Positions 1 to 48,434 of a stretch of DNA of 48,434 nucleotides are shown in pieces; the stretch's first letter is position 1; every line of letters starts with the position of its first letter. The DNA lies in assembly GCA_020832465.1 (NCBI GenBank), contig JAFIER010000263.1:1-48434 (forward strand), read 5' to 3'. The stretch is from Bernardetiaceae bacterium. Its GTDB lineage: Bacteria; Bacteroidota; Bacteroidia; Cytophagales; Bernardetiaceae. The notes below the pieces were generated by a model that saw nothing but the letters and a program-made list of their open reading frames with translations, was not told the origin of the DNA and ran no database searches. A program made the translations under genes and the position numbers.

Positions 1-147
1 TTTGGCTTCAAATCTAAAAAAGAGGGATAATAAGCTAAATATGGAGCAGTTTTGATAACTAAAAACTTAGTATATAAAGTTTTGAAGCTCAAGTATCAAA
101 ATGAACCTAAAAACCTAATTTTGACTTTTTACACAACCCCAGTTTTG

Positions 148-188
148 AGCTCCCCTCCTAAGATTAGGAGGGGCTGGGGGTGGTTGAA
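148..188. repeat. 41-bp repeat C, copy 1
   Basis: A 41-bp segment with an internal GC-rich inverted repeat (CCCCTCCTAA / TTAGGAGGGG) and the tail GGGGGTGGTTGAA. An identical 41-bp copy lies at 36942-36982. It sits in the 612-base gap at the left edge; apart from this repeat and the terminator at 509-540 I see nothing convincing there. Function unknown; it looks like a dispersed intergenic element. Confidence 0.8.
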
Positions 189-508
189 GGCTACATCTAA
201 GAGGTAGAATTTTATTTTAACATAGTTTTTTAAACAGCTTCAATAGCATTGCCACAATAGCTATCATACAAATAGATAGCAAGTTAAACTTTTTATAAGT
301 CATTTTTGATAAAGATTTTAATGAGATGGTAAAAAGATGGTAAAAAAAATTATGACAAACAAACTTTTAGATGCGCATTTATAAGGTTTGACTTTACAAA
401 AGTAAGTGCAAAATATATTAGAAACAAATAAAGCATAAAAAAAAACACTTTTTTTAAAAATAATGCAATTTTTTATTAGAATAATACTATTTGTTTAACA
501 ATTACAAA

Positions 509-540
509 AAAAGCCACTTCTCAAATAAGAAGTGGCTTTT
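509..540 (-). terminator. Intrinsic terminator downstream of glnN
   Basis: A perfect 13-bp stem AAAAGCCACTTCT / AGAAGTGGCTTTT with a 6-base loop, about 70 bases past the glnN stop. Read on the minus strand the stem runs into a T-rich stretch. An A-run on the other side means it could also work on the plus strand. Confidence 0.8.
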
Positions 541-612
541 GCATACAACTAAAATATGTTTGTTTTACACAAACACAAACACAACAATCATAAAAAGCAC
601 TAGTGCTTAGTT

Positions 613-2796
613 TTAACGTACAAATAGTAATTCTCGATATTTAGGTAATGACCATAACTCGTCATCTATCAAAATTTCGAGTTTATCTACACTCTTACGT
701 ACAATTTCAAAATAAGGTTTTACTTTTTTGCAATAATCTTCAGCCGCTTCTCTGACCTCAAATTCGTTGGCTTTTTTGCGTGCTTTAACCATTTCCCTTA
801 CATTTTCAGTAATGATGCCAACGTGCTTGCTTATTCTTCGGATAGTATCGAGAGGCATTTTTGCTTCTTCTTCTAATCCGAGTTCTTTCATGCCTTTTAC
901 GGTTTGTATAAGGCGTTGTTGGTATTTGATAGCATTAGGCACGGCATGATTCATTGCCAAATCTCCTAATACTCTGGATTCAATTTGCAATTGCATCAAA
1001 TATTTTTCCATTTCTATCTCATGGCGTGCTTCAATTTCGGGTTTTGTCAGGATATTATGCCGTTCGAAAAGTGCAATAGCTTCAGGCTTGAGGTATTGGT
1101 CTAAGGCTTCAGGCGTATTTCGGATATTGGATAATCCTCTTTTAGCGGCTTCTTCTGCCCACTCTGCGCTGTAGTTATTTCCTTCAAAGCGAATATCTTT
1201 AGATGTTTTGATATACTCTCTGAGTACGTTCGTGATAGCAATTTCGCGTTTTTCACCTTTTTCAACACGTGCATCTACTTCTTCTTTAAATGCTATAAGT
1301 TGGTCGGCTACTATAGTATTGAGCACTGTCATAGGTGTGGCGTTGTTGGCAGAAGAGCCAACGGCACGTACTTCAAACTTATTGCCTGTAAAGGCAAAAG
1401 GAGAGGTACGGTTTCTGTCTGTATTATCGAGTAAAATAGCAGGGATTTTATCCAATCCGAGTTTCATATACATATTTTCACCTTTATCTATCGAGACATC
1501 AGCATTATTCTCAAGTGCATCTAATACTGCCGAGAGCTGTTGCCCAATAAATACAGAAATAATAGCAGGCGGTGCTTCGTTTGCACCCAATCGATAATCG
1601 TTTCCATCAGAAGCAATAGAAGCACGTACTAAGTCTGAATGCGTATGTACGGCTTTGATTGTATTGACAAAAAAGGTCAGGAACTGCAAATTATCTTTGG
1701 GTTTTGTACTCGGTGCAAGTAAGTTTTTACCCGTATCTGTAGCAAGTGCCCAGTTGTTGTGCTTACCGCTACCATTGACACCTGCAAAGGGTTTTTCGTG
1801 AAAAAGTACACAAAAATTGTGGTCATTTGCAATGCGTGTCATCAAATCCATAAGTAATAGGTTATGGTCGACGGCAACGTTCATATCTTCAAAAATAGGT
1901 GCACATTCGTACTGCCCTGGCGCTACTTCATTGTGCCTTGTCGTAATCGGAATGCCGAGCTGTAAGGCTTGCATTTCGAAGGCTTGCATAAAGGCTTTTA
2001 CGCGAGGCGGGATAGATCCAAAATAGTGGTCGCTGAGCTGCTGCCCACGTGCGGGTGAGTGTCCAAAGAGTGTGCGCCCACAAAGCACTAAATCTGGTCG
2101 TGCGTTGAAAAGTGCTTTATCTACTAAGAAAAACTCTTGCTCTGCACCCAAAGTTGCTGATACGCGTTTTACATTTTTATCAAAAAATTGGCATACAGCC
2201 GTAGCGGCTTGGTTGATAGCCTCTACGGACTTGAGCAAAGGTGTTTTGTGGTCTAAGGCTTGCCCTGTATAAGCTACAAAAACAGAGGGGATACAAAGTG
2301 TAATACCACCACCACTTTTAAGTAAGAAAGCGGGTGATGTGGGGTCCCAAGCGGTATAACCTCTTGCTTCAAAGGTATTTCGCAGACCGCCACTTGGAAA
2401 TGAAGAGGCATCGGGCTCTTGCTGTACGAGCATTGTTCCCTTAAACTCTTCTATGGCTTTGCCACTGCCATCTAATCTAAAAAAAGCATCGTGCTTCTCG
2501 GCAGTAGTGCCGCGTAAGGGTTGAAACCAGTGTGTATAGTGCGTTGCACCGTGCTCAATGGCCCAACTTTTGAGTGCAGAAGCGACCGCATCGGCGAGCT
2601 GTCCATCTATACGCTCACCTCTTCGGATAGCCAAATTAAGTCTTTTATAAGTATCGGAGGCTAAATAGCTGCGCATGGCTTCTTTGCCAAACACACTTTT
2701 GCCGTAGTAGTCAGATATTTTTTTTGCCGGTGGGGTTACATCTATTTGCGTCCGGCTTTGCGCAACCTTTAAAGCATCAAAACGAATACGAGCCAT
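613..2796 (-). CDS. glnN: Type III glutamine synthetase (GlnN)
   Basis: Cytoplasmic ATP-dependent ligation of ammonium to glutamate, the entry point of nitrogen assimilation. The 727-residue length matches the GSIII class of Bacteroidota, which is far longer than GSI (about 470). Class motifs are visible: GAEQEFF (217-223) with metal-binding glutamates, RHNEVAPGQYE (287-297), and the signature HEKPFAGVNGSGKHNNW (333-349). The frame is open upstream to 2973, but those 59 codons are Lys/Phe-rich and run through the promoter into a mobile repeat; the ATG at 2796 starts the conserved MARIRFDALK. The gene stands alone, with its own promoter (2836-2867) and terminator (509-540). No glnB or amtB is nearby. 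Confidence 0.96.
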   Translation of the reverse strand: MARIRFDALKVAQSRTQIDVTPPAKKISDYYGKSVFGKEAMRSYLASDTYKRLNLAIRRGERIDGQLADAVASALKSWAIEHGATHYTHWFQPLRGTTAEKHDAFFRLDGSGKAIEEFKGTMLVQQEPDASSFPSGGLRNTFEARGYTAWDPTSPAFLLKSGGGITLCIPSVFVAYTGQALDHKTPLLKSVEAINQAATAVCQFFDKNVKRVSATLGAEQEFFLVDKALFNARPDLVLCGRTLFGHSPARGQQLSDHYFGSIPPRVKAFMQAFEMQALQLGIPITTRHNEVAPGQYECAPIFEDMNVAVDHNLLLMDLMTRIANDHNFCVLFHEKPFAGVNGSGKHNNWALATDTGKNLLAPSTKPKDNLQFLTFFVNTIKAVHTHSDLVRASIASDGNDYRLGANEAPPAIISVFIGQQLSAVLDALENNADVSIDKGENMYMKLGLDKIPAILLDNTDRNRTSPFAFTGNKFEVRAVGSSANNATPMTVLNTIVADQLIAFKEEVDARVEKGEKREIAITNVLREYIKTSKDIRFEGNNYSAEWAEEAAKRGLSNIRNTPEALDQYLKPEAIALFERHNILTKPEIEARHEIEMEKYLMQLQIESRVLGDLAMNHAVPNAIKYQQRLIQTVKGMKELGLEEEAKMPLDTIRRISKHVGIITENVREMVKARKKANEFEVREAAEDYCKKVKPYFEIVRKSVDKLEILIDDELWSLPKYRELLFVR

Positions 2797-2835
2797 AATT
2801 TTCTTTTTTTTGTAAAATAGGTTTAAATTCAATAG

Positions 2836-2867
2836 CAAATATAATAAAAAAAACGATTTGTTGGCAA
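2836..2867 (-). promoter_or_regulatory. Bacteroidota-type promoter of glnN
   Basis: On the minus strand, TTG (2867-2865), a 21-base spacer, then TATATTTG (2843-2836) match the Bacteroidota sigma-A consensus (-33 TTTG, -7 TAnnTTTG). It lies 40 bases upstream of the glnN ATG. Sequence match only. Confidence 0.6.
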
Positions 2868-2937
2868 TATACCCTTGAAAATTATACTTATTTTTGAAAA
2901 AAATATATTTTTTGCGCTTTTTACCCTTAAAAAACAG

Positions 2938-3028
2938 GGTAGTCTTAAAGATGTAATGCTCAAAGTCTTTCAAAACTAACAGTTCTCAAAGAACTGTTAG
3001 TTCTAAGCATTACTTGTTATACACTACC
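2938..3028. mobile_element. Family B MITE-like element, copy B1 (91 bp)
   Basis: Begins GGTAGTC and ends ACACTACC. Inner paired blocks GTAATGCT / AGCATTAC and a central stem AACTAACAGTTCT / AGAACTGTTAGTT make most of it palindromic. It is flanked by the 7-bp direct repeat AAAACAG (2931-2937 and 3029-3035). It is nearly identical to B2 (5848-5938) and to the inverted B3 (26691-26781). Too short to code for a transposase, so presumably moved in trans. It lies in the 567-base gap between the divergent glnN and rlmD. Confidence 0.85.
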
Positions 3029-3220
3029 AAAACAGCACTCAATAAAGATGAACAGCTTAAGCAGAGGATTTATGCCTGCTTTTTGCAAGCAGTTTAGCTT
3101 ACAGCCTTAAAAAACAAATAATTGGTAGCAAAAGCATGAAAAACCATCAAAAAATGATACTTTTGTAGAGGATTGTAACACTGTAGCATAGCCTTCAGGC
3201 TGTAGCAGATTTATCGTAGA

Positions 3221-3311
3221 GTCAGATACTCCTATCTGACACAAAAATAGTTTCTCAAAATCATTATGCGGTTTTGAGAAACCGCTTCTGTCAGTTCCGA
3301 GGAACAGACAG
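3221..3311. repeat. Cluster of three hairpins upstream of rlmD
   Basis: Three consecutive inverted repeats: GTCAGATA / TATCTGAC (3221-3240), GTTTCTCAAAA / TTTTGAGAAAC (3250-3282), and CTGTCAGTTCC / GGAACAGACAG with one mismatch (3288-3311). They fill the rlmD leader region. No T-run follows, so they do not look like simple terminators. A remnant of another palindromic element or a structured leader is possible. Confidence 0.55.
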
Positions 3312-3363
3312 CAAGTAGCATTCGTAGTTTATCAAAATTGAGCAACAAAACACTCATAGAAAA

Positions 3364-4773
3364 TTGGGAAGACGACATAAAAATATCATACTCGAAGATA
3401 TAGAAATCTTAGATGTAGGTTCTGAAGGCAAATGTATTGCTAAGAGTCCGGAGGGCGCAGTTATTTTTGTAACTGGCGTAGCCCCTGGCGACCGTGTAGA
3501 TTTGCGCGTTACACGCAAAAAAAAGAGCTATATGGAGGCGCAGCCTATTGCTTTTCGCAGTTATTCACCCAAGCGGGTTACTCCTTTTTGCGAAGTTTTT
3601 GGTACTTGTGGAGGCTGCAAATGGCAACATTTGCCCTACGAAGCGCAACTTTTTTATAAAGAAAAGCAAGTATTAGATAATTTGCAACGCATCGGAAAAA
3701 CTGACTTAGGCCAGAAGCGTAGCATTTTGCCAGCCCCTCAAACTACCTATTACCGCAATAAGCTCGAGTTTACATTCTCGCCACACCGCTGGCTCAGCGA
3801 TGCTGAAATCAACTCTGATAAAGATTTTGATAGGCGTGCGCTTGGCTTTCATATTCCCGGACGTTTCGATAGATTGGTAGATATATCGCATTGCTATTTG
3901 CAAGCCGAGCCCTCCAATGAAATCCGAAATGCTTTGCGCCAATGGGCTATAGAGCAAGACCTCTCTTTTTACGATGTCAAAATTCATAAAGGACTGTTCC
4001 GAAATCTTATCATACGCACGACAAGCACTGGCGAGCTTATGGTTATCGTGCAATTTGGCCAAGATGATAAAGAAAATATTCAACGATGCCTGCAGTTTTT
4101 AGCCGAGCAATTTCCTCAAATCAATAGCCTTGCCTATATTATCAACACGAAGAAAAATGAAACTTTTCACGATTTAGAAGTGCATACTTTTGCCGGGCTA
4201 CCCTATATCACCGAAAAAATGGAAAACCTCGACTTTCGCATCAGTGCAAAGTCCTTTTTTCAAACAAACTCCGAGCAAGCACTTAGTCTTTATCGCATTG
4301 TCAGAGACTTTGCTGGGCTTACAGGCGATGAGGTAGTCTATGATTTATATACAGGTACGGGTACGATTGCCAATTTTGTGGCTGCTAAGGCATCGCAAGT
4401 CATCGGCATAGAGTACGTACCGCAAGCTATTGAAGATGCAAAAATCAATGCGCAAATCAATAAAATTGAAAATACAGCATTTTATGCAGGCGATATAAAA
4501 GACCTTTTGAATGAAGATTTTATTGCGAATAACCCTGCGCCCGATGTAATTATTACAGACCCACCCCGTGCGGGCATGCATGCTGATGTCGTGCAAACGA
4601 TTATCCAACTCTCGCCCCAGCGAATTGTCTATGTGAGTTGCAACCCAGCTACACAAGCGCGAGATTTGGCATTGCTTTCGGAGCATTATCGTGTGTGCAT
4701 TACACAGCCTGTAGATATGTTTCCGCATACGCACCACGTAGAAAACGTACTTTTGTTAGAAAAAAAATTATAA
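3364..4773 (+). CDS. rlmD: 23S rRNA m5U methyltransferase, RlmD/RumA family
   Basis: SAM-dependent methyltransferase that makes 5-methyluridine in 23S rRNA (U1939 in E. coli for RlmD). Order of parts: a TRAM-like N-terminal domain (about 1-60), four cluster cysteines C76, C82, C85 and C177 (CX5CGGC plus one) typical for the [4Fe-4S] cluster, then the methyltransferase fold with DLYTGTGT (327-334), DPPRAG (399-404) and the catalytic Cys in SCNP (C426). Length 469 is normal. The start is TTG: a stop lies at 3325-3327 with no ATG between, and the residues after TTG line up with the family N-terminus. In Bacteroidota, RlmD and RlmC-type paralogues are hard to separate by eye, so the target position is the uncertain part. 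Confidence 0.85.
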   Translation: MGRRHKNIILEDIEILDVGSEGKCIAKSPEGAVIFVTGVAPGDRVDLRVTRKKKSYMEAQPIAFRSYSPKRVTPFCEVFGTCGGCKWQHLPYEAQLFYKEKQVLDNLQRIGKTDLGQKRSILPAPQTTYYRNKLEFTFSPHRWLSDAEINSDKDFDRRALGFHIPGRFDRLVDISHCYLQAEPSNEIRNALRQWAIEQDLSFYDVKIHKGLFRNLIIRTTSTGELMVIVQFGQDDKENIQRCLQFLAEQFPQINSLAYIINTKKNETFHDLEVHTFAGLPYITEKMENLDFRISAKSFFQTNSEQALSLYRIVRDFAGLTGDEVVYDLYTGTGTIANFVAAKASQVIGIEYVPQAIEDAKINAQINKIENTAFYAGDIKDLLNEDFIANNPAPDVIITDPPRAGMHADVVQTIIQLSPQRIVYVSCNPATQARDLALLSEHYRVCITQPVDMFPHTHHVENVLLLEKKL

Positions 4774-4830
4774 CACCAAAGGCGAGCAGGCAACAGTTTT
4801 GCTAAATTAGCTTAGCAATAGCATGCGCCA

Positions 4831-4869
4831 CATAGAAATAACATTTCTCAAAGAAATGTTATTTCTATG
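4831..4869. repeat. Perfect 18-bp-arm hairpin between convergent genes
   Basis: Arms CATAGAAATAACATTTCT (4831-4848) and its exact complement (4852-4869) around a 3-base loop. It contains the window-wide AGAAATAACATTTCT core and extends palindromically into CAT/ATG flanks not seen at other copies. It sits between the stops of rlmD and the exonuclease, where it could end transcription from both sides. A partial repeat of the core follows at 4873-4897. Confidence 0.8.
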
Positions 4870-4917
4870 CCCAAAAATGTTATTTCTAATGTTATTTTAA
4901 ATCCCCTACTTTTTCAC

Positions 4918-5619
4918 CTACACGGCAATTTCAGATAATTTTTTAGTTCCTTTTGCCCTGAGCAACATCAAGAGTTTGATAAATAACTCTGCTGTGGCAA
5001 ACGTATCACCCATAGCGGTATGCTGTCCAATAATCTGAATGTCATAGCGTTCGCAGGCTGCACCGAGTGAGAGCGAATTGCGCTTTCTTTCATTGATATT
5101 TATGTTTTCTATTTTTTGCAAGACTTGAATGGTATCTATGCGTAGGTTGAGTAGTTCTATGTCGTAGTGTTTTTTGAGTAATGCGTTGATCATTTTGATG
5201 TCAAACTCTGCATAGTGAGCTACAAGTACATCAGCACCAATAAAACGCACAAACTGCTCGAGCATATCGAGCTCTTCGATACCTTCTGTAAGCTCATCGG
5301 GCAGTATTTGATGTACGACAACAGCCTGTTTTTTGCCTGTATAACTTCCTTTGACTACACACTCAAGGCTTTGCTGCACCTTTATTTTTTGATGACTTAC
5401 GGCAACAGCAGCGAGGCTTAATATGCTATCTTTTTTGGGATCTAAACCTGTAGTTTCAGTATCAAAAACAACAAATTGCGTGCGCTCTAAGTCGATATTT
5501 TTGTCTTTATGCTGGTTTGCACGTACATAATCAGCAAGCCAATCGGGCAGTTCACCCGCTTCGGCTTTTTTGAGTGCTACTTTATGCGGGTTTTGAAAAA
5601 ATGAAAACATATCAGTCAT
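4918..5619 (-). CDS. DnaQ-like 3'-5' exonuclease (DEDDh)
   Basis: A 233-residue protein of the DNA polymerase III epsilon / RNase T exonuclease superfamily. All DEDDh residues are visible: D53 and E55 in FDTETTGLD, D140 in VAHYAEFD, H200 and D205 in HTAMGD. About 45 charged residues precede the domain. It is monocistronic and convergent with rlmD. It may be an accessory repair or degradation exonuclease of the kind common in Bacteroidota rather than the replicative proofreading subunit; sequence alone does not decide this. Confidence 0.85.
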   Translation of the reverse strand: MTDMFSFFQNPHKVALKKAEAGELPDWLADYVRANQHKDKNIDLERTQFVVFDTETTGLDPKKDSILSLAAVAVSHQKIKVQQSLECVVKGSYTGKKQAVVVHQILPDELTEGIEELDMLEQFVRFIGADVLVAHYAEFDIKMINALLKKHYDIELLNLRIDTIQVLQKIENININERKRNSLSLGAACERYDIQIIGQHTAMGDTFATAELFIKLLMLLRAKGTKKLSEIAV

Positions 5620-5847
5620 GTGAATGGATAATGGTACGTAGAAATTAAGTAGCTGTGCCTAAATAGTTTAGGTTGTTATAGTTTGTAAGCATCAGCAAGT
5701 CCTAAAAACAATTAGTAAGTAATAATGCAATTTTAAGCAGCAGTGCTTTTTTATTTATTATTTCAGCAGGAGTCTATTCAGGCGCTTATGTAAATAACTA
5801 AAAATGACTGTTATTTTTGCAGCCTTACTTACTTACTTAGCTCAACG

Positions 5848-5938
5848 GGTAGTCTTAAAGATGTAATGCTCAAAGTCTTTCAAAACTAACAGTTCTCAAA
5901 GAACTGTTAGTTCTAAGCATTACTTGTTATACACTACC
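5848..5938. mobile_element. Family B MITE-like element, copy B2 (91 bp)
   Basis: Same length, orientation and nearly the same sequence as B1. It is flanked by a perfect 8-bp target duplication GCTCAACG (5840-5847 and 5939-5946). The right duplication contains the TCA that is the stop codon (TGA on the minus strand) of the receiver gene ending at 5941, so insertion happened exactly at the 3' end of that gene without changing the protein. It occupies the 321-base gap between the receiver gene and the exonuclease gene. Confidence 0.9.
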
Positions 5939-5940
5939 GC

Positions 5941-6342
5941 TCAACGCTCGGTAGGCAGTAATTTTTTAATTTTTTCAATAAGCTCTTCTTCCTCCCAAGG
6001 TTTGGCCAAGAAATCGTTTAGATTGCCCTTTTCGTAGGCTCTCCTTACGGCTGCTTCATCGGCTTGCCCAGATAGCATAATTGTAGTCATATTAGGAAAT
6101 CGTTTGTAAGCTTCAACCAGCAGCTGATCACCTCTTATATCGGGCATGAGCCAATCGCATATCATCATGACAGTTTTGACATTGCGCTGGGCTAAAAAAT
6201 CAATGGCTTCTAAAGCTTCCTCTGCACTTTCGGCAGCCTCGATGATATAAGCTGAGTAAAAAGCATCTGAAAGTTGCGATTTAAGACTTTGTAAAATGAG
6301 TCTATCATCATCTACACATATAATGGCTTTGTTTCGTCTCAT
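5941..6342 (-). CDS. Single-domain response regulator (receiver only)
   Basis: A 133-residue CheY-like receiver with no output domain. Acidic pocket D11-D13, phospho-acceptor D63 in CDWLMP, switch Ser in MLSGQ (91), and conserved Lys in AKPW (K114). It lies 46 bases downstream of a histidine kinase gene on the same strand and is the likely partner of one or more of the three upstream kinases. It closely resembles the receiver at 22535-22930 (shared SAEEALE, IDFL, DWLMP, TIMLSGQAD, KPWE), so the two signalling modules are related. The stop codon lies inside the target duplication of element B2. Without an output domain it must act through a partner protein or phosphotransfer. Confidence 0.93.
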   Translation of the reverse strand: MRRNKAIICVDDDRLILQSLKSQLSDAFYSAYIIEAAESAEEALEAIDFLAQRNVKTVMMICDWLMPDIRGDQLLVEAYKRFPNMTTIMLSGQADEAAVRRAYEKGNLNDFLAKPWEEEELIEKIKKLLPTER

Positions 6343-6388
6343 AGGTGTACTTATTAGATTTTTAGATTGATATTCTGCTTGCCTTATG

Positions 6389-8434
6389 TTATAATGGTAA
6401 TTCTATAAAAAAAGTTGTGCCTACGCCTTCTTTTGTTTCAAACCAGATATTTCCCTCGTGCTTGCGTATGATTCTTTTGCTAATATCCAAGCCTAAGCCA
6501 CTGCCCTCGCCAACTTTTTTGGTGGTAAAAAAGGGTTCGAAGATTTGGTCTTGAATGTCTTCGGGAATTCCATTCCCTGTATCTTTGATAGCTATAAGGA
6601 TACTATTTTCTGTTTGTTTTGCACTTATTGTGAGTGTGCCTTCGTCTTTCATGGCTTGTATGGCATTATGAATCAAGTTTGTCCATACTTGACTTAGCTC
6701 GTCTATGAAGCATTTGTATGCTGGAAGTGGTTCAAAGGCTCTGATGACTTCTATACCTTGTTTGAGTTGGTTGTTGTAAAGCATAAGTGTAGTCTCGATG
6801 CTATCTATGAGTGATGCTTTTTCCTTCTCCCCACTTTTATCTTGCCTTGAGAAATTTTTGAGTGCAAAAATTATTTTTCCAGCCCGCTCCGTAGCAATGA
6901 TAATATTTTCGTTGTTTGTAAAAATGCTTACCAAATGATGTAGCATTTCGATTTGTTGTAGTGCTGTTTCGGGGTTGGATATAAGCGGTTCGTAATGCAC
7001 ATTATTTTCGTGCAGATTCATCTCGACAAGTGCATCAGCGATAGCAAAGGCATCATCGGGGTGGAGCGACTCGAGCGTTTCGCTCAGGTTGTATTTATAG
7101 CTTCTTTTTTCTTTGGAAGATAGGGGTTTGTTTTGGTTTTCTAAGGCTTTTTGTAAGCATGCATTAAAGGCTGTGAGTTGCTGCTCGGATAGTTTTTGCA
7201 AAAAGTTTGGAAGTGTGGGTAGCACTTCTTGCAATGTAATGCGCACGGATTGCGACGAGGAGCGAATTGCGCCCATAGGCGTATTGATTTCGTGTGCAAT
7301 ATTTGCGACAAGCAATCCTAAGGTAGCCATTTTTTCGGATTGAATGAGCTGCGATTGTGCGGCTTCAAGGTCTGCTAAAATCTGTACTAATTCGGTATTT
7401 TGTGTGTATAGGGCACTTTGTGTGGCGTTCAACTCTTCAATATTTTGCAAAAGCTCCTCTTCGGAGGTTTGAAGTTTTTTGTTGGTATTGTCTAATTTGC
7501 GATTGGCAGCGAATGTATCTTGAATTGCCTGCTCGGCTTTATTGATAGCGGGGCGGAAAATGGCAAAACCACTAATCAGTAAGCAAACCAATATCGCAAA
7601 AAGAGAAAAAGACTCCATTTTACGCAAAAAGTCAAGTCTATTATTTACCCAAACGACTTGAGTATAGACCACTTTATTGATAAAAGGTGCAAAATGAGCC
7701 TCTACCTCAAAAAATGCCACAACCGCAGTAGCAAGTTTCTGTCTTGTTAAGTTTGTTGTATCCTGTCCATGTTGTTCACTTGTTTCTAAAAATCCATTGA
7801 CAGAGAGCACAATTTGATTTTGATAAAGCAAAAGACTATCTACCAAAACTTCAATATTTTGCTGCTCACTCAGTTGCTCAAGTGTAGCTTGTAATGCCTG
7901 ACCATTTTGTTTGAATATAGATAGCGATAGTTGCAAGCTATCCATACTTATATCATAGTTAAGCTCTGACTGTGAAAGCAATAGCATTTGCTTACTCATT
8001 CGCTCGTTGAGCAAACGCTGCTTACCTGCCATAGCAATGACATTGCCGCCTTGACTTTGCTTATCTAAAAAATTTTGTAATAAAAAATTGCCAAGTAAGA
8101 GTAAGACAGAAATAAATAAAATAATCGCAATATAACTGATGCGCAAACGACGAGTTGCTTTGAGCGATTTTTCTATGGGTACTGACATCAATTGCGATTC
8201 TGATTTTGATAACGCCTGATCCAGATATCGCCCTGCAATGCCAAAAGCAAGCCCGAGAAATATAGGGGCTGTATCTATTACATAAATCAAAGGATTTAGA
8301 CGGTGTACTTCTGCAATCATTCCCCAGCCAAGATCAAGGTCTTGAAAAAAGAGACCCTCCATCAAAATCGAAAGAATAGGAAAGGCTAAACCAAAGCCAA
8401 TACCGAATAATGTATATGATTGTGTGTTGTTCAT
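6389..8434 (-). CDS. Membrane sensor histidine kinase (PilJ/NarX-like sensor region)
   Basis: A 681-residue sensor kinase. Four membrane segments are visible at about 9-29, 49-69, 98-121 and 277-294. Between the third and fourth is a periplasmic helical domain with MAGKQRLLNERMSKQ, resembling the NarX/PilJ N-terminal type. A coiled coil (about 300-370) leads to the H-box AHEINTP with H381, then an unusually long stretch of about 110 residues before the FALKNFSRQD segment, N-box WTNLIHNAIQAM, G1 DTGNGIP, F-box FFTTKK and G2 GSGLGLDI. I chose the ATG at 8434; the frame extends 19 codons to 8491, but those come from the terminal repeat of a mobile element. The receiver gene follows 46 bases later. 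The ligand is unknown. Confidence 0.93.
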   Translation of the reverse strand: MNNTQSYTLFGIGFGLAFPILSILMEGLFFQDLDLGWGMIAEVHRLNPLIYVIDTAPIFLGLAFGIAGRYLDQALSKSESQLMSVPIEKSLKATRRLRISYIAIILFISVLLLLGNFLLQNFLDKQSQGGNVIAMAGKQRLLNERMSKQMLLLSQSELNYDISMDSLQLSLSIFKQNGQALQATLEQLSEQQNIEVLVDSLLLYQNQIVLSVNGFLETSEQHGQDTTNLTRQKLATAVVAFFEVEAHFAPFINKVVYTQVVWVNNRLDFLRKMESFSLFAILVCLLISGFAIFRPAINKAEQAIQDTFAANRKLDNTNKKLQTSEEELLQNIEELNATQSALYTQNTELVQILADLEAAQSQLIQSEKMATLGLLVANIAHEINTPMGAIRSSSQSVRITLQEVLPTLPNFLQKLSEQQLTAFNACLQKALENQNKPLSSKEKRSYKYNLSETLESLHPDDAFAIADALVEMNLHENNVHYEPLISNPETALQQIEMLHHLVSIFTNNENIIIATERAGKIIFALKNFSRQDKSGEKEKASLIDSIETTLMLYNNQLKQGIEVIRAFEPLPAYKCFIDELSQVWTNLIHNAIQAMKDEGTLTISAKQTENSILIAIKDTGNGIPEDIQDQIFEPFFTTKKVGEGSGLGLDISKRIIRKHEGNIWFETKEGVGTTFFIELPL

Positions 8435-8476
8435 TCTTGATATACTAAAACAATTAAAAAAAGTTTGACTGAGCTT

Positions 8477-8540
8477 TATACTACTATACATTTAACAGCC
8501 AGAAATAACATTTCTTTGAGAAATGTTATTTCTAAGCCTA
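8477..8540. mobile_element. Family A element, truncated copy A6
   Basis: Starts TATACTACTATACAT, as at the A3 end, then the perfect stem AGAAATAACATTTCT / AGAAATGTTATTTCT (8501-8533). The right end is lost. Near-matching 9-bp repeats ACTGAGCTT (8468-8476) and ACTCAGCTT (8541-8549) flank it (8 of 9), consistent with an old insertion. It lies between two kinase genes and overlaps the region where a promoter of the downstream kinase would be expected. Confidence 0.6.
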
Positions 8541-8557
8541 ACTCAGCTTTATCAACC

Positions 8558-10954
8558 TTAAAGAGGTAGTGCTATAAAAAAGGTCGTGCCTACGCCCTCT
8601 TCACTTTCAAACCAAATTTTACCCTCGTGTTTTTCAATAATTTTTTTGACAATATCTAAGCCTAAGCCACTGCCTTCGCCCGCTTTTTTGGTCGTAAAAA
8701 AGGGCTCAAAAATGCGATTTTGAATTTCTTTGGGAATGCCACCACCTGTATCCCTGATGCTAATAAGTATGGCTTTATTGTCTTCTAAGTTTGTTGTAAC
8801 TTCTATAGTGCCATGGCTGCCTATCGCTTGAATGGCATTATGAATTAAGTTTGTCCAGACTTGGCTGAGTTCGTCTATATAGCATTCGTAGTCGGGCAGT
8901 GGATTAAATTGACGGACTACTTCTATACTACCTTGTTTGATTTGATTGTTATAAAGCGTAAGCGTAGTCTCAATGCTCTCGGCAATTGATGCTTTTTGCT
9001 TCTCTCCGCTTTGGTCTTGGCGTGAGAAATTTTTGAGTGCAAAGATAATTTTTGAGGCGCGCTCCGTAGCGGTTCTGATATTTTGATTGGCTTTGAACAC
9101 CTCTATGACTTTATTGAGCACCTCTATAGTTTGCACAGGGTTAGGCATTTTTAGCAAATCCTTGTATGCATGCGATTCGTATAAGCCTATTTCGGTAAGA
9201 ATATCTGCTATGCTATCGGCTTGCGGTATTTGCTCGACTTCGAGCTTATCAATAAGATTGTATTTGATTTTGCGCTTTTCTTTTGAGGATAGATTTTCTC
9301 TGACCTCTAATGCTTGCTTGATAGCCTGCTGGAAGCTATGTAGCTGCGCTTTATTGAATGAAGCTACTAAAGGTGGAAGTTCGGGAAGAACTTCTAAAAG
9401 TGCAATTTCAGATGTTTGTGATGAGGAGCGAATTGCGCCCATAGGCGTATTGATTTCGTGTGCAATATTAGCGACAAGCTGCCCGAGCGTAGCCATTTTT
9501 TCCGATTGAACGAGCTGCGATTGTGCACTTTGCAATTCTTGTAAGGTATTCTCAAGTGTTTGATTTTTGTTTTCTAAATCATTTTGCAAAGCGAGGAGCT
9601 TATCTAAATTTTGCTTAAGCTCCTCTTCGGAGGCTTGCAATTCTTCGTTTTGCGACTGTATTTCGTTATTTTTTTGTTCTACTTCTTTGGTAGAGGCTTC
9701 GAGTGCTTTGTTTTTAGCTTCAATTTCAGCACTATTTTCGCTGAGTTTGGCATAGATAAGCCGCTGTTTTTTGCGACTTCTGATGAGCTGTATGATAAAA
9801 AATAGCATCACAATCAAGATTATACCAATGGCAATAAATATTTTTTGCTGTAGGCTTTTTTCTCTATTGGCGATATCGAGCTCGGTTTGTTTTTGCTTTA
9901 GGTCGTATTGACTTTTCAATAAGCTCATATCTTCTTTGTTCGCTTCCTTAAACATTTCGTTTCTGACCTCTACATACTTTTTAAGGGTCTGATTAGCGGC
10001 TTCAAACTTTTTATCTTTTTCATAGGCAATGGCTAAAGTTTGCAGTGCATCGGCGAGGTAGTCTTTTGCTTGCAACTCTTGTGCGATGCGGACTGCCTCT
10101 TGTGCCAATATTTGGGCTTGTACGGGGTTTTTAAGTCCGATATAAGATATGGCTAAATTGGTATGGATACCTGCTAATCTTTTATCATTGATATTTTTGC
10201 GGCTGATATCTAAGGTAGGCTCGAGCACTTGAAGAGCATCTTGAAATCGTCCGAGTTTGTTGTAGAGTTCGCCCATGCCGTTGAGCGTACTGGCAATGGC
10301 ATCAGGCACGCCTAATTTTTCTCTGATAGTAAGCGAGCTTTGATACTGCTCGAGTGCTTTTTCGTAGTCCTCGAGTCCTGTATATATCTCGGCAGAGCGA
10401 ATATAAGCATACGCCTCGCCACGTTCGTCTCCAATTTTATTGAAATAGAAAATGGCTTTGTCTATATTTTCTGTGGCCTGCTTGTACTCTGTTTGGATTT
10501 TATACAAATCGCCGATATTATTATAGGCATAGCCCATTTGAATATCTATCTCGTGCGCTTGTGCTACTTCTAAGGCTTTGAAATATTCGCTCATCGCTTC
10601 TGTATAATCTCCTTTATTTCGGTAGATTACTCCAGCAAAGTTATGGCTTTGTGCCAATGTTTTATATGCCTTGGTTCGCTCTGCCATGGCTACAGATTTC
10701 AAGGCATAATCTAAGGCTTTATCAAAATCTGTATTGCGCAAACGCCACGCTATCTGACTCAAAACCTCCGCCTTTTCTTGGGTTTCTTGAGGCAGGATTT
10801 CTACTTGCCTAAGCAAGCTATCGAGCTTTTTATCTACTTTGATTTCCTGCGCAATTACTGGGGGCAAAAAATACAGCATGCAGACTGTTACAGTAAGTAG
10901 GCACAGTTGTACTTTTTGCAGAAAAGATGTTATGTTATAATATGTCCTTATCAT
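8558..10954 (-). CDS. TPR-containing sensor histidine kinase
   Basis: A 798-residue kinase. An N-terminal hydrophobic signal/anchor (about 15-36, ending near VIAQ) is followed by tandem TPR repeats (about 60-335) predicted outside the inner membrane, one membrane helix (371-391), and a long coiled coil (395-485). The H-box AHEINTPMG has its His at 499. Then come the same long insert as in the neighbouring kinases, and the N, G1, F and G2 boxes (WTNLIHNAIQAI, DTGGGIP, FFTTKK, GSGLGLDI). The catalytic part is almost interchangeable with those at 6389 and 10961, even at DNA level, indicating tandem duplication or gene conversion. It begins only 6 bases after the broken upstream kinase, so the genes were probably co-transcribed. 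Signal unknown; TPRs suggest sensing through a protein partner. Confidence 0.93.
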   Translation of the reverse strand: MIRTYYNITSFLQKVQLCLLTVTVCMLYFLPPVIAQEIKVDKKLDSLLRQVEILPQETQEKAEVLSQIAWRLRNTDFDKALDYALKSVAMAERTKAYKTLAQSHNFAGVIYRNKGDYTEAMSEYFKALEVAQAHEIDIQMGYAYNNIGDLYKIQTEYKQATENIDKAIFYFNKIGDERGEAYAYIRSAEIYTGLEDYEKALEQYQSSLTIREKLGVPDAIASTLNGMGELYNKLGRFQDALQVLEPTLDISRKNINDKRLAGIHTNLAISYIGLKNPVQAQILAQEAVRIAQELQAKDYLADALQTLAIAYEKDKKFEAANQTLKKYVEVRNEMFKEANKEDMSLLKSQYDLKQKQTELDIANREKSLQQKIFIAIGIILIVMLFFIIQLIRSRKKQRLIYAKLSENSAEIEAKNKALEASTKEVEQKNNEIQSQNEELQASEEELKQNLDKLLALQNDLENKNQTLENTLQELQSAQSQLVQSEKMATLGQLVANIAHEINTPMGAIRSSSQTSEIALLEVLPELPPLVASFNKAQLHSFQQAIKQALEVRENLSSKEKRKIKYNLIDKLEVEQIPQADSIADILTEIGLYESHAYKDLLKMPNPVQTIEVLNKVIEVFKANQNIRTATERASKIIFALKNFSRQDQSGEKQKASIAESIETTLTLYNNQIKQGSIEVVRQFNPLPDYECYIDELSQVWTNLIHNAIQAIGSHGTIEVTTNLEDNKAILISIRDTGGGIPKEIQNRIFEPFFTTKKAGEGSGLGLDIVKKIIEKHEGKIWFESEEGVGTTFFIALPL

Positions 10955-10960
10955 AAGATT

Positions 10961-13306
10961 TTAATTTGCAGGTAAGATGGGCAAACTTACAAAAAAGGTC
11001 GTGCCTACGCCCTCTTTGCTTTCAAACCAAATTTTACCTTCGTGTTTATCTACGATTTTTTTGACAATATCGAGTCCTAAGCCACTGCCCTCGCCTGCTT
11101 TTTTGGTGGTAAAAAACGGATTAAAAATTTTGTCTTGAATATTTTTAGGAATACCACCACCTGTATCGCTGATGCTAACAAGTATGGCTTTATTCTCTTC
11201 TGTTTTTGTCGTAATTTCCAAAGAGCCTTCACTTCCCATGGCTTGTATGGCATTATAAATCAAGTTTGTCCATACTTGACTGAGCTCATCTATAAAGCAT
11301 TTGTATTGGGGGAGGTCTGCAAAATTACGAATAACTTTTACGCCGTGCTTGAGTTGGTTTTGATAAAGCGTAAGCGTAATTTGCAGGCTTTCGTTAATAT
11401 CGGCATCTTTTTTTTCACCGCTTTGGTCTTGTCGTGAGAAATTTTTGAGTGCAAAGATAATTTTAGCAGCGCGCTCCGTAGCGGTTACGATGTTTTTGTT
11501 GGCGCGTAAGATGCCTGATAGTTCGTAAGCAAATTGTAATATGCGGGTAGCTTGTGGCTGTTCGAGGATTTTAAAATAGAGTTCTGGGTTGTTGTAAAGT
11601 CCCATATCTACGATTACGTCAGCGAGGGTATCGGTATCCTCTGCTTGCAAATTTTCAAATGCTTTATCCTCGATATTTTCTACAATGTCGTAGCGCAGGC
11701 TTCTTTTTTCACGTGTTGTGAGCATCTCGTTTTGTGCTAAGGTATGCTTGAGTGCTTCTTGTAATAGCTCTTGCTCTCGGTCTGAAATTTCTTTTACAAA
11801 TTTAGGGAGTGCTGGCAGTGTGCTGTTAAGGACTGCTGTCATATTTCCCGCCGAGGAGCGAATCGCCCCGAGTGGTGTATTGATTTAGTGTGCAATATTA
11901 GCGACGCGCTGCCCGAGCGTAGCCATTTTTTCAGAGTGAATGAGTTGGGCTTGTGAGCTTTTGAGTTCTTGTAATGTTTTTTCTAAAACTTCTTTTTGTT
12001 GTTGTAAGGTCTCTTGGGTAGCTTGCAATTCTTCGAGATTTTGGCGGAGTTCTTCTTCGGAGGCTTGCAATTCTTCATTTTGTTCTTTGATTGTAAGGGT
12101 GCGCTGCTTGACTTTCTGCTCGAGGTTTTTACTGTAATCCTCAAGTGCACTTTTAGATATTTTTAGATTTTCAACCATTTGATTAAAAGCATCAGCAAGT
12201 TGCCCAATTTCATTTTGGGCTTTGATATGTATGCGTGTATCGAGGTCGCCTTGTCCTACATTTTCTGAAAATTTAGTAAGTGCAACAATAGGTTTAGCTA
12301 TGCGCCTTGCGATATAAAAGGCTACAAAAATTACAACCAACACGGTAAGCAGTATAATCGTGATAAGCATAAACCGCAGCTTTTGAATTGGTTCAAAAGC
12401 CTCGTCTGTATCTATTTTGATGACTAGGCCTGCCCGCAGTGAGGGGATATAACTCCAGAGTGCAATGACTTGCTGCCCACGATAATCCGTATCTAAGCCA
12501 CTACCCCGTTGTCCTTTTATAGCATACTGTGGGGCAAGGCTATTGTTTTTTTCTTCGTTTATATCAAAGGAAAGCTCAAATGCACTGTGTGCGCGATTTC
12601 TTAGGTCTGCGATTAAAATGGCTTTATTCTTCACCAGGGCAAGCAGCATGGTTTCACCTGTTTTTCCTAATCCTGTATAATTATTGATAATCGCATTGAT
12701 TTCTTGATTATTGATTTGTGCAATAAGTACGCCCTTTATTAGCCCTTTGATATACATAGGCTGTGCTATAAAAGCTGTAGGATAAGGCGTAAAAGGAGCG
12801 TATGAGAAATCGGAGATTTCGCTTTGTAGCAATATATTAGCACGCTCGAAGACAGCGGCTAATTCCGTATTTTGATAGGTATTATGGGTTTTAAAATTGA
12901 TATTTTTGAGCTGTGGCTGGCTCGAGTAGCATAGCTTGCCATCAACAGATACAAAAAATAAGTTTTCGTAACGAAAAGCCTCTTTGTATCGCAAAAGTGC
13001 TTTTGCACTCTCTGTTTGCTTGCTACTATCTCCATGCGCTAAAAAGACTTGACATGCCTGCTGTACTTCTGGTATGGTGGCAAGCGTATGAATATGTCGC
13101 TCCCTTTCGGTCAGATAGTTTGCAATTTGCTCTGACTGCCGCTCTGCAATAGAATACAAATTATTGGTAATTTCATGAGTGAGCGCCTCCTGAGCTTTCC
13201 AAAAACTTACAGTAGTAAGAAGCACCGCCACCGAAAGCCCAATAATAAGAAACCAGAAAAGTAACTGCCAAGCAATTTTGATATATGTTTTTTTGTATTT
13301 AGACAT
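10961..13306 (-). pseudogene. Cache/HAMP histidine kinase interrupted by an in-frame stop at the H-box
   Basis: Reading from the ATG at 13306: a membrane segment near residues 15-35, a periplasmic Cache-like domain (QSEQIANYLTERERHI onwards), a second membrane segment followed by HAMP (ARRIAKPIVAL...ARRIAKPI type linker with EIGQLADAFNQM), a coiled coil, then GQRVANIAH. The next codon is TAA (11887-11885), where paralogues have GAA (Glu of HEINTP). The same frame continues with INTPLGAIRSS and a complete catalytic domain to 10961. One G-to-T change on the coding strand explains it; there is no frameshift. An ATG at 11842 could start a 293-residue catalytic fragment without the His. Alternatives are a sequencing error or natural separation into two polypeptides. 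Confidence 0.85.
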
Positions 13307-13400
13307 TATTAGCAAATAATCTTATGTACCAAAAAGTAAAAATAGTTATTTTTTTAAGAAAACACAACCTTTTACCATTTTTTTATATGCAAAGCATCAT

Positions 13401-13541
13401 AATACTACTGTACATTTTTGCATAGCGTGGGGTTTGCAAACCCCACGCTATGCAAAAATGGGCTTAGCACTAACATTTCTTTAAGAAATGTCATTTCTAA
13501 ACTTATAGCTGCATAAATATGAAATATACCCCAATAGTATG
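13401..13541. mobile_element. Family A element, degraded copy A1
   Basis: The left end AATACTACTGTACAT matches family A. It contains a perfect 48-bp palindrome (13413-13460; half-site CATTTTTGCATAGCGTGGGG plus TTTG), identical to the one in A2, then GGGCTTAG and a partly decayed stem ACTAACATTTCT / AGAAATGTCATTT (13468-13497). The right end is degenerate (AATAGTATG near 13541) and I find no target duplication. It lies in the 370-base gap between the divergent kinase and mod genes, inverted relative to A2 on the far side of mod-res. Confidence 0.65.
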
Positions 13542-13559
13542 AAAAAAAGTAAAAAAATC

Positions 13560-13590
13560 TTGACTATTTTTTTTAGAATTGCTATATTTA
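13560..13590 (+). promoter_or_regulatory. Candidate promoter of the type III R-M operon
   Basis: TTG (13560-13562), 20-base spacer, TATATTTA (13583-13590); close to the Bacteroidota consensus except for the last base of the -7 box. It would leave a leader of roughly 80 bases before the mod ATG. It lies just right of element A1. Confidence 0.45.
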
Positions 13591-13676
13591 CGCAGTAGTT
13601 TTAGATTTAATGAAAATATTGAACTACACACACGCTAAGCGCGCCAATACTTGGAGGCTGCATAAAAACAAAACCT

Positions 13677-15440
13677 ATGGATAAAACCAAACTTCTCGAT
13701 AAAATTCAGCATCTAAAAGACCTGACCGAAGAGGAAAAAAAAATCCTCACCGATGCGCTTACAAAACAAAAAAAATACGGACTCGTCTGGGAAGATAAAC
13801 CCGAAGACGTAGAGCAAAAACTTGCCAAAGAATTGCCCATTTTCATAGAAGATAAAAGCAAGGCTATCCTTGCCAAAAAACTAAACGCACTCAAAGGTGA
13901 GCAACAAAACTTACAGGAAGACAAACCCCAAAACGCACCCAATCATATCCTTATTGAAGGCGACAACCTACATGCACTCACTGCCCTGAGTTTTACGCAC
14001 AAAGAGAAAATTGATGTCATTTATATTGACCCACCCTATAATACGGGTAACAAAGATTTTAAATATAATGACCATTTTGTAGATAAAGAAGACCAATACC
14101 GACACTCAAAATGGCTCGCTTTTATGCAAAAAAGACTCAAAATCGCTAAAACATTGCTCAAAGACTCTGGAGTCATTTTTATCTCGATTGATGACAACGA
14201 AAACGCTCAACTTAAAATCCTTTGTGATGAAATCTTTGGAGAAGAAAATTTTGTTTCGGATATAATTTGGCAATCAAGAAAGTCTGTGTCAAATGATACA
14301 TTTGTTTCTTTAAATCATAATTATACTTTATTTTATGGTAAAAATATTTCTTTTCTAAATAAAAATGATTTTAGGCTTCCTGTTTCAAAAGAAAAATTCA
14401 ATAACCCTGATAACGACCCAAGAGGAGCTTGGATTGCTGACCCTTTTGATGCACCTAATATAAGACCTAACTTAACTTATATTATCAAAAATCCTAATAC
14501 AAATGAAGAGTTTTTACCTCCAAAAGGAAGATGTTGGAGAACAACCGAAGAAGAATATTTAAAATTATTAAAAGATAATAGAATAGTTTTTGGTAAAAGT
14601 GGCAAAACAAAACCACAGTTAAAAAGATTTCTAAGTTTTGCAAAAGACAAAGGAACTACACCTATAAGTATTTGGAATGATTTAGAAACAACTACAAATG
14701 GAACTCAACAATTAGAAAATATTTTTGGACTTAAAAAATTCACAAATCCAAAACCTTTAGGATTATTAAATAGAATTTTAAAACTTTCTTCTCAAAAAGA
14801 CTCCCTAATCTTAGATTTCTTTGCGGGTTCGGGGACGACTTTGCATGCGGTGATGGAATTGAACAAAGAAGATGGTGGTAAAAGGAGTTGTATATTGGTA
14901 ACGAACAACGAAAATAATATATGCGAGGAGGTAACTTATGAGCGTAATAAGCGGGTAATTGAGGGCTATACGAATAAAAAAGGGGAGATAGTTTCGGGTT
15001 TGCGGGAGAATAACTTGCGTTATTATCGTTGCGGTTTTGTGGGCAGTGAAAAGACGGAAGCAAATCGGCGTCTGCTTACGGCACGTAGTACGGAGCTTTT
15101 GCAGATAAAAGAGGATTGTTATGAGGAATTGACTGAGGGTGCGGGTTTTTCGGCTTCGGCGTGCAGGATATTTTACAATGTTTTTTCGGATAAATACATG
15201 GGCGTGGTGTATTATTCTCGTGATATGTATTCGGTTTTGGAGGCGTTGCGGGATTATATTTTGACATTGAAGTTGTCAGGTGCATTTCATTTGTATGCTT
15301 TTAGTCCGGAGAGCGATAGTTTATTAGATTTTTTTGAAGATATTCAGGACAAGCTTGTTTTAGTTCCTTTGCCTGAGGCTATTTATAATGCTTATATAAA
15401 AACTATACCAGACCCTAAGGGAGGATTCAAAACCCCTTAG
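13677..15440 (+). CDS. mod: Type III restriction-modification DNA methyltransferase (Mod)
   Basis: Predicted N6-adenine methyltransferase and specificity subunit of a type III R-M system. Motif order is that of the beta class: DPPYNTG (118-124) first, then the SAM motif FFAGSGTT (about 380-387). Between them (about 195-378) is the variable target recognition domain. The C-terminal region (about 400-587) is typical of Mod proteins. Length 587 is normal. The res gene starts 19 bases after its stop. Base use is a mosaic: codons for 1-190 are C-rich, the recognition domain is strongly AT-rich, and from FAGSGTT onward codons become G/T-rich like res. That pattern suggests the recognition domain was swapped by recombination. 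The recognition sequence cannot be inferred. Confidence 0.93.
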   Translation: MDKTKLLDKIQHLKDLTEEEKKILTDALTKQKKYGLVWEDKPEDVEQKLAKELPIFIEDKSKAILAKKLNALKGEQQNLQEDKPQNAPNHILIEGDNLHALTALSFTHKEKIDVIYIDPPYNTGNKDFKYNDHFVDKEDQYRHSKWLAFMQKRLKIAKTLLKDSGVIFISIDDNENAQLKILCDEIFGEENFVSDIIWQSRKSVSNDTFVSLNHNYTLFYGKNISFLNKNDFRLPVSKEKFNNPDNDPRGAWIADPFDAPNIRPNLTYIIKNPNTNEEFLPPKGRCWRTTEEEYLKLLKDNRIVFGKSGKTKPQLKRFLSFAKDKGTTPISIWNDLETTTNGTQQLENIFGLKKFTNPKPLGLLNRILKLSSQKDSLILDFFAGSGTTLHAVMELNKEDGGKRSCILVTNNENNICEEVTYERNKRVIEGYTNKKGEIVSGLRENNLRYYRCGFVGSEKTEANRRLLTARSTELLQIKEDCYEELTEGAGFSASACRIFYNVFSDKYMGVVYYSRDMYSVLEALRDYILTLKLSGAFHLYAFSPESDSLLDFFEDIQDKLVLVPLPEAIYNAYIKTIPDPKGGFKTP

Positions 15441-15459
15441 TGTCTAAAAGGAATAAGAT

Positions 15460-17802
15460 ATGTTTACACTCAAAAAATATCAAGAAAAAGCAGTATTAAA
15501 TCTGTTAGAGGAAAGTTTTCAATGCTTATCATCACCATTTCGTCGTGAGTCTTTGTTATTGAAAGCGCCTACGGGTTCGGGCAAGACGGTTATGATGGCG
15601 AGTTTTATCAGTCGTTTGGTAGAGGAGGTTCGTTTGCAGCCGAATTTACCTGCGAATGTAGCATTTATTTGGCTTGCGCCTAATACTTTACATTTGCAGA
15701 GTTATGAATCTTTGCGAAATTTTTATAGCACTTTGCAAGACTTGCGCACCTTTCGCCTTTCAGACTTGCAAATCAATGATTTGTATTTAGAACACAAAGA
15801 TTTGCTTTTTGTGAACTGGAGCAGTTTGGATAAAGACAAGAACACATTTCGTCAGGATAACGAAAGGAGTTTTAATCTTGAGAGTTTGTTAGTCAATACG
15901 AAGGCAAAAGGTACGGAGTTGATTGTGATTATTGACGAGGCTCATCTTTCTGCATTTACGGGCAAGCAGGCAAAAAAAGTATTGGCTATGCTTAATGCGA
16001 AATTAGAGGTTTCGGTAACGGCAACGCCTTTATTGATTCCGAATCGTAATGTAATCATTCATCGTCAGGAGGTTGTGGCAGAAGAGATGATAAAGAAAGG
16101 TGCTATCATGAACCCTAAGCTCAAGGCGAGCAAGCAAAACGAAAGTGGTTCTACCTTAGATATATACTTATTAGAAGAGGCTTTACAAAAACGGGAGTCT
16201 ATTCGGAAAAAATATGAGGAGCTTGGTATCCCTATAAATCCTTTGCTATTGATACAATTACCTTCCGAAAATAAGGCATTAAGTAAAGAAGATGTCAGCA
16301 AACGGAATTATATATCTCATTATTTGGAGGAGAGTCATGGCATCAGCGAGAAGAATGGTGGTCTTGCGGTTTGGCTTTCTGATAGCAAAGACAAAGTAAA
16401 TTTAGAGGGCATAGAAAATCCAAATGCTTCTCAAAAGGTTTTAATTTTTAAGCAGGCTATTGCCCAGGGTTGGGACTGTCCTCGTGCTTCGGTTTTATTG
16501 ATTTTTAGGGAGTACGGCAATTTTAATTTTGGTGTACAGACTGTGGGGCGTATTTTGCGGATGCCGGAGCAGCGTCATTATGATGAGGATTTATTAGATT
16601 TTGGTTATATTTATACGAACGTACAAAATGATTTGATTAAGATTGTAGCTGATGATTTAGACTATTTCAATCTACAAATCGGTACACGTCAGTCAGATTT
16701 GTCTTATCCAAGTCTTTTGAGTAGCTATGTAAAGAATGATAGAAGTGCGAAGGGCTATCTGACGATTCGTTTTTATGATGTTTTTTATCAGGTTGTGGAG
16801 AAGCGTTACGGTGTAGAGCAGATACCTGAAACAACGGTTATGAGTAGCAGTGCTGAGGGTGAAAAATCGGTAGCAATTAGGGAACGGAATCGGGCTATAT
16901 TTCGTAAAAATGGTTGGCATTTAGAATCAGAAGATGTAAGTATTGATGTGCCTACTGATTTGCATATAGACCAGTACGAGGTCAATAGCATTTATCAGGT
17001 GCAGGATAGCATAGAGCATTTTGGTCGTACGCAAGTAGAGCTAAGTGCTATGGTCGATCGTTTCTGTTATAGGGTAATTACGCGTCTGAACCGTTCTAAG
17101 AGTTGGAAAGTTATGCGTACTGCCCTTATTCAGTTTGTAGAGTATTATTTAGGTTATGATGAGTATAGGTTTCGTAAAATCCTTCTCAACCCTTATAATC
17201 AGCCGATGCTAAAAGAGTTGATAACAAGTGCTTTAGAGAACTTTGATACTTGGCAAAAAGAGCGAGGTAATGAGATGCGTCAGTTGGCATCTGCGAGCTG
17301 GGAAGTTCCTTTGGAACGCATTTATGCAGAGACCCACGATAAGCACCCCAATATTTTAAGTCATGCCCTTTTGCCTTATTATGAGTTGCGTAGTGCCTCT
17401 ACGCCTGAGCGTAAGTTTGCTGTTTTTTTGGAGCATCACAAAGAGCATATTTTTTGGTGGTACAAAAATGGAGATAAAGGCAAGGAGCATTTTGCGATTA
17501 CTTATAAAAATTTACAAAATCGTGAAAGTTTGTTTTACGTAGATTTTATTGTATATCTAAAAAATGGTCAGATTGCATTATTTGATACTAAAACACGGGG
17601 TTCTGACGTAGAGGCTGTCCAGAAGCATAATGCTTTATTAGAATATGCAGAATTGCAAAGCCCTAAGCGCAGTAAAAAACTTTTAGGAAGTATCGTTATT
17701 GTCGAGGAGCAGCATGGGGACTACCTATTTCGTTATTGTCAGAATCGCATTACGGATACTCATGATTTGCGTGGTTGGGGTTTTGTGCGTGATTTATTTT
17801 AA
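15460..17802 (+). CDS. res: Type III restriction enzyme, helicase/nuclease subunit (Res)
   Basis: A 780-residue superfamily 2 translocase with nuclease. Walker A APTGSGKT (36-43), DEAH box IIDEAH (about 157-162), motif III-like SVTATP, RecA-2 motifs GWDCPRA and GRILRMPEQ, and near the C-terminus YVDFIVYLKNG...FDTK, the expected place of the PD-(D/E)xK nuclease (here VD and DTK rather than PD and ETK). It works with Mod to cleave DNA at sites with unmodified recognition sequences, protecting against phage. It is shorter than EcoP15I Res but has all core motifs. The frame is intact throughout. An inverted repeat follows the gene (17885-17907). Confidence 0.93.
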   Translation: MFTLKKYQEKAVLNLLEESFQCLSSPFRRESLLLKAPTGSGKTVMMASFISRLVEEVRLQPNLPANVAFIWLAPNTLHLQSYESLRNFYSTLQDLRTFRLSDLQINDLYLEHKDLLFVNWSSLDKDKNTFRQDNERSFNLESLLVNTKAKGTELIVIIDEAHLSAFTGKQAKKVLAMLNAKLEVSVTATPLLIPNRNVIIHRQEVVAEEMIKKGAIMNPKLKASKQNESGSTLDIYLLEEALQKRESIRKKYEELGIPINPLLLIQLPSENKALSKEDVSKRNYISHYLEESHGISEKNGGLAVWLSDSKDKVNLEGIENPNASQKVLIFKQAIAQGWDCPRASVLLIFREYGNFNFGVQTVGRILRMPEQRHYDEDLLDFGYIYTNVQNDLIKIVADDLDYFNLQIGTRQSDLSYPSLLSSYVKNDRSAKGYLTIRFYDVFYQVVEKRYGVEQIPETTVMSSSAEGEKSVAIRERNRAIFRKNGWHLESEDVSIDVPTDLHIDQYEVNSIYQVQDSIEHFGRTQVELSAMVDRFCYRVITRLNRSKSWKVMRTALIQFVEYYLGYDEYRFRKILLNPYNQPMLKELITSALENFDTWQKERGNEMRQLASASWEVPLERIYAETHDKHPNILSHALLPYYELRSASTPERKFAVFLEHHKEHIFWWYKNGDKGKEHFAITYKNLQNRESLFYVDFIVYLKNGQIALFDTKTRGSDVEAVQKHNALLEYAELQSPKRSKKLLGSIVIVEEQHGDYLFRYCQNRITDTHDLRGWGFVRDLF

Positions 17803-17884
17803 TGCTGACTGGCATTCTGTAAAGTATTCGTTTTTTGAGTACATTGTAACTCGGTAAAAAGGAGGTGCGTGGGGAGTTTTGGAG

Positions 17885-17907
17885 CTCCTCTTCTTTGGAG
17901 AGGAGAG
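17885..17907 (+). terminator. Hairpin downstream of res
   Basis: Stem CTCCTCT / AGAGGAG with a 7-base loop, about 80 bases past the res stop. A T-run appears only some 15 bases later, so terminator function is weakly supported. The 313-base gap to the next gene also holds element A2. Confidence 0.35.
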
Positions 17908-17949
17908 CAAACACGGCAATTTTTCTTATATTATTTATTTAAGCGAGAT

Positions 17950-18071
17950 CATACTGCTAGACATTTAGCATTCAGAACTAACATTTCTTTAAGAAATGTT
18001 AGTTCTAAGCTCATTTTTGCATAGCGTGGGGTTTGCAAACCCCACGCTATGCAAAAATGTACAGTAGTATG
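17950..18071. mobile_element. Family A MITE-like element, copy A2 (122 bp)
   Basis: Terminal inverted repeats CATACTGCTAGACAT and (complement of the right end) CATACTACTGTACAT. Inside are the stem AGAACTAACATTTCT / AGAAATGTTAGTTCT (17973-18005) and the 48-bp perfect palindrome (18012-18059) identical to that in A1. The flanks AAGCGAGAT (17941-17949) and AAGCGTGAT (18072-18080) match at 8 of 9 positions, an aged 9-bp target duplication. It sits 45 bases upstream of the small-protein gene that opens the Dnd-like cassette, so it may separate that cassette's promoter from the coding region or influence it. Confidence 0.85.
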
Positions 18072-18115
18072 AAGCGTGATAATATTTCTATTGAACATCA
18101 TAAAATAATAACACA

Positions 18116-18367
18116 ATGGAAGATAAACCATATAATTCGCAACAGGGTATAGATCGCACTTTTCTACAGTTCGGTATTCGTACAGACGATATGCAAATTA
18201 TTAAAGATATAGCCGCCGAGCATGAAGTAAATTTTGAATGGCTACAAAACTTATTAGAAGATTTTTATAGCAAGAAGGTAAAAAATCAAAATTTAGAAGA
18301 TAAGCATATCGAGAAGATTGTAACAAAGGCACTTAAAAAGCTGCCAGACTATTTGGATAATAACTAA
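18116..18367 (+). CDS. Small acidic protein at the head of the Dnd-like cassette
   Basis: 83 residues, charged, no signal peptide or membrane segment. The core IIKDIAAEHEVNFEWLQNLLEDFYSKKV looks helical, and the Lys-rich tail (KIVTKALKKLPDYL) may form another helix. Small proteins of this type are, to my recollection, annotated next to dnd-type DNA modification genes in Bacteroidota, but I cannot check that here. Its stop is 26 bases before the DndD-like gene, same strand, so co-transcription is likely. A role as adaptor or DNA-binding partner of the two ATPases is inference. Confidence 0.75.
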   Translation: MEDKPYNSQQGIDRTFLQFGIRTDDMQIIKDIAAEHEVNFEWLQNLLEDFYSKKVKNQNLEDKHIEKIVTKALKKLPDYLDNN

Positions 18368-18393
18368 TTTAGCCCCCAAAACTCACTTTTTTT

Positions 18394-20385
18394 ATGCTAA
18401 TCAAAAGAATAAAAGCTAAGAATTTTAAGACCTATTTAGACTTAGATATTGACTTGACTGTCATTGATAATAAGCCTATCATATTGATAGGTGGCAAAAA
18501 TGGTGGTGGAAAGACCACACTATTCGAGGCTATCTACGGTGCGCTTTATGGTCTTAACATAAAGAATAATACAGAATTTTTACGCCTTGTAAATATGGGC
18601 ACAGATGTGCAAGAGGATAGCCAAATCGTACTGGAGATTCATTTCAGCGGTCAGGTCTTACACGAAGAGGTAAACTACGTGCTCAAACGAACTTATATGC
18701 GTAATGTAGAAAAAAAAGTCAATGAAGCAGTAGATTTTAATATGGATGGGCAGCGTTTAGTTTACGGTACGGCAATGCCGATACAGCAGCGTGCCAAAGC
18801 TGAGGAGGAGGTGAGTAAAATTATTAAGGCAAATCTTCCGGAGGAGCTAAGTCGTTACTTTTTATTTGATGCTATGCAAGCTAGTGAGCTATTGCAAGAA
18901 AATAAACTACTTCTAGTTATCAAGGAAAATATTGAGAACGTGATGGGTTTCAACAAATACAGTCAGCTTGCGCGCGTTTCTGAAACTATTTTAGATGACT
19001 ATAAAGCGCAACAGCTTAAGGTCGATAAAGAAAAACAAGACTATTTAAGTTTGTTAGAACAGAAAAAAGAGCAAGAACAGGAGTTGGAACAGACAAAAGA
19101 GGCGCTAGCCAGCGCACTACGATATGCTACCGAAAATTTGCAGGCTTATCAAGATTTACAGCAAGGCTTTAATCATCAAAATACGCTCAAAGAGAGATTA
19201 GAGACTCAAAAAAGAGAAATAGAAACCATTTTACAAAAAGAAAAAAATTACCGCAAAAATACCGAAAAATTTATTAAAGACCTTGAGCTTTTTGTTACGC
19301 TACCTAAGCTACAAAGCCTTCTTAAATCTGAAATTGCTTTGATTTTAGAACGTTTTCAACAGTCTTCCTCGAGCAGTGGTTCGCATATAGATAGGCAGCA
19401 GCTAGCACATATTAGTCAGCTCGTATTTGACTATCTGCAAAATAATGAACGTTTCACAGGAACTATAGATAAAAAATCTCTTCAAGATTTTTTATGGAAA
19501 AAAATACAAGCGTCCGAAAATGAGAATGAGTATAGTTTCTTAGAATCAGAAGAGATAAGCTCGCTCAAGCGTGTGCATAGTTATCGTGCTCCTAATCCTT
19601 TTCCGGATTTACAGCAGGAAAAACGAGATTTGGACTCAGAAATACGTAAAATTCCTGAAATGCGAATCAGCATAGATAAAACCGAGCAGAGTATTACGGG
19701 TAGTAACTATAACTTTTTGAAAACTTATAAAGAAAATGAACTCAAAACAAAAGAATATGAGGCAAAAGTTGCTACTATAGAACGCACGCTCGTACAAATC
19801 AAAGATAAAATTCAGCAGTTTGACATACAGCACGAGGATAAAGACAATCCTAAATTTGAAGTAATGCAGAAACTCAAGCCGCTGTTCGATAAAATCGCAA
19901 ACCGCTTGCTTGCACATAAGAAAAAACTGATAGAAGAAACCATGAGACAGGACTTGAATATCAATTTAGCAGCTTATAGAGACATGATAGATAGAGTCGA
20001 GCTTTCTGAAAATTTAGCTAACTTAACCTTTAAGATTTTTCATAAACACGGAAATGAAATTTCGCTTACCGAGCTGAACACCGCTTCAAAGCAAGTTGTA
20101 GTGCAGGTTTTATTAAAGTCTTTGCACAAATACGGTGATTACAATCCACCCGTTATGATAGATACCGTTATGGGGGTGCTAGATAAAGAAAGTCGTACTA
20201 CATTACTAGAAAATTACTTTCCTTCGCTCTCGCACCAAACTATTTTGTTGAGCTCGGACAGCGAAATAGAAGAAAAGGATATAGAAAAAATTGCACCTTT
20301 TATATCTCGTGCTTATACACTCGAGCGACAAAAATATGAGCAGTGTACGCATGTCAAAACTGGTTATTTTAATTCAAATATTTAA
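18394..20385 (+). CDS. DndD-like SMC/Rad50-type ATPase
   Basis: 663 residues. N-terminal KRIKAKNFKTY and Walker A GGKNGGGKTT (33-42) are typical of SMC-like ATPases; a long coiled coil spans about 190-550. The C-terminal half-site VMIDTVMGVLD (about 586-597) followed by NYFPSLSHQTILLSSDSEI is strongly DndD-like, as is LPEELSRYFLFDAMQ (about 149-163), which matches the DndD LPEE...FFFDGE region but with DAM instead of DGE. The ABC signature is degenerate: LNTASKQ where DndD has a form like LSAGEKQ. In Dnd systems DndD is the nicking/ATPase partner of the sulfur-insertion complex. Here no DndB, DndC or desulfurase gene lies in the window. Loss of the signature Gly may affect ATP-driven dimerisation. 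Confidence 0.85.
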   Translation: MLIKRIKAKNFKTYLDLDIDLTVIDNKPIILIGGKNGGGKTTLFEAIYGALYGLNIKNNTEFLRLVNMGTDVQEDSQIVLEIHFSGQVLHEEVNYVLKRTYMRNVEKKVNEAVDFNMDGQRLVYGTAMPIQQRAKAEEEVSKIIKANLPEELSRYFLFDAMQASELLQENKLLLVIKENIENVMGFNKYSQLARVSETILDDYKAQQLKVDKEKQDYLSLLEQKKEQEQELEQTKEALASALRYATENLQAYQDLQQGFNHQNTLKERLETQKREIETILQKEKNYRKNTEKFIKDLELFVTLPKLQSLLKSEIALILERFQQSSSSSGSHIDRQQLAHISQLVFDYLQNNERFTGTIDKKSLQDFLWKKIQASENENEYSFLESEEISSLKRVHSYRAPNPFPDLQQEKRDLDSEIRKIPEMRISIDKTEQSITGSNYNFLKTYKENELKTKEYEAKVATIERTLVQIKDKIQQFDIQHEDKDNPKFEVMQKLKPLFDKIANRLLAHKKKLIEETMRQDLNINLAAYRDMIDRVELSENLANLTFKIFHKHGNEISLTELNTASKQVVVQVLLKSLHKYGDYNPPVMIDTVMGVLDKESRTTLLENYFPSLSHQTILLSSDSEIEEKDIEKIAPFISRAYTLERQKYEQCTHVKTGYFNSNI

Positions 20386-20533
20386 ACTAAGCACCATTGC
20401 TTTTTTACATACTTATGGAAAAATGGGGCTGGATACTCAATTTCTAGTAGTATGGCTTTTTTATTATTTATTCCCACAGATACTTATTTACAATTTTATT
20501 AACTGGAGTTACGAATATGGCGTTTAATAAACA

Positions 20534-20566
20534 AGAACTAACAGTTTTTCAAAAACTGTTAGTTCT
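20534..20566. repeat. Intergenic hairpin (ACAGTTTTT variant)
   Basis: Perfect stem AGAACTAACAGTTTTT / AAAAACTGTTAGTTCT around a single base. It is the same stem type as the other window hairpins, with compensated changes on both arms. It lies in the 252-base gap between the DndD-like and HerA-like genes. Confidence 0.8.
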
Positions 20567-20610
20567 CAAACTGCATAACTTCAGTTATTAACAAAATAAT
20601 TAAGTACTGT

Positions 20611-20618
20611 TATTTTTG
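20611..20618 (+). promoter_or_regulatory. Candidate -7 box upstream of the HerA-like gene
   Basis: TATTTTTG fits TAnnTTTG but lies only 20 bases before the ATG, with no clear TTG box at the right distance. A very similar stretch (GACTGTTATTTTTG followed by TTACTTACTTA) occurs at 5804-5835. It may allow separate expression of the second ATPase. Confidence 0.35.
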
Positions 20619-20637
20619 TACACTTACTTACAGAGAA

Positions 20638-22215
20638 ATGATAAGTTTTCAGAATATCAAACAAGCAGACGCACTTAATGAAGTTTTGCGTCCACTAAAA
20701 GACAAAATTGAATTGAAAATCAATTTAAAAAAGTATGAGGAAGAGAAGCCTATCGATATCAATCTTATGCAAATGATTCGGCTTTGCTTTTTAGTAGGTT
20801 TGTCTAACGCTAATACAGAGGAAAGAACAATGGAAAGTTTAGAAAATGTAGGGACTGGAAGTAATAGTATTTATGAAACTTTTTCCACTAAAAGCGAATT
20901 AGCACCACTTTATTCTGCTTTGCTCAAGCTTCGCTATCAACACTTAGACATAGACTGGGAAAGTACTTCCATAAAAAATAAAATTATCAATGCTGAAATT
21001 ATTAAAGGCTGCAATATCTTATTAGCAGCTGATAACCTCGACGACTGGTTATCATATACTCAAACAGATGTACAAGTTGGAAGCATTCCTATACTTGACT
21101 TAGATATCGGCACATATGGAGACGACATTCCAGCCAAACTTAACCTTAACGGTAAAAATATACCTAATACACAGATTTTAATTGCCGGCACTACGGGGTC
21201 GGGTAAGTCTAACCTACTCGCTGTCTTACTTCAGGAGTTAAGAGGGCGTAGCATAGAGACAAGTTTTCCTGTAAATTTTTTACTATTTGATTATAAAGGC
21301 GAGTTTGCTGACCCAGCTAATAGCAACTGGTTGCAGCTTTTTGAAGCTACATCATCTGCCATCCTCGACCCTATAAAAAGTCCATTACCTTTGAACCCCT
21401 TCAAAAATTTTGTAGGAAAAACACAAAACGAAATCAACTTATATGCCACTGAACTCTCTAATGCACTTTTAGCAATAGATAAAGCAACTATCAGTGCCAA
21501 CATGAGTGATAGACTCTCAAAAGCAGTCATAGAAGCCTATAAACAAAATGATAATTTTCCTATCACTTTCGAGCTAATTTTAGAAGCTTACACTGAGTTA
21601 CAACCAGAACGTGACCAAGGCAATACAGATAGTGTAAAATCTGTTTTAAATCAGTTGATTAGAAGCAAACTTTTTGAAGCAGAAGATCATATCAACCTGA
21701 TTAAAGATAGCTATATCATTAAAATGGATAGTTTTCCTAAAGAGGGGGTATTAGCAAAAGCAATTGTGTATTTTGTCATTTCAAAACTAAGTAGTTATTA
21801 CGAAACATTGCCAAAGCAAGCTACAGACGACAAGAGTGTAGAGTTAAGGCACTTTACAATTATTGATGAAGCACATTATATGCTTAATTTTGAAAATAAG
21901 CCATTACAAAACTTAATAGCCATAGGTAGAAATAAGGGCTTATCTATTATCTTAGCTACACAAAATATGGATAGTTATAAGAGTAAATATTTTGATTTTT
22001 ATGCTAATGCTCAATATCCACTTATCATGAAGCAGCAATCTATTAACGATAAAACTTTAAAGGATTTGTTTGGCGTTTCTGGTAAAAATTTACAAGAACT
22101 AAAAGAGGAAATCAATAGCCTTCAAAAAGGCGAAGTGATTTTAAAAGATGAAAAATCCATTGCATTAGGCATTGGTAAGTGCTTTAAAAAGATGAAAGTA
22201 AGACACTTAATATAA
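20638..22215 (+). CDS. DndE-like domain fused to a HerA/FtsK-type ATPase
   Basis: 525 residues. Residues 1-105 resemble DndE: a helical segment with MIRLCFLVGLSNA (46-58), then a variable loop and TFSTKSELAPLYSALLKLRY (81-100), comparable to the DndE C-terminal part. From about 150 it is a HerA/DUF87-type motor: Walker A GTTGSGKS (184-191), DYKGEF after strand 2, Walker B IIDEAH (406-411), sensor LATQN and a C-terminal KGEVILKDEKS. Such motors translocate DNA or pump it through a ring, and are known in HerA-NurA and DptH-type restriction modules. Fusion to a DndE-like domain would link it to the DndD-like neighbour. The DndE assignment is by eye and less certain than the motor assignment. Confidence 0.8.
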   Translation: MISFQNIKQADALNEVLRPLKDKIELKINLKKYEEEKPIDINLMQMIRLCFLVGLSNANTEERTMESLENVGTGSNSIYETFSTKSELAPLYSALLKLRYQHLDIDWESTSIKNKIINAEIIKGCNILLAADNLDDWLSYTQTDVQVGSIPILDLDIGTYGDDIPAKLNLNGKNIPNTQILIAGTTGSGKSNLLAVLLQELRGRSIETSFPVNFLLFDYKGEFADPANSNWLQLFEATSSAILDPIKSPLPLNPFKNFVGKTQNEINLYATELSNALLAIDKATISANMSDRLSKAVIEAYKQNDNFPITFELILEAYTELQPERDQGNTDSVKSVLNQLIRSKLFEAEDHINLIKDSYIIKMDSFPKEGVLAKAIVYFVISKLSSYYETLPKQATDDKSVELRHFTIIDEAHYMLNFENKPLQNLIAIGRNKGLSIILATQNMDSYKSKYFDFYANAQYPLIMKQQSINDKTLKDLFGVSGKNLQELKEEINSLQKGEVILKDEKSIALGIGKCFKKMKVRHLI

Positions 22216-22303
22216 TTAGCAACCCGATTTTAATTTCAGAAACTAACACAGTCCTGAACGAACTGTCAGTGCTAATTTTGAGCATTTTACAAAAACAAAG
22301 TTA

Positions 22304-22426
22304 GTAACTACTCAGGTATTTGGGACTCGGTTTGTGTTTGGTGAGGACACCAAACACGGCGTAGCGACCTTCTTAGAACTAACAGTTTTTCGAAAACTGT
22401 TAGTTCGTAAAATGTCTAGCAGTATG
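22304..22426. mobile_element. Family A-like element, divergent copy A5 (123 bp)
   Basis: The right end ATGTCTAGCAGTATG equals the complement of the A2 left end; the left end keeps only ACTACT. It has two stems: GTGTTTGGTG / CACCAAACAC (22334-22357), in the place where other copies have the GCATAGCG palindrome, and AGAACTAACAGTTTT / AAAACTGTTAGTTC (22375-22407). The flanks ACAAAGTTA (22295-22303) and ACAAAGCAA (22427-22435) match at 7 of 9. It fills most of the 319-base gap between the HerA-like gene and the receiver gene. Confidence 0.55.
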
Positions 22427-22452
22427 ACAAAGCAAAAATAATCTTACGCAAT

Positions 22453-22483
22453 TTTGAAATCGTATTTTTTTTTTCTATATTTG
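22453..22483 (+). promoter_or_regulatory. Consensus Bacteroidota promoter of the second signalling operon
   Basis: TTTG (22453-22456), exactly 19 bases, TATATTTG (22476-22483): a full match to the Bacteroidota sigma-A consensus, 51 bases before the receiver ATG at 22535. Best promoter in the window by sequence. Confidence 0.75.
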
Positions 22484-22534
22484 TTTTTCTAAGTTTTGCA
22501 AGCATTTTTTACCTTTTTAAGTTTTGATATAAAA

Positions 22535-22930
22535 ATGAAAAAACAAGCTATTCTCTGTGTAGATGACGATATTACGATTTTGGAAAGCCTAAAATCGCAA
22601 CTTCAAGCTAAATTTTCTAAGGATTTTACTATTGAAATTGCCGAAAGTGCAGAGGAGGCTTTAGAAACTATAGATTTTCTATCCCAAAGAAAGGTACAAA
22701 CCTTAGTCATTATCACCGATTGGCTTATGCCAGAGATGAAAGGTGATGAGTTTTTGATAAAAGTAGCTGAAAAGTACCCTCAAATATCTACGATTATGCT
22801 CTCTGGGCAGGCAGATAAAAAAGCCATTGATAATGCCTTTGAGCGCACCAAACTCTCGATGTTTATAGAAAAACCTTGGGAAAAGGAGCGTCTTTTAGAT
22901 GCCGTAGAAGCATTAACAGCGAAGCATTAG
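22535..22930 (+). CDS. Single-domain response regulator (receiver only)
   Basis: 131-residue CheY-like receiver: acidic residues D10-D12, phospho-acceptor D62 (TDWLMP), MLSGQ switch region, K113 in EKPW. I start at ATG 22535, preceded by a consensus promoter; the frame extends upstream only to a TTG at 22496. It is a close paralogue of the receiver at 5941-6342. It is followed by a receiver-phosphatase gene (59-base gap) and a TPR kinase gene, all plus strand, so a single operon is likely. No output domain. Confidence 0.93.
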   Translation: MKKQAILCVDDDITILESLKSQLQAKFSKDFTIEIAESAEEALETIDFLSQRKVQTLVIITDWLMPEMKGDEFLIKVAEKYPQISTIMLSGQADKKAIDNAFERTKLSMFIEKPWEKERLLDAVEALTAKH

Positions 22931-22989
22931 AAAATTCTCAGTCAAAAAAGTATATAATATTTTACGCTCTGTTTTTTTGAATATTTTTG

Positions 22990-24240
22990 ATGAAAAAAAA
23001 GATAGTACTTTGCGTCGATGATGAACAAATTGTATTGAATAGCTTAAAAAGCGAAATTTCAAGACACTTTGGTAATCGTTTGCGTGTTGAAGTCGCTGAG
23101 AGTGCGGCTGAAGCCTTAGAGGTCTTAGCCTTTTTGCAAGAAAGAGGTCATGAGTTGGTAATTTTGCTTTCAGACTACGTTATGCCCAACAAAAAAGGTG
23201 ATGAGCTCCTCATTGAAGTGCATAAGGAATTGCCCTATGCGAAAAAAATACTCCTCACAGGGCAGGCAAACCTCGAAGGTATTGCCAATGCCATAAACGA
23301 TGCAGACCTCTATCAGTATATCTCAAAGCCTTGGGAAACTTACGACCTTATGATGACCCTCGAGGCTGCTCTGCAAAGCTACGAACAGCAAGTACAACTC
23401 AAAATTCAAAATGCAGAACTTAAAGCCCTCAATGAAAGTTTGGAAGAAAAAGTAGCCCAGCGCACCGAAGAGTTACAGCAATCTAACGATCAAGTACAGG
23501 CAAGCATTCGATATGCCAAGCGCATTCAAACAGCTGTATTGCCAGGCTTACAAGCGCTAAACGACTATTTTTCTGATAGCTTTGTTTTCTACCTTCCACG
23601 CGATGTCGTCAGTGGTGATTTTTATTGGTATGCCGAAAAAGAAAATAAAATTATTGTAGCTGCTGCCGATTGCACGGGGCACGGCGTGCCTGGCGCATTC
23701 ATGTCCCTTATTGGTAATGATTTGCTCAATCGCACCGTACACGACAAAGAAATACATAAGCCCGATGCCATTCTCACCGATATCAACCGAAGGCTTGGCA
23801 ATGTATGGAAAAATGAAGAGAGTAAGATTAGCGATGGCATGGATATTTCTGTCGTAATGATTGATTTCGAGATGCAAAAACTTTACTATGCAGGCGCAAA
23901 AAGTCCGATGCTGTTGTTTCAAAATGGGGAGCAGATGAAGTACGTCAAGCCCACACGCCAAAGCGTTGATGGTAAGACACTGAAGCGACCTTTTGAATTA
24001 CAAGAATTTGATATTAAAGATACAAAAACTCGTTTCTACCTCTACTCCGATGGTTATCAAGACCAATTTGGTGGTGAGCATGATATGAAGTTTGGCAGTA
24101 AGCAGTTGCGCCAAATGATCGCAGATTTGCAAGAAGAATCCCTGCAAAAACAAGAGGAATCCGTAGCCAAAGCCTTTCAAAATTGGCAGGGCAAAAAAGT
24201 ACAAATTGATGATGTGCTCCTTATGGGATTTGAAATTTAG
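22990..24240 (+). CDS. Receiver-SpoIIE phosphatase (RsbU-like response regulator)
   Basis: 416 residues. A receiver domain (1-120: D10-D12 region, D62 in SDYVMP, K113 in SKPW) joins through a coiled coil (about 125-175, EKVAQRTEELQQ) to a PP2C-family SpoIIE phosphatase. Metal-site motifs visible: VVSGDFYWY (206-214), DCTGHGVPGAF (227-237), and the later YSDGYQDQFGG. Such proteins dephosphorylate anti-sigma-factor antagonists or similar Ser/Thr phosphoproteins when the receiver is phosphorylated. No antagonist or anti-sigma gene is next to it, so its substrate is unknown. I take ATG 22990 over the TTG one codon upstream. It lies between a receiver gene and a kinase gene, 28 bases before the latter. 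Confidence 0.93.
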   Translation: MKKKIVLCVDDEQIVLNSLKSEISRHFGNRLRVEVAESAAEALEVLAFLQERGHELVILLSDYVMPNKKGDELLIEVHKELPYAKKILLTGQANLEGIANAINDADLYQYISKPWETYDLMMTLEAALQSYEQQVQLKIQNAELKALNESLEEKVAQRTEELQQSNDQVQASIRYAKRIQTAVLPGLQALNDYFSDSFVFYLPRDVVSGDFYWYAEKENKIIVAAADCTGHGVPGAFMSLIGNDLLNRTVHDKEIHKPDAILTDINRRLGNVWKNEESKISDGMDISVVMIDFEMQKLYYAGAKSPMLLFQNGEQMKYVKPTRQSVDGKTLKRPFELQEFDIKDTKTRFYLYSDGYQDQFGGEHDMKFGSKQLRQMIADLQEESLQKQEESVAKAFQNWQGKKVQIDDVLLMGFEI

Positions 24241-24268
24241 ATAATATTGTAAAATTAGTAACTAAAAA

Positions 24269-26623
24269 ATGCGCAACCTAATACTGCTTTTTATATTGAC
24301 AATAATAGCAAGCCTTTTTTTTAACTTTTCATTAGGCTATTCGCAAAACACAAATCCAGCACAACTTCATGCAGAATATGCCGCTTGTACTCATCCTGAA
24401 AAGTGTCTTGAATTGCTTAATAAAATTGCAGCTTCATACATCGCTAACTATCCCGATAGTGCTTTATGGTACGCAAAAAAAGCCATTATAGAAGCCCAAG
24501 CACTCGACAATAAAGCCCAAGAGCATGAAGCACTTTCAAGTATAGCAAGAACTTATGTAATGCAAGGCAACTTTGATAGCATCACTAAGTATGCCACAGA
24601 AGCCCTCCTAATAGCAGAAAAAATTAAGGATCAACAACGAGTTGCAAGTAGCCATAATGACTTAGCCGTAGCCTACTCTATTATCGGGCAGTATAGCTTA
24701 GCCGCTCCCTACTACATTAAAAGTCTTAAAGGCTATGAAGCAATTCAAGACTCAGCAGGTATCAATCGCACACTAAGCAATCTGGCACTTGTATATAGCA
24801 TTCAGCAAGATACATTAAAAGCACAAGAATATCTGCTGCGGGCGTTAGATATTACCAGAAAAATAGGTAATGAAGCAAATATTGCTGCTACTTTGCTCGC
24901 CAACTGCTCGCTACATGCCAACCTTACCCAAAATATGGACTCCTTAGAAAAATACCTGCCAGAGACCCTTATACTCAATCAAAAAATCAATAATAGAAAA
25001 GCCTATGGCATGGCACTCAACTACAAAGGTCTCCTCGAACGCAAGCGCGGTAATTACCAAAAATCAAGGGAAGCCTATACAGAATCCTTAGCTATTAGAG
25101 AACGGTTGGGAGATAAAAATGGTATAGTAGTAAGTCTTAGTGGGCTACTTAGTATTGCATTAGAAGAAAAAGCATTTGAGGAGGGGCAGCAAGTAGTAGA
25201 TAAAATCAAACGCATTTTAGAAGACTTTAACAACCCCGAGGCACTGCTTGAGGTATATTATCTTTTTGCCAATTTTTTTGAAGCTAAAGGAGACCTTGAG
25301 CAAGCCTTATTCTACCACAGAGAAGCAAGGGGATTAGAAAAAGAAGTATTTACCCTTGAAAAAACAAAGGCAATTGAAGCCTTAGGCATTGAGTACGAAG
25401 TAGAAAAAAAAGAAACACAAATCCAACTCTTAGAGCAGAAAAGTATCATTAGCGAGCAAGAAGCTACACAAAGAAATCTTTGGCTTTATGCCATTAGCAC
25501 GCTACTTCTATTACTTATCGGTATTGCTATTTTGCTTTACAAAAATGCAAAGCAGCGAGAACAAAACAATAAAGTTTTGGAGGCTATCAATCAAAAAGTA
25601 TTACAACAAAATCAGGAGTTAGAAAATACATTAGAACGTCTCAAACGCACACAGGCGCAGCTCATCGAGTCGGAAAAACTCGCCGCACTCGGGCAGCTCG
25701 TCGCCAGTATTGCACACGAGATAAACACGCCACTTGGCGTAATTCAATCTTCGAATAGCCACTTGCAAAAATCCATAGAAAACTCGCTGACTAAGCTACC
25801 CGAGTTCATACAAAGCCTTTCGGAAGAAGAGCAAAAAGACTTTTCAACGTTCTGGCAAAAAGCCGCTGCCCAAGAAAACCTGCTCGATAGTCGTGCTTTG
25901 AGAAGCATCAAATACGACCTCGAGGAAACCCTCGAGAGCCAAAGTATTGTGGCTGCTGATACGATTGCCGACTTACTCACCGATATGGGTATGCACGAAG
26001 CCTATAAGGATTTTCCTGCACTATGGCAATCGCCCCATGCCTTATCCATATTCCAAATGGCATATCAACTCTCAGGTGTGCAACGCTCGGCTAATAATCT
26101 CCATGAAGCTACTGCACGCGCAGCAAGTGTAGTGCGCGCCTTCAAAACTTATTCTAAAAAGCACTCTGCCGAGCAAAAGGAAAAAGTGGACATCAATAGC
26201 ACCATAGAAACAACTTTGATGCTTTATCAAAATCAAATTAAAAAAGGCATAGAGGTAGAAAAAAATCTCCCTCCCCTGCCCGAAATTTACGGCTATCCCG
26301 ATGAGATTTTTCAAATATGGACAAATCTTATCCAAAATGCTGTGCAAGCTATGGAAGGCAAAGGACGGCTTGAAGTCAGCACAAAAAGTGAGGGCAATAA
26401 TATTCAAATATGCTTTAAAGATTCGGGCAAAGGCCTAGACAAAGAAACTGCGGGGCAGGTCTTTGATGCCTTTTTTACCACCAAAGAAGGTGGCACAGGG
26501 CTGGGGCTGGATATTGTCAAAAAAATCGTTGAAGAACGCCACAACGGAAAAATATGGCTCGAGTCCGAAGAGGGAAAAGGCACGAGTTTTTTCGTATCGC
26601 TACCATTCTCAAGCCAGAAATAA
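24269..26623 (+). CDS. TPR-containing sensor histidine kinase
   Basis: 784 residues: signal/anchor (1-25), TPR repeats (about 50-355), a helix leading to one membrane span (403-424), coiled coil (430-470), H-box SIAHEINTPLG (H483), an insert of about 110 residues, N-box WTNLIQNAVQAM, G1 DSGKGLD, F-box FFTTKEGG and G2 GTGLGLDI. The architecture equals that of the kinase at 8558-10954 but the sequence is more diverged (AFKTYSKKHSA in place of FALKNFSRQD). Likely partner of the two receiver proteins upstream. Signal unknown. Confidence 0.93.
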   Translation: MRNLILLFILTIIASLFFNFSLGYSQNTNPAQLHAEYAACTHPEKCLELLNKIAASYIANYPDSALWYAKKAIIEAQALDNKAQEHEALSSIARTYVMQGNFDSITKYATEALLIAEKIKDQQRVASSHNDLAVAYSIIGQYSLAAPYYIKSLKGYEAIQDSAGINRTLSNLALVYSIQQDTLKAQEYLLRALDITRKIGNEANIAATLLANCSLHANLTQNMDSLEKYLPETLILNQKINNRKAYGMALNYKGLLERKRGNYQKSREAYTESLAIRERLGDKNGIVVSLSGLLSIALEEKAFEEGQQVVDKIKRILEDFNNPEALLEVYYLFANFFEAKGDLEQALFYHREARGLEKEVFTLEKTKAIEALGIEYEVEKKETQIQLLEQKSIISEQEATQRNLWLYAISTLLLLLIGIAILLYKNAKQREQNNKVLEAINQKVLQQNQELENTLERLKRTQAQLIESEKLAALGQLVASIAHEINTPLGVIQSSNSHLQKSIENSLTKLPEFIQSLSEEEQKDFSTFWQKAAAQENLLDSRALRSIKYDLEETLESQSIVAADTIADLLTDMGMHEAYKDFPALWQSPHALSIFQMAYQLSGVQRSANNLHEATARAASVVRAFKTYSKKHSAEQKEKVDINSTIETTLMLYQNQIKKGIEVEKNLPPLPEIYGYPDEIFQIWTNLIQNAVQAMEGKGRLEVSTKSEGNNIQICFKDSGKGLDKETAGQVFDAFFTTKEGGTGLGLDIVKKIVEERHNGKIWLESEEGKGTSFFVSLPFSSQK

Positions 26624-26648
26624 TATTTCGTTGTGAAATCGAGTAAAA

Positions 26649-26668
26649 CCCACGATTTTAATCGTGGG
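26649..26668 (+). terminator. Hairpin downstream of the TPR kinase
   Basis: CCCACGATTT / AATCGTGGG-type inverted repeat 25 bases after the kinase stop, 9-bp arms. No T-run follows; possible weak terminator or RNA-stabilising stem. Confidence 0.4.
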
Positions 26669-26690
26669 CGAACGACTTCATTCTATTCTG

Positions 26691-26781
26691 GGTAGTGTAT
26701 AACAAGTAATGCTTAGAACTAACAGTTCTTTGAGAACTGTTAGTTTTGAAAGACTTTGAGCATTACATCTTTAAGACTACC
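26691..26781. mobile_element. Family B MITE-like element, copy B3 (91 bp, inverted)
   Basis: Reverse complement of B1 and B2, beginning GGTAGTG and ending GACTACC. Flanked by a perfect 8-bp duplication CTATTCTG (26683-26690 and 26782-26789). Its right duplication overlaps the left duplication of A4, so two different elements used the same site. Confidence 0.9.
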
Positions 26782-26792
26782 CTATTCTGAAC

Positions 26793-26874
26793 CATACTAC
26801 GATGCAAAAATGGGCTTAGAAATAACATTTCTTTGAGAAATGTTATTTCTGGAGGGAAAATGTACAGTAGCATG
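26793..26874. mobile_element. Family A MITE-like element, short copy A4 (82 bp)
   Basis: Ends CATACTAC and ACAGTAGCATG; contains ATGCAAAAATGGGCTTAG (the remains of the palindrome seen in A1) and the perfect stem AGAAATAACATTTCT / AGAAATGTTATTTCT (26818-26850). Flanked by a perfect 9-bp duplication ATTCTGAAC (26784-26792 and 26875-26883), so this internally deleted form itself moved or was deleted after insertion. Confidence 0.85.
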
Positions 26875-26901
26875 ATTCTGAACAGATATTTTGAGTCCTT
26901 A

Positions 26902-27348
26902 CTAATCCATTAGCTCGGCACGCAAATATTTCTGTATTTCTATTTCACCACCCGCTTCGGGAATTTCCTGTGTAGTAATTTCGTAATAAACAGCCATCTT
27001 TTTTCCGACATAAGCACTGGGGTTCTCATCGATTGTATCAAAAGTTTCATCGCCTTGAAAAATCATAAAACTTTGGCGTTCGCCTGCTTCGTCGTTGATG
27101 ACAAAATAAAAATAATCGCCTTGTTCGATTTCTACAAAAGTGCCTGCAATTTTTTGTTCATTGCTTTGAGGTACTTCTGGCTCATTAGCGTCTTGTGGGT
27201 CAGTATCTTCAAGAATTTGCTCTGTGGCAAGAGAATCTGAAGGTTGCTCTTCTTTATTGTTTTCGCTCTCGCCGCTACCGCCACAAGCAAAAAGTGCAGA
27301 TAGCGCAAAAACTAATGCAAAGGATAAAATTTTAATTGAGTTAAACAT
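26902..27348 (-). CDS. Small lipoprotein of unknown function
   Basis: 148 residues with a lipoprotein signal (hydrophobic 8-20, lipobox SALFAC with Cys 22), then an acidic, Glu/Ser-rich linker (about 25-65) and a small beta-rich domain (about 66-148; TFVEIEQGDYFYFVINDEAGE). The domain has an OB-fold-like feel, but I do not recognise a family. The GGSGES after the Cys is unlike the acidic export signal of surface lipoproteins in some Bacteroidota, so location on the cell surface is not supported. Convergent with the kinase gene across elements B3 and A4. Confidence 0.8.
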   Translation of the reverse strand: MFNSIKILSFALVFALSALFACGGSGESENNKEEQPSDSLATEQILEDTDPQDANEPEVPQSNEQKIAGTFVEIEQGDYFYFVINDEAGERQSFMIFQGDETFDTIDENPSAYVGKKMAVYYEITTQEIPEAGGEIEIQKYLRAELMD

Positions 27349-27465
27349 TGTCTTAGATATTTAAATTGGAGTTGCTTAGTGCAAAAGGCACTAAGGTTTA
27401 ATGTTTTAAAGTTAAGCATAAAAAAACTAAAAAAGGCTATTTGGAGAGGTAAAATATTTTTTTTG

Positions 27466-27533
27466 GCTCACATCACTATACCTTTATCATCTTTCAAAGA
27501 AATGTCATTGCTGGCTGGCCAAATATACAGTAG
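27466..27533. repeat. Decayed family A remnant
   Basis: The right end ATACAGTAGCATG and one half of the stem (AAAGAAATGTCATTGCT) remain; the left end (CATCACTATACC) is weak and there is no target duplication. A second half-stem CAGAAATGTCATTTCTGGCTGG lies at 27708-27728. These lie in the 658-base gap between the lipoprotein gene and the receptor gene. Confidence 0.45.
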
Positions 27534-27570
27534 CATGTTTTTTGCTATTAAAGCAGGTTCTACTTTGGAA

Positions 27571-27611
27571 GGGTGTACGTCAAGTTGGTAAATCCACTTA
27601 GGTAGTTTCAG
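27571..27611 (+). repeat. Repeat D, copy 1
   Basis: A segment reading GGTGTACGTCAAGTTGGTAA, then AT, three variable bases, and CTTAGGTAGTTTCAG. Related copies at 38988-39028 and 40739-40777, all in the same orientation; the other two run directly into a hairpin, this one does not. Confidence 0.65.
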
Positions 27612-27637
27612 CCTTTACAGTTTTTAAAGCTGTAGCC

Positions 27638-27683
27638 CGAAGCTCCAGCTCCGGAAGTGGCTTATAACGAAGCTGGGGCTTCG
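27638..27683. repeat. Repeat E (CGAAGCTCCAGC), copy 1
   Basis: Contains CGAAGCTCCAGCT, TTATAACGAAGCTGG and GGCTTCG, an imperfect palindrome related to the perfect one at 31490-31513 and to a fragment at 41764-41779. Dispersed GC-richer intergenic repeat of unknown role. Confidence 0.55.
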
Positions 27684-28006
27684 TACTACAGGCAGTAAAG
27701 TTTCCGACAGAAATGTCATTTCTGGCTGGTGAATGTCAAGGAGCATAAAAAATAATTATCTACGGTTTTTTGACAAAAATTTAGATGAAATATAAAGCCT
27801 GCTCAATATTTTTTAATCTTTTTTCGCTTTTTTAATAAAATATCTTATTATTGTTACCAAGTTCAGATAAACAATTCGCAATTTCTTAATATTCGCTAAT
27901 ATTAGTTTTTGCTAAACTTGTTTACCTTTGCAAATGACAAGAGGCAAATTCTTGTCTTCTCAAAATAAATTTGTTATTTACATTGACTAAAAAATTACTT
28001 AATCCA

Positions 28007-31000
28007 ATGAGTAAGAACAATTTACTATCATTTCTCCTTGTGTTTTTCGCATTGATAGGCGCAGGTGAGGTATTCGGACAAGGTGTTACAACTGGTAATA
28101 TTACTGGTTTTGTAAAAGGTACAGATGGTGAGACACTGCCAGGCGCCACAGTTATTGCTGTTCACACGCCAACTGGGACAAAATACGGTAGTATAACCAA
28201 TGCTAATGGGCGTTATGTAATCACTAACGTTAGAGTAGGTGGGCCCTATGAGATTAAGGTAAGCTATGTGGGTTATGCCGAAAACACACGCAATGATTTG
28301 TATGTATCTCTTGGAAGTACAACAGATGCCAACTTTGACTTGAGAGAAGAAGGCGTTGAGCTTAGCGAGATAGTTATTACTTCTGAAAGAAATGACTTAA
28401 TCAATTCTGATAGAACAGGTGCTTCTACTAACTTAAGCAATGAGCAAATTAACGAATTGCCTACTATTAGCCGTAGTATCAACGACTTTACTCGTCTTAC
28501 ACCACAAAGTAACGGTACAAGTTTTGCAGGTCGTGATAATCGCTTCAACAACTACACCGTAGATGGAAATATTTACAACAATAACTTTGGTCTAGGTTCA
28601 GGACAGTTTGCCGGTACTAATCCTATTTCGCTTGATGCGATTGAAGAGGTTCAGGTAAACCTCGCACCTTTTGATGTACGTCAAGGTGGCTTTACAGGTG
28701 CTAACGTAAATGCTATTACTCGCTCAGGTACAAATAAGTTTGATATTTCTGTTTACTCTTACTTCCGTAATGATCAACTCATTGGCGATAAAGTAGGCGA
28801 AGACAGGTTGAACCGTAACGACTCTGAAAATACAATCATGGGTTTTCGTGTGGGCGGACCGATTATTAAGAACAAACTTTTCTTTTTTGTAAACTATGAG
28901 CGGGAACAAGAAGCCGTTCCTGGTTTCAATAAAGTAGCAGCAAGAGATGGTTTAGCTCCTGACGGTCTTACAGTATCTCGTGTACCTGCTTCGCAATTAG
29001 ATTTTGTAAGAGAGCAAATGCGTGAAATTTATGGTTACGAGACTGGTCCTTACGAAGGCTATCCCTTTGCTTCTGAAGGAGAGCGTTTTAATGCCCGCTT
29101 AGACTATAATATCAATGATAAGCATAAAGTATCATTGCGTTATAACTCTTATGCTGCATTCCGTGATGCACCTACCAATGGAAACTCTATCCGCTTCATC
29201 AACACTCGTTTCCGTAATACGAACAGAACAGGTATTGAAGCTATGAACTTCCGCAATACGAACTACACTATAGACAACAATATCTCTTCTATTGTAGGTG
29301 AATTGACTTCAAGGTTTGGAGATAATATTTCTAATCAATTGAATGTAGGCTATACGTCTATCACTGATCCCAGACGTGGAATACCTGGCGGGCAAGCCTT
29401 CCCATTCATAGAAGTACTCGAGCCAGATCAAGGTGGTAACTTATTATACTACTTTTCATTAGGTAACGAATTATTTAGTGTAGGTAATTTGCTCGAAAAC
29501 GATGTACTCAACATTACCAATAACACTAGCTTTTTCTTAGGAAAACATACCGTTACAGCAGGTGTAAATTTTGAATCAATGACATTTGATAACGCCTTTA
29601 ACCCTACTTTTAACGGTTTTTATCGATTTACAAGCTATGATGATTTTGTAGCAGCTGTTATCAATCGCGATCCTACTGTGTATCCTGCTGCATTTGCAAA
29701 CTCATTTAGCTTTGACGGAAGCACTACACCGCCTACTGATCAAACTCGTTTTGGGCAGTTAGGCTTATACATTCAAGATGAGTTCCAAGTAAACGAACGG
29801 TTAAAAGTTACAGGTGGCTTGCGTGTAGATCTTCCTTTCTATCCTATTGATTTGCCACGAAACGAAAATTTAGATGCTTTGGAAAGAAATTTTACCGATC
29901 CAAGAGATGGTTCTACATTCCAACCTGATGTTTCTACATTCCCACGTGTTCGTCCGTTATGGTCTCCAAGAATCTCAGCTAACTGGGACGTATTAGGTAA
30001 TCAAACCCTACAAATACGTGGCGGAACAGGTATTTTCTCTGGTCGTATTCCTTTTGTGTGGCTATCTAATCAAGTAAATGGTAGTGGTGTAGTCCGTGGC
30101 GGACAAGGTTTTGAAGGTCAGGAAGTTATTGATAACGGTATTATATTTGATCCCGATGTTAATGCTTACAAACCCAATCCAGAAGACTTAGAGGCATCAC
30201 TCACCAACGAACTCAACATTACTGACCGTAATTTCAAACTACCACAAGTTTGGCGTACAAATATTGCCGCTGATTATGTGCTACCTGGTGGTATTGTGGC
30301 AACAGTAGAAGCCATCTACTCCAAAGATGTATCTACGCCTATTGCCATAAATCCAGTACTAAGAGAACCTGACGGACTCCTTGCCGGTCCCGACCAAAGA
30401 CCATATTGGGAAGGAGGTTACTCCAATGACGAGCAGTTTAGAAACGTTTTCCAACTTACTAATGCCCAAAGACAAGGAGATTATTACGCCGTTACCTTAC
30501 AAGCTCAAAAACGTTTTGACTTTGGTTTGAATCTAATGTTTGCTTATACGCATAGCCGCGCTCGCGATTATGGTCTTGATGGTGGTTCACAAGCCATTTC
30601 ATTGTGGTCTTCTATCGTATCTACGGATAGAAACGATCCTGATATTTCTTTTACTCGTTTTGATATTCCTAACCGTGTCATTGGTGCTTTGTCATACAAC
30701 ATCGGTAATACGACTACTTTATCTTTGTTCTATGAAGGAGCGTCTAACGGACGTTTTAGCTATACTTACTCTGGCGATTTTGGAGATAACGCACTGCGAT
30801 TGCTATATGTACCTCGTAATGCTAGTGAATTAAACTTTGAAGAATTCACTTCTGGCGGACGTACAGTTACCGTACAAGAGCAACAAGCAGCTTTTGATGC
30901 TTACATTGACGGCGATGATTACTTATCTGGCATCAGGGGTCAAGTAAGTGAGCGTAACGGCGCTCTGCTCCCTTGGGTTAATCGTTTTGACTTCCGTTTA

Positions 31001-31312
31001 GTGCAAAACATTCCTCTTGGAAAGCATAAAATGTTAGGTGCAGACTACCAGCATAAACTCCAACTTACATTTGATGTCTTCAATATTGGCAATATGTTCA
31101 ATAGTAATTGGGGAGTCCAAGCGATACCTGTTCAAGCAAACTTACTTAACTACAGAGGTAGAAATGCTAATAATGAACCTGTCTATCGCTTAAATTTCGT
31201 AGGAGGTACTTCTGAGTTCCCCACGGAGTTTTCAGATCTTAGTACAAGATCTATTGTAAACCTAAGCCAAACTTGGAGAGGACAAATCGGTATTCGTTAT
31301 ATCTTCAACTAA
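28007..31312 (+). CDS. TonB-dependent outer-membrane receptor, Oar-like
   Basis: 1101 residues. Signal peptide 1-26 (ending VFGQ), then a carboxypeptidase-regulatory-like beta domain (about 30-112; GFVKGTDGETLPGATVIA), a plug domain (about 125-235; SRSINDFTRLTPQSNG, YTVDGNIYNNNFG, NAITRSGTNKF) and a large beta barrel ending in IGIRYIFN. The layout and plug motifs match the Oar-like subfamily rather than SusC. No SusD gene follows, so it is probably not a glycan uptake pair. I use the ATG at 28007, which gives a proper signal peptide; the frame extends 12 codons upstream. A possible -7 box TACCTTTG lies at 27923-27930. A strong terminator follows. Substrate unknown; Oar homologues can transport proteins or peptides. 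Confidence 0.93.
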   Translation: MSKNNLLSFLLVFFALIGAGEVFGQGVTTGNITGFVKGTDGETLPGATVIAVHTPTGTKYGSITNANGRYVITNVRVGGPYEIKVSYVGYAENTRNDLYVSLGSTTDANFDLREEGVELSEIVITSERNDLINSDRTGASTNLSNEQINELPTISRSINDFTRLTPQSNGTSFAGRDNRFNNYTVDGNIYNNNFGLGSGQFAGTNPISLDAIEEVQVNLAPFDVRQGGFTGANVNAITRSGTNKFDISVYSYFRNDQLIGDKVGEDRLNRNDSENTIMGFRVGGPIIKNKLFFFVNYEREQEAVPGFNKVAARDGLAPDGLTVSRVPASQLDFVREQMREIYGYETGPYEGYPFASEGERFNARLDYNINDKHKVSLRYNSYAAFRDAPTNGNSIRFINTRFRNTNRTGIEAMNFRNTNYTIDNNISSIVGELTSRFGDNISNQLNVGYTSITDPRRGIPGGQAFPFIEVLEPDQGGNLLYYFSLGNELFSVGNLLENDVLNITNNTSFFLGKHTVTAGVNFESMTFDNAFNPTFNGFYRFTSYDDFVAAVINRDPTVYPAAFANSFSFDGSTTPPTDQTRFGQLGLYIQDEFQVNERLKVTGGLRVDLPFYPIDLPRNENLDALERNFTDPRDGSTFQPDVSTFPRVRPLWSPRISANWDVLGNQTLQIRGGTGIFSGRIPFVWLSNQVNGSGVVRGGQGFEGQEVIDNGIIFDPDVNAYKPNPEDLEASLTNELNITDRNFKLPQVWRTNIAADYVLPGGIVATVEAIYSKDVSTPIAINPVLREPDGLLAGPDQRPYWEGGYSNDEQFRNVFQLTNAQRQGDYYAVTLQAQKRFDFGLNLMFAYTHSRARDYGLDGGSQAISLWSSIVSTDRNDPDISFTRFDIPNRVIGALSYNIGNTTTLSLFYEGASNGRFSYTYSGDFGDNALRLLYVPRNASELNFEEFTSGGRTVTVQEQQAAFDAYIDGDDYLSGIRGQVSERNGALLPWVNRFDFRLVQNIPLGKHKMLGADYQHKLQLTFDVFNIGNMFNSNWGVQAIPVQANLLNYRGRNANNEPVYRLNFVGGTSEFPTEFSDLSTRSIVNLSQTWRGQIGIRYIFN

Positions 31313-31343
31313 GAAGTTCATAAAGAGTAAATCCGATTGATAA

Positions 31344-31390
31344 AAACAAAAAAGCCTAAATCTCGTTACGAGATTTAGGCTTTTTTGTTT
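31344..31390 (+). terminator. Strong intrinsic terminator after the Oar-like receptor
   Basis: Perfect 23-bp arms (31344-31366 and 31368-31390) with core AAGCCTAAATCTCGT / ACGAGATTTAGGCTT and flanking A and T runs; works in both directions by symmetry. 31 bases past the receptor stop. Confidence 0.9.
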
Positions 31391-31435
31391 CCTATAACTT
31401 TGAAAGGGCGCACGGCAACTTTGCTAAACTAGCCC

Positions 31436-31468
31436 AGAAATAACATTTCTTTAAGAAATGTTATTTCT
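31436..31468. repeat. Intergenic hairpin (AGAAATAACATTTCT type)
   Basis: Perfect 15-bp stem AGAAATAACATTTCT / AGAAATGTTATTTCT with a TTA loop, between the convergent receptor and porV genes. A separate terminator already serves the receptor. Confidence 0.8.
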
Positions 31469-31489
31469 ATAATTGATTTGTGTACCTGT

Positions 31490-31513
31490 ATAACGAAGCT
31501 CCAGCTTCGTTAT
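31490..31513. repeat. Repeat E, perfect palindrome copy
   Basis: ATAACGAAGCT / AGCTTCGTTAT with 2 central bases, followed by CTTCCGAAGCTAGCGCCTGG. Related to 27638-27683. It lies in the 373-base gap between the receptor and porV genes. Confidence 0.65.
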
Positions 31514-31685
31514 AAACTACTTCCGAAGCTAGCGCCTGGGGCTACATTAAAAAAAAATGTTAGTGCTTATTCTTGATGTTTGGTGCATACAGCAAGTAGA
31601 GCAAATCTATTATGCTACCAGGTTTCAATCAAAGTTGTTTAATTCTTAATTCTGAAAATTCTGATTCAGACAAAATAGCATTAGG

Positions 31686-32873
31686 CTATTTCCCCTTATT
31701 ACCATCAAAACCAAATAGAATAGAAAAACGAAGCGTATTTTCAAGCGGGTGGCGTTGCTTGACAGGCAGCAGATAAGCTACATCAAAACCGAGCACTTGA
31801 TAGCGCAAGCCTAATCCTAAAGTAAAATACTGACGGTCGCCTTTTTCAGCATGTTCGTGATAATACCCCCCTCGCAATGCAAAAAGATCATTATACCAAT
31901 ACTCCGCACCTATCGCCCAAATAAACTCTTTCAACTCCTCGCTAAATCCATCAGGTGCATCGGCAAAAGAGCCAAACATAGCACTCAAAAGTGGACGGTC
32001 AGGATTGCGACCCCGACGGATAGAACCATCGTTAGGGTCTATAATCGGTGGGGTAGGCACCATAAGTTTATTCACATCAAAGGCAATGGTGAATTTATTA
32101 AACTCATCAATTTCACCCGTAAAAGCCGAGCCTAAGCGCAAATTTGTAGGTATAAAATCTCTCTGCTCGGGGTCGTTGTAAGTGATACGTGCACCTACAT
32201 TAGAAATATTCAATCCAAAAGCTAATTTTGAAGGCATGCTCGAGATATTCAATTCCTTATCATAGAACATTGAAAAATCTACCGCTACGGTGTTACCAGG
32301 TCTTGCATCTTGGTTCGTACCTGTATTTGTAACATTACCCGCCAAATTTGAATGGATAAAACGCCCTGTACCCGCCATACTCAACTCTTGAGAAAGCTGA
32401 AAAGCAAAAGTACCATCAAAAGCTACCTCACGTGGATTAAAATCTTGGATAGGCAAACCGCGCGTATCAGTGAATTGCAACTCGCCCATATTGAAATAAC
32501 GCATCGAGAATGCCATAACCTGACGCTCGTTAATACGCGTAAAAAAACTGCCATAAAAAAGCCACATATCATTGACAATACCCGAAAGCCAAGGTGTATA
32601 AGACATGCCCATACCCCACTGTGTCTCTGCAAAGGCTAATTTAGAAGGATTCCAATGAATCGCATTAGCATCTGTGCTGGTCGCTACTCCGACATCTCCC
32701 ATACCGGCACCCCGTGCATCAGGAGAAATAGACAAAAATGGAACTGCCGTAGTGATAACTCGACGAGCAGTGTCCTGCCCTAAAATAACATTGGGATTTG
32801 TACCCTGTGCTTGTGCTGCATATACCATCGTAAAAAGCAGCAAGCTAAGCAATAATGGTTTTTTAAATCGCAT
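31686..32873 (-). CDS. porV: Type IX secretion system outer-membrane protein PorV
   Basis: 395-residue FadL-like outer-membrane beta barrel. Signal peptide 1-22 (AAQAQ). The start of the mature protein has the PorV hallmark TTAVPFLSISPDARGAGMGD followed by GVATSTDANAIHWNPSKLAF. PorV is the shuttle that takes T9SS cargo from the SprA/Sov translocon to the PorU sortase. I use ATG 32873; the frame extends 19 codons upstream without a signal-like start. porU lies upstream on the same strand, the usual pairing, but here 500 bases apart with a mobile element between. Confidence 0.95.
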   Translation of the reverse strand: MRFKKPLLLSLLLFTMVYAAQAQGTNPNVILGQDTARRVITTAVPFLSISPDARGAGMGDVGVATSTDANAIHWNPSKLAFAETQWGMGMSYTPWLSGIVNDMWLFYGSFFTRINERQVMAFSMRYFNMGELQFTDTRGLPIQDFNPREVAFDGTFAFQLSQELSMAGTGRFIHSNLAGNVTNTGTNQDARPGNTVAVDFSMFYDKELNISSMPSKLAFGLNISNVGARITYNDPEQRDFIPTNLRLGSAFTGEIDEFNKFTIAFDVNKLMVPTPPIIDPNDGSIRRGRNPDRPLLSAMFGSFADAPDGFSEELKEFIWAIGAEYWYNDLFALRGGYYHEHAEKGDRQYFTLGLGLRYQVLGFDVAYLLPVKQRHPLENTLRFSILFGFDGNKGK

Positions 32874-32998
32874 TATAATAAGTGTTAAAATATGAATTTG
32901 TTTGTACTGAAAATGGTGATCATTCAACACAAATCTATGATTATCAATAGTTTAGTACTTTAAATTCTGATAAAACTGTCAGCACTAACTCCTTTGAT

Positions 32999-33120
32999 CA
33001 TACTACTATACATTCGCTAGCCAGAAATAACATTTCTCAAAGAAATGTTATTTCTAAGCTCATTTTTCCATAGCTTGGGGTTTGCAAAGCCCAAGCTATG
33101 GAAAAATGTATAGTGGTATA
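32999..33120. mobile_element. Family A MITE-like element, best copy A3 (122 bp)
   Basis: Terminal inverted repeats CATACTACTATACAT and (complement of right end) TATACCACTATACAT. Flanked by a perfect 9-bp target duplication TCCTTTGAT (32990-32998 and 33121-33129). Contains stem AGAAATAACATTTCT / AGAAATGTTATTTCT (about 33022-33056) and a 48-bp palindrome (33061-33108) whose arms read CCATAGCTTGGG where A1 and A2 have GCATAGCGTGGG, with matching changes on the other arm. Same length as A2. It lies in the 500-base gap between porU and porV. Confidence 0.93.
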
Positions 33121-33300
33121 TCCTTTGATAAATGATTTGAGTGGGTAGAGTATTATTACATAGGCATTATTTAAATTTATGGTTTTGCAGAGTGCAAACA
33201 AAATCGTGGGCTAATTTACGACTATTTAAGAAGAATTTCAAAAATGACTTAAACTAAACGGTATTTTTATCTAAGATGCTTCAATTTGTTTTGTTTTTAT

Positions 33301-33343
33301 TTTAAAGAAATAACATTTTTGGCAAAAATGTTATTTCTTTAAA
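33301..33343 (-). terminator. 20-bp-arm hairpin downstream of porU
   Basis: Perfect arms TTTAAAGAAATAACATTTTT and its complement around GGC. It begins 30 bases after the porU stop. The core is the window-wide stem with ATTTTT/AAAAAT in place of ATTTCT/AGAAAT, and outer TTTAA/TTAAA flanks specific to this site. Likely end or stabiliser of the porU transcript. Confidence 0.6.
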
Positions 33344-33373
33344 ACTTGCAAAATGTTAGTTCTGACGCGCGCT

Positions 33374-36300
33374 TTAACGCATCAGCACTAATTTGTAATG
33401 CCCAAGCTCTACTTTATCGTCAAAAAGGGAGCGGATTTGTATGCGCAAAATATACATACCATTGGGCAAAGCCGCCCCTGATTGCTCACGCCCGTCCCAA
33501 GACATAAGCTCAAAACTCTCACTGCTATTGCGCACAAAAAGATTGCGCAGGTTTCTGACAAGCTGTCCTTTTGCATTGTACACTCTACCGCTCACCTCGA
33601 TATCCTCGCCTGCTCTGTTATGTGTGATACGAATTTGTGTGCGTTCTGAAAAAGGATTTGGATAGCTTACCACCTTGACCTCTACGGGGTCATTTTCTAC
33701 CACAAACTCAATTTCGGCTTCGGTATAATTACTCATAACGTCCCAGCCCGAGACTTTCAAGCGATGCCTGCCTGTCGGTAAATCTGATAACGGGAAGAGC
33801 ACACGCCCTTTGCGAAAATTATCCTGCTCGGCAAAATAGTATTCGTTAAGCACAAAAATTTGCTCATCGTTGAGCACAGCCTCTATATTTTGTCCGATGC
33901 CTAAGCCGCTAATATCCATACCATATTCTGTCTCAAAATCAGCGATAAGGACGGCAGAGGAGCGCACCCTCCCCCCATGCTGAAACGCTTCTGAATCCAT
34001 ATAGAGCTTGACGGTAGGCATCTCATTGATAGGCGGGGCAGGCTCGCTCGAGCCACCTACAAATACATCTTGGTAGCCATGTGCATCTCTTATTTGCGTA
34101 TTATGTGCGGCATAAAAACTAATTTTGCTACGCTCTGCCTTGTATTCAATATTTTTAGGTGCATAAAACTCCACCCTAAAGCGTCCTGCCTCGACCGTAG
34201 CCGTACCTCTAAAAAGTACGGTTTGCAACTCTGGAAACTCTATCGGCGGTGCATCATCACCCAAAGTACGCACCGTTACAGGATTATCAAATAAGCGCAA
34301 AGTAACCGTACCGTTAAAGTCAGCAATGCGATTACCCATGTGTTGCACCTCGCCCTCAATAACGACGTGCCCCTTTGCAGTAATCTGCTGGCTCTGCGTG
34401 CCATTTACTCGCATGCTACGCACAACAACCTGCTCCTGCGGATAAGCAATACGCAAAGAGGGGTCTCCTAAAAGCGCAAAATTACGGTTTTCAACCCTTG
34501 GATTTTTGTTTTTTGTACGCCTAATTACATCTCCTAATCTCGGCATTTCGCCCGAAGGCAATGGCTCAAGTATTTTAGTATAAAAATTACGCGCAAGCAA
34601 GTAGTTTGTATTTGAGTAAACAGGGCGTGTCGTTGTCAGCAAACTAATAGCCCCACCTCTCGGATTAAGCATAGCAAGCTCGCCACCAGAGTTTACATTC
34701 GGATTGTCGTAACGACCGAACTCACAAGTAGCTGTAATGAATAATGGCATGTTTGTTAAATTATTCCAGCGGCTAATTTGAGGGGTCTGTAGGATTTCTT
34801 CTGAAGCCCAGCCAGACTCCGAACCGTGTCCCATATAATTGACAATCAATGCACCACGCTCTACACTGCGATTGAGCTTTTCGCGTACAATAGGAGATTT
34901 TCTACCCGTTGAAGTAACCTCTTTAGGAAAAGCATCTATATAATATTTGCGAATATCGTAAGCACGACGAGAGGAATCTACAAGTTCAACGAGGCGTTCC
35001 GTATCTATTAAATGCGTATTGTTATCGCCGTCATCAGCATAAAAATCTATGCGATTGCGCCAATCTCCCAATGCTTCGTGCTTGCTGTAATGAATAAGTT
35101 TATCAACCATCTGCTCGGCTTGCTCGAGTGTGCGCACGGGCAGCCGCCCAATGCCGACTTCCATATCGTGGTCATTGCCGCTGGAGTTCTCTTCCCATAT
35201 TCCTTCATGGGGCTCTAAAAATCCGATATAATCATCTGATGAATAGCTAATTACAGGGTGTAGCGATTCTCTGGACTGATAAATAGGCACAAAATTATCG
35301 TCGTTCGGCATGCGTCCTTTATAATCAAAAGAGGCGTCGCCATAAAGCAATACGTAGCGCAAACCATCAGACTTTTCATACAAAAACTTGATAAAATCGC
35401 GCAAAGCGGTAAGATCTTGCTTACCCGATGAAAACTCATTATATACCTTATCCACACGCACTACTTGCACCGCCAAACCGTCATGGCTACGCCTAAACTC
35501 TGCCAAACGCTCGGCAGCTGCTTGAAAGTTCACATGTGTCAAAATCAAAAGATTAGGAGTCGGTAGGCTACGCAAATCTTGATTTTCTAAGCGTTCAAAA
35601 TTTTCGACCTTCAAAAACTCACTTTCTTCATGGAAGGCTGCAAATTCTATCAAGCTCCCCGCCGTGCGGGCATAAAAAGCATAGCGGTTGCCGCTCGAAT
35701 TTTGTACATTAATCAACTGCGGTCTTAATGGATTTTTTAAATTCCAAACCCTGATATTGCGATTACTTTCTATATCAAATCTTGTCGCATCAAACTGCAT
35801 CGCATCTACACTTCTAAAATAAAGCGGTGCGCTGGCTTCCATACGCAAAGCACGCTTATACTGCACACTGACAAAATCCAAATAACCAAAAGCATTATCC
35901 TCCTGCCGTTCATAAGTAATCCCAATTTCAAGCCTATTGCTACTCGGTGCAACGGCTTCGAAAACTTGCGCCCTGCGGTCTCCTTTGCGGGTATAAGTGC
36001 TAATGGGCAAGCCCTGCATCGTGATGCTGCCAAGAGGCGCGCCGTTGATTGCATACTGATAAGTCGAAGCTTGAGAAGAGAGTGCCATGACTGCTGAGTG
36101 CACTTTGAGCGGCTCGCCCGCTACCATGCCTTCAGTTTCAAAACGAATTGTATGGCTTCTTTGCAACTCAAAAAGCTCTCCGTACCAGTCTCGCCCCGAG
36201 CCTCCAGGCGCAAAGCGAATCGCTGCAAGGACATTGATGTCATCTTTTTCATAGTGTTTGATTTCATCAAAAATAGCGAGCGGCTCGCCGTCTATGGGCG

Positions 36301-36790
36301 TATCGGCTTGCGCCGTCAGGCGTTTGCCTTCGCTTTGGTTGAAGGTCAGAAAATAATAATTAAAATCGTCGTAGATGTTCTGCTCGTGGCGAATCATACC
36401 GAGCGAAGCATCGTATCTGAATTGATGTGCATTTTCTGCATAAAACAAGATATAATCTTGGGCATCAAATCTGCCGTCGGCTTCGCCCACAACTTCAATG
36501 GCATTTTCTACTAAGTCTATCTGCCGCTCTGCGCTATTGAGCTGCGGGAGCATGCCCCCACCATTTCCAAAAATTTGAATTTGACGAGGGTTAATTTCGT
36601 TGGGATTGATGCCTGCGGCTTGCAAATCCTGAAATGTAATTTTATGTATGCCTGTTTGAGAAATACGCATTTTATAAAAAATGCCTTCAGAAAGCACAGA
36701 TTGCGCTTGTAAGCTCGTAAATGAGCCTACTAAACATAGAAAAGCCACAAGGCTAAACCATTTTTTGAGATTAAAGTCTATATATTTCAT
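33374..36790 (-). CDS. porU: Type IX secretion system sortase PorU
   Basis: 1138 residues, matching PorU. Signal peptide 1-30 (SLQAQ). The gingipain-type C25 peptidase domain lies in the middle: LLILTHVNFQAAAERL, YVLLYGDASFDYKG, catalytic His in MGHGSESGW (H655) and catalytic Cys in TATCEFGRYD (C689). A C-terminal FlgD-like/CTD-type domain follows (YPNPFSERTQIRI ... NGMYILRIQI). PorU cuts the C-terminal signal from T9SS cargo at the cell surface and attaches the protein to A-LPS or releases it. porV is the next gene downstream. The protein keeps its own CTD-like end, as known for PorU. Confidence 0.96.
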   Translation of the reverse strand: MKYIDFNLKKWFSLVAFLCLVGSFTSLQAQSVLSEGIFYKMRISQTGIHKITFQDLQAAGINPNEINPRQIQIFGNGGGMLPQLNSAERQIDLVENAIEVVGEADGRFDAQDYILFYAENAHQFRYDASLGMIRHEQNIYDDFNYYFLTFNQSEGKRLTAQADTPIDGEPLAIFDEIKHYEKDDINVLAAIRFAPGGSGRDWYGELFELQRSHTIRFETEGMVAGEPLKVHSAVMALSSQASTYQYAINGAPLGSITMQGLPISTYTRKGDRRAQVFEAVAPSSNRLEIGITYERQEDNAFGYLDFVSVQYKRALRMEASAPLYFRSVDAMQFDATRFDIESNRNIRVWNLKNPLRPQLINVQNSSGNRYAFYARTAGSLIEFAAFHEESEFLKVENFERLENQDLRSLPTPNLLILTHVNFQAAAERLAEFRRSHDGLAVQVVRVDKVYNEFSSGKQDLTALRDFIKFLYEKSDGLRYVLLYGDASFDYKGRMPNDDNFVPIYQSRESLHPVISYSSDDYIGFLEPHEGIWEENSSGNDHDMEVGIGRLPVRTLEQAEQMVDKLIHYSKHEALGDWRNRIDFYADDGDNNTHLIDTERLVELVDSSRRAYDIRKYYIDAFPKEVTSTGRKSPIVREKLNRSVERGALIVNYMGHGSESGWASEEILQTPQISRWNNLTNMPLFITATCEFGRYDNPNVNSGGELAMLNPRGGAISLLTTTRPVYSNTNYLLARNFYTKILEPLPSGEMPRLGDVIRRTKNKNPRVENRNFALLGDPSLRIAYPQEQVVVRSMRVNGTQSQQITAKGHVVIEGEVQHMGNRIADFNGTVTLRLFDNPVTVRTLGDDAPPIEFPELQTVLFRGTATVEAGRFRVEFYAPKNIEYKAERSKISFYAAHNTQIRDAHGYQDVFVGGSSEPAPPINEMPTVKLYMDSEAFQHGGRVRSSAVLIADFETEYGMDISGLGIGQNIEAVLNDEQIFVLNEYYFAEQDNFRKGRVLFPLSDLPTGRHRLKVSGWDVMSNYTEAEIEFVVENDPVEVKVVSYPNPFSERTQIRITHNRAGEDIEVSGRVYNAKGQLVRNLRNLFVRNSSESFELMSWDGREQSGAALPNGMYILRIQIRSLFDDKVELGHYKLVLMR

Positions 36791-36888
36791 TTTTTACTAA
36801 CTGTTTTGTGTTCATACAGATTACTATCAAAAATTATCCTGCTTGGTTTTAGCATGCGTCGTGTCTGGTTATGAGTAACTGACAGCAC

Positions 36889-36982
36889 GTAACAACCACC
36901 CCCTTTATCCCCTCCTTGAAAAGGAAAGGAGTTTTTTTGATAGCTCCCCTCCTAAGATTAGGAGGGGCTGGGGGTGGTTGAA
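36889..36982. repeat. Repeat C, copy 2 with inverted partner
   Basis: 36942-36982 is identical to 148-188. Upstream, CAACCACCCCC (36891-36901) is the complement of GGGGGTGGTTG at the right end, and CCCCTCCTT / AAGGAAAGGAG forms an inner hairpin, so the whole region looks like an element with inverted ends. It lies in the 415-base gap between porU and the next, divergent gene. Confidence 0.7.
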
Positions 36983-37205
36983 AAATATCCTACAAAGGTA
37001 CATAAGCAAATATAGGCTTGTAGCTATTGTCAAAGCTAATTTTATTGCATTTTGAGAAATATTTTTAAACCGTCTTCACGTTAATAATACAAAAAAACCA
37101 GCATAAATGCAGAAAAGCGATTTATTTTTTTGTAAGTTTGACAGAGCACTAACAGTTCTCAAGCCGCTGTTAGTTCTATGTGCAACTTTTTCTTTAATGG
37201 AATCC

Positions 37206-38522
37206 ATGCTTACTTATCGCTATTTAACATTAACATTATACCTGCTTTTATTGTTTTTACCCATATCTTTGAGTTTGGCTTCTGTTTGGGATTCTGACCG
37301 CCTTTCATTTGATAGTCAAGTTCCTACACGGCTTATGGATAGGGTTGTATTTAAATACCCTCGTTATTCGGAGGCTTATTATTTATCCCGTTTATCGCAT
37401 GTTGATACATTGCTTTTGGCTCATCCAGACTCTTTGGAGTTGCATTTAGATAGGGCAGCCTCTTTTTTCTACTTAGATAGCCTTGAAGGGGCTATTGAAT
37501 CGCTTTTGCCTTTAGTACGTAAAAAAGCACCGAATTATCGCATCTTAAGCAGTTTAGCGACCTATTATTTTTATTGTTATGATTTTCGTCGTGCGCGCCA
37601 GTTTTTAGAAGTTGCTTCGAGGGTTCGCCCTCTCGATGCTGTGGATCGCATGGAATACATCTTGGCAAGTTATGCACTCGAGTGCAAACGAGGCGATGCG
37701 GTTCGGCTTCCTATGCAGGGTTTTGTAGGTGCAAATGATTTAGCAAGGCAGCGCGACCCCGATGATATAGAAAATTTTTATCTTTTTTGGGAAAGTTGGC
37801 AACGCAGGCGGCTTTCCAAAGATAGTCTTCCTCTTTCGGTATATCAAGAGGAGCAGGCTATCATAGCCATGAGTGATTTGCATCGTTTTACTCGTCCGAA
37901 GTCTGTTTTGGCACTTGAGGCTTTAGCAGATTTGCTTTTGGGTAGTGGTTATGGCAATTTAGCCGCTACGGTTTATTTGCAGTGTAGCCAGATAGCGCCA
38001 AGTGCGGCAGGGCGTGTGTATAATATTTTGGCGCAAGAAGCCTTAATGATTCAGCAAAGATTGCGCAAAAACTCTATATCTTACAACTCTATGCGCCTTT
38101 TGTTAGATATTCGCAACAAAGATGCGGCACTTTTTTCCGATACTGTGCGCTGGCGTGAGCAGCAGTATTTAGCACAAAGAAATGCTGCTATTGCACAAAA
38201 TGATAGCGTTGGATTGCGCACCTTAGATAGCTTATGGAATCCGCCTAATAGCGAGCCTACCACAAAAGAAAAAATTTTGCTTTTTAATCCTAACCCTAAA
38301 AAACCCGATTTAATCATCACTGGTTTAGATTATTATGGAGAGGTAGTGGCACAAATTTATAAAGATACAAGCCAATTGAAAACCGTGAGGGAGGGTCCTG
38401 TGCGTATATTAAGTGCCGTACAAAATAAAAAGACCATTTATAAGCTATGGATTTTTATTCTATGTGCAATTTGTGTTTCTTTGTGGTTGTTTTTTAAATT
38501 TCGAACTATTTCTAATTCATGA
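37206..38522 (+). CDS. TPR-like protein with C-terminal membrane anchor, unknown function
   Basis: 438 residues from ATG 37206, which gives a clean signal segment (TLTLYLLLLFLPISL). The frame opens at 37107, but that stretch covers a repeat hairpin (37144-37176). Helical TPR/Sel1-like repeats (about 60-330; ESLLPLVRKKAPNYRIL, RRARQFLEVASRVRPLD) are followed by KEKILLFNPNPKKPDLIITGLDY and a single C-terminal span IFILCAICVSLWLFF with a short basic tail. I do not recognise a family. Its TGA overlaps the tsaE start (ATGA), so translation of the two is probably coupled. Confidence 0.8.
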   Translation: MLTYRYLTLTLYLLLLFLPISLSLASVWDSDRLSFDSQVPTRLMDRVVFKYPRYSEAYYLSRLSHVDTLLLAHPDSLELHLDRAASFFYLDSLEGAIESLLPLVRKKAPNYRILSSLATYYFYCYDFRRARQFLEVASRVRPLDAVDRMEYILASYALECKRGDAVRLPMQGFVGANDLARQRDPDDIENFYLFWESWQRRRLSKDSLPLSVYQEEQAIIAMSDLHRFTRPKSVLALEALADLLLGSGYGNLAATVYLQCSQIAPSAAGRVYNILAQEALMIQQRLRKNSISYNSMRLLLDIRNKDAALFSDTVRWREQQYLAQRNAAIAQNDSVGLRTLDSLWNPPNSEPTTKEKILLFNPNPKKPDLIITGLDYYGEVVAQIYKDTSQLKTVREGPVRILSAVQNKKTIYKLWIFILCAICVSLWLFFKFRTISNS

Positions 38523-38977
38523 GCCGATTAGCTATTCCCTTATCTGACTTAGCCTTTGTAGAAGGCACAGTAGCCGACCTTAATGAACTTGCCGCCCAGC
38601 TTATCAAGGCTTCCGGGGGCTTAAAAATCTGGATATTAGAAGGCGATATGGGGGCTGGAAAAACCCATCTTACAGCTGCCCTTTGCAGAGCACTCGGGGT
38701 TGTAGATAAAGTACAAAGCCCTACTTTTAGTATCGTCCATGAGTATCAAAATGTGGCACAACAGCCCGTTTATCACTTTGATTTTTATCGTTTAGCATCT
38801 GAGGAGGAAGCCCTCGATATCGGTATTGATGAGTATTTTTATACGGGTGCTTATTGCTTTTTAGAATGGGCTTCTCGCGTCGAGGGCTTGCTGCCCCCAG
38901 ATTTTTTTTATGTGCATTTAGAAATTATAGATACTACAACACGGCGATTTTATTACAGCCCGTGCCTCCTCGCATAA
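38519..38977 (+). CDS. tsaE: tRNA t6A biosynthesis ATPase TsaE
   Basis: 152-residue P-loop ATPase of the YjeE family: Walker A EGDMGAGKTHLT (41-52), then VQSPTFSIVHEY, HFDFYRL and a C-terminal FLEWASRVEGLLP, all typical. It acts with TsaB and TsaD in forming threonylcarbamoyl-adenosine at position 37 of ANN-decoding tRNAs. The start overlaps the upstream membrane TPR gene by 4 bases. Confidence 0.96.
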   Translation: MSRLAIPLSDLAFVEGTVADLNELAAQLIKASGGLKIWILEGDMGAGKTHLTAALCRALGVVDKVQSPTFSIVHEYQNVAQQPVYHFDFYRLASEEEALDIGIDEYFYTGAYCFLEWASRVEGLLPPDFFYVHLEIIDTTTRRFYYSPCLLA

Positions 38978-38987
38978 GTATAACAAG

Positions 38988-39028
38988 GGGTGTACGCCAA
39001 GTTGGTAAATTGACTTAGATAATTTCAG
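38988..39028 (+). repeat. Repeat D, copy 2
   Basis: GGTGTACGCCAAGTTGGTAA ... CTTAGATAATTTCAG, followed at once by AACTAATAATTTT and half of the hairpin core. Same orientation as copies at 27571 and 40739. Confidence 0.65.
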
Positions 39029-39052
39029 AACTAATAATTTTAGAGAAATGTT

Positions 39053-39144
39053 CATACTACATATACCTTTTTCCATAGGGGCTTAGAAATAATATTTCTC
39101 AAAGAAATGTTATTTCTGGCTAATGAATAATATCTAATAGTATG
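39053..39144. mobile_element. Family A element, internally deleted copy A7
   Basis: Left CATACTACATATACC, right ATCTAATAGTATG, with TTTTTCCATAGGGGCTTAG (a collapsed palindrome) and stem AGAAATAATATTTCT / AGAAATGTTATTTCT (one mismatch). No clear target duplication. It lies in the 221-base gap before nuoA. Confidence 0.6.
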
Positions 39145-39198
39145 AGCGCAAATACTTAATAGCTGCTAAGTTAATAACTCATCATTACCCTAAAAAAC

Positions 39199-39657
39199 AT
39201 GAATGAATCTACAGAAATTAGTGAGTTTGGTATTGTATTGCTTTTTCTCATAGGTGGCTTGATGCTCACACTTATCGGCATGGGTTTGGGCTCTTTTTTG
39301 CGTCCTCACCGCCCTAATGAAGAGAAAAATACAAGTTATGAATGCGGGGAAGACCCCGTAGGTGGTGCTTGGCAGCCTTTTGATGTGCGTTTTTATGTCA
39401 TGGCACTGCTGTTTGTGCTTTTTGAAGTAGAGCTATTTTTTCTATTTCCTTGGGCAATGATTTTGACTTATGAAGGGGCTGTAGCCGAATGGTCTCTCTT
39501 CATGCTCATAGAAGGCTTTATTTTTGTAGGTATATTGCTTGTCGGTTTGGTGTATGCTTGGCGTAAAGGACTTTTAGATTGGATACGCCCGGAGGCTCGT
39601 CCTTCATCTTTTACATCTCGCATACCAGAACAGATTTATAAGCAATTCAAATCCTAA
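39199..39657 (+). CDS. nuoA: NADH-quinone oxidoreductase subunit A
   Basis: 152-residue membrane subunit of complex I. Three spans (about 11-33, 68-90, 99-122) and the family hallmark YECGEDPVGGAWQPFDVRFY followed by ALLFVLFEVELFFLFPW. The N-terminal loop LRPHRPNEEKNTSYECG is also typical. No other nuo gene is present in the window, so nuoA appears separated from the rest of the complex or the remaining genes lie elsewhere. It is 17 bases upstream of a WecA-like gene. Confidence 0.93.
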   Translation: MNESTEISEFGIVLLFLIGGLMLTLIGMGLGSFLRPHRPNEEKNTSYECGEDPVGGAWQPFDVRFYVMALLFVLFEVELFFLFPWAMILTYEGAVAEWSLFMLIEGFIFVGILLVGLVYAWRKGLLDWIRPEARPSSFTSRIPEQIYKQFKS

Positions 39658-39674
39658 AATGAATATAGTGTTTT

Positions 39675-40721
39675 ATGAAAGAAATCATCTTCAGTTTGCT
39701 GGGTGCATTTGCAATTAGTTCATTTCTGATGCCTCAGATTATAAAAATAGCGCATGCACGTGGCATGCACGATGCCCCTGATGCACGTAAAATTCATACA
39801 GATAAAATTCCTACTTTTGGTGGTATAGGTATTTTTTTTGGTTTTATGATAGCAGCCTTAATAGGCTCTTTTCCTTACTTCGATGCCCAAACACAATTTC
39901 TTTTTGGTGGAATTTTAGTTATTGTTGTCGTAGGTATGCGCGATGATTTTATGCCTTTGAGTGCTTTTTGGAAACTGCTGGGTCAGATAGGTGCAGCCAT
40001 TTTGCTGGTAGCCGCAGATTTGCGTTTTCATTCGCTTCACGGTCTTTTTGGCGTAGAAGAGATAACAATATGGTGGAGCTATCCAATTAGTTTTTTTACG
40101 ATTATTGTCATCACCAATGCTTTTAATCTTATCGATGGCATTGACGGGCTTGCCGGTACGGTTTCGGTGATTGTATTTAGCTTTTTCGGCACTTGGTTTG
40201 GGCTTTTAGGCATGCACGTACCGACGGTTATTTGTTTTGCTACTGTAGGTGCGGTCATTGCTTTTTTGCGATTCAACTACAGCCCTGCACGTATTTTTAT
40301 GGGCGATACAGGTTCGTTGCTCTTGGGCTTTACCGCCTCGGCAATCGTATTGCTATTTTTTGATACAAATGCAAAACTACCCGCCTCACAGCCTTTGCGT
40401 TTTGACTATCCTATTGTTATTGCTTCGGCTGTTATGGTTTATCCTCTTTTTGATACGATTAGAGTTTTTGTGATGCGCGCCTCGCGCGGACGATCTCCCC
40501 TATCAGCAGACAAAAATCATATCCATCATTTGCTACTCTGTACGGGACTATCACATACACGCTCTGTTTTTGTCATCGCAGTTTTCAATTTGCTTTATAT
40601 CGGTTTCTTTGTATTTCTGAATCAGTTTCCTGTTTTTTCAGATAATTTCTTAGTACCAGTATTGATTGTATCAGCTATTTTGCTTATTTCAATCCTAAAA
40701 AAACGCATTGCAACTTTATGA
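39675..40721 (+). CDS. Undecaprenyl-phosphate sugar-1-phosphate transferase, WecA/MraY-like
   Basis: 348 residues with about ten membrane spans. Family motifs: DAPDARKIHTDKIPTFGGIG (about 33-52), the DD motif GMRDDFMPLS, NAFNLIDGIDGLAG with the catalytic aspartates, FMGDTGSLLLGF, and the C-terminal DKNHIHHLLL with the HIHH form typical of WecA rather than MraY. It transfers a sugar-1-phosphate (often GlcNAc-1-P) to undecaprenyl phosphate, starting O-antigen or other surface polysaccharides. The next gene, a hydrolase, is 221 bases away beyond a repeat. Confidence 0.92.
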   Translation: MKEIIFSLLGAFAISSFLMPQIIKIAHARGMHDAPDARKIHTDKIPTFGGIGIFFGFMIAALIGSFPYFDAQTQFLFGGILVIVVVGMRDDFMPLSAFWKLLGQIGAAILLVAADLRFHSLHGLFGVEEITIWWSYPISFFTIIVITNAFNLIDGIDGLAGTVSVIVFSFFGTWFGLLGMHVPTVICFATVGAVIAFLRFNYSPARIFMGDTGSLLLGFTASAIVLLFFDTNAKLPASQPLRFDYPIVIASAVMVYPLFDTIRVFVMRASRGRSPLSADKNHIHHLLLCTGLSHTRSVFVIAVFNLLYIGFFVFLNQFPVFSDNFLVPVLIVSAILLISILKKRIATL

Positions 40722-40738
40722 TTTTGTGGCTTCAAGAA

Positions 40739-40808
40739 GTGTACGTCAAGTTAGTAAATTCGCTTAGATAGTTTCAGAACTAACAGTTTTTCGAAAACTG
40801 TTAGTTCT
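40739..40808 (+). repeat. Repeat D, copy 3, with attached hairpin
   Basis: GTGTACGTCAAGTTAGTAAA ... CTTAGATAGTTTCAG (40739-40777) merges directly into the perfect stem AGAACTAACAGTTTT / AAAACTGTTAGTTCT (40776-40808). Shows that repeat D and the hairpin can form one unit. 17 bases downstream of the WecA-like stop. Confidence 0.75.
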
Positions 40809-40942
40809 TGATGCTTAGTCAATTGAACAAACACAAGGTTTCAATTTACTCCTGCCACAGACTAAAAGTCTATGCTACAAATTTTATGAATTGCTAAACG
40901 CGATAACCTCTATTGGTGACTTTTTATAACCTTTACTTCATC

Positions 40943-41731
40943 ATGCTTTACTACAAAACTTATACAGAAGCCAACTCACAGGAATGGGTAGTTTTTATCC
41001 ACGGTGCGGGAGGCTCTTCGAGTATTTGGTTCAGACAGATTAAACCTTATATTCAACATTTTAATGTTTTGCTTTTGGATTTACGTGGGCATGGACGCTC
41101 TGCCAATGCAGCCAGCCGCTTAAAGAAAATTCATCAATACACTTTTGAAGATGTAAGCCGTGATGTACTCTCGGTTCTCTCACATTTAAATATACAAAAA
41201 GCACATTTTATAGGTATTTCGCTCGGAACGATAATTATCCGTATGCTTGCCGAGATAGCCCCTGAATGCGTAAAAAGTATGATTTTAGGGGGTGCTATTA
41301 CGTATTTAGATTTTCGGTCTCGTTTGATTTTGTGGTCAGCCAAAATAGGCAAGCATATCATGCCTTTTTTTTGGCTTTATAAAATTTGCGCCTATATTTT
41401 GATGCCACTTCCTACGCACAAAACCTCTCGTGAAATGTTTGTGCGGGAGGCTAAACGCATGGCGCAGCCCGAATTTTTGCGCTGGTTTACGCTTACTACC
41501 GACTTGCAACCGCTACTCAAACATTTCAACAGCACTCCACTGCCCATTCCTACACTTTATTTAATGGGCGATGAAGACCACATGTTTCTGCGTGCTGCGC
41601 GTCAGATTGTCAAGCAACACCCGCAAGCACACCTTGCCGTGATTCCGAAGAGTGGGCACGTTTGCAATGTGGACCAAGCCGAGCATTTTAATCAAATTTC
41701 TATTGATTTTATCTATAAAAATAGCCATTAA
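40943..41731 (+). CDS. Alpha/beta hydrolase
   Basis: 262 residues, alpha/beta-hydrolase fold. Oxyanion-hole HGAGG (20-24), LDLRGHGRS, nucleophile elbow GISLG (S93), acidic residue in MGDEDHMF (D210 or D212) and H239 in KSGHVCN. A helical lid lies around 125-185. The ATG at 40943 is preferred; upstream only TTG (40913) is available. Substrate not predictable from sequence. Ends convergent with hslV. Confidence 0.88.
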   Translation: MLYYKTYTEANSQEWVVFIHGAGGSSSIWFRQIKPYIQHFNVLLLDLRGHGRSANAASRLKKIHQYTFEDVSRDVLSVLSHLNIQKAHFIGISLGTIIIRMLAEIAPECVKSMILGGAITYLDFRSRLILWSAKIGKHIMPFFWLYKICAYILMPLPTHKTSREMFVREAKRMAQPEFLRWFTLTTDLQPLLKHFNSTPLPIPTLYLMGDEDHMFLRAARQIVKQHPQAHLAVIPKSGHVCNVDQAEHFNQISIDFIYKNSH

Positions 41732-41780
41732 AACTGTGAGTCTAACCATAGGCTGCCTGTAGTAACGAAGCTACAGCTAT

Positions 41781-41827
41781 AAATTTTAGAAATAACACTT
41801 CTAGCAGAAATGTTATTTCTAAAATTT
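41781..41827. terminator. 22-bp-arm hairpin between convergent hydrolase and hslV
   Basis: Arms AAATTTTAGAAATAACACTT CT (41781-41802) and complement (41806-41827) with one C/T difference and loop AGC. The outer AAATTTT / AAAATTT flank is specific to this site. Located 49 bases after the hydrolase stop and 61 bases after the hslV stop on the other strand; the T-rich end suggests bidirectional termination. Confidence 0.6.
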
Positions 41828-41888
41828 TGTTAAATATCTACTGACTGCGCTATGAGTTTTAATGGCTATTTACGATAAGATTTTCTAT

Positions 41889-42428
41889 TTAACCTATCGT
41901 CTCGATAATGATATTATGGTTTGTATAAATACAAATATCAGCAGCGATATGCAAACTTTCTTTGACAATAGCTTCGGCATCGAGGTCTTGGGCGTGCTTT
42001 TGTAAGGCAAGTGCAGCTGCTTGTGCATACATACTTCCAGAGCCAATAGCCGCTACATCAGAATCAGGCTCGAGGACATCTCCCGTACCCGAGACAACTA
42101 ATATTCCATCTTTATCACAAGTGATAAGCATAGCTTCGAGTTTTCTCAAATAGCGGTCGGTGCGCCAATCTTTTGCCAGCTCGATAGCCGCACGACGCAT
42201 ATTATTGCCATAAGCACTAAGTTTTTCTTCAAAGCGTTCGATGAGTGTAAAAGCATCAGCTGTAGAGCCTGCAAAACCTACTAAGATATTGCCATCTTGC
42301 ATTTTGCGCACTTTTCGTACATTGCTTTTGGCTACGGTATTGCCCATGCTTGCCTGCCCGTCAGCACCAATCGCAATTTTTCCTTTATGTTTGACAGCCA
42401 GTACGGTTGTTGCATGTATTTTTTGCAT
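41889..42428 (-). CDS. hslV: ATP-dependent protease peptidase subunit HslV
   Basis: 179 residues. The N-terminus [20 protein letters not shown] aligns with the HslV family, with the catalytic Thr being T7, the first of TT, exposed after removal of a six-residue leader. [31 protein letters not shown] follow in order. It forms the proteolytic double ring that works with the HslU unfoldase. hslU is not in the window. I choose ATG 42428 because the upstream open frame (to 42482) has no family similarity and runs into a repeat hairpin. Confidence 0.97.
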
Positions 42429-42481
42429 AATTTTTTGTTTTTGTGTCTTTGTAAATATTCGTGATAAAAAAATAATTTGCA

Positions 42482-42532
42482 TTGCTATTAAGAAATAACA
42501 TTTCTGGCAGAAATGTTATTTCTTAATAGCAA
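42482..42532 (-). terminator. Perfect 24-bp-arm hairpin between two minus-strand genes
   Basis: The longest perfect stem of this type: outer TTGCTATTA plus the core AGAAATAACATTTCT, loop GGC, and the full complement. It begins 8 bases after the stop of the upstream gene (42540) and ends 54 bases before the hslV ATG. Terminator or RNA-processing structure is likely; lack of a T-run makes the exact role uncertain. Confidence 0.6.
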
Positions 42533-42539
42533 AAAATGT

Positions 42540-43448
42540 TTATTCATAAGGCAACTTATACACAGGTTTTTTGCGGTATTTAAACGGCAAAAATGTGCGT
42601 AGCGTAATCGCATGTCGGTTAAGCCCGTCTATGACGGTACCCTTGAGTCCCTGCCTCAAAAAGAGAAAATTGTAAGAATAAACAATATGCGTAGAGTTAC
42701 CAATTTCGCCAAAAAGCTGTTTAAACGAAATTCCGCCTAATGCTTTAAGTCCTACATTTACATTCTCAAAATCAGTATATGCATTGAGGCTCAAGCCAAA
42801 TGCGCCATAACCTTGAGTCCAAGCGGTAAAACTCGTACCGTAAATTCCACGCCAAGGATCTGCTTCAATAGCAGCTGAATAGGCATAAAAAGTATTGTTA
42901 TAACGCCATTTCGCTTGTGAGAACCCTATACCAAGCACAGTGGACTCAAAGGTCTCTACCGATAGGCTTACACCAGTGCCATAGCGTTCATAATAGAGCT
43001 CTCGTGTATCATAGACTTCTGTATCCGTAGCTTTACAGCGGGCATAGACTTCTATAAAAATATCTCTTTGGTTAGCATCTAACAGCACGAGCGTATCTGC
43101 GTCCTGCCTCATAATATCGAGTCTTCTGCGCACCTTTCCATTGGCTTTTTTGAGCACAATAGCCGAATCTGATTCGCTATTCCATAAGCCCTCTTCTTGG
43201 TACTCGTAAGTGCTAAATTGATAGTTCTGACCTTCAAACTCAATATATAGCATTTGGCAGTTGTGAGAGGTGTATAACGTATCCCTTACCCCACTCGTTA
43301 TTGCAATATAACGCGCAAGTCCCCAGCGTTTTTTTTCAAAATTTTGTTGCCCTGCTGTATCGCTTTGCGCAATAGCTGTGGTAGATGCCCCCCCTAAAAA
43401 TAGTAGGCATAAAAAAAGCGGTATGAGCTTTTTCATATCTAATATCAT
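42540..43448 (-). CDS. Predicted outer-membrane or secreted protein, unknown function
   Basis: 302 residues with a signal peptide (about 5-28, ending AIAQ). The N-terminal part (about 35-130) is beta-rich; the rest (about 150-302) has alternating aromatic/small residues typical of beta strands (YAFGLSLNAYTDFENVNVGLKAL is the kind of segment meant) and ends with KYRKKPVYKLPYE. I do not recognise the family. ATG 43448 lies 3 bases after the gldH stop; ATG 43436 also possible. Tight coupling to gldH suggests a related envelope role, which is inference only. Confidence 0.75.
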   Translation of the reverse strand: MILDMKKLIPLFLCLLFLGGASTTAIAQSDTAGQQNFEKKRWGLARYIAITSGVRDTLYTSHNCQMLYIEFEGQNYQFSTYEYQEEGLWNSESDSAIVLKKANGKVRRRLDIMRQDADTLVLLDANQRDIFIEVYARCKATDTEVYDTRELYYERYGTGVSLSVETFESTVLGIGFSQAKWRYNNTFYAYSAAIEADPWRGIYGTSFTAWTQGYGAFGLSLNAYTDFENVNVGLKALGGISFKQLFGEIGNSTHIVYSYNFLFLRQGLKGTVIDGLNRHAITLRTFLPFKYRKKPVYKLPYE

Positions 43449-43451
43449 ATT

Positions 43452-43919
43452 TTATTTTGCTTTGCGAATAACCAAACCTACTTCCATAATGCCAGGAACG
43501 GTCTTGCCCTCCTGGCCATGCGAGATGCTAAATTTGTAGTTACCTTTCTCTTCAAATTTAAAACTCTCGACTACAACCTGCTCACGATCAGTAATATCAA
43601 GTGCAATTTCACCAAGGGGGCGTTCGTTATCATCTAAAAGATTGATCGTATAACGCTCTTGACTTGCTTTGCCCGAGGGCAACTCCGTGATAAGGTTCAC
43701 ATCAAGGTCTTTAAAACCAATATTAGAATGATGACGAATAGCCACTATCAACTGATAGCTGGTTTCAGTGTCATCAATCGGCACATTAAAAACTTTTGTT
43801 TCGTCCGACTTCCATTGCAATCGCTTTACGCCTTGATGGTCTTTATAAATGACGTTGGAGTCGCAAGAAGTTAAAAATAAAAACAGCAAAATGCTTAGTG
43901 ATAATAAAATAGTTCTCAT
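43452..43919 (-). CDS. gldH: Gliding motility lipoprotein GldH
   Basis: 155 residues, lipoprotein signal with lipobox FLTSC (C19), then a single beta-rich domain. Features that match GldH: SCDSN after the lipobox, W-x-x-D-E-T-K-x-F strand, VAIRHHSNIGFKDLDVNL, ELPSGKASQERYTINLLDDNERPLGE, and a C-terminal NYKFSISHGQ ... GIMEVGLVIRK. GldH is needed for gliding in Flavobacterium johnsoniae. With porU and porV in the same window this supports a T9SS/gliding organism. The 436-base region upstream, shared with the divergent TPR gene, contains TAnnTTTG boxes for this strand (44005-44012, 44116-44123). Confidence 0.85.
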   Translation of the reverse strand: MRTILLSLSILLFLFLTSCDSNVIYKDHQGVKRLQWKSDETKVFNVPIDDTETSYQLIVAIRHHSNIGFKDLDVNLITELPSGKASQERYTINLLDDNERPLGEIALDITDREQVVVESFKFEEKGNYKFSISHGQEGKTVPGIMEVGLVIRKAK

Positions 43920-44356
43920 ACGTTTTTTGTTTAGTCATTGTAATTGAGGTGGCAATAAACGAAATTTTAGCTAAAAACAATCGTTTTGCCTGCCTTCTTT
44001 GGTTCAAAAATACAACATAAAAGTAAGGATTAAAAATTTTATAACACTTAACTCACGCTCATACCTTTTTAACGATACGCTAAAAGCACTAAATAAGCAG
44101 TTATAAATTAGCGGACAAAAGTAGGAAAGACCTGTTTTTTTGAGTAAAGCCACTAAAAAAACTATGATATAATTATGAAGTTGATTGTTTTTTCGTTATA
44201 TTTAGCATTGCGCTTGTATAAATAGTATTTTTACATTTTTTGAACGCTCGCTCACTTCTTGTATAAAATTTGCACAAGCACTCAAAAACAAAATGGATTC
44301 GCTATATATTTTATGTATAGCGGCAAACAAAAGCTAACTATAAATCATAATAGGCT

Positions 44357-45883
44357 ATGCGATTTATTATTCTTGTTGTATTTTTATTGTTTTCGTCTTT
44401 CTATTTTTCAAAAGGTGTGTGCGCACAGCCCCCTCATGATATTGAGCAAACGGTTGATATTTTTCAATCGGGTAATTTTCGTTTAGCTCAAAAAAGATTA
44501 GAAGAAAATTTAAAACACAATCCTAAAGACCGAAGTTCGCGTCTTATACTTGGTTTTATACTTTCTTACTTGGGTAAGAACGAAAAAGCCATCGCCACTT
44601 GGGAAGCAGGGCTTGATGGCACGGATAATGACTATTCCTACTATATGAGTATTGCAGAAGTAAGAGAAAAGCAAGCTAAGGAAGAACCTTTTTTTAGCCA
44701 GCTCCCCGAGTCTTTGCAAGATACGCCTTATAATTTTTTTAGAACCTTAGCCATTGAAGCCTATAGCAAAGCGCACGCCCTCTATCCATACCAGACAGAA
44801 CCGATAGAAGAGCTCGCCAGATTGCACCAAGACGAGGAGCAGTATGACGATGCTATTGCCTACCTGACGATGCTTGCCGAGCTATATCCAGAAAAAGATT
44901 TGCATCAAAACCGTATTGGTTTTTGCTATCTATTGCAAGAAAAAACAGAAGAAGCATTACTGCATTTTGAAAAAGCAGAATCTCTAAATCCTTATAATGG
45001 AACTACTTACAAAGGAAAAGCCCTTTGTTATGACCAAATGGAAAACCAAGAAGCCCAAAAAATATACAATGATAAGTATATGTTTTATGATGCTATACCT
45101 AAGTTTATCACACTTGAGTTTAGCCCTAAACGCTACGAGCAACTCAATCATTTTTTGATGCTCGGTATGCAAGAACAAAATTTTTATCATTACTACAACA
45201 AACGCAATCGTTTTTTTGATTCTCTCATTACAACCCTGCCTTTTCAAAAACAAAATGCAGAACTACTCGCTATTGCTTATTGGAATGACCTATTGGTAGA
45301 GGAAGAGCTCGAGCAAGTAATTCAGTACTTAAGCCAAGACCCCGATGAATACGGTATTTGGCTACTTTTACAAATCGCAGCACCCTGCAAACAAGTAAAA
45401 TTAAGTAATCCAATTTTGCAATGGATAGGTATAAACAAGCCCCCTGGTGCCTTTCGTTTTTTAATAGACCTCTTTGAAAAAGAAGAGCGAAATGCACAAC
45501 TCCAAATATCTGAAGCTCTTGTGCTCCTTCAAGACGACTTAGCAGTACCCTACTGGGCCAAACGCCTCGAATGGGCACAAGAATATACTACTGAAATACC
45601 TCAATTTGTGCAACCACGTGTTGTATCAAGAATCAAAGCAGCACTTGCACTTGGATATTTTGATATGCCACTCGCACACGAAGCACTGCAAAAAGGATTA
45701 CAAAAAAAAGCAATACGTGTCTTTTGTGCCGCCGCACTCTACAGACTCACTCAAAAAACAGAATACCTTGCAATTATTCAAAATTTTGCAAAAAAAGGCG
45801 GAAAAAGCCTCCAACTCGCTAACTATATAAGCGATTTTGATGACAAAAAAACAAAACGAATCGCTAAAAAATTGCGCTACTAA
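44357..45883 (+). CDS. Exported TPR protein, unknown function
   Basis: 508 residues with a signal peptide (1-24, ending GVCAQ) and TPR repeats in the first half (about 28-245; IFQSGNFRLAQKRLEENLKH, AIATWEAGL, ALLHFEKAESLNPYNGT). The second half (about 330-500) is helical and HEAT-like, ending in a very basic tail (DDKKTKRIAKKLRY). Probably periplasmic, possibly a scaffold. No family recognised. Monocistronic, divergent from gldH. Confidence 0.85.
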   Translation: MRFIILVVFLLFSSFYFSKGVCAQPPHDIEQTVDIFQSGNFRLAQKRLEENLKHNPKDRSSRLILGFILSYLGKNEKAIATWEAGLDGTDNDYSYYMSIAEVREKQAKEEPFFSQLPESLQDTPYNFFRTLAIEAYSKAHALYPYQTEPIEELARLHQDEEQYDDAIAYLTMLAELYPEKDLHQNRIGFCYLLQEKTEEALLHFEKAESLNPYNGTTYKGKALCYDQMENQEAQKIYNDKYMFYDAIPKFITLEFSPKRYEQLNHFLMLGMQEQNFYHYYNKRNRFFDSLITTLPFQKQNAELLAIAYWNDLLVEEELEQVIQYLSQDPDEYGIWLLLQIAAPCKQVKLSNPILQWIGINKPPGAFRFLIDLFEKEERNAQLQISEALVLLQDDLAVPYWAKRLEWAQEYTTEIPQFVQPRVVSRIKAALALGYFDMPLAHEALQKGLQKKAIRVFCAAALYRLTQKTEYLAIIQNFAKKGGKSLQLANYISDFDDKKTKRIAKKLRY

Positions 45884-46057
45884 AAACGCAGAATCATAAA
45901 CCACTAAGTAAGGACTACTTAATAATATTTAAAAGTGCTAAACCCTGCACGATTCTCAAAAAAAAACAAGTACTTTGTAGCGAAAAACAAAAAATATAAC
46001 AAATAACACACACCCAATACACACTTTTTACTTTATCATCACACATAAAACAACATC

Positions 46058-47038
46058 ATGAGAAAAGACAAATTTTTGATTATCGGTGCATCAGGGCAAA
46101 TCGGTACAGAACTCACCGAGAGTTTGAGAAACCTATATAGCACCGAGCAGGTGATAGCGTCTGATATTCGCGCACCCCATAATGAGGCTGCCATAGCACC
46201 TTTTGAAGTCCTAGATATTTGCGATGCCAAAGCCTTAGCGAATGTTGTGCAAAAACACCAGATTACTCAAATATACCATTTAGCAGCTATCCTTTCTGCC
46301 AAAGGAGAGGCTAATCCATTACAATCTTGGAACATCAACATGCAAGGCTTGCTCAACGTCCTCGAAATTGCAAAAGAAAAAAAATTACACCGAATTTATT
46401 TCCCAAGTTCTATTGCCGTTTTCGGACCCAATACCCCCTCGCCCGCACCGCAAGATACAGTGATGCAACCCCTTACCGTTTATGGTATCAGCAAAGCCGC
46501 AGGTGAAAATTGGTGCGCTTACTACCATAAAAAATATGGCGTCGACGTACGCGGACTCCGCTACCCAGGACTTATTGGATATAAATCACTACCCGGAGGC
46601 GGTACAACAGACTATGCCGTAGATATTTATCATAAAGCACTAGCACAAGAGCCTTTTGAATGCTTCTTGAATGCAGATACAAAACTGCCAATGATGTATA
46701 TGGCTGATGCCATACGCGCTACTATAGAACTCATGCACGCACCCACAGAACTAATCAAAATTCATCACGCTTATAATGTCGCTGCTATGAGCTTTGCACC
46801 AAAAGATATTGTCAAATCAGTCAGAAAGTATAAGCCAGACCTTGAAGTCAGTTATAAACCCGATTTTAGAGAGCAAATCGCTAAATCTTGGGTAGATGAT
46901 TTTGATGACAAAGCCGCACAAAACGACTGGAACTGGAAACCCGAATACGACTTGGATACCATGACCCAAGATATGCTCAAAAAACTACCCCAATATTTTG
47001 ACTTTTCAATCAATACCGAAGAAACAATTGTTTCCTAA
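46058..47038 (+). CDS. tdh: SDR-type L-threonine 3-dehydrogenase
   Basis: 326-residue extended short-chain dehydrogenase. NAD motif GASGQIGTEL (10-19), SSIAVFG and the YGISK active-site pair, and the threonine-dehydrogenase specific RYPGLIGYKSLPGGGTTDYA, MMYMADAIRATIELM and YNVAAMSF. It closely matches the known enzymes of flavobacteria, which oxidise threonine to 2-amino-3-ketobutyrate. The partner ligase (kbl) is not in the window. Monocistronic by spacing. Confidence 0.9.
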   Translation: MRKDKFLIIGASGQIGTELTESLRNLYSTEQVIASDIRAPHNEAAIAPFEVLDICDAKALANVVQKHQITQIYHLAAILSAKGEANPLQSWNINMQGLLNVLEIAKEKKLHRIYFPSSIAVFGPNTPSPAPQDTVMQPLTVYGISKAAGENWCAYYHKKYGVDVRGLRYPGLIGYKSLPGGGTTDYAVDIYHKALAQEPFECFLNADTKLPMMYMADAIRATIELMHAPTELIKIHHAYNVAAMSFAPKDIVKSVRKYKPDLEVSYKPDFREQIAKSWVDDFDDKAAQNDWNWKPEYDLDTMTQDMLKKLPQYFDFSINTEETIVS

Positions 47039-47079
47039 TTTTTGAAAATCTAATTATATCTATACCCAATAAATCTGTA

Positions 47080-47113
47080 TTAGAAATGACATTTCTTCAA
47101 GAAATGTCATTTC
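47080..47113. repeat. Intergenic hairpin (TGACA/TGTCA variant)
   Basis: Perfect stem AGAAATGACATTTCT / AGAAATGTCATTTCT with a 3-base loop TCA-type centre. The A-to-G change in the left arm is matched by T-to-C in the right arm relative to the common form. It lies between tdh and the glycosyltransferase. Confidence 0.8.
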
Positions 47114-47166
47114 TAATTTTAATCGCAATAACCCTTATCGCTAATTTTTCTAAGCCTATTTTATTT

Positions 47167-48237
47167 ATGCTCAAAATTTTTTTTCACGTAACCTCGCAAC
47201 AAGGGCACAAACTCTTTCATGCCAAGTATTTCAAGCCCCAAGCTTCACATCAAGAAGCTATATCCGAAATATTATCCGTAGGCAGTACAGCACTTATGGG
47301 AGCTTGTAAAGAAAAATTGGGCAAAAAACACTTCGTAACCTTTGCTAATTCTGCTTATTTGCAACAGCTTTGGGCAAAAGAACAAAAACTTAGTTATGAT
47401 AATAAAAATTGGGAAATTCAAATTTTAAATGCACAAATCGAGTACTTCCAACCCGATGTCATTTATACTGTAAACCCTGAATGGTTCTCTCAAAATTATA
47501 AAAAAATCGCAGATGTAAAGATTAAAGCAGCTTGGAAAGCATCTCCATTTGCTAAAGGATTAGATTTCTCTTGCTTTGATGTAGGCTTATCTTTTAATGA
47601 AACCTACCTCAAGCAACTCGATGACGCTGGCGTAAAAAGAGTTGTCCAACAAGATTTTTGCTTCGACCCAAACATAAAACCCACTCTTTTTAGTAGCCAA
47701 AATAAAGACATCGACCTGAGTTTTACAGGTACTTATAATGATTTTATGTTTCAAAAACGGAATACACTTTTGCACAAAATCATTCAACAATTTTACCTTA
47801 AAAAGAAAATTCGCTACTACCTCAAAACCTATCACCGTGTAAAAGGATTAGTACCTATTTTGCCTAAATCTTTTTATTTGGTATATCGCAAATCTGTATT
47901 TTTTAAAGATTTTCTCAATGTAATAAATCGCTCAAAAATTGTATTTAATTGTCATAGCGATAGCACTGGCGCGCGCAAAGGGAATATGCGTGTCTTTGAA
48001 GCACTTGGCATGGGAGCATTTATGCTCTCCGATATAGGCGAATATCCACCATATATCAAAGAAGGAAGAGATTTTATCGCCTACAAAGACCAAAATGATT
48101 TGATAGATAAGGTGCAGTATTTTTTGAAACATGAAAAAGAACGGCAAGAAATTGCACAAACAGGTTACGAAACAATCAAAAAATATCATAATGTAACAGA
48201 AACAGCAAAAAAGCTCGAGCAAATCTTTATAGGATAA
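47167..48237 (+). CDS. CgeB-like glycosyltransferase
   Basis: 356 residues, GT-B-like. The N-terminal half has no strong motif apart from the start MLKIFFHVTSQQGHKLF. The middle has DLSFTGTYND, and the C-terminal donor domain has SKIVFNCHSDSTGARKGNMRVFEALGMGAF... which I quote here only in part: key elements are NMRVFEALGMG, LSDIGEY, and the regular DLIDKVQYFLKH spacing of CgeB/Glyco_trans_1_2 proteins. The true start is ATG 47167; earlier codons lie in a repeat hairpin. Probably acts on a surface polysaccharide or glycoprotein; acceptor unknown. Ends 58 bases before a bidirectional terminator. Confidence 0.8.
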   Translation: MLKIFFHVTSQQGHKLFHAKYFKPQASHQEAISEILSVGSTALMGACKEKLGKKHFVTFANSAYLQQLWAKEQKLSYDNKNWEIQILNAQIEYFQPDVIYTVNPEWFSQNYKKIADVKIKAAWKASPFAKGLDFSCFDVGLSFNETYLKQLDDAGVKRVVQQDFCFDPNIKPTLFSSQNKDIDLSFTGTYNDFMFQKRNTLLHKIIQQFYLKKKIRYYLKTYHRVKGLVPILPKSFYLVYRKSVFFKDFLNVINRSKIVFNCHSDSTGARKGNMRVFEALGMGAFMLSDIGEYPPYIKEGRDFIAYKDQNDLIDKVQYFLKHEKERQEIAQTGYETIKKYHNVTETAKKLEQIFIG

Positions 48238-48294
48238 CTTTGATAAAAGTTCAGATTTTTGTCTGAATCAAGAATTTCAGGATTAGGAATTTCA

Positions 48295-48340
48295 AAAAAA
48301 AACTCTGACAAAGCCTTGAAGCCTCGCCAGAGTTTTTTTT
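48295..48340. terminator. Bidirectional terminator at the right edge
   Basis: AAAAAAAACTCTG (48295-48307) and CAGAGTTTTTTTT (48328-48340) around a 20-base loop with an inner GCCTT/AAGGC-like pairing. Serves the glycosyltransferase (+) and the partial minus-strand gene. Confidence 0.8.
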
Positions 48341-48380
48341 CACCTCGGAAGCGGTCGAAGACCCTCCCGATGGTTTGCGT

Positions 48381-48434
48381 TTATTCTTTTATCAATTTCT
48401 TAACAATCGTAGCCGCCTCGCCGTTTAAGCGGAG
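48381..48434 (-). CDS. C-terminal end of a probable T9SS cargo protein (partial)
   Basis: Reading leftward from the window edge: LRLNGEAATIVKKLIKE then TAA. This is the usual last strand of a type IX secretion C-terminal sorting domain (L-x-x-x-G ... K-L-I-K pattern). Only 17 codons are inside the window, so the nature of the cargo is unknown. PorU and PorV encoded in this window would process and carry such a protein. Confidence 0.6.
   Translation of the reverse strand, partial: LRLNGEAATIVKKLIKE

Follow-up and report, generated by a model that had tools for sequence, protein, structure and literature searches.

Type III restriction-modification (R-M) enzymes are characterized by ATP-dependent DNA cleavage, for which two unmethylated sites in head-to-head orientation are required. 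Dyads of DndD and DndE that lack the genes for phosphorothioation (PT), as well as DndE-HerA fusions encoded beside a DndD-type ABC ATPase, have already been described as HerA clade-3 in the main text of an earlier study (Rakesh, Aravind and Krishnan, 2024; PMC10853773), and the occurrence of DndD and DndE without DndC, in which the original prediction for the locus analyzed here had seen its novelty, is therefore not new. The same main text, as distinct from the supplements, mentions cytosine methylases and CxC systems and makes no mention of type III Mod-Res. Among the PMC literature searched, which comprises this and related papers, none places type III Mod-Res beside DndD, and a published description of a type III coupling to DndD and DndE/HerA was not found in these sources.

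Extent and conservation of the operon

The window, that is the whole stretch of 48,434 nucleotides that was analyzed, holds one operon of five genes, encoding Mod, Res, a small protein (SP), DndD and a DndE/HerA fusion, and the true unit extends from 13677 to 22215 and not from 18116 to 22215. Mod (13677-15440, + strand, 587 aa) and Res (15460-17802, + strand, 780 aa) lie immediately 5' of the cassette formed by the consecutive open reading frames for SP (18116-18367, 83 aa), DndD (18394-20385, 663 aa) and DndE/HerA (20638-22215, 525 aa), all of them also on the + strand. That a small protein, a DndD-like ATPase and a DndE-like/HerA fusion stand in a row on one strand, as originally predicted, is confirmed by the open reading frames and by profile and structure comparisons. 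A 29-bp palindrome is found between Res and SP (17976-18004), and the same repeat recurs between DndD and DndE/HerA (20536-20564); it has 321 copies genome-wide, two of them inside the operon, of which the palindromes are probably not components.

Relatives of the HerA protein were found at 184 loci when 85,000 species genomes were scanned, and the best 80 of these 184, chosen through HerA, were studied. At 53 loci, including the window, the sequence available upstream measures 9 kb or more, and in 47 of them Mod, Res, the small protein, DndD and DndE/HerA are found in the same order and on the same strand; counted over 81 loci, whatever their flank, the five-gene order is present in 58. Intergenic gaps within the operon have medians of 3-10 bp, the gap between Res and SP being at most 60 bp in 49 of 65 loci. 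The operon occurs in dozens of Bacteroidota species and across several phyla, and it recurs without dndC, which is wholly absent from 41 of the 44 genomes that carry it. This synteny, together with the close spacing and the prevailing absence of dndC, indicates that the type III R-M genes, previously taken for mere neighbors, belong to the system, and it strongly supports the suggested link to the adjacent Mod.

Some loci deviate from this plan. Relatives in Kapabacteria and Ignavibacteria have DndD and DndE/HerA without Mod-Res, two genomes carrying them on different contigs, and at one locus (L110) SP, DndD and HerA are preceded by genes for an SF1 helicase, a PIN protein and an AAA protein in place of Mod-Res. 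At some loci accessory genes sit between Mod-Res and the motor module. Moreover, genes for Abi_2, RhuM, a YhcG nuclease and GmrSD are inserted within some operons, pointing to a role in defence. Among phage sequences there was one full-length match, an "unverified" fecal contig with the complete operon beside relaxase-like and integrase-like genes (these two labels were assigned by eye); viral contigs of IMG/VR contained no relative, and the matches to HerA and DndD in plasmids were all distant.

The distances between orthologues correlate with coefficients of 0.87 for DndD-HerA, 0.79 for DndD-SP, 0.57 for Mod-Res and 0.42 for Res-HerA, each of which was reached by none of 999 permutations. 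Among the motor proteins r ranges from 0.72 to 0.87, and between these and Mod-Res from 0.15 to 0.42. Co-evolution is tight among SP, DndD and DndE/HerA, with Mod-Res as a second, more exchangeable module; shared host descent may be a partial cause of the Res-HerA correlation.

Are genes for sulfur modification present elsewhere? In the whole 4.6-Mb genome neither dndB nor an intact dndC was found, which extends their predicted absence from the neighborhood to the entire genome. The check for a dndC elsewhere returned only a relic about 40 codons long, which lies at the end of contig C215 and has a stop after it. Matches to PAPS_reduct are confined to a gene pair on contig C31 and GuaA. Compared with a canonical Dnd system, DndC is missing and DndD stays below the equivalog cut-off of TIGR03185. 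Of the DndDE core without PT genes (main text of PMC10853773) the locus has a linked DndD-type ABC ATPase and DndE, the DndE part being weak by sequence. The operon is also a warning that counts of DndD matches overestimate phosphorothioation in Bacteroidota.

Properties of the five proteins

Mod is a DNA methyltransferase of the type III N6-adenine type (PF01555, E=4.5e-42; PADLOC MTase_III, E=1e-103) with a DPPY motif at residues 118-121, present in 98% of 54 orthologues. Res matches PF04851 (E=2.5e-18) as an SF2 helicase and contains a C-terminal PD-(D/E)XK-like motif, VDF..LFDTK, with D695, D709 and K711; these nuclease residues are invariant across 59 orthologues, and Pfam revealed no PLD/HKD match in Res. 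The pair thus combines what defines type III R-M, a Mod with N6_N4_Mtase domain and DPPY and an adjoining Res with SF2 helicase and PD-(D/E)XK motif. In a tree the Res proteins of the system form one clade, separate from eight stand-alone type III Res. A strictly dedicated Res clade held against these first eight and is weakened by a stand-alone Mod-Res pair (L168), which was found in a search starting from Res, lacks the three motor genes and is nested within the system clade. Since, in addition, the Mod of the window groups with a stand-alone Mod in a quick tree, the R-M and motor genes are not inseparable.

SP of the window scores 22.2 bits (E=1.6e-4) against the Pfam family Sp-DndD (PF20306), below the curated cut-off of 27.2 bits; 44 of 46 orthologues match this family at E<=0.01 (best E=4.5e-12) and the family invariants F16, G20, D25 and W42 are all present, and judged by these profiles SP counts as a member. 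Its AF2 model (pLDDT 86) predicts four helices, and a search of the predicted fold against the PDB gave no match.

DndD, a coiled-coil ABC (SMC-like) ATPase, matches TIGR03185 over its whole length with 192.7 bits, the equivalog cut-off being 245.85, five orthologues scoring 156-190 bits; the PADLOC model DndD gives 217 bits. Walker A and Walker B are conserved in the orthologue alignment. The ABC signature is degenerate (ELNTASKQVVV, residues 560-570, 20071-20103, + strand): in the DndD group of the operon LN[T/A]ASKQ replaces LSxGE, with N at the position of the signature serine in 100% of 70 orthologues, and the other DndD proteins in the alignment have LSxG or FSKG there. By sequence comparison, the degenerate signature is diagnostic of the operon group. 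A scan of the window DndD for a CxC hook found neither C.C nor C..C.

The fusion protein is a putative DNA-translocating ATPase of the DndH/HerA-FtsK type. Its HerA part matches PF01935, as do 37 of 37 family members, the catalytic motifs of the motor are conserved among orthologues, and the DndH models of PADLOC match with their C-terminal part only. In the predicted structure the HerA domain is most like the C-domain of DndH (7es4; Foldseek E=4.6e-18; VIA Z=31.2, residues 151-525). The N-terminal domain (residues 1-139, 20638-21054, + strand) has no Pfam DndE match, and the profile of the isolated domain matches DndE weakly. Its topology according to AF2/DSSP, a double strand-helix-helix with a C-terminal helix, is predicted to be DndE-like, and when its profile is aligned over the full length of the protein with bona fide DndE-HerA fusions, the alignment begins at residue 3. 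No DndE is among the structural matches of the fusion, which says nothing either way because these matches cover mainly residues 149-524. The DndE assignment is thus structural and positional, and weak by sequence. In SP, DndD and DndE/HerA, profiles of Pfam, TIGR and PADLOC detected neither a nuclease nor a toxin domain.

Possible modes of action

How could methylation, restriction and DNA motors be connected? The operon is probably a defence system in which methylation marks self DNA and which has extra DNA motors aboard. The reading we favor, with some reserve, is a methylation-marked defence operon in which Mod-Res identifies unmarked DNA and the SMC-like and HerA motors loop, pump or hold such DNA. 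By methylating adenine within a short, asymmetric sequence, Mod would mark self DNA, and Mod-Res would recognize unmarked incoming DNA, onto which a complex of DndD and DndE-HerA would be loaded, with SP regulating or adapting this complex. DndE could then grip the DNA, DndD could serve as ATP-gated looping clamp, with the altered ABC signature suggesting a changed ATPase cycle, and HerA could pump DNA. As a consequence distant sites might reach Res and be cleaved, or the invader might be immobilized or cleared, and methylation would take the place of phosphorothioate as self mark. The original prediction of a derived defence system that uses the ATPases without phosphorothioation survives in the lack of sulfur genes and the link to Mod; its treatment of R-M as external and of DndD/DndE without dndC as novel does not. 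More tentatively, it could be imagined that type III Mod-Res, an SMC-like clamp with altered signature and a hexameric DNA pump constitute one machine, in which a Dnd-type scanning motor would spare DNA licensed by base methylation and not by phosphorothioate, and which would represent a distinct class of restriction system. The operon also bears on the role of the numerous pairs of DndD and DndE that lack sulfur genes, as in many species it ties such a pair to a self mark and a nuclease that are both known.

Alternatively, Mod-Res could be an ordinary, complete type III system and SP-DndD-DndE/HerA a separate effector in the same operon. Failure of R-M, or its inhibition, for instance through anti-restriction proteins of a phage, would trigger this effector, which would then kill or arrest the cell or degrade DNA via a recruited nuclease, with SP as negative regulator. 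The evolution of the motor module as a separate block, loosely tied to Mod-Res, and its occurrence without Mod-Res in a few genomes would be consistent with such a backup, as would the negative-regulator role that the main text of PMC10853773 proposes for the small protein in CxC/Pbe systems. However, the motor proteins contain no detected nuclease or toxin domain, and that they depend strongly on a single lineage of Mod-Res suggests that the two modules act jointly; a backup function is unlikely. More doubtful still is the proposal, which we disfavor, of two independent systems that are simply neighbors within a defence island. Defence genes cluster, each module also occurs alone and accessory genes separate them at some loci, but clustering alone keeps no such order, strand and spacing as observed in several phyla and with mostly one Res lineage. 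A phosphorothioation system with DndC and DndA in trans or recently lost is highly improbable: the dndC relic would fit it and IscS-type desulfurases could stand in for DndA, but the search for dndC, PAPS reductases and dndB argues against it in this genome, as does the absence of dndC from most other operon genomes, and PP-loop enzymes with housekeeping functions, CysD among them, are not regarded as DndC equivalents (IscS and CysD: main text of PMC10853773).

Comparison with known systems

Two loci with an HTH protein and Sp-DndD, DndD and DndE-HerA (L054, L056) resemble the operon in gene order and in having no dndC nearby, but they have the canonical LSxGE signature, lack Mod-Res and are distant in sequence. 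With DndFGH (DptFGH) the operon shares the HerA domain, which is nearest to the DndH C-domain; in contrast to DndH, the 525-aa protein lacks the N-terminal domains and REase, and PADLOC shows no DndF or DndG among the operon proteins. The CxC ABC-ATPase and PbeABCD systems are organized similarly, with a nuclease-helicase, a small protein, an ABC ATPase and DndE, in some cases joined by a base methylase. Membership in this group is ruled out by the missing Zn-hook in the coiled coil of DndD and the missing HKD in Res; the operon's nuclease is a Res of type III that has PD-(D/E)XK instead of HKD plus SF2, and its DndE carries a HerA motor. The operon also resembles the HerA clade-3 dyads as described in the main text of PMC10853773, in which a DndD-type ABC ATPase adjoins a DndE-HerA fusion without dndC or dndA; unlike these, the operon has type III Mod-Res, SP and the LN[T/A]ASKQ signature. 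With type III R-M it has in common the Mod with N6-type methyltransferase domain and DPPY, a Res that combines an SF2 helicase with a PD-(D/E)XK-like motif, and the gene order mod-res, but it adds the three conserved genes for SP, DndD and DndE/HerA, and its Res mostly forms a lineage separate from the stand-alone Res found. If the proteins act jointly, SMC-like and HerA motors would here be joined to a textbook restriction enzyme.

The five-gene operon in the window and among relatives

The original prediction placed a small protein (SP, 83 aa, 18116-18367), a DndD-like SMC ATPase (663 aa, 18394-20385) and a DndE-like/HerA fusion (525 aa, 20638-22215) in a row, and an ORF check of the window found all three as claimed. 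The SP of the window weakly matches Pfam Sp-DndD, the 663-aa protein matches TIGR03185 (DndD) end to end with 192.7 bits, which is under the model's cut-off, and Pfam and PADLOC identify the 525-aa protein as a HerA/FtsK-type ATPase. Directly upstream on the same strand lie Mod (13677-15440) and Res (15460-17802), type III by Pfam and PADLOC.

How common is this arrangement? Close homologues occur in only two of the 395 genomes of a phylum survey (39-56% identity), with DndD and HerA on different contigs. A HerA-family scan of 85,000 species genomes yielded 184 loci, and the best 80 of these, which were kept, are nearly all from Bacteroidota, with a few from Ignavibacteria, Kapabacteria and Verrucomicrobia and one from an alphaproteobacterial MAG. 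The order Mod, Res, SP, DndD, DndE/HerA on one strand recurs at relatives' loci as in the window. With SP located beforehand by profile search, all five genes are present in 47 of the 53 loci whose upstream sequence spans at least 9 kb and in 58 of 81 loci overall (both counts cover the window and the best 80 of 184), many of the remaining loci ending at contig ends. Median gaps along the operon are 5.5, 10, 5 and 3 bp, and 4-bp start/stop overlaps are frequent. The unit is five genes, Mod-Res included. The gaps in the window (19, 313, 26 and 252 bp) are wider than these medians, and two of the wide ones are partly filled by a 29-bp palindrome (AACTAACA...TGTTAGTT). This REP-like or MITE-like repeat has seven copies in the window (2974, 5884, 17976, 20536, 22377, 26717 and 40778) and 321 in the genome versus none in the reversed control.

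Protein anatomy and likely action

Mod keeps DPPY across orthologues, and Res has Walker A, DExH and PD-(D/E)XK-like motifs with key residues at or near 100%. In the HerA protein Walker A and IDEAH are invariant. Its predicted structure (pLDDT 83.7) best matches the DndH C-domain, and residues 1-139 are predicted as two strand-helix-helix units plus a C-terminal helix, the topology of the DndE plan (PMC10853773). Profile alignment with six DndE-HerA fusions covers the protein from residue 3 onward, with E=5e-38 for the full length; the N-terminal region alone matches weakly (E=0.0027, probability 11%). The DndD group carries LN[T/A]ASKQ where 12 of 12 other aligned DndD proteins have LSxG or a near variant, with Asn at the signature Ser position in 70 of 70 members, and IDTVMGVLD in place of IDTPLGRLD. 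The changed ABC signature would imply an altered ATP cycle. A CxC hook was not found in the window DndD. SP is a predicted small four-helix protein, and 44 of 46 orthologues match Sp-DndD.

Gene content, conservation, motifs and co-evolution of the operon are established here; its action can be proposed from the families. By analogy with type III enzymes, with HerA motors and with the scanning model for DndD/DndE (PMC10853773), the operon would serve defence, with motors that would load onto DNA, pump it and be coupled to Res. Abi_2, RhuM, YhcG-nuclease and GmrSD genes are inserted in some operons, and a whole five-gene copy (L171, MT835906.1, 6283-14313) lies beside relaxase- and integrase-like ORFs in a human faeces record labelled 'Bacteriophage sp.', probably a mobilizable Bacteroidales element rather than a phage. 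The insertions and this copy are consistent with a mobile defence operon. At L103, L106, L113, L116 and L133 an ORF of ~165 aa with an 'APHK'-type start follows HerA by 1-7 bp; by eye it looks like the DNA-binding region of HNH nucleases linked to Dnd, and the two ORFs tested had no Pfam match.

Sulfur genes and exchange of modules

The predicted lack of sulfur-modification genes extends to the whole genome (4.6 Mb, 99.3% complete; the window is the entire contig C217), in which neither DndB nor an intact dndC was found. The sole TIGR03183 match is a fragment where contig C215 ends (L005, 8265-8378), ~40 codons followed by a stop codon. Identity to a DndC at 21 of 38 residues marks it as a true dndC relic. 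It adjoins an HNH gene and a gene with a HIT-family part matched by PADLOC. The genome formerly carried a canonical dndC. PF01507 matches two genes on C31 plus GuaA, and a family search of 118 genomes identified the window copy as the genome's single DndD. The trio also recurs without dndC across Bacteroidota, as had been proposed for checking: of 44 operon-bearing genomes searched in full, only 3 have dndC, and in the one checked of these three it sits in a separate canonical dnd operon.

Pairwise distances at 42 non-redundant loci correlate at 0.72-0.87 among DndD, HerA and SP, at 0.57 between Mod and Res and at 0.15-0.42 between the two modules. Operon Res proteins form one clade against eight stand-alone type III Res (SH-aLRT 98), a Res-first search in one family placed a stand-alone Mod-Res pair within it, and the Mod phylogeny is more mixed, which together suggest that the motor module relies largely on one R-M lineage, whose pair can live alone and gets exchanged. 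Within the HerA tree, a Kapabacteria/Ignavibacteria branch lacking R-M takes a nested position with moderate support, which makes loss of R-M likelier than ancestral absence. Two genomes from a single family, one of them labelled Kapaibacterium, have their copies of DndD and DndE/HerA on different contigs, among unrelated-looking neighbours and without SP, Mod or Res (L049, L050, L051, L052). At L110 (3-7726) the motor genes are preceded by SF1 helicase, PIN-domain and AAA genes, not Mod-Res; these are possible alternative partners.

Comparison with other Dnd-like loci

In L031 (8579-12187) and L034 (3850-5724; dndD broken), loci of two genomes that share a chromosomal context close to fabF, a small protein and DndD accompany a DndE-FtsK-like protein of 465 aa; dndC was not found in the genome G054 of this type. 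Nor was it found in another member of the window's own family, with a closed genome, whose DndE/HerA gene lies behind DndD and is interrupted by an IS4-family transposase (L024, 6047-10935). Four-gene loci of an HTH (Sigma70_r4) protein, Sp-DndD, DndD and DndE-HerA (L054, 5750-11798; L056, 5267-11101) lack dndC nearby, and genome-wide G357 gave no match and G198 a sub-threshold match only; they are dndC-less like the present operon, but their ABC signature is normal.

DndDE dyads without phosphorothioation genes have already been reported, with other modifications suggested as substitutes for phosphorothioate, small proteins described and HerA fused to DndE beside a DndD-type ATPase mentioned (PMC10853773). 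Compared with these dyads, the present operon adds the coupling to type III Mod-Res, which is absent from the main text of that paper, whose supplements may include such loci.
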